Shown here: piece by piece, positions 1 through 64,000 of the stretch
How positions within the stretch are numbered: position 1 is the stretch's first letter
How the letters are laid out: each line of letters opens with the position of its first letter
Origin: Dipetalonema caudispina
Taxonomy: Eukaryota; Nematoda; Chromadorea; Rhabditida; Onchocercidae
DNA: 64,000 bases
Assembly: GCA_013365325.1 (NCBI GenBank)
Contig: JABVXV010000232.1
Coordinates: 37,828 to 101,827 of the forward strand
Direction of reading: 5' to 3'
The notes under the pieces: model-generated
Told to the model about the DNA's origin: nothing
Databases searched by the model: none
The model's input: only the letters and a program-made list of their open reading frames with translations
Translations under genes and position numbers: made by a program

Positions 1-3000
1 ACCAAATTCAACCACAATACAAAAACTCGTATCTTCTTTTCGGGAAGTAGCAAGATAAACTACTGTACCGGAAACTAATTTCATAAAAATATCAACCACG
101 AATGCATAAGTAGCAGACAACCAGAAAAGTGTCACTTACAAGGTACTAAAACTACCGAAACTTTTGTTTAAAACAAGATCGTGTTTTTACTTCATATTTT
201 TGAATAATTTAAAATTTTCAATGGCAGTTTCAATCATACATATATATGAAAACCCACGAATTCCAATACAACTTTAGTGCTTACTAAGGAAATATTCGGA
301 AATTAATTATATAAAAGTTCAGCTCCCGTTATTTCCAAATAAATGAATACCTCCCAATAAAATCGATATAAACTTTGCCGGATAAGTATCACAAACTCTT
401 CATGCTTAATAATCAGTTAAAGGACTTTCTAGCAAAAACTGCACATACAGTAAAAAGATAAGTTAACCTGCTGCTTGTGATGATTTCGGGACGAATGCTT
501 CTTTGAAATATGCAAATGCTTCCAAATTTCCCATGTCCACAGGCACATACCTAAAATAGTACAGCGTTCGTACTAATTTCGAAAGCATTACTTTGAAATT
601 CATTAACTCAATAAGTTCCAAAAATTGTTCGATAGTTCCCAGTCAACAAGAGTGCTAAAACTATCCGGTTATTCATTGTGATAAAAATATGACATCTGCT
701 AGAAATGATTATGTACAACCTTAGTACATGCCTTAAAATGTTTTGTAAAAATTCATCCCCTGTGCATGTTAACCAAAAATGATCCATAGGCATTATTTCA
801 AAATAAATCTACCCTAACAAGGCAACTAGCTGTTCGCCAACAGAATTTCACTGCTATTAAGTTTGTCACTCAACGAGATAGATACGTCAATCTTATTTGT
901 AGGGTGGATGTGTTGTTTTATGTAAGTATATAAAACTGTATTCTTTCCCTAAAGTAGTTCTTGCATTGAACTAAATGAAAAGATCTTTGAAGATAATACT
1001 TCGAAAATCTTTTAAAAACTTACTAAATCAAAAAGTGGGTCTTTTCGGGCTATTTCCTGAAAATAAGCACTGATACTCGGACAACCACCAGTTATTTTTT
1101 TACAAGGAGCGACGTTAAGCAGTTTATCAAGCACACGAATATTCAACACTTCTTGCGCTGAGTCTGTTTTTGTAATCTAAAACCAAAAATCATAAATGAC
1201 AACAACAAAACACAATTGCATCATTATTGGGATATATGAACTGAGAATATTTTCGACCTTCCAACATATGCTATAAATTCATTATAGACTTCTGTAAGAA
1301 ATTTATGAACGGAAAAAATACTTCTCTTCCATTTAAATCGACATCGATGCTAACAGCACCAACCTTCGGAAGCACTTCTCCATACAATTCGAAATCTTCA
1401 TCTCTTTCATTTGCATTCAGTTCGACACTTAATTTTGTTTTCTTCACAGCAGATTCTTCCAACGAAGATTGTTCAAAAATACAATGTAGAAATACGGAGT
1501 CACAAAGACGAGAACCAATGAAGAGATAGCCGGGTGCACAGGATGTCATCGTGCATGGGATTACTGTTTCTAAAGCAAATTACGCTTCTAATAAAACTGC
1601 TTATAAAACATTCATAATTCGACTCTCCGGCTAACATTAGACTACACCAATCCTACATGAAGTGGTACTACTTCCTATAGTGAAATATCAGTTAAGGATA
1701 CAGTTTTCTCAAAAGCTTCTAAACTAAAATGAATAGGAAAACTGAAATACATCTATTCAAAGTTTTCAGTAAATTTCGAAATTTACAGAACATCCCAATA
1801 ACAATGAGCAATTTATTCGGAGTAACTCCGGACAATTATAATTTCCGGATTATCTCATTTACTAAATTATCGTTTCAGACAATAATAGCATTCCTATTGT
1901 TTTTATATTATAGTTGCACCCTAAATTATAAAGGGCTTTTATTTCAGTTCCTTTTATTGAATAAAACTTTCATCCTTCAGTCACTCGATGTGTTGTATAT
2001 TCTTTTCGCAAAATAATGAAAAGTTTTCGCTTATTACAATAAGAGAGGTAATAACACTTAGAACGTGAAATCAGTGCAAATTACTCCAGAAAACTGTCAG
2101 TAGAAACGCTCAGTTTATTCTTCCTGCAAAACAAGGAAAACGGGATTTCCCACCTTCAACAAAAAAAGAAAGAATGGTGAAAAGTACTTCTCACTCACCA
2201 AACTGAAACTTCAACTCCAGTGATTTGACCGAGTTCGTAGCGTCCGTAACCAAAACCAATGTAAATAATCGCCCATTTCGATCGCAAAGTAAAACCTAAA
2301 AATGATCAACAGTATTTTGGTGAATTCCTGCCAACACTTGAAACTGCTGATCACCACAATTCAAAGTTCATGAATCCTGCACAACTTTTGAATTTTCAGA
2401 AAAGTGTGAGGGAAACCTTATTTGTGGAAATAATGGTTACAACACAGCCGTCCAATGTTAGAGCCATATGCTTGAAATCTTTTAACGGGAATTTAGTGAA
2501 ACCATCCATGCAGCTGTTAAGCGATATACCTGTAAAAATGTGAGTGCAACCAAGACCTCAAAAGAGTAAAACAATTTCTGATTTCCTCTTGAACTTTTAG
2601 CATCAATTATAAGTTGAATAACGAATATTTATGTAGAATTTTAAATTGGACAAACGCTTCCAGACATTTGGACAAAATGCAAAACGACCATCGATTCAAA
2701 AATCCTACAACGAATATTACTGTTCTGAATGAAATCAACAGCAACTGAATTTGAATATAATTGAGACGGAAAAAAAAACTAACCACATGGAGGGACGGAT
2801 TGATTCAAATAGATAAGTTCATTTGTAGCAACTAGCAAAATTCCACCAATTGGTCGTGGAATTGCAAGAATCTACAAAGAGAGAAGCAAATTGCAAAAAA
2901 TATATTTCTCATTAAAATGAAAAGAGCTTAACAGTTTATTTTAGGAAACAATGATTAAGAAAAAGAAAAATTTACCAAGAAACAATGAATGCTACTTGTT

Positions 3001-4640
3001 TCATATTCTGCCGACACTAAAGCAATTAATGATGAAAAAGATGCTTTAAAGCTCAAAAACAAACCTGATTACAATCCATCGGTAGATTGCTTAACTGCCA
3101 TACGGAAGCAAGAACTTGTTCCTTGACATTTAATGAGACACCCAATACACACATGGTATCGTACCGTACACAGGCTCTGCAGAAGTACATGCTATTTCTT
3201 ATCAAGTGATGCGTTCAAAAAACTTCTACATTTGAAATCCATCAAGTAGATAGTACTCTATGTTGTGCTATCTTAAATACAATACCGCTGGATACATAAT
3301 AATTGTTGGCATTGACAGTGTTTGTATAATCATGTAGAACAAAGATGGGATCAAAAGTTTACCGTCCACAAGTGGTTTGAACTGGTTCATAAAGGAATAA
3401 TAATGTTGGTTCGTAGTAACCATCGAGAAAAACCATATCCACCACATTAACCAAACGGGAATCAATTTGGGAAAGCTGAACCGTGTACGAATGTAATTGG
3501 GCACTTGAGTCACTGAATGGCAGCACAGCAAGGTATCTGAAACAATGAGAGACAAATAAAACATTTGAAAGCATAAAAAGATTATTCCAGTATCAATAAA
3601 GTATAATACTAAAATATAGAAGATTGAAAAGTACAGAAAAAGCTAACATAACTAATAAAATTAATCTCTTTAAGAAAGTTCGAACGAGGGAAAAAACAGG
3701 AGATTTAATTAATTGAAGAAAAAATAAGCATAAGATCTACCGAATCGGTATATTACTGTTCTTAATGAGAGGAAAAAACTAGAAATATTTTTAAATGATA
3801 TCTGGAAGTACAAATTAATACCTCCCAAATACAAGCATGGCAGTACATCGTTGACCTGGATCAACACGAATAACTGGACGAGGTAAATTCTTGGTGAATC
3901 CATCTTTCAACAGTTCATCTTCGAAGCAGTGCAACGAAATTGTTCTTAAACATCGATCAGCTGGATTTACACCAACAATGGAAAGTTTCGCATCATCAAA
4001 TCCAAGCAAAAGACTGTCACAGTCTGGATTCTCTACAAATGATTTGTTCCATTTGATGAAAAAATTGGGCGAATTAAAAAGATATGAAGCTTAACATTTG
4101 AAGAATTAAATTTTGTAAGAATAATCTAAAATTTTTCTTACTACCAAATGTGTAGATCATCTTAAAAAGTCCTTATCCTCTCTTATAATATTTATAATTT
4201 TTCTCCTCTCTCTCTCGAAAAAAAAAAAAAGAAAAAATGTACTGAAACATCGAAATATTGGTATTCAAAATTTAAAATTATTCACATGAAAGTCTTTTTT
4301 AAAAGACTATTTACATGAAAGTTCTCAATGTAAAGCAATTTTCAAATGTTTTTTTGTTAAAAAAAAAAAAAAAAAAAGAGAAATACTAACGTGGAATTCT
4401 GGCAACAGCAAATGATTGTACTGGTGCTAATAATCGTACAGCTAGTAAACATTCTAATCGTGTTGTTTGAGCCCATTGTTGCTCATCTTTCAATAATAAA
4501 GCATATGGATTGGCACGAAAAATCCGCAAATATTTAACACCAATGGTAACTATTTGTAAACCTTTCTCTGGAAAAAATTTTCCACATTCGCTAAAATTTA
4601 CTGCGGTCGAATCATCTGTTTCATGAAGAATTGCATACAT
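1..4640 (-). CDS. cpsf-1: CPSF-160 (cleavage and polyadenylation specificity factor 1), 5' half
   Basis: Largest subunit of the nuclear complex that recognises the AAUAAA signal and directs mRNA 3'-end cleavage and polyadenylation. Exons, in transcript order: 4640-4391, 4032-3822, 3536-3363, 3176-3065, 2871-2784, 2529-2417, 2295-2199, 1569-1364, 1176-1024, 550-468, and a fragment at about 64-1; exons 1-10 join in phase. Family landmarks read off in order: [11 protein letters not shown] at the N-terminus, [68 protein letters not shown] and [13 protein letters not shown]. These belong to the first beta-propeller and the following region. Start: the ATG at 4640 matches the conserved N-terminus and lies 7 bases behind an acceptor-like TATAG. 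The last fragment (reading [11 protein letters not shown]) matches the next conserved block, but its phase does not fit exon 10, so an intervening exon is unresolved. The C-terminal half lies beyond the window. Confidence 0.93.
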
Positions 4641-4647
4641 CACACAC

Positions 4648-4649
4648 CT
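4648..4649 (-). promoter_or_regulatory. Candidate spliced-leader trans-splice acceptor for cpsf-1
   Basis: On the minus strand ATTTTATAG is followed by only seven bases (GTGTGTG) and then the cpsf-1 ATG. An acceptor this close to the start, with no upstream coding exon, is the usual appearance of an SL addition site in nematodes. It could instead be the acceptor of a 5'UTR intron. Confidence 0.5.
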
Positions 4650-6140
4650 ATAAAATACACTTCAAATTTAAATTTTTTTTTGGAACTACAACTTAAAGAT
4701 GCTTTCCGGTAACAATAATAGCATAACATTTATTAACCAAATCTATCAGCTATACAGATATACCAATACTGCTTGCTTCGGAATAACAAAGTATACGAAA
4801 TAATAATTCTTGATGTTATTCAGTTCTAGACAGTTAAAATTTTCTAATAAATTTTTAAGTTAGACAAAAAATGTTTAAGTTGCTGAAATCTTTTGCAACA
4901 CGAAGAATAAATCTTATATAACAGACGATACCTAAAAACAAATGATATAAATACTTCCTTCAAAATTTATTCCGAAAATTTATTCTATTTTCGGATTACT
5001 CTAAAATTCCCTTAACTTCATATTTGTAAAATTATATTTCAAAACTTCAGCTAGCACTTGAACAAGTAATCTTTGTTTACAGGACATGTTTAGATCTTAT
5101 TCAAAAAGTTGGTGCCAATAATTCTGAAGATACAAACAATTTTAAAAAGTATTTGGAAGTTCCAAAAAAGTTACCAAAAATTCCAGCTTAATTTACCACT
5201 GGACCGACCAATCTTCAGGAAGTGTGTTAATACACCGGATATATTGGCAAATGAAGCAATAAAGTAAGCAGTAATTCAAAAATTACAATTTGTTTAATAT
5301 TAAATCATATAAACAAAGGTATGTAAGTAATTTTATTAACATTTGAAAATTGATTTTACAATACTGCACCAAACAGTAAGAAAACGATACAAGAGAAACA
5401 ATGAGAACGCAGATATAAGGATGCCACCCGAATAAATAATGCATAACAAATCACAAAACCTTAACGATGGACAATTGATATCAAGATTTTAATAATTTCA
5501 GCTTAAAAAAAAATATTTCCCAGAATGTCTACAACCCATAACATCTCCATTCTCTTTAATTTTGAGTCTACAACAATCAAGTAATAGCTTGCTATCACAT
5601 CATCATCTTTTAAATATTTGGTTAGTCGTTACAAAGATCTATGAAAAAAGGTGCCTCTAGCATTGATTACCATTAGTTATTTGCCATATAACTCTACATT
5701 AAGGTATACTTCCCAAAATAAAAAAAATTATAGCTTCACATAAATTTCATTTTGTGTAGTGTTTGAAATTACAATTAATTACATTAATCATACCTAAATC
5801 ACTCAACAAACCAACACTGCTATTTCACTGAGTGCCAATTACAGAATAATAACTCGGTTAAAATTTGTTTTTGGACTCAAATTTCAGACATTATTCAATT
5901 CAAATCAAAAGATACTTATCACATTCAGAGCTCTATTTTCGTCAATGTCAATATCATTTAACATTGTATATATAAAACAGTCAACACTCCATAGCACGCA
6001 TCTATTCCCACAGATGTAAAAGTGAAGGTAAGTTAGCATCCAGTGGGAAAAGAACATTGAAACTCTTTAAAAATGTGAAAATTTAGCAAGGATAAATTGA
6101 AACATCAGAAGTTGAAATAGTAAAATAAGATAGAAAAGAA
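4650..6140. other. Intergenic region upstream of cpsf-1
   Basis: AT-rich, with no coding exon I can support. It must hold the 3'UTR of the tyrosine-motif membrane gene (stop at 6141) and the promoter of cpsf-1. A minus-strand AATAAA lies at 5337-5332, about 800 bases after that stop. The 1.5 kb spacing is too long for a typical nematode SL2-type operon junction. Confidence 0.5.
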
Positions 6141-9100
6141 CTAATTGTTCAGAAAATTGTACTGATTTATTCCAGATGCTTCTGATGATTTACTGTTCAT
6201 CCTGTTCACATATGAAGTTATGTTTTCACCTGCGAAAAAATAGAACTAATGAATAAAAAAATAATAATAAAGTAGACAATATAAAAGTGTCAATACATTA
6301 TGATCTAAAGAATGAAGATCTCTATTTTGATGCTATCAAAACTTCCTTCTATTCTTTGCAAACAATTAAAATATGAAAAATCTGAAGAAATGATTACAAG
6401 AAATTTTAAAATCCTAATAGCTATCACGGATAACAGAAAACAAACAGTTACCGGATGAGATCAGCGACAAAGAAGGATCAGTATTAATAGTTCTTGCTCC
6501 ACTGCTATTGTCTTCACCATTTTGTACTATAAAAATTACGAAGTTAAATTAAAGCAAAAAGTGACGAGCAAGAAATGGTTCAGAGAAAAAAGTAAATTTT
6601 AATTTAAATAACTTTATCATCCTATATATTTCTTATAATTACGATACATTCACGCAAACATTTTCCATGTCACTATTTCGTGATAAGGAATAGTTTAGAA
6701 CCAACCATTTTCATCAACTGATTCATGTGAAAAGCTAAGACTCGCTGTTTGCACTGATCGATCACCACCTGTACCTAAGAACATTTCTGACATTAGTCAG
6801 TTATTAATTAGTTTTGAGAAAAAAAAGAAATCAAATTAGTACCACTTCTTCCATATGATAATTCCGTCCTACTTCGTTGATGAGAGCAAGACTGTGCTTC
6901 CATGTCTTCCTCAGTAGCGCTCGAAGCATTATCCAAAGATGTCTGCAAAAATTTAATCTTCGAATGATGAATAGATTTTCAACTTTAATTCTGACCAAAT
7001 AAGATTGGCTAAGGATTGAAGATTTTGGGATCTATTTATTGACTATCGATTGACTTGCTTGATATGGTGAAATTTTTTGAGAGAAATTTGAACATCGAAA
7101 GGAATGCACATCAACATTTTTGCGAAGTCCCTTCGAAGCCTAAAAATATTACATGTGGCAAAAATGTCATCAACATAATTCCGTTTCCATCTCTGATGAC
7201 GCCTACATTACAATTAAAAAAGTGTAACCTGCACGCTGTTTATTACAATTACTAGGTCCCACCCATCTCACTAGCAAATCCCATACTGAAAGCTTTTGAA
7301 GTCGACAATTAAACAAGATGGCATAAACCACATCTTTATTAGGATATTATGACGAACTATTTTTTTAAGATGGATTTCTTCATCCTAATAAAAAAGGATC
7401 GCAAGAAGCTATTTTAGAAAAACTATGGAATTTGTTCAAACTAAATTTGAAAATAAACATCTTAAATAAAGACGCTTCAAAACATACCTCTGCGAAGCAA
7501 GTACTACTACTATTATTCTCAGCCGGCTTACCGATCCTGTTGAGCATTTTAGGAATGAAACGCTGCTCTTCGTCGTTGTTCCCCTCTAAAAATTTTGTCC
7601 AATTCTATGGATATCATGTACAAGTTTCAGTTATGCTTGATGAATAAACTGTACCATGTTGAAAGGTCACATCTTCTTCGATAGACTGCTCTGTACCAAA
7701 GACTGAGCCCTCAGCATCAATTTTACTGTGCACTTCATCACTAACTTTCCGCCTGTTTGAAATGGGAAGAAGCGCATTCCGTGCATTATGTACATGTGAT
7801 CTATCGGTAGTTAATTCTGGTAAGTGCAAGTAAGTGTCATCAAAGCTTGTTGACGAAGTTTGGTCAGCGTACTGTTCCGGGTCTAAATTTCGGTTAGCTC
7901 TGGAAGAATCAATCCATTTTGATGTCTCACGTGGACTAATAGTTCCCAGAAACTGCCCAAAGCGAAGATCAGTTGATGAAGGTCCTTTCAAATCCTCCAA
8001 CGATTTGAGTTCTTGGTCAAAAAAATTCGTTCTTAGTTTGCGGATTTTTTCCGAAATATTATTGCAGCTGTCATCATCATTTATAGCTTCATCTATATTA
8101 GTACCTGAAATAAACATTTTCTTTATCTTCAGACATAGCGACATCAAATTAAAACCGAAACACTGACCTAGCTAATGAAATGATTCATTCATATTACCTT
8201 CATCTACAAAACCTTTCACTAAAATTTCCGTACTTCAGCTCTTTCTTTCAGGAACATTAGCTTCATAGGAAAGGCTATAACTCCAATTACCCGAAAGTAA
8301 TGGCTGCTTCTTTTGCAAATTATCCTCTTCTGTAGCAGCGATACGTAGAGGTATCGGAGAAGTGGGAGGCTTCGGTGGTATATTTTCACAAATACTAACA
8401 GCACTGGACATCGTTTCAAGCTGTGCATCTAGAATTAAGACATTTCTTAGACAAACAACTTATATATCACAAGCGACAATAATAATATGCAAGAAAATCA
8501 AAACTACTAAATTAAGAATACCATAAAATTTTAGAAACAGAACTGATTCTTTCGTAGCTAATCAAGTACTGTAACTTTCTCATTTTCACAAACGCTGACT
8601 AGATTTCTCATTTAAATTTCGGAGAAAATGTCATTAACTATGTCTGAAGATATAGCAAACCGTGATTGGTGCGGGATGTCGAAGGAACACCCTGATTATC
8701 GCAGGAAGGATGGTTAGTGGATATCGCTGAGATTTGTAACTGCAATTAACAATTACATTAAGTAGAAACAAAAAAAACGAGCAATTAAGGAAATAAAAAA
8801 ACAGACAAACCGCATCAGTGTCCGCGATGAAGGTAAGAGGACTGATATCCGGACGGATCGTGTTTCGCAACAATGTTTTTTTTTACAAGATCATCGAAGG
8901 TTCTGTGTCAAATTACTTGCTATCTCCAGTTTCAACCTCCATATCGAAGTCATACGAACAACATTTTGAGAATTTCTATTCTTCCCTAAGTCTGCTGTTA
9001 ATTTGTTCCTTTCCTTCTATTTCAATATTCTATTATTCATTTTTAAAAAAAAACTGAACTGTTTCGTAATCACTACCACCGATCGACGAATAATAATGTT

Positions 9101-12100
9101 CTCGAATTGGTCCACAACCGTCAGTTATAACTGATTGAGGTGTATTCAATGATGCATTAAGCTCATTCAGCCGTTGTCGAATAGCATCAACACTTTCTCT
9201 TACCGTTATATAACGGTACGACGGTTCTCGACTTGTCTAAAGTATTTGTATAAGATTTAAATTTAGTTAATTTTGGTCAGGCAATTTCACAATCATTCAC
9301 ATGTTGTTGCCATCAGCTTGTTAGCAAGCTAAACTATGAATTAAAATGGATAAATCATGCGCTTTTCAAAAGTCACATAAATGTAAAAAATAAGCTAACT
9401 TTGCTTCAGATTTAAGATGCATCTTACTATCCTCACTGTAAGACTACCAATCCCAGTCAGGCAAAAGTTTTTGAAAAAGAGCTAAGTTGGCTCCATGAAT
9501 GGATCCTTCATAATCTTGTCCTGATTCTTAACAACTTACCTTGTCACTTCCACTTGAAATATACTCAACAACAAATTCATTCGAGGGTAGAGGTCGATAT
9601 GTGGAAGAGTTTGTAGCCCTGTACATTGACGGTCCACGTCGAATCTGAAAGGTAATCATCAACAAATCTCATTTACATGCTTACTGCCAGCCAGTACAAA
9701 TTATTATGCATATGAGTTAGGTGCTGACATATCATCCAAACTATTCGACGGCAACGATTCTAAAGTATTTTACAACGTCAACCAATTCTGATCCAACTCT
9801 CCCCAAATGTAGGAAAAATAAAGTTAGCATAGTGTCGCAGTGGCAAGATATCCAAACACATTTATACAAACCACGATTATATTGCGTGTGTAGTAGTCGA
9901 AGGCTTAATGTAAAGAAGTTAAAAGCGATATGATCACATTTCGGGAAAAATCGGAAGAATGAGATTCCCCAAAGATGATCAGATAGTTTAATAAACAAAA
10001 TCAACCAGATTACATCAAATTAGTTTCTAGAAGTGCTCTTGAAAAAACCAAATACTGGAAATTAAACTTTACGAAAATTAACAAAGTATCAACACGACTG
10101 CAACACCGGAAATTCTATAGGAAAGACGTTAAGCAAACAAGGTAAGACTAAAATCCGTGATGGTCAACTGATTATACCTAAAGGGTATATAAAATCTACC
10201 CGTGAATAGAGATGATCGAGGGTGCGACTTTCTGCTTGCGCATTAGCAAGATAGCGTGGCGACTCCGTATTCATGTTTTCTCTTACATGGCTATACCCAA
10301 TGTCATAACTCGTTTCACCACCTGTGTGACTTGCTATTGAACTGAAAAACGGGAAAATTCAAATAATTTTCCAAAAATTTCGTTCAGCTGCAAAAGCATG
10401 TTTCATACGAATGGATGATCGGATCATACATTCTTTTCTATTACTTAAAAATGATTAAATAGCAAATATAGTAGATTATATTTTCTCTCCTAGATTGCTT
10501 ACCTCTAATTCAGATAATTCCTTAGCCATACATGCAATATGTTCAACAAAAAAGGAACCAATTTGCAAAGATTCCTCACATTTCATTTTGCACTGTTATT
10601 CAGACAGGAGTGATAGTAAGGTTTAATTGTAATAACTAGTAAAAATTAACCTTTTCTTTGACACTTTACTCCACAAGAAAATATTATGCAAACCTGTATG
10701 GATCTTCGCTAACACCTGCATAAATCTGTGAAGTACTCTGATAAAGCACATCATCTGTTGCAATTGTTGGTTGATTTTCCGGTGCAAAAATGGGATAATC
10801 ATACCGTTTCACAGATGAACCACCATTTCCTAACTGAAATGTTTTTGTTTCTTCCATGTTTGCAGCTAAAGAGTTTCTAACAAAAGTAATTCACTCACCA
10901 TCACCCATAAATAGTATTCTGAAATATAACTAAGCTCAAAAATACAGCGCCAGATACCTACAGTGCTTTTTGAGCTAAGTTTGGTCATCTAAGTCTATTG
11001 CAAAAATCATCAAACGTCTACTTGCAATCTTTACCTTGTCAAGCCGAAATGAATATGATACAAGTAAGGAATGTGACACTTATTATGTTGTTTTCTGAAG
11101 TTTAATAGGAATAATCGTCAAACCTTCGAATATAAAGGATCCACATCAATAGATTCATAAGTTGGGTTTGTTGGTCCTTCACCATACAAAAATGAACCAT
11201 TCCGAACGACAGCAGGCGTTGAATGATCGATTGTTGAATATACTGCACCTAGATTTTTATTTTCAAGCTGAGTCGATAGTTCAGGTAACCTAAATGTTGT
11301 AACAGTGACATACAAAACANNNNNNNNNNNNNNNNNNNNNNNNNNNNNNNNNNNNNNNNNNNNNNNNNNNNNNNNNNNNNNNNNNNNNNNNNNNNNNNNN
11401 NNNNNNNNNNNNNNNNNNNATTCCGAACGACAGCAGGCGTTGAATGATCGATTGTTGAATATACTGCACCTAGATTTTTATTTTCAAGCTGAGTCGATAG
11501 TTCAGGTAACCTAAATGTTGTAACAGTGACATACAAAACAACAATACTCGAAGAAACTTTTTTTCGAATATTTCCACGGAAAGGTTTTCAATCGTATATA
11601 GGTTAAATAAAAATGGGTTGATAGAAATTAAAAAAGTCATAAGGGATTTATTTTGTGACACTATGCAATACATTAAACGAAAGTGAAATGTGGAGATCGA
11701 CAGGAAATAATGGATAGAATAGAAAAATGAACCCAATATACACTCATGAAACTTTTAATTCTGCAAATCAAACATATAATTCGTTCGTAGTAAAGCCAAC
11801 TTTTTAAGAAAAGAATTTACTTTGGCAAAGCTCGCTTCGTCGCCGCAGAAGAGTGAGGAAGTGGTGCGGAAAGACGGTGAAGCGATCGTTCATGGAGGCT
11901 CTGAAAAATACAGGAAGAAAGTAAAGAGAGAAAGAACATAAATTTCGCAGAAATTCTGCACGGACGAGATGAACGTATGCTAATGTAGTACGTGAATTCA
12001 ATGAAGTATGTCGTATCTCAAATAATCAGCACCTGCGTGTAAATTAATTTCTTAAACCCAAATCATTGATGGAATTATCACTAAAAAGCTGAGAAGTAAC

Positions 12101-13363
12101 TCTGTTAACTAGACGAAACAAACCAGGCTGGGATAAGAAAGACGACTGGGGTGAAGAAGCCGAGATCCATCAGTTCTGTTTCTGGAAACAACTGCTGAAA
12201 TGGATACATCAGCAGTTGGTGTTGTAGCAATTTCACCATATGGACTTTCCTTCCTGAAATTTTAATATAAATTACAAAAAGAAGTGGAATAGATCGGAAT
12301 GACTACAACAGAAACCAAAGGTTGAAGGAAATTAAGTAAAATCACTGATATTTGATAAATTCCTTGCATTTCAGCACCAAGCAAATACAAGTGCATATTT
12401 ATATCATTTCGACAGAGTAAGAGATTCTTCAACTTTACTTCCCCTCCTCGAAAAACCACTGATTTTTTGTGATAATCTTTATCACCTACAGCAGGGTAAA
12501 AAATCATGGTCTTAACCTGCTAGTAATTTCTCTTCATCAAATATCCATACTTCGTTTTTCCTTGCTCTTTACGTCTATTCTCCTATATTATAATACTAGG
12601 ATATTACTCCCCTATAGTATATATTACAGCATACTGCTAATTTTCCTACATTAATTACTCATTAAAATGCACATATCTTATTATAAAAAGAAGGTTAAGA
12701 TAAATTGGAAAAGGTACAAATGAATATAACTGTTATCATATATGGTATTTGAAGACGGCTTACTTTTTCGCATTTCGGCAACAATGTGTTGATACACAGA
12801 GAGTTAGCAGTGAAACCATAGTACTTACCGAGAAGATCTAAAAACAAGAATAAAAAAAAGATATATCTGTATAAATTATAAATTAACTAGATCAGCAATA
12901 CTTATTGCTCATTTATTTTAATTTGGCAAAAAAAAAAAAAAAAAAAAGAAAAAAACAAGGAATGTAGAAGTCAACAAGAGTTTTATAAGATGGTAAACTG
13001 GAAATAACGATTTGATCAAATGTGACAGGTATCTATCGTCCTTTCAACAAAAGGGGTTTGTGCTATGTTCAATGTACAGTTACGAATATAAAACCAATGA
13101 GAGACATGTTGCAAGGATGACAGTCCTCGAAAATTTCATTCATGAACAAAAATCAAATAAAATCGAATAATCTTACAGCAACAATAACATGTGGCCAGAT
13201 AACCGATGCTGGTTCAGCTACCGGAGCTTGGGATGTCAATAACATTTTGAGACCATCGATACCTTGATACCTTGCTATTTCGACACCTATAACAGTAACA
13301 GAATGTTTTAGAAATGATTTATGAACAACGAAAGTTTCACGTACAATAAGAACCAATAAGCCA
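6141..13363 (-). CDS. Unrecognised single-pass membrane protein with tyrosine-rich cytoplasmic tail
   Basis: Exons joining in phase: 13363-13177, 12837-12764, 12253-12124, 11900-11821, 11289-11124, 10833-10694, 10341-10200, 9644-9540, 9236-9060, 8739-8661, 8428-8291, a probable 21-base exon near 8240-8219, 8104-7655, 7585-7488, 6942-6843, 6774-6706, 6526-6452 and 6229-6141 (TAG stop). This gives at least 772 residues. A short segment outside the membrane leads into one hydrophobic helix (HVIVAIFSVSTMVSLLTLCV), then CC and basic residues, the usual order for a type I protein. The tail is polar and Ser/Thr-rich with many Tyr motifs: YGEI, YSTI, NPTYESI (an NPxY motif), YSKV, YQST and YRYITV. 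It also has a proline stretch PPKPPTSPIP. From known motif classes this suggests phosphotyrosine, PTB and SH3 adaptor docking; that is inference. I do not recognise the family. The N-terminal exon(s), including any signal peptide, are not found; the first exon's start is uncertain (13363, or an acceptor ending at about 13290). Confidence 0.72.
8219..8240 (-). CDS. Possible 21-base microexon of the tyrosine-motif membrane protein
   Basis: Between exons 8428-8291 and 8104-7655 the minus strand shows AATTTTAG, then 21 bases, then GTAATATG. Splicing it in adds VKGFVDE in frame; skipping it also keeps the frame because 21 is a multiple of 3. Boundaries are approximate to a few bases. It could be a constitutive, cassette or false exon. 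Confidence 0.35.
11199..11319. repeat. Left copy of identical 121-base duplication flanking the assembly gap
   Basis: These 121 bases recur without a difference at 11420-11540. They hold the 5' part and acceptor of the exon encoding NPTYESI. The exon as read from this copy is complete (11289-11124) and fits its neighbours in phase. Confidence 0.97.
11320..11419. other. Assembly gap of 100 Ns
   Basis: Exactly 100 N characters, a conventional placeholder length for a gap of unknown size. It lies inside the tyrosine-motif membrane-protein gene, between two identical sequences. Confidence 0.99.
11420..11540. repeat. Right copy of identical 121-base duplication flanking the assembly gap
   Basis: Identical to 11199-11319. 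It contains a second acceptor and the first 91 bases of the same exon (11510-11420, minus strand), cut off by the Ns. The most likely cause is a failed scaffold overlap, so the second exon copy should not be annotated as real without checking. Confidence 0.97.
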
Positions 13364-16300
13364 CTAAAAAAAAAAGAAAAAAAAAGAATTAAAAAAAAAA
13401 AAAACAAACATATAAAATACGCAAAAATGTAAACAACGGTTAAAATTCCTGTTGATTCCAGTAATTAATTAGTAGAATAAGCAAGAAATTCATTCCATAT
13501 TAATATTAAAGAAGACTAGCTAATTTAGTTCTCATATTTTTACCCTTATAAATTTGAATAAATTATCTCCTAGAAAATTTCTCAATGTATATCATCGCAG
13601 AAAAATGCGAACGGACAATTGGATATCGGTGTAGCGGATGAATGTGCCAATTGTTGCTATGAAAGACTGATGACACAAATTTCATTCGTTTAAATTTCGA
13701 ACAATTCTACAATCTTGAGAAAGAAAATAAAGTTAAAATTTGAAAGACTGGGAAAAAAAGAAAAAAAAAAAAATGCACGAATAATGATGACTGATCTGTT
13801 GATGTTTTGTATCCTATTCAAGAAAATTCACAAGAAAATAAGTTTTTTGTCAATTAAATTCGTAACCAATTACACATTTGAAGATATAAATGATATTAAC
13901 ATTTTCTCAGTAATCTTTAAAATCCAAAGAAATCAGCAAAATGACCTGGAAAAAGTTGTTAATGAAGTGAGAAAATATTGACAAGAAGAAATAAAAACAC
14001 ATTAATATCGATGTACTAATTAATAGTGTGAATTTCATAAATACAATAATAGTTGTTATTCAATTATGAATAATTTTTCCTGACGAATTTATCTTAATCC
14101 ATAAAATAATTAGAAATTGAACAAAAAAAAAAAAAAAAAAGATTACAGATATTTTTCCCATAGATTTTTTAATTGCAGATAAATTTCACAAATATGAATT
14201 AAACTTCAATAAAAATTCATTCTAATCGAATAAAATAAAAAAAAAAAAAAAAAAAATATAAACGAAATATTAGGAGAAAGAATATGTAATACTTATAATT
14301 CCAGTTATTCTTAATTAAATCATTTATTTACATAGAAATTTCTTTGATCATTTTAATATTAATTTATAAATCATTTTAGTATTAATTTCAAAGTAAGAAT
14401 TCCAATCTTTTGACAAAATGTCTCATTGAAAAGATGAAATAATATTAAGTTCAAATAGTTTTACTAATAGAGAATGAAGTACTTCATTAATGAAAAGTAT
14501 ATCGTCTTAATAGATAATTTAATCAATTTCAAGTGTAACATTTAGAAGTATCGCTTATTGTGAAAAATACAATGTTCGATACTTTTTGAAATATGAGTAA
14601 ATGAGCATTGATGCAAAATATTTTCGATTGTTGTTCTGTCCAATTTCGTGAACTAAATTTTCATCATGTTTCCTTCGTGCTTCCCGTATTATCATTATTT
14701 CATGAAAACACTGAACATATAATCAATCATCACACAGTGAATCTTTTCCAAGAGTCTAACGATATAACCCACGTGCCTCACGTAGCTTCTTCACCTTTTC
14801 TATCGGATATCATAGTGTTCCTCAGAAAGAGAATGCTTTTGAATGTTTTATCGTATAAGCATTGAGTGATACTGGTTCTTACGTAAAATCCCGAAATTTG
14901 TCGTTCTTCCTCCCTGTTACTCAATATTACCTTTCACATTACCATCTCAACTACTAACATTTCCCTGATATTTTAATCTAACGATATGAAATTTCGATGC
15001 AAAAGTGACGCTTTTTTTTTTTGACGGAAATGTATACTGCACGGATTCTTAACATCCGGGTCACTACTGAAAAAGAATTCCAGAACAATCATTCGATGTC
15101 GCAATTTATGCTTGGCACCCTTCCAAAACTTCTCTTTACAATGTCTTTCGCAATCCTGTTATTGCTAACTACGGCACGGCATTGCAGAAATATCACTCAA
15201 ACAGGTCATTATGGAATAAAAAGAACATGGGCTAAATGTCGAAAAAAGTCACGTCGAATCTCTCGTAAACCGAAACAATATTTTGACTAGAACGCATTGA
15301 ATCCGTTTCAGTCACTGAAACTTCTTCAAATATGCTCAGTATCGGTTAATCCAACAGAATGTTACTGGCACTCCATCTGAAGGTATAATGTATCAGGTGT
15401 AATATATATGAGTAGGGACTAGGGAAGATACATTTATTCGGGGCTGGTTGAATGCAGACTATGCTTATAACGTTAGTTTGGGTTTTGTGTCCAGTCCGAT
15501 GAAATATCCCGAAACAAACATTTCCTGAAATTTATACGAACAAATAAGGACAATCAAAAACAAGCAATAATATGCAAAAGCGACAACCTTACTTGATCCC
15601 AACCCTGGATGTAGATGGTATTTCAAAGTCTATAAATCAAAACATTACGACCTATCCTTTTGTCCACTTCACGATTAATACGCAAATTTTACTTAACACA
15701 CATGGCGACAATACATGAAGTCATATCCCCCAAGACGACTGGAAGCAAAAACGTAATAGGCAAGAAATAACTGTCACAAACAGCTCGTTAAGATTGGGAT
15801 TTTCCAAATATAAAATTTAACGAGAAAATTAGAACTACTGGCAAAAAAAACGAACAATTAGATATCCTCCAAATCAAAACTATGGTACGATAAAATACCA
15901 TACTGCTGCCTTCGATAAAATTTCATGTTAAGGATATATTCAAATTCAATTCATGTAAACATCCATAGTATACGAGGGCTATTACGAACTTAAGCAAAAA
16001 AATGACGCTAAACTTTCTGACTGCTATTCAGAATAAGTAAAGGGAAACAAATGGGTGACATAAATTCGGAGCAATAATTAATTTCGATCGGTCAAAGTTC
16101 TCTAGCCCTGCTTTTTTGTAAGTATCGTGGAATAAAGAACATGCAAAAACTGAGCATTGTCTGTTAAGATGTTCTTAAAAGCTCAAAAATACCGCAGTGC
16201 ATCATAAAGGGCCTCGACCTGTCGAGAAAAAGCAGTTACCTGTAGATGGAAAAATACATATGTTTTTAACACATATCATGGATGAAACTGATTGTTTTAC

Positions 16301-16460
16301 GCGAAACAAGTGGAAACTTATAATTATTCATCAAACCAAGGAAAAAAAAAAACAAGTTCAAAAAAAAAAAGAAAAAAAAACACGAAAACGATCATTTGGA
16401 AAAGACAGCGACGGTAAAGTGGCCTTAGTTCACTTATTCGACTTGTCCTGTTCTTTCTGC
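13364..16460. other. Intergenic region with possible missing 5' exon of the membrane protein and 14-3-3 3'UTR
   Basis: AT-rich, with A runs at about 14123-14141 and 14237-14256. The 14-3-3 3'UTR must begin at 16460. The first exon of the tyrosine-motif protein should lie here but none was convincing. A plus-strand reading frame from the ATG at 15030 to 15290 encodes a hydrophobic stretch (LLFTMSFAILLLLTTARHC) followed by a basic tail. It has no recognised relatives and I do not call it a gene. Confidence 0.4.
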
Positions 16461-19400
16461 TTAATTGCCACCTGCTTCACCCGCTTGCTCACCACCTTCC
16501 TGATCGTCCGCGCCAGTGTCCGATGTCCACAGAGTAAGGTTGTCACGAAGGAGCTGCATGATTAAAGTGCTGTCCTTGTAGGAATCCTCGTTTAGGGTGT
16601 CCAACTCGGCAATTGCATCGTCGAATGCCTATAAACAAAATTCAATCAAATATATGTAATGGGAATAACACCTACTTACATCAGTACTGGGTTATTGTAA
16701 CGAATGTGGGCATATCTCTTGCAGTAAAACTGAAACATCCTCGCAACGAAAAGAAGTGGTTTTTTACTGAATTCAAACTAGGAGAACAAAGGAGCTCCAC
16801 ATGAATCAAATTTCCGGAGTGGATATTCTGAGTAGATGTCGATGTGGCACCAATCAGCTTATACCCACCACTGCATCTGATTGAAATTGAAAACATAAAT
16901 GAGGGAGAAATGAAGCAAAGGGAAGCAATAAACAGTAGAAGTATACGCATAACGAATGGACAATACTCCTCCAAAATTTCTATTCCCAGATTTACGGGAT
17001 GAACGCCAAAACCAACGGATGGCACCTAAGCCGCCATTAGCACTTCTTTGTGAGCACCATCCATAACGTGGCACAGAAGCCGAGCTTAATTTGTCTTCTA
17101 ATGAGTCTGGCCCAATTCAGGAGGATGAATAATAACTGATGATGCTAATCGTAACCAGTTTATGTATACATGTGTTTAATTGAATTCCCCCCGTGGCAAC
17201 ATCAATTACTTGTAAATCAATAATAAAGAAGCCCCGAGAAAGACAAAAAAGTGAAAAAAAGAATGCAGCGATGAGAAAAAGCGCATGCATTGATGTTAAC
17301 ACTCGCACACTCACAAATTCTATCCTATAATTTTTAAAAGAATCTCTGAATGCTCTGCCTTAGACTTCTGAGTTTTAATCATTACGCAACTAGAAAAAGA
17401 AATACACTACGCTACTCGTATGACATGCACAAGTAATCTAATGCCTGAAAATTGTCCTACTGATTGACCGCTATGGTGCTTAATGAACTGACAGGCAGCG
17501 CAAAATTTATTTCTATGCCCTATATTTTCCCTTAGGCTTTCAAAGTTGCGATGCCTTTCCAATTCTTCAATTCCGATCAAAACAGTTAATTTGCTGAAGC
17601 ATTCCTACTTCCTTCAGCTAATGGCAAGCGTCATGATGTTTCAAAGCTGAGTTCTGTAAGTATCTTATCTTATTGAATCGGTAACCTTAGGAAGACGATT
17701 TTTGTTAAAAATACCAGAAAACCTATTTTAAATGTTAATTTACATACCCACACATGCATTTTCGGAAGCAGAAGCGATTACTCGACGTGCTTTGAGGCCC
17801 TCAACACTTCAACTTTCCCGTACTACCCAGAACACCGGATCCCGGAGACCTACGAAAAATTATCAACCCGCAAAAGCCTGTCTAAAACCCATGTGGAACG
17901 CAAATTTAAAATTCCTAACGAAATAAGATACAGTCCCCATTTTTTTAAACTGAGAAATTGACTGCCAATGAACTGTAAACAAATACAGTATCGCTCAAGC
18001 TCCTGACCAGTTTACATCCACTTAGCTTAGCAGAAGCATTTCGGACCGTAACTATACTACAATAAAACACTTCTCCAAAAGTTTTCAGTTTACGGTCCTC
18101 AAGTTTCTGCACGCAAAAGTAATCGGAAGTCATCAGTAGTAATGTAAATGTAAGAGTAGCAAAAGAAGAGAGCCTCAGGCGGCAGCAGCAATATGTATTT
18201 GTCAAGTGTCGGCCGAATAATAAGTCGGAACATTCAATGTTTCGCCGACCGGCACTTTACAGGATCCGGCCCACCTGTTTGGCGAGTTGACATGCACGAT
18301 CGGGGCTCGATGAAATCTCGTAGAAGAAGACACTATAATTTAGAGCGAGGCCCAAACGAACTGGATGGGTAGTCGAAAGTTGTGCCTTGGCAATCTCAAG
18401 TGCCTCCGAGTAGGCTTTCTGACCCGCATCCGCCACCGCTGAAACAAACATAAACCAACCATTCGAGTGGCAATAATATAAAATGAACCCGTCTTCACGC
18501 ACCTGTTTAGCAAGTTGACAGGCCTTGTCTGGCGCATTCAGTATCTCGTAGTAGAATACCGAAAAATTGAGTGCAAGCCCAAGCCGGATCGGATGTGTGG
18601 GCTGCATTTTGTCCTTCGCGATATCGAATGCTTCCTGGTAGGACTGCTGTGACTTCTCCACTACCACTAAATAGAACAGAGAACCACCGGTCAGCAGCAA
18701 CAAACTCAAACTTCAACTCTTCTATTCCTCAGTATGGCAAAGGGCGCATATTCACAGCGAACGAAAGCCGTGTTAACGCATGACTAGCTATTTATTTCAA
18801 TAAGTGCAGTGATTCCAAACGACCCCCGCCTATCTGGGGTTACGGATTAAAAAGTTCTAATTACAACACCGCAAGAGAAAAAACTTCTTGCTTCATAAAC
18901 ACTATTCCATTCCCCGTCATTTTGACAGTTCAACTACAATTGCTGTTGGGACAGCAATGCTTGAACCAACACAGTGCGCCATATAGCACAATCAATTTGT
19001 AGGTCTTCTCTTACCGACCAATATATATGCTACGGCTCTACATACTTGCTTACAGGTCAGCTAAAGCTGACCACTGTATGCCGTCCATGTAGACAAATCT
19101 GTGCTCGTAGTATGAAGCATTTTTTGTACTTCAATCGATGTCGTCAACTACTAAAACTCGATGTAGTAAATCAAGTAATTATAAGTTATGCTTACCGTTG
19201 CGATCATCTCCACTTGCGACTTCAGCCAAATATCGGTAGTAATCACCCTTCATCTTCAAGTAGAACACCTTCGATTCAGGATTACCTGCTTTCGGAATGA
19301 GGTATTTGTCCAGAAGATTCTAAAACAAATGCTCTGTATAGATCTGAATCAACGCTCCACAAGTCAACTTTTAAATCTTCCCATGTTAATGGTAATCAAA

Positions 19401-20874
19401 AACATTTCCAAAGTGTACAAACATATGCAACATCTGAGAATTTCTGTTCAAAACTACTTCAATATTACATAGCAAAGGTTTGTTTGGATGAAGACTTACC
19501 AATACATCCTGGCAAATATCTCGCAATTCCTTCTCAACCTTTTCGCGATATTCTTTTGCCATCTGTTGCTTTTTCTCCGAACCTTCGGTCTTCTGTTCAA
19601 TCGATGATATTACCCGCCATGACGAGCGTCGTGCCCCGACTACATTCTGAAACAAATACACTGTTTTCATTCCCATTACCTTAATCGCGTTTTTTACAAA
19701 CACTCTTTCTGTAAGCATCTCAACTTCAACGGAAATGATCGATTACAATTTCTGTTTTCCTCTTCATATAATCTACTTTTATCTTTTTACTAACAAGTCA
19801 GAAAGTTCGTCCGAAGCTTCTGGAACTTCTGACATCAACAAACACGGTAGTGCTCCACATGTCTTCATGTCTACTTTCCCTGCATACCAATCAATTGACG
19901 ATGTCCTTACTGTTAGTACACAGCACAACGCTCAGCAGCTATAGGCAACGCGCAACGAGCACAACCTCTATGAGGCCTGAAGAAAGACAGCACATATGTG
20001 CGCTGAAGGGTTAGAGAGGTGCTGAGCGAATTCAACCGAGCCCACTGAGTAACTACTACGATAATCGATAAGCCATTTGATGCGTTCACCCAAACTATCC
20101 AGCAAACCGCTAAGGAGATTCCTATTATCTAATATGGCGATCTGCTTCTGTTCTCTCTCCTTCACCATTCTGTTCCTTCCTCTTTTCTTCTTTCTTCTAC
20201 ATATCGCAAGTCTACTTTAAATCCATCAATTTCTTGATTCTATTCTTGCATGAACCTTTGATAACTCCACTAATCTGACTCCATGGAATGACCAAATGTT
20301 ATTTAATACCCATGAAGGTTCACAGTGAAAAACCAAGCTTAATACTACACTTAATATCACACTGAAATATTACAACTTTATAAAATGAACTGAAAAACAC
20401 AAACAAAAAAGTAAAAAACCGGAAGAAATAGGCTAACCTTGTAAGCAACGGAGAGCAAATTACGCTCTTCATTTGAAAGTTCTGCACCCAATTCGGTGAC
20501 TCGCTTCATCGACTGAGCCATGTCGTCGTATCGCTCAGCCTAAGAAACAAACGACCGTTCACATATTCAATTAATTTACTAAACAGTACCGTAGTTCTAC
20601 CATTAACGTCATGCTAACTGATTTTAAGTTCTACCATAAACATCATACTAATTGGTTTTTTAAATGCTGCTAACACCTTTACCAGTACAATCTGGGTACT
20701 TGTATTGACAGAAGCCCATCTACCTATTTACCAACTATTACCAACTTTGCAAGTGCATAATTTTCATGGATGAAATATACTTGTAAAACATTTCCCACCA
20801 TAAATCATCACCACACAACTAACCTGTTCGGCAAGTTTGGCGCGTTGAACAAGTTCATCTTTGTTTTCTGCCAT
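16461..20874 (-). CDS. ftt-2: 14-3-3 protein with mutually exclusive exon 5
   Basis: Dimeric cytoplasmic adaptor that binds phosphoserine/phosphothreonine peptides. Exons: 20874-20824, 20539-20438, 19646-19500, 19319-19196, then either 18666-18503 (5A) or 18438-18275 (5B), then 16628-16461 (TAA stop). Either choice gives 251 residues, normal for the family (about 245-250). Visible landmarks: [76 protein letters not shown]. The phosphate-pocket residues correspond to K51, R58, R129 and Y130 here. The acidic glycine-rich C-terminus ([15 protein letters not shown]) is typical. The 5A form resembles C. elegans FTT-2 more than PAR-5, which is why I chose the symbol. The start ATG follows ACCGAG; an acceptor-like TTGTTAG lies about 35 bases upstream. 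All junctions are in phase. Confidence 0.96.
18206..18255 (-). promoter_or_regulatory. Intronic hairpin just downstream of 14-3-3 exon 5B
   Basis: Arms 18206-18216 and 18245-18255 can pair at about nine or ten of eleven positions in the transcript, counting G-U pairs, with a loop of about 28 bases. The stem is GC-rich in an otherwise AT-rich intron and starts about 20 bases after the exon 5B donor. Stems in this position can influence donor choice; a role here is inference. Confidence 0.4.
18275..18438 (-). CDS. ftt-2: 14-3-3 alternative exon 5B (divergent form)
   Basis: Also 164 bases, acceptor GTTTGTTTCAG and donor GTGGGCC, and in the same phase as 5A. It encodes the same 55-residue segment but differs in sequence: [20 protein letters not shown], then [19 protein letters not shown] and [13 protein letters not shown]. 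By my count 33 of 55 residues match 5A. The LGLALN and YEI ligand-groove residues are kept; changes cluster in the first third and in the LNAPDK to SSSPDR loop. The open reading frame, good splice sites and conserved core argue that it is functional, not a decayed copy. Confidence 0.88.
18503..18666 (-). CDS. ftt-2: 14-3-3 alternative exon 5A (conserved form)
   Basis: 164 bases, acceptor CTATTTAG and donor GTGCGTG. It encodes residues 142-196, starting [14 protein letters not shown] and ending DKACQLAKQ, with the canonical [11 protein letters not shown] and FYYEILN. The ligand-contacting Asn of LGLALN and the Glu of YYEI are present. This version is near-identical to what I recall of nematode and mammalian zeta-type proteins. 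Confidence 0.93.
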
Positions 20875-22014
20875 CTCGGTAAGTGCGTGATTTGAATACC
20901 TCTAGCAGCTAACAATAAACAGAGTAATGCCACTGTCCACACAATTCAGCTGAACAACAAATACGCAATTAAAATGGTTAAAGAAATGAGCGTCAAGCAA
21001 ATTATACCCAAAAACGACAAGAGAGTTGGTCTCTCCGTACAACTTTCTCTGGAGACAAAAGCAAGCTCCTCGGCTTTACCTGAAATAAACGCTACCTTAA
21101 ACAATTCACCACCTTTTTCTGCAGTTGAAATACATACAGACCAATAGTATCCTCAAAACTATTATGAATAAGGTAGAATATAAGAATCTCATAATATTAT
21201 CTTCTTCCATACCATTATTTAACGAAAGGTTCATATCTTACATGTTAGCTTTACACATAAGTTTCCAACCATTTCATCACACTACCAATTATAATAGTAA
21301 AATGCTATGCAATGAGATGTAATACACTCTTACACAGATTTCACTCTACAAACTGTGTGAGAGAAAAAGATAGGGAATGGATAGAGAAGGCAAGAAGAGA
21401 GTTCCATTGTGACGTCTAATCGAAGATGTAGAATTTCCAACATTATATACACAAAAATTAGAGTGTAGATAACGAAAAGTTAACGATATGATCAATTCTT
21501 AAACTAAAATTCTACACAAAAATGCAGTTAACTATTTAATTCCACAAGCTAACAAAAAAAAGAAAAAAAAAATAAAAAAAAATTAATTGAACACAAAAAT
21601 CATTATACAACTGATAACAAACTAATATTAGAAATAAACATAATGTATGTAGAATAATTAGAACAAATTCTGATAAAGATCTTCAAAGATTGATCAAAAA
21701 ATGTTGCAATTAGTAAGTGAAATAGAAGAAATATAACTTTACAAATTTACTCTATAAGACTAACTTAAACCATTTCACTCATTTCGTTAAATTTTCCTAC
21801 ATATTTCTATACTATAGCATAATAGCAAATGTAATAATTTTTAGCCTAAAAATGATAAAATAAAAGAAAATGAGTGAGTGTGAAATATTCGCAGGTAAAA
21901 AATTTGTGAGATAAATATTATCACCCCATAAGTAGCAATGAGTAAGCAAACGAAGAAGATGCTATTATTAACAATCACAAAAATGAATTTACTCCAACAA
22001 CAACGAGCAAGTAA

Positions 22015-22054
22015 TATACATACATACATACATACATACACATACACATACACA

Positions 22055-22086
<32 letters not shown>

Positions 22087-22114
22087 CATATACACATACA
22101 TACATACATACATA
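22015..22114. repeat. TACA/CA/TA microsatellite
   Basis: Compound run of TACA, CACATA and TA units, about 100 bases. Reading frames across it on both strands are repeat artefacts. Confidence 0.95.
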
Positions 22115-22136
22115 TGCAACAACTGATCAACAATAA

Positions 22137-22181
22137 TGACAGACATAGACAGACAGGATGACAGACAGGGTGACAGACAGT
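22137..22181. repeat. GACA-type simple repeat
   Basis: Imperfect GACA tetramers (gacagaca, gatgacagaca, ggtgacagaca), directly after the TACA microsatellite and separated from it by about 20 bases. Confidence 0.85.
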
Positions 22182-22323
22182 ATAGAATAGTAGTAAATAC
22201 ATCCTTATAGCCTGAACTATACGACCCGACCTCCCAAGCAGTATGCGAAGAGGACAAATGGCAGGCAAGTAGATGTGTATATATGTATGTGTACTAGCAG
22301 ACAATCATACAACAATAATTTAT

Positions 22324-22540
22324 AGGGATCGTATAATAAATAATCATATGAAATAGTGCTTAAAAAAATTTATTAAATATCAAAAATTAGCAGGTTAAAT
22401 TAAATTAAATTTGTTGAATTTTTGAATATTTACATATGAAATTTATGTAAATCATATAAAATTAAAATTTTAAATGTATAATATTTAAATTTAGATTACA
22501 TTGATTGAGAATTTTAAAGCGGATGATTGCAAGGGAACGT
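22324..22540. repeat. Diverged tandem unit, copy 1
   Basis: Begins AGGGATCGT, followed by CATATGAAATAGTGC, then a long AT-rich middle, and ends near GCGGATGATTGCAAGGGA. The same ordered blocks recur in copy 2, offset by 254 bases at the left end and 242 at the right. Confidence 0.65.
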
Positions 22541-22577
22541 CGATTTAGTTGACTCCGCCTCACATAACAATTCTTAC

Positions 22578-22780
22578 AGGGATCGTCTCAAAAATTCATA
22601 TGAAATAGTGCCTATATATTTAAAATTAATTATTTTAGATTATTTTACAATTATTAATTATAATTTTAATTATGAAAATTTGGCTGAATTTCTTAATTGA
22701 AAAATATCAAAATTTTAATTTTATTTTAATTTATTAGATAAGCAATTAGAAGAGGTCAATGCGGATGATTCCAGGGGATA
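22578..22780. repeat. Diverged tandem unit, copy 2
   Basis: Begins AGGGATCGT, then CATATGAAATAGTGC, an AT-rich middle, and ends GCGGATGATTCCAGGGGA. Only the ends are well conserved with copy 1, a pattern that can come from an old non-autonomous element or a decayed tandem repeat. Confidence 0.65.
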
Positions 22781-25129
22781 TTCCACTTTTTGGCTGCTGT
22801 TTTTGATCTGGAAGAATCGGTGCGTACGTGCAAAGGGAGCGGGCAATATTCACTTCCCTCTTCCCTCCTTTTCAGTGAATTTAAAATTTAGCCCGGGATT
22901 TGAGGGTAAAAATTTCGCGGGATAATTCCCGGAAGTTTTGTGAATATCTCTCTACCACTATTCATCGGTTATCATTGTGATCGTTGATGAGAAATTGTTC
23001 AATTTTCACAAGATATCATTGTTGATTGGTACTTGCTAATGGAATAGCTGAAAAAGGATATTGCAGAAAAATTGGAAAGGGAAAGAATACAATAAATTTA
23101 GTCTTTAAACTTATTTTACAACATTTTCTTTTGTTGATTTGTCGTATTCTTGAATTTCTCTTTCCGGCTTCACTTAGATCAAATAAATGTTCCTGATCCT
23201 GAATAGCTAATGAGATGTTTCTGAGCCAAGAAATTATCGAGAATATCCGAAAATTTTCTCGTGCAACGAAAATAACTGTATTTTTTTTTTAGCTTTGCTT
23301 TGTTACTTCAACTTTTTGTTTTTGTGTATTTAATTTTTGAATTGATTAGTTAATTCAATTGAAATATTACAAGAGTGGAGATTTTTGATTGCTAAGCTAA
23401 AAATGATAGAAATACCATGATATATGTATCAGTGATAGGTAATGGAGGGAGAGTGTATCATACGCTGTCGGTGATGTTCTTCCAACAAAGAGACGCTAAC
23501 ACCTGTCCTAAACGTTACATTTTCGGCATGGTAATTTCATCAAATTAGTGAAATTTTGGGTATGAAAGGAGGTTTAAAATTCAAATTTGAAATTGACTAA
23601 TTTATCAAATTTAAATGAAAATTGTTTAATTTTGTTTTTTAAATTAGCTCTTCCCGTTTTTTTGAATTTTACACTGGAATCAAATCACACATGGTTATTT
23701 CATAATTGTGAGAAAGATACGAAAGTATACTTTTAGAATATGCAGAAATAAATTTAAAAGTTGCATAATGATGACATTTGTTGTTTTATATTAAATATTA
23801 AAACTTTGATAATTCGTTGTATCAATTTGAACAAACTATTGTATAATATTGGCATGGCATGTCATGATCATTCTTTTGATAGAAAACGATAAAACAATGA
23901 TGAGATGAAAAATGAATTGAGAAATTAATTCTTTTCATTTCATTTTACATTAATTATTTTTGAAGAGTAGACTCATTCAATTTTACATCTTCAAGCAGAA
24001 TAAATTTTCTCAATTTTTCCAGCAGTCCAATTTAGTATTTATTTCAAGGAAAAGTAATTAAACAGTATCAATGATTTGAGGACATTTCAATTGTCATGAG
24101 GGAATTTAAGCAAACATAAAACAAATTATATCTCTAGTATGCACATATATATATTTGAAATGTAACCGTATTGTTTATCTTCAAAATGAAATAATGATAA
24201 AAGGATATATTTAATATATTGAATTCCAATATTTAAATAATGGTGAAATGAGTAAAAAAAAAAAAAAAATTCAATTTGTTTTGTCATCCAATATTTTAAT
24301 TTCTTTACTTTTGGGAATTGATCAATTGAGTCAATAATTAAATAATCAGTAAAGCTTTCCACTTATCCGGATGATTGGTAATGTGATATATTATTGGTGA
24401 AGATATGGAGGAATTCATGTCATTTGTCTTTTTTTACGACAATTGTTGTTGCTAGCCAATCCATTCGAGTTGCATTTAGTTGCGCAAAAACGAATTCATT
24501 TTCTCTGATGTGATTTGCGCATTTTTTTGAAATGTGAAATGAAATTAAGCATTTTGAATTATCCAACAGCCAATGATAGTCATCAGAGAATCGATTTTTA
24601 TTAAACATTATAATAAGCATCCTAATTATAAGTTTGCCTTTCAGTAGATCATTATTTGGAAATTCTTTTTTTTTTTCCCCAAAATCGATTTCGAATAATT
24701 TTTCGAGACTTTTCAAATTTTAATTTTTACAATCAGGTTTACTTGCTAGAAAGTACTGTACTTACATTTTCTCTATTACTTCATGTTGTTTTATCTCTTA
24801 AAAAGTCTCCAATCTCTTTTTTATAATCCACATAATCAATTTCTACCGGAGTCCCGGAGGAATCAAGAGAGATTTAAGCCATGCTTTTTCCCTCATAGCC
24901 TTTTCATTGCAATGATTGATAGTCTGAAAATTTTCGAATTAAACAAAAACAGAAAAAAAAAAAAAAAAAATCTTTTAAAAGGTTGGATTTGCTACAAATG
25001 TGAATGATTGTATGATTTAATATAAAACAAGTTTGTAGCTTTCCATTTTACAATTTCTTTTCCTCTATTACCATTCGATCATTGCTATAGCTAGATGATG
25101 ATGTTGCACAATTTTTCTAATTGAAGAAA

Positions 25130-25700
25130 AAAGAAAAAATTTTTTTTTTTTTTCTTAATTAAAAAAAAATTCCAATCAAGTAATTCTTTCAAATATTTTC
25201 ATAGCATTTTTTGAAAACCCAAATTCTAATTTCAGTTTTTTTTTTTTTTTTTTTTTTTTTTGCAATTCAATGAAACACTCTATCAACTTTACTCCAATAT
25301 TTTATGAGAATGCAAAAATTTAATGCGTTTTTTTTTTTTTTTTTTCATTTGTAATAATCATTATGATTCCGTCAGCTGTTCGTACTTCTCATATTTTTCT
25401 TTCCCTTCTTCTCTCATTTTATCAAAACTTATCATTTTTTTTTAACCTGACCAATGTTTTACTTTCAGTTATTGGAATTTATTGGAAATAAAATGAAAAA
25501 CAAAAATGAAGTATACTACACTTCAAACTATCATTCCTTTATGCTCTAATTAATAATCATTGATAGCATTGTTAGAATAACAAACTCAATTTTTACTTTT
25601 AATAACATATTTTTTGTTTGTTAAAGTTTGAAATCACTGGAGCAAGCAAGCTTCAATGAAATGTCTTTCAACTTTTTTTTTTTTTTTTATTTTATCAAAA
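25130..25700. repeat. Cluster of A/T homopolymers
   Basis: Runs of 12-25 T near 25140-25153, 25237-25261, 25329-25345 and 25672-25689, with shorter A runs between them, in sequence without coding potential. Confidence 0.8.
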
Positions 25701-27101
25701 ATTTTTCCTCTTATTTTCCTTGAGAAAGATGAAATTTTGAAAAAATTCGCTTTAGATGACATCAACCGTTGGTTGATCAGTTTCCTATAAAAATTTGTGA
25801 AAGTATAGCTTCCGATTATCGAGTTTGCTTATTAAAATTTGAGCAATTTATGGGTTTTTCATTTATGAATTAGAATAAATTTCATTTGGAAGAAATATCC
25901 ATAAATTTTTACAAACTATTTTTACTTTTCAGGCTATTATTCTTGTGATGGTATTAATCTGTTTATAGTATTATTTTAGCATGAATTAGTAGATTAAATT
26001 AATCCATTTATCTGTAGAAAAATTATCTCAAAATAATCTCCCAAAGGAATATACTACTCTTATTCTACGTTTATTTATGTAGAACATTGCCGATATTTGT
26101 TTTTTCCCCATTACTGTCCTATAATTTGATGGACAAACAGACTATATTAAAACTAATTTTACATTTGTTCAGTTGTGTAGTCTTTTAAAAGAAAATATTT
26201 TCAAATTTTAAAAATCACTCTGAATCTTATCATTCTATATTGATGATTATAAGAGATTTAATTGTGAAGAATTGCGAGATAAATGTAATGCAGATGGATG
26301 AACCAGGAAATAACGATATTCTGACGTAATTCCACTCTCTTGATACCAATAAATGATATGAAGAACGAATGTTATTATCTTTTAAAGGATGGTTGGCTAT
26401 ACAATCCTTCCAGAGCTCTTTCTACCTTTAACTTTTTTGATCAGAAAGAAAAGAATTTGTAAATAAATGAAACGAGCACTTCCTTTAGGTTTGTTATCCA
26501 TCCTGGAAGAATCGTTCAATGCTAGCTCTTAACTACCCAATGTTTTATAATCCAAGATTGATTTGAAAATAAATGTAATCCCTTGAGTTGAATATGTAAA
26601 TATATACAAGGCTTAGCTGATAGTAAGGTTAATATCGTAAGGTTAGTATCTTTTGTTCGAAATTTTTTCACTCAATTAACCCTAAGGTTTTAACACAATC
26701 TCTGATATTCTCAGTCAGCATTAAGCCTGTTGCATATGTATGTAATGGAAAATTTGCATATAATGGAAAAAATTATGCGAAAACAAATTGGGAAATGTTT
26801 ATGTGTAATTCATCCCCTGAAGTGTACCTATTTTGAATTGAAAAATAAGAAAGAAACAAATATAAGCAGCAAAGGTATAAATGTACATACAAACCTATAT
26901 TACACTTCAGAATCAATGAACCAATACTACAAAGTTACGACTTTTCTCACATATTATGTGGGTAAAGAGGCCAGAAGTGGGGTTTAAATTGAGAAGAGGG
27001 AGTTACAAGTTTGGGCAAAAAAATATTTCGTAAATCTGAAGTATGATGAGAGTAATTTAAAGCCTATTGAAATAAATCTGCCAAGTCTCTGTCTAAACTT
27101 T

Positions 27102-27107
27102 TTTATT
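27102..27107 (-). terminator. Candidate polyadenylation signal of the FBXW5-like gene
   Basis: AATAAA on the minus strand, about 305 bases after the TAA stop at 27411. Canonical hexamer, but such hexamers occur by chance in AT-rich DNA. Confidence 0.35.
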
Positions 27108-27410
27108 GAGTAATTTAATTAAAACAACACCAGAAACAAAAAAAATTGAACAAAATAACTTTCGAAAAGTTTACACCTAATACAGATCCCCTTGGGCATC
27201 TAGCGAAAACTCGTACTATTTGTTAACTAATTGTAAATTCCACAAAGAATTTTAAATCCTGAATAAAATGAGAACCATTCTCTATTTTGGTGTAAACCAT
27301 GATGCTTTGGACAAAGCTTAGGTTCCATAAAAGTTACCGATGTTAAAAGACTGCTTTACCATGATACTCATTGCCATAGATATATCACAAAATGCATACC
27401 ACATTTTTAG

Positions 27411-30400
27411 TTACATAAAATCATTAGGAACTGTATAACGGTGGAGAAATTTCTTACTTCGCCAAATTTTAATTTTACCATCAGTCTTTCCAACTGATAC
27501 TGCCATGGTACCATCAACTGGATTGAGTGCAACCGCTGCAGCTCCTCCGGCGTGTGGTAATTCTCCGACAACGCAGTGATATTCACGTGACCAAATACGT
27601 CCACCGTCAACTGAGGCACTGAAAAAACATGAGGGAAACATAACTATTTCAGCAATTTTTTAAGAACAGATAAGATACCTTATTAAAATTTTTTAGGAAT
27701 ATGGAGTCATAAATTTATGATCCAGAAACTAATGGAAAACCAAAACACGTCACATTGAAACAATAAGCCGATTTCGAAATCTGAAAGTTTAACAACGAAA
27801 CAACGAAAGTCCAAAATGATTTAGCTACTCGTCATACCATCCAGTTTCCCAGAATCCACATGTAATTGAAATGAAGAGGCGGTAGTCTCGCAGAAGTGAA
27901 TATCGAAGAAAATTTTGAAAGAAAATTTAAACTTTACCTCGCGACATAATGCCCACCAACAGAACAACCAAACCGTTCAACACATGTAGCAAAATGACCA
28001 ATATATGACTTTTCAATTATCATCGTGGATAAATTGACGACACAAATTTCAGCCTGAATAATCTAATATAGTAAAAATTGCTGCTAAATGAAGAAATTTT
28101 ATTCTTTTTTCATTCGATTCACCTATTTATTGATTTAAATCTCAACCTGAACTTCTTAAAGTTGATTATCATGCAAATAACAAATGAATAATAAGAAAGG
28201 TTAATGGACATGCTAGAAATTTTTAGGATTGTGATCGGACCAATTCGCAAAATTGTTATCAAGATCCTAACATATGAATGCTTAAATTTTTAAAAAACAA
28301 CAGTTTGAGAAATTCAATGAATAAGAGAAATCTGGAAAGCAACTACATCCATTGCAGTAAAGCAAGATGAAAACTTACTAAATATGCAAACTGCGAACTA
28401 CCACCATAATTATCATGTGTAACATTCACGTACAAATACCTGAAAAAGTAGCTATTAAAATGTGCAGAAGTAATTAAATATTATAAGGCGCAGAAGATCA
28501 AGCTATTACGTTTATTTCTAACAAATTTAACAATTTAAATATACGCTGCTACCGAACAGCACATTAATTCATTACGAAAGTGAACCAAACACATGAAATA
28601 AAATATCGGAAAGCTGTTTGGGACCTATAACAACTTATTATTCTACGTTATTCCGCAAAACAATCTTAAACACAAGTTTTAATTACGGTAATACCTCAAT
28701 TTTCAATGGAAAAAAGCAAATCAAAAAACAAAACTCACTCGATTTTATCTTCCTCTTGGATCTACAGAAACCAATGAAATTATCAATTCCATCATTTATT
28801 TTTTTCTATTCGCTTAAAAACGAGAAAATAATAGAAAAAATAATTCATCAAAATGAAACTACTTTTGGTCCAAACTCAGTGTCATGCCCATAATATAAGC
28901 TTTCATGTCGATAATATGGTCCGGAAAGTCAACCATAGACATTATTGTCGATAATTGTGCTTCCTCAAATTCTTGTTGACGATGATGACAACCTGATGAT
29001 CTGGAAGAGGTTATACAATATAATAAAATCTCACAGAAAACCCAAACATTAGATTTCCTAAAGTATGATTTTTCAAATTCATTTGCGGCTTTTCTGTGGC
29101 TACCTACCGGACTATGGTTCTACGTATTTCTGCAGTAATCTGGGCTGCGCAAGTATATTGATTGAGTTTTAAATAAGCTATGAACTAACTCAGATCGAAT
29201 AAGGATTAGAAACACAATACAAATTTCTTCTTCGCCTATAAATTCGCCCAAGTATTCATTTCAAATTCTGACCCCTATAAAAAATCTAGCTAAAAATCAA
29301 AATTACAATCCTTCACGACAATCCTAAAGCAACGAAATAAAAAAAGCAAACGAAAAAATTAACCGCTCTTCTCGTTTTGGCCAGGATTTCGTTTCCGGAT
29401 ATATTTTTTCAACAATCTGAAAAATTTCATGGGTTTTTATTCCTGCTCAAGCATTATATACATTATATACTTTCTCGGATACAGAGTTCAGAAGTATTTT
29501 TATAAACGGTGAATCGAAATTTAGAATTTTCAACATACTACAGCCTCATTTGTTAAATGCATTGCTTCAGCCAAAGATGACAGGATTGTATATCAAAAGC
29601 GAAAACACTCAGATTTCTAAGAAAAAACAATGCGGATCACCAAATTACTTCCTAAAGTTGAAACCGTCAATCCTGACAGACTAAAGAATAGCATTCTCTT
29701 TTCAATGGATTGAAGCTTTTGGAGTCCTTGAATATCATAAGAATTACTGCCATAAGTTTTTCAAGTTAAATTTTACCCGATCTAGCACAAGTGTGATAAG
29801 CAAACACTTGAGGGCATTTACTTAAGTTAGATCTGTCGATGCCATTGAGATAGTTCCTGGCGAAAGATGGATTTTTTGTCAACTCTATATGTTGTTATAC
29901 TTAATTCTAACATGTAAACAAAAACAACTCATCATATTCCCATCGACTATTTTGAACGCAATACGATGCGGTGGTGTAAATTCATTGTCACCCGTTGCAT
30001 AAATTAATAACCGATGATCATTTTCATGGCAAAAACATGGACAACACGCGGCATATGTAACCGGTGAGCTATCACCAACATTGCCATCTTCATCCATCAA
30101 ATGCCAATTTTTGCAACTGGAGCATTCCGTTCTCCAGTTAGAACTAATTTCATCAATTCGCTTTTTCATTTCGTTTCTGCGTTCATTACCACTTAATTCT
30201 TCACTTACCAGCTCATTCGCCTTCGAAGTTAGTGTCTGAAAAGGGATTAAATTAAAGTGACAAAACCTATTCTTAACTATTGCATGAAGACATAAACTGC
30301 GATTTCCTTTTAAAAAATCAACTGAGGAAAATCAGTAATATGCAGGGCAAGACTATCAGATTGCGTAGGTATTCTAAAAAGGCTCGCAATAACAAACGCA

Positions 30401-33294
30401 ATCCATGTCAAGATGAATAAGTAATTTCTTAGCCTTATTTTTTTCCAACCATGTAATCTGTCTGCTATTCGAAATCGCTAAATTTTATGCTTTCAAGTAG
30501 TAGCAGAAGGACAAAACTTCTGAACATTTTATTAATAGTGCATCTCAAACACAACTGTATGTATGAAATGTTTCACCTTATGTTCAATTGCCGCTTCTTC
30601 TGCAAGGACTACAACGCCTCGAAGTCGAGAAGGAACAAATCGACCTAGCTTAATCATTTGACAGTAAGTCCCACCTCGATTTAATATTCTGAACAGAAAT
30701 AAATTTTACCAAATTCGAAACATTTCACCAATATTTAAAAAGCACTTTACAAATAATACTAGCAATATGTAAATGCATTAATTGGTTATAGGACTTCTGA
30801 TATCAAAAGTTAAGCTATTGATGAATGAGTGAGTCGGGAACTTACTAACGAGAGAACTAACTGTCTTCATACGCCAATATCTTAATTTGTAGGTGAGCAA
30901 GGGCTAATTAACTGACGTAATGAGCTTCATTCAAATAGGCACTGCTTGATTACACTGGTGTGGAACTGCGCCAATTTACAAGATGCAATGTACTGATATT
31001 TGAGCAGGTCCGAATTGCTTTCTAGGACTAGGAACCCATAGAGTTTCGAAGCCAATATGTAATGGAAAACATAAAAAAAGAAAAACTATTATCTTTCCCT
31101 CCTCTCCTTGTCAACACCTAAAAATTTTGGACGGAAAAAGGTTTCACGTCGAATATCTTAGAAAATCTTTTTTTCTTTTAATAAAAAGGTATGGAAATGT
31201 AAGGAAAAAAAACTTTACCGAAAAACAGGACTCATTACTGACTCATTACCAACTGCATCTGGAGAGAGTGATGAACAAATCCAAATTTGCGATACTGATG
31301 TGCCCACGACAGAACTTAAAAGAGATCCGACTTTATTTTTTTGCAGTCAAGAAATTACTACTCCCTATTCACTGTGATTATCAGCTGATAATACCTGCGA
31401 ATAGCAGTTATTGTAAAGATCTTCTATTTATTAAGATTTCACTTTCAATTCAGTTCTGACAATAATTTATATCACTAACTGCAATGTTACTAAATCCTAA
31501 TCCATTTACAAGGTAACATTAACTAAAACACATTTACGCTATCCATTAGAATCTAAAAGAAAGAAATAATTCAATAATAAACATACTTCCGATTAAAGAA
31601 ATATATATCACCACTGAATATATATGAGCTATTGTACCAGCAGGCACCCACTTCAGGAGGATTATTTAGCACACGACATAAGTAGTGTATGGACGAGCTG
31701 TCTTCTGAAAAAACAGTTCATCAACATTATTTGATCGATACTACTTGATAATAAATAATACTTCAATTTTCTTTTACCATGTTACATTAACGCAATACGA
31801 ATATCTGTAGTAAATGCACACTCTGTACTAAATCTTATTATGTAAATTATTTAGCAATCAAAAGCAAAGAATTTTACTGCAGATTTTTGGGACCAATGAA
31901 AATTGTTCGGCTGCTATGTACAAAATTCATTTCCATGGGTAACAGGATTACATGCTGCATCTGATAGTATATTTCTAAAGAGGCTAGCAATGCCAAACAT
32001 CGAAATGTTTCATGTAATCTCCAGATAATTAATTGGTTTAAAGTTCAAATAAAAAGTACCTTGTAGTAGATTTCAAGAACTTGAAAGAAATTATTGTAAA
32101 TCCAACTTATTCTAAATAGAGAGACTTCTAATTACTATAGAAAAAAGCGAACCATCGACGGAATATATTGCAATTTCACCAATCCCACCAAACTTTACAC
32201 CGGCCACAAGAAGTCGTTTATTGTCTGCACTAAATTGAGAACTTAAAGCACGTTCCCATCCAAGCGCATCATCCATATATCTTTCATCCAACAAATACAC
32301 TGGGCTTGTCGCTGTCCATATCTGTAACACAAGATAAGCAAAAGATTAAAGTGATAAAAAATCAACGGTTTTTATGAAAGCTTCAGTAAATTCAATTGAT
32401 GAGAAGTCGACTGAAGTAATCATTGCCTATATACACTGATTTGATGATTTCGAAAGTCAGATGTAAAGGAGATGAGAGATGTCCATTCGTTCAGTGAATA
32501 GCGCTTTCGGGTAGAGGTTGTGTGCCCCACATGGTTATTGGTATTTTAAAAAGAACCTTTGAATTAATTATTAAACGGTTCCACTCAGTGCTATCGGTGA
32601 TCGAAATAGTTCTGGTTTATTCGACCGGTATACGGTAATTTTTCCAGGTTTACGCAAGAATATATCACCACTATGACTCAATATTCAATTATTATAACTT
32701 TTTTATTGTGCTATGAAGCCGTAATTGAATATTCCAGTAGATTTTTGCATTATAAGAAAGCACCGTAAGCAAGTAACAAGAACACACTTTGAAAGAGGCA
32801 TCGTTAGCTGTTGTACAAAATAGCTGACCGTCATCAGAAAATGCAACATGTGACAAACCATCAGGACAATCTCTTAAACTTTCCGTAAGAGTTATCGGGG
32901 GCTCAAATTTCAATAACTTGTATTCATCGATCCAACGTTTACAAACCTATAAAATACTGATAAATGCCTTGGTAATATCAGGAGCATGTCCCTTTCTACA
33001 GTGTGATTGAATGCTAGATATAGCTAAATATTTATTTCAAGAATCAAGAGAAATTGCTGATTTTGCTAATCAGTTCTAATCAATTACATTTAAGGATTGA
33101 AAATTTACCTTCCTATACATCTGACTGTTTCGCGTAAAATCTTTGAAAAACAAATATTTCCACAATGAATCATCCTCTCCCACACGTTTCCAGTGATAAT
33201 TGACGTTACCAAGACGTGCCAGTTCTTTCGCCTCTAGGTAAGACATTATCATCAACAACAGTTCGGTTGGCAAATTGTCCCATCCTTCACTCAT
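27411..33294 (-). CDS. fbxw5: FBXW5-like F-box/WD-repeat protein (ubiquitin ligase substrate adaptor)
   Basis: Exons: 33294-33109, 32946-32788, 32321-32153, 31704-31587, 30688-30577, 30235-29929, 28992-28863, 28439-28379, 28062-27938, 27618-27411. All join in phase and give 524 residues (human FBXW5 is about 566). Residues 5-50 are an F-box (DNLPTELLLMIMSYLEAKEL, WKYLFFKDF), which binds Skp1 in SCF ligases. WD-type strands follow: LSHVAFSDDGQLFCTTANDA, SSQFSADNKRLLVAGV, GEIAIYSVD, then ACWYNSSYIFSGD. The middle has RLLIYATGDNEFTPPHRIAF, matching the FBXW5 segment before the second WD block, then DHIIDMKAYIMGMTLS, KYLYVNVTHDNYGG, and a C-terminal GKIKIWRSKKFL. The order of these blocks is what identifies FBXW5 rather than another FBXW member. 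A Cys/His-rich stretch (CSSCKNWHL, CCPCFCHEND) at about residues 288-325 is an unusual insertion. Confidence 0.9.
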
Positions 33295-33301
33295 CTAATC
33301 G

Positions 33302-33303
33302 CT
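33302..33303 (-). promoter_or_regulatory. Candidate spliced-leader acceptor for the FBXW5-like gene
   Basis: Minus strand CCAATATTTTCAG, then seven bases (CGATTAG), then the ATG at 33294. This is a near-consensus nematode acceptor with no coding exon before it. Confidence 0.55.
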
Positions 33304-35335
33304 GAAAATATTGGCGTGATAAGTCATGGTACAAGTGTTGAAAAAATATTAAGTTGATGCAAAAATGATTGCATTTCTTGTATCGCCAAACCTCGCTCTT
33401 TGCTATTTCATATTAGGATAAAGCTTTGAATAACTTTTGACTACACTATATATAATTTTAATTTTTAAACTCCTGAACACATATCAGAGAGCAAAGTTAA
33501 GAAAGTTGAACGAACTGGAGTACGAAGTTCTGTCTCATCACCTATTCATTTCACCCTTCGCCAACCAACTACCACTTCTTCAAACCATTCCATCAACTTT
33601 TCCCGGGGACTTTCCCTATTACAATCAACAACATAAAACAACTGCCTTCCTCCAGTTCGTCGAGTTCACAGCATGGGCTTCCAGCTATAGAAATTTACCG
33701 ATTTATTTTATTGTGTTGATTGCCAATGATTCTTATTCTGATTGCCGAAGATATGTTTTTTACTTTTGCACCCCGCTTAATATTCCAACAACTAGCCCTA
33801 ATACTGGCTTTTGAAATACTAATTCATAATCTAATGATTCAAATAAGAAAAAAAGCTGCATCGACATAAACTTTAAAATTATATATAAATTAAAAAAGAA
33901 AAAAAAAATGAAAGAAAAGCAACAAAGTTAGGAAAATGAAAATTGCAAAAATAGCGCAATTTGTTAGAAGATTGAAACTTCTATCCAATACTTTTAACTG
34001 CCATACAAATGACACTTTTAACTATGCAAAGAGCTTGGCATGATTTGTTAGAAGAACTTCAAAGATTTGTTAAAATTAAAAAGTTAATAGTACTCCGAAA
34101 TGCGATCGATGTCGGTTGTTTCGTCGATAAATAACACGGAAATTGCCATTATCATTAAGAACAAAAAGATGAACTGAATGTATCAAGCACATATCGTTCC
34201 TGTCATAAAGTTATAATCACAGCAAGCTTTATCGAAAATCTACAAATGTTAAGAGTTACTGTGATAAATGATATGTTTGATTATTCAACAGGGTGACAGA
34301 AAGTGAGATAAGATTATTGAAATCATGCACTTTTGACCTTGTTCTTTTAGCGCACTAAATCCTATGATTACAATAATCACATCATTTAATGGATGCTTTC
34401 AGGGATAAAAATTAGCTTTGAAAGAAATTAATACAAACTTGATAGGAGAGATACATACAGCAAATCTTGAATAAGATCATATGAGGCTTCTATTATCGAA
34501 TGCAAACCGTGTGTAACTACTTCTTACCATGCTGTCTGTGCACTTTCCTCACAACATCACATAACGCTTTGGTTTAGGATTATTTTTAGAATTCTTACAG
34601 TTATCAAATTAGTAATGGTTATAGGAAAAAATATCCAAAAATAAAAAAAAAAAAATAAAGAACTAATTATTTTGTGGCTTTTGCATGAAATTTCAAATTT
34701 TCTCATTCTTAAGCAATCAGTAAGATTCAAGGATATAAGGGGTGTGTTAATTCTTCATAGCAATTACCTGTCGTTTACAAGTAAATATGCCAGATTTCAA
34801 TCAACAATTCACAAAAGTGTTTTGGTCATTTGAACTTAAAACGAAAAAATTATAGCCACAAAAACATTAAAGTAATGACACTGGGGATCAGCCATGATAA
34901 CGTAAGTGGCATAAAAAATTAGTTTATCTTTTACTGATCATAACATAATGACAAGAAAAACAATGAGCATAAATTACAACAGCAAAGAAGGAACAATGCT
35001 ATCTGGTACATTCCTGCAGATTTTTTCATGATAAATGAATGAAAGACAGCATGACAGCCATATGAATTCAATAAAGCTTAAATTATCATTTAGTGACACC
35101 GGAAAATTTTAAGTTTCTAAGCATTTCAAAACTTAAAACTACCTCTAATTAAAAAACAGATTCATTTTATCTACCCGATGCAATGAATCTCTAAACCGGA
35201 CGTTCTGCAGTTTGTAAAAAAAAAAAAAAAAAAAAAACATCTATTTTTTAGTACTAGATTTCAAAATCTGATCAGCAATTATTTCGCCTGATTGATGGGT
35301 ACTAACAAAATAAGAACGTACAATTTCCTAGCCCA
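33304..35335. other. Intergenic region between FBXW5-like and CTU2 genes
   Basis: About 2 kb. It includes the CTU2 3'UTR at the right. A plus-strand open frame at 33437-33814 (125 codons) is less AT-rich than its surroundings, but it has no recognised domain or good splice partners, so I leave it as an unsupported frame. A poly-A run lies at 35217-35237. Confidence 0.45.
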
Positions 35336-38202
35336 TCAATGGACAGTCATATACAAAGGATCAAGGAGCTGCTCTAAGAGCATCTTGTCGCCAACTTGGT
35401 CCAGAACTGAAGCACACGAAAAGCAATACCTGAAAATATAAAACATCAAAACTTGAAGAGTGTATCCAACGAACAGCATGTGCAGAAAGCCCACGATATC
35501 TGTAAAAAGTACAACATCACTGCGTACTAAATATATCGAACCAACTTTTATCGTGCTACCTTTGAATTAATAACTCAATTATGCTAAGATTGCGTCTCCA
35601 TGTTTGTGAAAAACGTAAGTTTCATCCCTCGAGATCAGGATACAGAAACAGCCAAAAAATCAAACTAAAATATCAATGCACTTCAATGAAATTACAACCA
35701 CAAAATACAATCAACCAAACCTTTCGCCCTCCTCTGCATTGTAAGCTGAGAAACATAGAACACAGCGAGTCCTATTTGTGGCTGGAGCCTGCACTTTGTT
35801 AGCGGTGCTTAATATAGTCGTTACGGTACCAGTAAAACCATTCATTATCAAATCGCTTATAAACTCTCTGGAAACTGATTGTAATGACTGGTGATCATCA
35901 CCAGCTTTTACATGGTTCTTCCGTATATTCAAAATATATCGATCACTTTCCTCGAATCTAAATCAAGTGAATTATTTGCCTAGTATTGGAGAAATTTTTT
36001 GGAAGCACAATTCTGTAAAAATCACACATTTAATTTTTTAAAATTTCGAAAATCCATGAATATGATATTTTTCAATGAGCTTCATTAAGACGGTGAATGA
36101 GACGAATTAAAATAAAATACTTATTAGTACCAGATTACTCAACACTTATACAGTGTAAAATGCTTATCTACATATTCGCAGTTGTTATTCTCAAAATTAC
36201 TGTCAGAACCTTTACGTCCTACTTCCTCAATTTCCAGACAATTCGAAAATGATAAAAAATACCGGTTGACCAGTGCAATTTCCTTTTCACTAATTTCCCG
36301 AAGTGGACGTATCAATGTAACATCGCCGTGACGCTTATCGACTACATTAACTGCATGAAAAACAGAAGGACCTGAAAAATTGCAAGTTATATTATAAACT
36401 ATAGTCATTTAACAAGTCGGAAAATTGAGTCAACCCGAAAACCTTAAATTCGAGATCCTGGAAATTCAAAGCTCCTTTTCCATTAAAACTTTCAAATCTA
36501 GGTTCTGCAAAATCCCTCGCTTCCATAAATCTATTTTTACATTTCAAAATTTTGAAGAAGCACAACAGACCTCTAGCTAAAGCAAGCGATGAAAGAGTTG
36601 TTGAAGCTAATTCATCGGCAGAACTAGATAGCATTACTTTATGAATTCCTAACTTCTGTGCTATCCGAATACATAATATGTTTGAACATAAATATTCAAC
36701 TTCCTCTCTAGCGGACGATGATGAACAGGAAGTCAGCAATTGAATCCAGTGTGATATCTAAAGAATCCCTTCGTAGTAAGAAAGAAAACGACAGACGTAA
36801 CAAATTATTCCAAAAATTCAAAGTGATTGATGATAAGATGTAAAAGCGCCTAATCGTGCGCATTCCAGTATTGACGCACTAGAATGACTGACTAATCTCA
36901 GAAGTTCAATAACATTTTTAGTAAATGAAAATTGGCTGAGAAATCAGAATCTAAGTCTGAAAATAATGTAAGAAAAAGAAGAAATTAGAAACAAAAAGAA
37001 GGTACGTGATCAATGCCACAAATATCAGAAGATGTAGGTGGATCAGAAATATTGTTTTCAAAGACTGCAGCAATGTGGACATAGATCCATGGAGCTGTGA
37101 TACATTCCTTGATAAGTTCTACTTCCTTCTTGATACTATCAATTACTGCTTCATCTGTTTCCTTGAGAAGAACCATTATCTAAACAGATACCACAATTGA
37201 AAGTGAGAGAATGACGTTGAACCAAAAAACTTAAAGACAAAAGGAATATGGGAATGTCCAAGTTCCTATCGAAGTAATATGGTGCATCATGAATTGGTGA
37301 AGCAAGCCTACTAATTTTAAAGCATGTAGACAAAACTGTATGTGAACCTGCTGAAACGGCTCATAATGATAATCGTCAAACCATTCCACTCGTTGGAAAA
37401 GGGAAAAAGATCGTCACCAAAATTCTAGAACATTTTATTCTTAATCACAAGGTTTCCAACTCCTCCTTTATATATGTAGGAAATCTGATAATCCAATCTA
37501 TTTATCGCTGCATTATCGTCTGATTTAAAGACATGGAGCGCTTACAGTAGGCACAAGTGTGAGTCGTTTATGAGCATCAGCTCGCAGACCCTGGCTAACA
37601 AGAGACAACAAAAATGCACCAGCGTTAGTTCCATCATAAACCACTAAGGTCTCGCGTCGCTCACCATCCTAAAATGCGGAAACATAAAGAATGCATCCTT
37701 TGAACATCTCGTTAAACTTCCAGAATGGTAAAGGTTATGTATATGAAGAAAGGGAAGAACCAATAGGTAATAAGAAAAATATAAAGAATAAAAATTTTTA
37801 CGCAACAGACAGAAGGGTATGCGTTGCAATTCGTGTAGTAACTTTCAAGAGTTTTTTAAGCACTGACGAAATAACTTATAATATATCTGTCGAAAACAAT
37901 TCTAAATTCAATCTCCTAACTGCAAAAAAAAAAACTTCAATTTCTCGAAATATACATTCAGGTGAAAATTTCGGACATCCCAACGATATTATGGTTGGTC
38001 AAATTTTAATACATAGCGTTACGAATGCTAATACTGAAATAACACTAACTTTATATAATCGTCGTTTACCGATAGCGGAGCTAAACTTATGCTTTACCAT
38101 CTGAATAAAGCATGTCTTACAGTAAGCTGCCTTTTTCGCATCCGTACAACACAATGTAGCCCTTTGGGGGCATTTCACACATTTCCTCATTTCTGAAGAC
38201 AT
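35336..38202 (-). CDS. ctu-2: CTU2/NCS2, cytoplasmic tRNA 2-thiolation protein 2
   Basis: Partner of CTU1 (NCS6) in the cytosolic complex that puts the 2-thio group on wobble uridine-34 of Lys, Glu and Gln tRNAs, using the URM1 sulfur carrier. Exons: 38202-38050, 37668-37546, 37179-37006, 36757-36571, 36371-36152, 35957-35721, 35429-35336; all in phase, 395 residues (human about 515). N-terminal Cys pairs CVKC and CKTCF (residues about 8-32) match the family zinc motif, followed by HKFSSAIGKRRL. The core has GIHKVMLSSSADELASTTLS and DKRHGDVTLIRPLREIS, the clearest CTU2 signatures. A second Cys set, CVLC and YCFSC, is split across the last two exons. The PP-loop position reads YDGTNAGA instead of SGGxxS, so ATP-loop residues are lost, compatible with CTU1 being the catalytic subunit. 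An acceptor lies 5 bases before the ATG. Confidence 0.92.
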
Positions 38203-38207
38203 TTCAC

Positions 38208-38209
38208 CT
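38208..38209 (-). promoter_or_regulatory. Candidate spliced-leader acceptor for ctu-2
   Basis: Minus strand TTTTTTTCAG, then GTGAA, then the ATG at 38202. The polypyrimidine tract is strong and the leader only five bases. The reading frame stays open upstream of it, so a 5' coding extension is possible but not conserved. Confidence 0.5.
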
Positions 38210-40693
38210 GAAAAAAAGACGAACCATTCATAATGTAAATTATATACAACCGGAACAAATCTACACACTTCATCCAATGATCTTTTAAATCCTTTAAAAG
38301 ACCTTTAACTATCTTCATCTTGAAATCCTAGTTGAAGTCGGATTTCAGCAAATTAATCAGCTGGAATATGTTTTTTTTATAAAGGTAATAGGTTACAACT
38401 AATGACAAGCTTTCGACAGCATACTATAAGTTTAATGACTTTGGAGAGTTAAAACTGAATACTAGATAGAACATTCCAAATTATTATCCTTTCAGCGAAA
38501 AAGAAAAAAAAAAAAGAAAAAAAGACCGCATGATTGACAAAAATAGAACGGGATGATTACAAACAAATATAATTTTTTCAGATTTCGCAAATTTTGCAAT
38601 TCTTCTCGGAATAACCATTGCTTTTTGATGTGTTATAGTTGAACTTCATCAATATTAAAATGCCTAATTTCAATAAAATTTAATTCAAATAACATTTCCA
38701 TCCGGAACAAGTAACGAAACAGGTATCAGGTATACATTATTTAAACTAATTTCGTTTCATGTTGGCGACTTACTTATTAATAATAATAATTACGTTAGAT
38801 TCATTACGTGTACCCTTCACGTAAAATATTGGAAGGAATGTATTTGAATGAATGCAACATTCATTGATGAGCAACAATAGATTCAATGTAATGGGAAGTT
38901 TATAATTCAAAATGATCGAGAAACGTGCATCAGTAATCGAAATGCAATTTAGAATTCATCCTGAACTAATTCAGATTATTTATTGGCTTTATCATATGTT
39001 GGTAAAACATACATTTGAGCTATTTTCGATGCATATGTGCAGCTATTCCTCTTCTCATTCCTAAAATTGCTTAATTTTCGAAATGATCATTATATTATCT
39101 TAGTTGGAAACGATCATTAAAACCGTAATTTCTCGACAGTTACTATGGTATGCACAGAAGATGAAATTATTAAGTTTCTCAGCTCGTTCTCTATTTTCTA
39201 TATTTTTCCGAGCAAGATGAAATCACTTTTTTTCCTTTTTTTTTTTTCAAATTCGGCACCGAATTTTAACAACGTTTGAATTCTGCTAGGTATGAATGAA
39301 TATCATCCAAGATAAAAATATGTAGAACTTCTTTACACAGTGAGTTTCTATGTAGAACTCAAATTATTCTGTAATTTATACTCGTCAGAAAAATAAATAA
39401 AGATTGAGGAATATGATTTTCAATTTTTCTCTTCTGTATTCAATCTAACTACGGTAAGAAATGATTTCCAGTTGATCATCAGATGGAGATGAATATGGAA
39501 AAAATAACAATCAACAAATAAGTAGAACAGATTGAAAGTCTTCATGCATTTTTCAAATTATGTCGAAAAAAAACCGAAATAATTTTAACAGAAATATGTG
39601 GAAATTCTCTGTGATGATTTATCACTTACAATGAAATTTAGTAATTGTTACAATGTCTAATGTATTAATTAAATCATTATCTCACCATTATCACTTCATA
39701 TTTATGATTAAGATTGTAACACATGCTTCTTGTAGTCCATTCTCACTTTACATATATATATATACGTGGATTGAAATGATTATTTAATTAAAAAGTTATT
39801 TCAAGCAATACCTTTGTAGCTTACCATAACTCATCCAAATCATACTGTAACTTCTATTGTCATTAATTCCTCTGTTATTCAATAAACCCTTGATTTAAAC
39901 AATTTGTCTCTGACTCATGATCGATAATAAATCTAACCTTTTTTTTTTCTACCTTCAACCATCCACAATAAATCTAACCTTTTCTTTTTTTTTTTTTTTC
40001 ATGAATAGATTATCGGATGATTTCAGTTTTGCAGAGAATCTTTTAGATTCTTTACTGTAACAAAGAAATGGAGTGAATTTATTTAAAGTCATGCAAATAT
40101 GGTCCTGTTCAGAAGCACAGAAAATATAAAGCAACGAACAATCGTTGGTTATTTACTAAGACAAGGATAGATTTAAACTTTTTTTTTTTAGCATTTCAAG
40201 GAATTTTTAGTTACCATAAATTTCGGTACCTTAACTCCCTAATTAGATAACCTGTGATCCTAGCTAGTTTGCAGAGTTTTAAGAGATCAATGAAGTTCTA
40301 TTAATTCCTGAAAAGACCTCCAAAAAATTTTTCTTTGGACAGGAGTAGGTTAAGAGGGAGGGGGAGAAACATGCTCCATGATTTAGTATTGAAGAGATAT
40401 CAGACTGTCAATAATGAATGGGTTTTAAAATTCACATATTAAACATAGCCATATTACAGAGGGTCCAGCTGATGAATCAGTGCCTAGTATCAGAATGGAA
40501 GGAAAGACGAAAGAAATACTCGATGAGTATGTATGATATGATACGTCAAAATATGATCGGCAGGTTACACAAAAATAACTTTCAAAGGATTGCACTAAAT
40601 TGGACGTAGTTGGAATATGCTAATCGATCGTCAGATCGATTAGCACTAATTGTCTTCCCCATTATCGATATCTAATGCATGTGAGGAATGAGT
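38210..40693. other. Intergenic region between ctu-2 and the TMC gene
   Basis: About 2.5 kb, AT-rich, with no supported exon. Holds the ctu-2 promoter side and the TMC 3'UTR. Poly-T runs occur at about 39235-39247, 39940-39950 and 39985-40000. A short plus-strand frame at 40418-40609 has no recognisable content. Confidence 0.45.
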
Positions 40694-55859
<15,166 letters not shown>

Positions 55860-57135
55860 AATTCAGATTATAATGATAACGGTAATAAAATACAGCGTAA
55901 ATGAGTTAAGTCATGCTTATTACGCAATGGTATGACGTATCCGACGTATCACCATAACAATGACGACGTGTATAGTAGTTGTAATACAGCATATAAATCA
56001 TTAAGCAGAATAATTCTCTCGATCACGATCGATTTGAGCCCATTTAAACCATTTGTTTTTACCTATGGAATTTTATTGCATGGTAGTGCAGGTATTTTGA
56101 AAACAAGATAATAGGCTTAGATCAACATCAAACATATTTAAGCAACAGATTTGATTAGGATTGGAATTCAAAAATCTTCGAAGATTTCCAGTTGTAAAAT
56201 CATCATTCATCCGAACACTTTTGCCAACTTGAAAGGAGAAAAAAATTACAGAAATTTCAAGTACTTCGAATAACCAAAACTATTAAGCGGTAAGATTTTT
56301 AAGTGGTTTCGTAAACCACAAGAAATTAACGGAATTTTGATCGCACTAACTGAAATTTCAAATGAAATTTTGAAAATATTCTTATGAAATGTAACATATG
56401 GCATTGCATTACGCTGTAGGAGTAAAGAAATGGATTCTCAAGAATTATCAGTGAACAGGGCTCATGTTGACAGATTATTGGCATGAAATTCCATTCATTA
56501 AGAATCTGAATTGAACGAAGTTGACTTATAAGTCTCTGTCAAAAAATTCGTTTATGCTACATGAAATAGCGCAGTAGTCCCTTAATAATCCTAATGTTGT
56601 ATGAAACTTGTCACTTATTAAAAGAGAAACAGAAATGTTCCAAAATTACAATCCCAAAAGAAAATCAACTTGAGATTTTTTCCAGAGCTAACTAATAAAA
56701 ATATTCCCGTGATCGGAAATATCAACAAATCAGAGTGGAAAAAGACGGAATAAAAGAAGGGGAAAACGGAATGGACGAGAATATGACAAGCTAAGGAAGG
56801 CTTTTTGGAACAGTTGGTGATTAATTAGCATTGGAAAAGCAGTAAGCATTGTTGCACTAATCAATTCTACCACAAACAACTCATTAAAAAAATATTTACA
56901 CTTGTATCATTGTCTAGTTGCAATAACAGTTGGCCAACAAAATTTGCTACCAAGAATTACCGCTACATTTCATCATATTGAATGAATGAAGTTAGATAAT
57001 AAATGATTACCCATCAGTTAATTCTAAACAGAAATTCAAAAACAAATTAATTTGAGGATTTTTTGATCAATTCAGATTGGTTTGAGGGTTAGAAACCTTA
57101 TTTCTCAGCTTCAAATACTAATAATAATAATAATA

Positions 57136-57187
<52 letters not shown>

Positions 57188-57207
57188 TAACAATAATAAT
57201 AATAATG

Positions 57208-57275
<68 letters not shown>

Positions 57276-57415
57276 TATAGTAATAATAATAATAATAACA
57301 ATAATAATAATAATAATTAACAATAATAATAATAATAATTAATAATAATAATTAGTAATAATAATTAATAATAATAATAATAATAATGATAATAATAATA
57401 ATAACAATAATAGTG

Positions 57416-57447
<32 letters not shown>

Positions 57448-60400
57448 CATAGCCTAGAAATGTAAGATTTTTAGGTGGAAAAATGAAAAGAATTGAAAAA
57501 GAGGTAAGCAGCATGTTGTTCCCGAAAAATTACATCTGAATCTCATTATTTACAAAATTACGTCCAAATCATTGTTTTAAAAAAAAGTAAAAACATTCAA
57601 AACACATTCATCACTATTCAGCTATAGCAGCTAACTTTTATAACTGATAATTAATAAAACTGTTACCTTCAATAGATCTATGCGTATTGTCCATCATCAT
57701 ATCGACCAAGATCCATAGAATTGATCCGATCAAAAGAATCTATTAAACTGATTAGTCTGAAGGCTTGCATGATGAAAACGTAGATGTAATAAGTTTAAAT
57801 CTTTCCAATCCAATTATAGCTACAGCTACAGTAATAGTATTGGTAACAATTATATCAAAAGGCGTGTAAAATAATTTGAAGAACAGAAATTTATTGAAAG
57901 TGAAATTCTCAGTGGAGCGTTAGGGAAGCGCCTATTGAAGAATTAATATTTTCAAATTACGACATTTTCACTTTGTGTACCATCTGGAAGATTGCATGTC
58001 ACAATAGATGAGAAGTTTATGGCCAATTAAGATCAGAAATCTAATTTGAAAAAAGATGTACATTGATAAATAATGCAATAAGTGTCGAATTTATAGCTTT
58101 ATGATCATCAAAATGATTAAAAAATTCGGAGCGGTGGAGATGGCACAGAGAAATGGCCAATTGGTATTCAAAAGTTGGGTGGAGATGCAAAAGGATAACT
58201 CTCTTCAAGAGGAAGAATGCATCAGAAGAAGGGATAAAATTGTATAATTGCATAATTCGAAAAAATAATTGGAAAAAATAAGAAATCAATTTGTAAATGA
58301 GACTTCTAAAGATCCTCGAAGATTCCATGCATGAACGTGGAATCAAATAAACTCAAACATCATATCATGTTTGATCAAACAAAAAGTATACATTTGAAAA
58401 GTGTCTTCCATTATAATAGTATCTTAAACAAATGAAAATGTTATGAAATTATTAAATTAAATTCCGGATTATTCGCATACATTGAGCACAATCTTCCATA
58501 AATTTTGATTATATGATAACTGACGAAAGCATTGATCGCAACAGTTTGGTTACGATACGAAAAATTTCTTATCCTATAAATCGCCTTTGAATCGGATAGT
58601 TGGATGTTTGAGAATCCCAGAATTTTTTACAACATTATCTCGACAATTGTTCAACTAATATCATTATCACAGAACAATAGTACAGGCTCAATTTTATAAG
58701 ATCATTCATGTTGTAAGTTAGAATTAACTGATATTAGTCCATGATCGCATTCTTAACTTCAACATGTCATAATTAAGGAAATAATTTCTATATAATAAAA
58801 AAAAAAATTTTATCATTAAAGTTATTCTTGCCGATACCATAAACTATTAACAAAAACAATCATAAGTACTGCATGATTATCAAAATATCCGATACGTCGG
58901 ATAAATCCTTTGGATCGCTCTGCACGTGTCAATATTTAAGATTTTAAAATTTGGCCCAACAATGTCATTTGAAAACGAATGTGCTTTTCGGAAAATAAAC
59001 TTACATCCTTCACAATAATTGTATATCTGTACGATAAACCAAGCTTAGAAAATAAATAAGAATAGAAACTTCCGATACAATCTTATAGATAATTAACTGG
59101 TTATGAAAATAGAGGATTCGTAAAGTTTAAATAAATTGAAAAAAAAAATAGGAGTCGAATAGAATAGTAAAGGAATGAATAAGAAAATTCGTACAAAGAT
59201 GTATGCTTTCCTCTAAAAAAGACAGCATTATCGCAATCCTAAAAAAACGACGATATTAGTAAACTCATTTTTGTTATTGGAAATTTTTCCTTATCATAGT
59301 AAATCTTCTATCATTTTCCTTCTTTCCCCGTCATATGTTACGTCGTCAGTTACAACACCTTCATCTTAACAAATTTAACGCTGAAGTCGAGGATTGTACC
59401 ACTCAATCATTCAATTCTGGCAAAATTATAGCGTAAATTCTTTATTACTAACATTTGCGATCTGAAAACTAACTTGCAGCTAATCACTGATAAAATATCT
59501 GAATTGCAGATATTATTGTAGTAAAAACTTAATTTCGGAGGGCAAAATTCGATGATTTCATCTATCCGGAAACAAAAGAAAGCAAAAATTGATAACAATA
59601 ACTAAGAAAGTATATAAAAGTATATAGAAAAAAAAAAAAAAAAACAATATTTTGGGAATATTTTTTTTCATCAAACTCTTAAATTCTCTCAATATTATTT
59701 TGAAATAGAAATAATTGCATGAATGGAGAACAGAAACCGTGAGTACCTAAAAATATCTAGAAGTTCATCACGATAAATTTCAATTAAAATTTGCATACTT
59801 TTTTAGGATTTCAGAAGTTTTGTATGTAATAGTTCATTACTACAATTGTGCATTTATTTTTCATCCTTTGTATTTTATCTTTACCTACATTTACCCATTT
59901 GACGTACCACTGTTGCTCGACGCATCAAGACATATTTCTTATTTATTTTAAGCATTCAAGTTAATCAAAGCAAAAAATTCTAATAACTAATTGATTGAAA
60001 GTCAGTTTTTTTCTGATTTCAGGTTGACCTGAACTCTTGACCATCTGAAAAAGTTGCAAAAAATCCAGAAAAAAAATAAACCAATTAATTTAGAATTACA
60101 AACCAACGATTTAGGGTAATAAAACATAAATATTACTCTTCTCTTACTAATAAATAAAAGTTTTATTTGCAATAATCTATTGAAAAGTTTATCTTTTTGT
60201 TGCAAACTAACCTTAGGAAGGAGAAACGAATTGTGACAAAGTTGAGTAAAACAACAAAATTTCAATTCCAAAAAATTTTTTAAATTCAATTTTTTCCTTT
60301 TAATTGTTGCTTTCTGCAAGAATATTTAACACATCAATCAGCCATCAATTGAAATACCGAAAACATAAAGTTTTCAGTAAATGTGTCTCGTTGAGCTTTA

Positions 60401-62819
60401 ATATTACCAGTTAACATAATCATTTCATTAATTGCAATTCCACTTTGGTGTTTTCGCTCCAATTTGATAATTTTAAAAAAAGTGGAAAAAAGCTGGCAAG
60501 CTGTAGATTAATTTTACCTATAACTCCCATTTGTTATTCAGTGGTGCTATTCATATTTGATTACCTTTCATTTTTCATTTATCTTCTCAATCATTAAAAA
60601 CCAAAACAATTAAAGGTTAACAAAAAAAAAAAAAAAAAAAAAAATTAAGTCTTTCTTTTACACGAAAGTTTTATTAATAAACGCAACATAAAATAATATG
60701 ACGATTTTAACTCTTACTGTCCTACCATTAAAATTCATCAATTCTATTGATACGATCAGTATTCTTTGCAATAATGATCCATGTATCAATATCGCCACTA
60801 ACAATGGTAACATAACAAATTACCATTTTATACCTATAGTTCCATCCGGTCTAATTCCGGCGTAATTCTATTTTTATCAATTTTATTCCACCTACTTTTA
60901 GAATCATTACACCACTTAACCCTTGTTTCCACTCGTTGAATTGTCCATCGGTTTTAACTCCTTCGTCCGATTATTTATTGCTCAAACTAATAGTGTAATT
61001 GGCATAAACAACAGAATACGGACGATTAATTACATATACTATTGAGAGAAAAGATTTAATTCCTGGTTAAGCCGATACGAAATCCAATTTTCCTTTCGTT
61101 TCTTTTTCAAGCTGAACTACTGAAAGATGGAATAAGCAACAGGTGAATTAAATAAACAATTTAAGTCTTTAGATGATTGTTTCAAGCGATTCATGATTAC
61201 ACTGGCATTATCAATATCGGAAAATCGAAATAATTCTAGCACAAAAATATTGAAATTTTTTAAATGATTCATCACTTGTAATAAACGTTTGACACTGTTT
61301 CACGTATTTAGCACATTCTCATGATAAAAACTAATTCACATCTAAATGTTTTCGATCTTATCTCCAAATAAAACTAATCTAAGTATTTCCGATTAATGAC
61401 TAATCTTGTATTCGCTAGTTATGCTTATCAGCTCTTTATTTACATATCTGTTCTCATCATTTTTGTACATGGTATCGTTGTATCCAAAAGGATTTTATAA
61501 CAACATGTATTTGTAAATTACTATATATAAGGAGTTAATTTTATTATTTCACTGATTTATAACTTGTCATTCATTCCTTTACTCATTTTCACGAGAATTG
61601 GTAAGCAATGCAACACCTAGCTGAATACGATCCAATGAAGTTGGATCGAATTTGGTATTCTATGTTAACAAAATTGCAACTAGTTAAAACATTGATAGAA
61701 TGCTAGTGAAAATTAGACGAGAATATGATTTTTTCAGGTTCCTTAAAAAATGAATTGGTTTGAAATGAGTTTGATTGATCATTTCATTTTTCTTTTCATC
61801 TTTCAAGAATACATAAATTATATCATGTTTGTCATAAATTTGAAATTAGATTGATATGAAAGTCTGAAAATAAAAAATGAATCTAATCTGAATGTATAAA
61901 GAAATTCGAATAGCTATTTCAATGCACTTCGTTAAGGGCAATTTTTGGTGATAAATTTTCTCTGAAACGACAAATACTTTGGTTGTACGCCAGGAAAATT
62001 GGTGCTTACTATTAGATTTAAACAATGATCGTAAGTAATATCTAACAGTTTACTATTAGGTTAAATAATTAACAATTATTTTCATCTTGTAGATATTGTT
62101 TTGTTACATTTGATATAGTTACGATGCTAACTTATTTTTACTTTTTAATTTGTTACTTTGCCTGCTGATGACATTGGTGAACCTAAGCATGAGATGACCT
62201 GACGATACTACCTTTTCAAAGGGTTGTATTTAATTCATTTATTGCAGGACCTACCTGTAGTTGAATTTGGAAATGAACAACTATCTTTGTACAACAGAAC
62301 AGTAAATGCACGACGCAGTTAACGAAATCAGAACAATATGTCATCCAGAAGTAACCAAAACCGCTAGATTCTTGTTTTCTGTGATACTGATTCCAACTAT
62401 TCTGTTACTGGTAGTTTGTTTTTTTTTAATTCACTCATGATTTGCGCATATCTCAGCAAAATGCAAATATTGAACTTAATATGGAATAAATAATCAGAAA
62501 TTTCGGTCGAAGTATTCACCGAAAAAAATTAATTCTGATGAACATTCTTTAAGTGTCATTTGTGTTTGTCAAAGTATATCCCACATGGTATTACCAGATG
62601 GTATCGATTTTTAGCTTACATGCTGTTAACAACTATGATAAAGTAAATCTTAATTTTAACTTTGTTCTAACCATGATATTCTATTTTCTGATCTATGATT
62701 CCCTCTCTTCCTCTTTCCGGAGATAATCCTGTCGATTACATTATTTATCATTAATGCTCACCTTTGAGAAAGTTATTAAGGCATATTATTCTCAAGTTTA
62801 AAAAAACTCTTAGTTTGAA
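55860..62819. other. Long intergenic region right of the TMC gene
   Basis: About 7 kb, with no supported exon on either strand; reading frames are short and AT-driven. The left end carries the TMC promoter. The only clear structure is the AAT array at 57118-57448. A poly-A run lies at 60620-60644. The gene-scale structure stays unknown. Confidence 0.45.
57118..57448. repeat. AAT trinucleotide microsatellite
   Basis: About 331 bases of nearly pure AAT, interrupted by single-base variants (GAT, AAC, AGT, AATT). The frames it opens on both strands encode only poly-Ile or poly-Asn and are artefacts. Confidence 0.97.
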
Positions 62820-63255
62820 ATGGTCGGAGCAAGCCGGAATTTGTATAAAGTTTTAGAAAAAACCAGTTTTCGAACTTCGGGAAAAGAAGCAGCAAGTGAC
62901 GTTACTTTTGGTAAGTAATGAAAAAGAATTTCTAATTCATTTCGAGTTAAAAGTAAAACTGCAATGTAAATTTCAAAATTTCAACTTATATTTTTGAATA
63001 ATCTTAAATTCATTCCACGAGTTATGGATTGGAAAATTCCAAGAATCAATCGAAAACTATGAATCGAACCAGTTGAAAGATATGTTAAAATATGTCCCAC
63101 TTTATTCCAGTTCATCCTTGCAACGTTGTTCTTCATCGCGTCTAATACAACCGAATAATCATGCCAGTCAAAGTCCCAAGGATGTAAAATCACCACATTC
63201 CAGTACACAGCTGGAAAGACTGGCAGAAAATGAAAGAGTGGACATGGAGGACTAA
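62820..63255 (+). CDS. Small two-exon gene of unknown function
   Basis: Exon 1, 62820-62910, starts at ATG, encodes MVGASRNLYKVLEKTSFRTS and 11 more residues, and ends in TTTTG/GTAAGT, a consensus donor. Exon 2, 63044-63255, follows TTCCAAG in the matching phase and runs 70 codons to TAA, ending LERLAENERVDMED. Total 100 residues: a basic N-terminus, a Ser-rich middle (YSSSSLQRCSSSRL), and a charged, probably helical C-terminus. There is no signal peptide or membrane segment. I do not recognise the family. The strong donor and the open frame through exon 2 are the support; the exon 2 acceptor lacks a good pyrimidine tract. Confidence 0.42.
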
Positions 63256-64000
63256 CACTGCCAATAGGAATCAATGGATTCAAATATGCAGACAATACGG
63301 CTCAATGTTGAAACAGTTTGACATTACTTTAGCAAATCTTATTTATCTGACTTCCATGACGTTCTATATTTTTTGATCCAAGTGACAAAGTTTGCTTGAG
63401 ACAGGTAGTGGAACTGACATCGCTCTTCGGTATTACAAATTATATATATATTTAAAGACAGGCAAAAAATGTAAAATGCAAAATTCAGCCGTAAGTTAGC
63501 AAACTCGGAAAATTTCTGAAGTTAAAGTTGTTTGAAGCCTAATTTCCGCCAAAAACTAATTGAGAATGCGATAAATGCATATCGCAAGTTCAAAATTCAA
63601 CGCAGAATAAATTCGAAGAAATTTTAGTTAGAATTTGGAGCAAAACTCATCCGATGGAAATTCATTCTTAACATATTAGGAGTAATCGGCCGTTCCTCCA
63701 CACCAATGCATTGAAACAGATAACTGAAAAAATATGCAAATTTCTGACAATTGATTCTGACTGAAACTTGAAATGAATTCTTTTCGCTTCGTATATTGGC
63801 TGAGATAATTACAATAAGAAGTAGTAGGCAAATTATATTTGAAAATATAAGATCGTTGAAAATCTATTGGTGACACGTAAAAACTATCTAAACTTTGAAA
63901 GCCAGCTAGAATTGAAAAGAAATTAGTGGTTGATTCTAATCAAATTTAAAAAACTTAACCATTTTACTGATTAGTAAATTTATAATACTGAAGAATAATT
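63256..64000. other. Right edge, no supported feature
   Basis: AT-rich sequence following the small plus-strand gene; presumably its 3'UTR and intergenic DNA. I see no exon here. Confidence 0.4.

Follow-up and report, generated by a model that had tools for sequence, protein, structure and literature searches.

In the 64,000-nt stretch of Dipetalonema caudispina DNA analysed here (the window), a 14-3-3 gene carries two adjacent and clearly related exons at the position of exon 5, which raises the question of how a single gene uses two versions of the same coding segment and what the choice between them would change in the protein. The gene is complete, is located on the minus strand and has AG and GT at all internal exon boundaries (Table 1). 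Over their full lengths, the product that includes the first of the two exons, 5A (isoform A), and the product that includes the second, 5B (isoform B), match Pfam PF00244 with 370.3 and 359.7 bits, respectively, against a cut-off of 33.2. Isoform B is identical over 251 of 251 residues to record P0038 from Onchocerca ochengi.

Table 1. Exons and introns of the 14-3-3 gene, with positions numbered from the first base of the window
Feature	Position	Strand	Support or remark
Exon 1 (ATG to Q17)	20824..20874	minus	ATG, GT donor; residues match nematode 14-3-3 records
Exon 2, coding	20438..20539	minus	splice boundaries; Pfam match
Exon 3, coding	19500..19646	minus	splice boundaries; Pfam match
Exon 4, coding, ends in phase 1	19196..19319	minus	splice boundaries; Pfam match
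Intron 4, 529 nt, preceding 5A and 5B	18667..19195	minus	no clear complementarity to other introns
Exon 5A, residues 142-196, Ala at 186 (without JNK-type site)	18503..18666	minus	
5A-5B intron, 64 nt, open in frame	18439..18502	minus	
Exon 5B, residues 142-196, Ser-Pro at 186-187	18275..18438	minus	
Intron 5B-6, 1646 nt	16629..18274	minus	
Exon 6, coding, including stop	16461..16628	minus	splice boundaries; Pfam match

A search of the 78-Mb, 764-contig assembly with PF00244 produced 7 matches, a lower bound given that the assembly may be incomplete. Six correspond to exons 2-6 of the window gene and the remaining one to a divergent gene on contig 477. Within the reach of the assembly and the search, no canonical 14-3-3 gene (ftt-2/zeta-type) other than the window locus was found. 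The second, 14-3-3-like gene (contig 477, 208371-211532) is strongly divergent, with LGLMLN replacing LGLALN, and a long acidic, Ser/Thr-rich open frame located downstream may be its C-terminal extension.

Exons 5A and 5B are both 164 nt in length, are entered in phase 1 and left in phase 0, and encode two versions of residues 142-196 that are identical at 33 of 55 residues and at 100 of 164 nucleotides. The first-pass annotation had placed the two exons and the 64-base intron between them, with matching phases, correctly to the base, and its count of 33 shared residues was confirmed. When 5A was used as a tblastn query against the whole window, 5B was found with an E value of 1e-21 and the next match with 0.12, a gap that excludes chance resemblance between the two exons; no third copy of exon 5 was detected in the window by this search. 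The 64 nucleotide differences fall 17, 14 and 33 times at codon positions 1, 2 and 3, and pN (0.272) is lower than pS (0.789), indicating constraint at the protein level between the exons.

Either exon alone yields a 14-3-3 protein of 251 aa. Inclusion of both shifts the frame, as the first-pass annotation had predicted, and the TAA it had foreseen is indeed encountered, but at nt 97-99 of 5B, 59% along the exon, and not near its end. Skipping both exons also shifts the frame, with a stop at codon 170. The arrangement found is therefore that of a tandem exon pair: adjacent homologous exons of equal length and identical phases, each with splice sites, whose joint inclusion is non-productive. 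Mutually exclusive exons are the best reading of 5A and 5B, and exclusive splicing in D. caudispina would be expected from this anatomy. That splicing chooses one exon, the view originally put forward for this locus, is supported by the frame logic and the splice sites, together with conservation across nematodes, records that hold 5B only and a probable 5B-only transcript, which are described in detail below.

Helices 1-4 of 14-3-3 proteins form the dimer interface. These helices are retained in both isoforms, as are L174, N175, V178 and E182, which we take to be the residues of the 14-3-3 groove and which are unaffected by the 22 residue differences between 5A and 5B. Exon choice alters helices F-H. 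Retention of groove residues in both isoforms had been pointed out previously, and LGLALN and YE are kept. The phosphate contacts K51, R58, R129 and Y130, as listed in the accessible part of PMC2683825, lie outside exon 5 and are also present in both isoforms. For isoform B (P0038), the best of five AlphaFold models has nine helices and a mean pLDDT of 82 (79 to 68 for the other models). In blocks of ten residues the pLDDT of this model is 89-97 over residues 131-190, with 90-97 over 141-190, and 87 for 191-200; it falls from 74 to 52 across 201-230 and is <50 from residue 227. The 50 best PDB matches listed by Foldseek for the model are all 14-3-3 proteins, or complexes or fusions containing one, and the 14-3-3 matches are mostly beta and zeta with TMq values of 0.80-0.86. 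The 5B isoform is thus one that is predicted to fold as a 14-3-3 protein.

The most informative difference between 5A and 5B is the serine at residue 186, which the first-pass annotation had missed. Residue numbers are those of human zeta plus 2, as derived from the alignment span, and residue 186 aligns with the JNK site Ser184 of human zeta. Nematode copies were counted over 24 two-copy and 18 single-copy rows, which were picked by hand and include many close relatives that do not represent independent events; the single-copy rows were assigned to 5B by similarity. In the rows counted, residue 186 is Ala in 24 of 24 copies of 5A and Ser, followed by Pro187, in 42 of 42 copies of 5B. Residue 176 separates the copies just as cleanly, with F (24/24) versus Y (42/42), and two further positions do so almost completely, with Y (24/24) versus F (41/42) at residue 180 and K (23/24) versus R (42/42) at residue 189. 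Several records were kept out of these counts, namely P0047, P0098, P0203, P0024, the 5A-like P0078 of Mesorhabditis spiculigera and the enoplean records P0081, P0083 and P0104. The 5B-like copy of P0024 has Thr-Pro at the JNK position, P0078 has Ala-Pro at 186-187 and R at 189, and the three enoplean records, with one copy seen in each, have Ser-Pro.

In mammals, Bax is released from 14-3-3 zeta and sigma when JNK phosphorylates the position of zeta Ser184 (PMC8455551), and a review reports that the effects of Ser184 phosphorylation depend on the partner (PMC12459269). Phosphorylation of the worm Ser186 by JNK is suggested by its position and its Ser-Pro motif, and exon choice may therefore switch a JNK-responsive site on or off. 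The reading preferred here, to which a probability of roughly 0.88 is assigned, is that 5A and 5B arose by tandem duplication of a 164-nt exon 5, that splicing picks exactly one of them, and that the choice switches residue 186. In this scheme, an mRNA that includes both exons or neither would be frameshifted. In a double-exon mRNA, 65 nt would separate the stop from the last junction downstream of it, and such an mRNA would be expected to undergo nonsense-mediated decay, so that frame breakage and decay would together remove splicing mistakes. Use of 5A would place Ala at residue 186 and preclude phosphorylation there, use of 5B would place Ser-Pro at the position of zeta Ser184, and the choice between them would set the ratio of JNK-resistant to JNK-responsive forms in a common pool of 14-3-3 dimers.

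Exon 5B was recognisable in at least 42 nematode records, 24 with both segments and 18 with a 5B copy alone, when the best 120 of 250 matches to the 5B protein sequence were considered. The search for a second exon 5 in other nematodes, envisaged at first pass, was thus successful at the protein level; most of the records with 5B are gene predictions, and protein records cannot display stop codons. The 5B protein sequence is identical (55/55) in Dirofilaria immitis, Acanthocheilonema viteae, Setaria digitata, Loa loa, Onchocerca ochengi, O. flexuosa and Brugia pahangi. Among the matches listed, identity is 91% in Ascaris and Parascaris and ∼75-86% over the part covered in several oxyurids, strongylids, Strongyloides and Panagrellus, and the lower values of some fused records may reflect matching to their 5A copy. 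Many of the 24 two-segment records are over-long gene models, and the exon pair explains why many nematode and arthropod entries of ∼280-400 aa, which look like chimeric gene models, hold the segment twice. The pair is genuine, and among nematodes it is both ancient and common.

The 5A copies of Brugia and Wuchereria (P0007, P0008, P0010 and P0011) have diverged to 44/55 identity, whereas most other nematode 5A copies listed have 53-55/55; 5B in the same Brugia and Wuchereria records is still 53-55/55.

Isoforms with 5B are already in the databases under generic names. O. ochengi P0038, Dirofilaria P0037 and Loa P0036 were deposited as '14-3-3 zeta' or '14-3-3-like protein 2', and among the other records with only 5B are Necator P0049 ('isoform 2') and Parelaphostrongylus P0063 ('variant 2'). 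Record P0047 is an intronless frame of 251 aa in a 1510-bp contig, with 5B as its sole exon 5. Outside exon 5 it is identical to Acrobeloides P0033 at 196 of 196 residues (141/141 before the exon and 55/55 at the C-terminus). Because introns are missing, P0047 is probably a 5B-only transcript of an Acrobeloides-type worm, though it could be a retrocopy. The converse form is represented in Ancylostoma caninum, where the cloned cDNA has no JNK site at residue 186 (PMC2683825). Primer R2 printed in the same paper complements, in our own reading, RLGLALNF, which has the 5A letter at residue 176, and the two observations identify the cDNA as the 5A form. Both exons are present in the A. caninum gene model P0029. 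The evidence for one-exon transcripts thus comes from other species: an Acrobeloides-type worm for the 5B form, as a probable transcript, and A. caninum for the 5A form, as a cloned cDNA.

In insects, mutually exclusive exons of 14-3-3 zeta and the competing RNA structures associated with them are already well known (PMC6071210, PMC4174434 and PMC3923563, in their accessible portions). The first-pass annotation had noted that the exclusive exons of Drosophila 14-3-3 zeta occupy the corresponding part of the gene; the Drosophila record P0183 and other arthropod rows do align over the same 55 residues as 5A and 5B. Arthropod-side protein searches were represented by the best 120 of 7971 and the best 120 of 7987 matches, and 89 rows, many again from close relatives, were counted. 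P0180, P0195, P0203, P0204 and P0207 were left out by name, and P0121 (three copies), P0205 and P0206 (one copy detected) were excluded automatically. At the JNK position, Ser-Pro is present in 88 of 89 arthropod 5′ copies and in 77 of 89 3′ copies, whereas the nematode copies are split between Ala and Ser. The 12 exceptions among the 3′ copies are all 10 of the named chelicerate rows (ticks, mites, a spider and a pseudoscorpion), one ostracod and one other row. To judge from these sequences, nematodes and chelicerates split the JNK position between the two copies in opposite directions. Rows from Elysia, Pinctada and Acipenser that also appeared to hold two copies were set aside, as larger blocks and not exon 5 alone are repeated in them.

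The ends of the arthropod copies were read at the protein level, from the unspliced frames of 29 short-contig rows that are arthropod-like by sequence except for the nematode-like P0203. The codon of a copy's first residue begins with G in 39 of 39 cases, in line with a phase-1 acceptor, and the residue after the exon end is Val in 57 of 58, in line with a phase-0 GT donor. The arthropod duplicate is apparently the same exon, with the same intron positions and phases. This agreement in exon-end phases, together with the same 5′-to-3′ order in both phyla and a common polarity at position 189, where 5′ copies have mostly K and 3′ copies mostly R, argues for one duplication that, with exclusive splicing, predates the split between nematodes and arthropods. 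Insects, crustaceans, chelicerates and many nematodes would have retained the pair and the line to Caenorhabditis would have lost it, a history that we consider possible at slightly less than even odds. In a tree of 65 chosen rows, it is compatible with a grouping of the 3′ copies of both phyla (p-AU 0.399) and with a grouping of nematode 5A with the arthropod 5′ copies (p-AU 0.11), neither of which was rejected. However, the tree rests on 54 columns, and a narrow clade of 5B and the arthropod 3′ copies alone was rejected (p 0.030). Neither a single clade of all nematode-side rows (p-AU 0.319) nor one of all arthropod copies (p-AU 0.212) was rejected either, as would be the case if the same ancestral exon had been duplicated independently in nematodes and arthropods. 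Reuse of this kind is possible for an exon flanked by introns of phase 1 and phase 0, and independent duplication is a credible account with the balance tipped a little against it. The shared order and K/R polarity would then need coincidence, and a clade of 5A and 5B from the named Rhabditida and Plectus alone was rejected (p 0.0069), since enoplean and further rows fall together with the 5B side (97/93). The two narrow tests (p 0.0069 and p 0.030) exclude enoplean and other rows and are not read as answers, and the trees cannot tell one duplication from two.

The mechanism described in flies involves competing RNA pairings with a docking site in the downstream intron (PMC6071210, accessible in part). 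Pairing between introns was examined here with RNAduplex for six pairs drawn from intron 4, the 64-nt intron and intron 5B-6, with 60 shuffles each. The z values were -0.72 to +1.82, and no intron pair of the six went beyond its shuffles in the manner of a fly-type docking site with competing selectors, in what is a weak test, as a single sequence was used and long duplexes dominate. Local folding of five stretches gave z values of -1.29 at the 5B donor, -0.97 after the 5B donor, +1.26 at the 5A donor and +0.82 at the 5A acceptor; the hairpin predicted to contain the 5B donor is no stronger than chance. Both the 5A and the 5B donor begin with GTG; of 10 positions compared with U1, 7 match in 5A and 6 in 5B, against 6-8 in the other donors, so that neither is clearly weak. 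Rfam gave 2 matches, both far under their gathering scores. A dedicated mechanism for exclusivity was thus not found by the duplex, fold, Rfam and donor comparisons. Steric exclusion by a short spacer was rejected as a general rule, as the spacers in nematode-like contigs range from ∼25 nt (P0024) to 142 nt (P0203).

One of the five folding attempts, in intron 4 (window positions 19040-19140), revealed a hairpin with z -2.35, equalled by 3 of 200 shuffles, and no Rfam match was obtained at this hairpin. The 5A-5B spacer of ∼25 nt in P0024, counted by eye, is apparently too short to splice; an automated reading gave 28 nt because the second exon of P0024 is one residue longer.

Nematodes splice introns as short as 64 nt. 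The length of the 64-nt intron is the same in Dirofilaria, Setaria and two Brugia species, as implied by their gene models, and its conceptual peptide is strongly conserved among filarial gene models, being identical at 21 of 21 positions between the window and B. malayi, between which 5A itself differs at 11 of 55. This suggests that the intron is under constraint, possibly as a splicing element; the comparison with other species was at the protein level. The intron contains no in-frame stop and can be read through from 5A, retention may occur and would give a product of 327 aa, and it is crossed by the gene models of Dirofilaria (P0001, annotated as a 327-aa protein), Setaria, B. malayi and B. 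pahangi, but that the 5A-intron-5B block is read as one longer exon, or that 5B is a decaying or unused duplicate, is very improbable, given that 5B is constrained at the protein level relative to 5A, is identical in seven filarial species, keeps its AG and GT ends and occurs alone in several records, that a stop-free stretch of 21 codons has a chance of 0.27, and that in other species the way in which the two copies are joined is ad hoc and varies from one gene model to the next. Mutually exclusive use of 5A and 5B remains the preferred reading. In intron 5B-6, positions 17805-17746 of the minus strand read as a 20-residue peptide that by eye is close to 20 residues of the Setaria model P0003, and this segment is a possible conserved intronic element.

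14-3-3 proteins are abundant hubs, and nematode FTT-2 controls DAF-16/FOXO and hence larval arrest and reactivation, a role that has been proposed in parasites too. If kinase-resistant and kinase-responsive hubs are supplied by one gene, work with a single cDNA, such as the 5A form of the hookworm, would have tested half of the system. In the hookworm study the missing JNK site was taken as support for FTT-2 orthology, and the site is described as absent from Ce-FTT-2 and conserved in PAR-5 (PMC2683825, available portions). A single canonical gene in this worm against two in C. elegans, as the first-pass annotation had it, agrees with both the PF00244 search of the assembly and that source. 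In Haemonchus, Hc-ftt-2 and Hc-par-5 were described as two genes with single transcripts, both from Locus_4342 (PMC4741068, seen in part), and their common locus suggests that Haemonchus par-5 may be the 5B isoform. The accessible text of PMC6332619 states that par-5 was not detected in Toxocara canis or Ascaris suum, which is expected if one gene does both jobs. There were no Caenorhabditis rows among the best 120 of 250 matches to 5B.

The literature searched, which consisted mostly of papers outside subscription, yielded no account of such an exclusive pair in nematodes. What is new is the Ala/Ser split at the JNK position between 5A and 5B, mirrored in the C. elegans paralogues. It offers a specific and testable example in which a splice switch would take the place of gene duplication. 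A broader picture, which is tentative and as a whole rather more likely to be wrong than right, is that splice isoforms and gene copies are interchangeable in nematodes around a single phosphosite. Many species would choose between 5A and 5B in a single gene, Caenorhabditis would have lost 5B with par-5 carrying the JNK site, 'par-5' of parasites may be 5B isoforms, and the pair may date to the ecdysozoan ancestor.

The D. caudispina gene can be compared with two known systems. Like Drosophila 14-3-3 zeta, it is a zeta-type gene in which the same exon is repeated in tandem, but Drosophila has three mutually exclusive exons and D. caudispina two copies. Like ftt-2 and par-5 of C. elegans (PMC2683825, in the part available), it specifies two 14-3-3 forms, one without and one with the JNK site at residue 186. 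In C. elegans these forms are encoded by separate genes, whereas in D. caudispina they are encoded by alternative exons of one gene.
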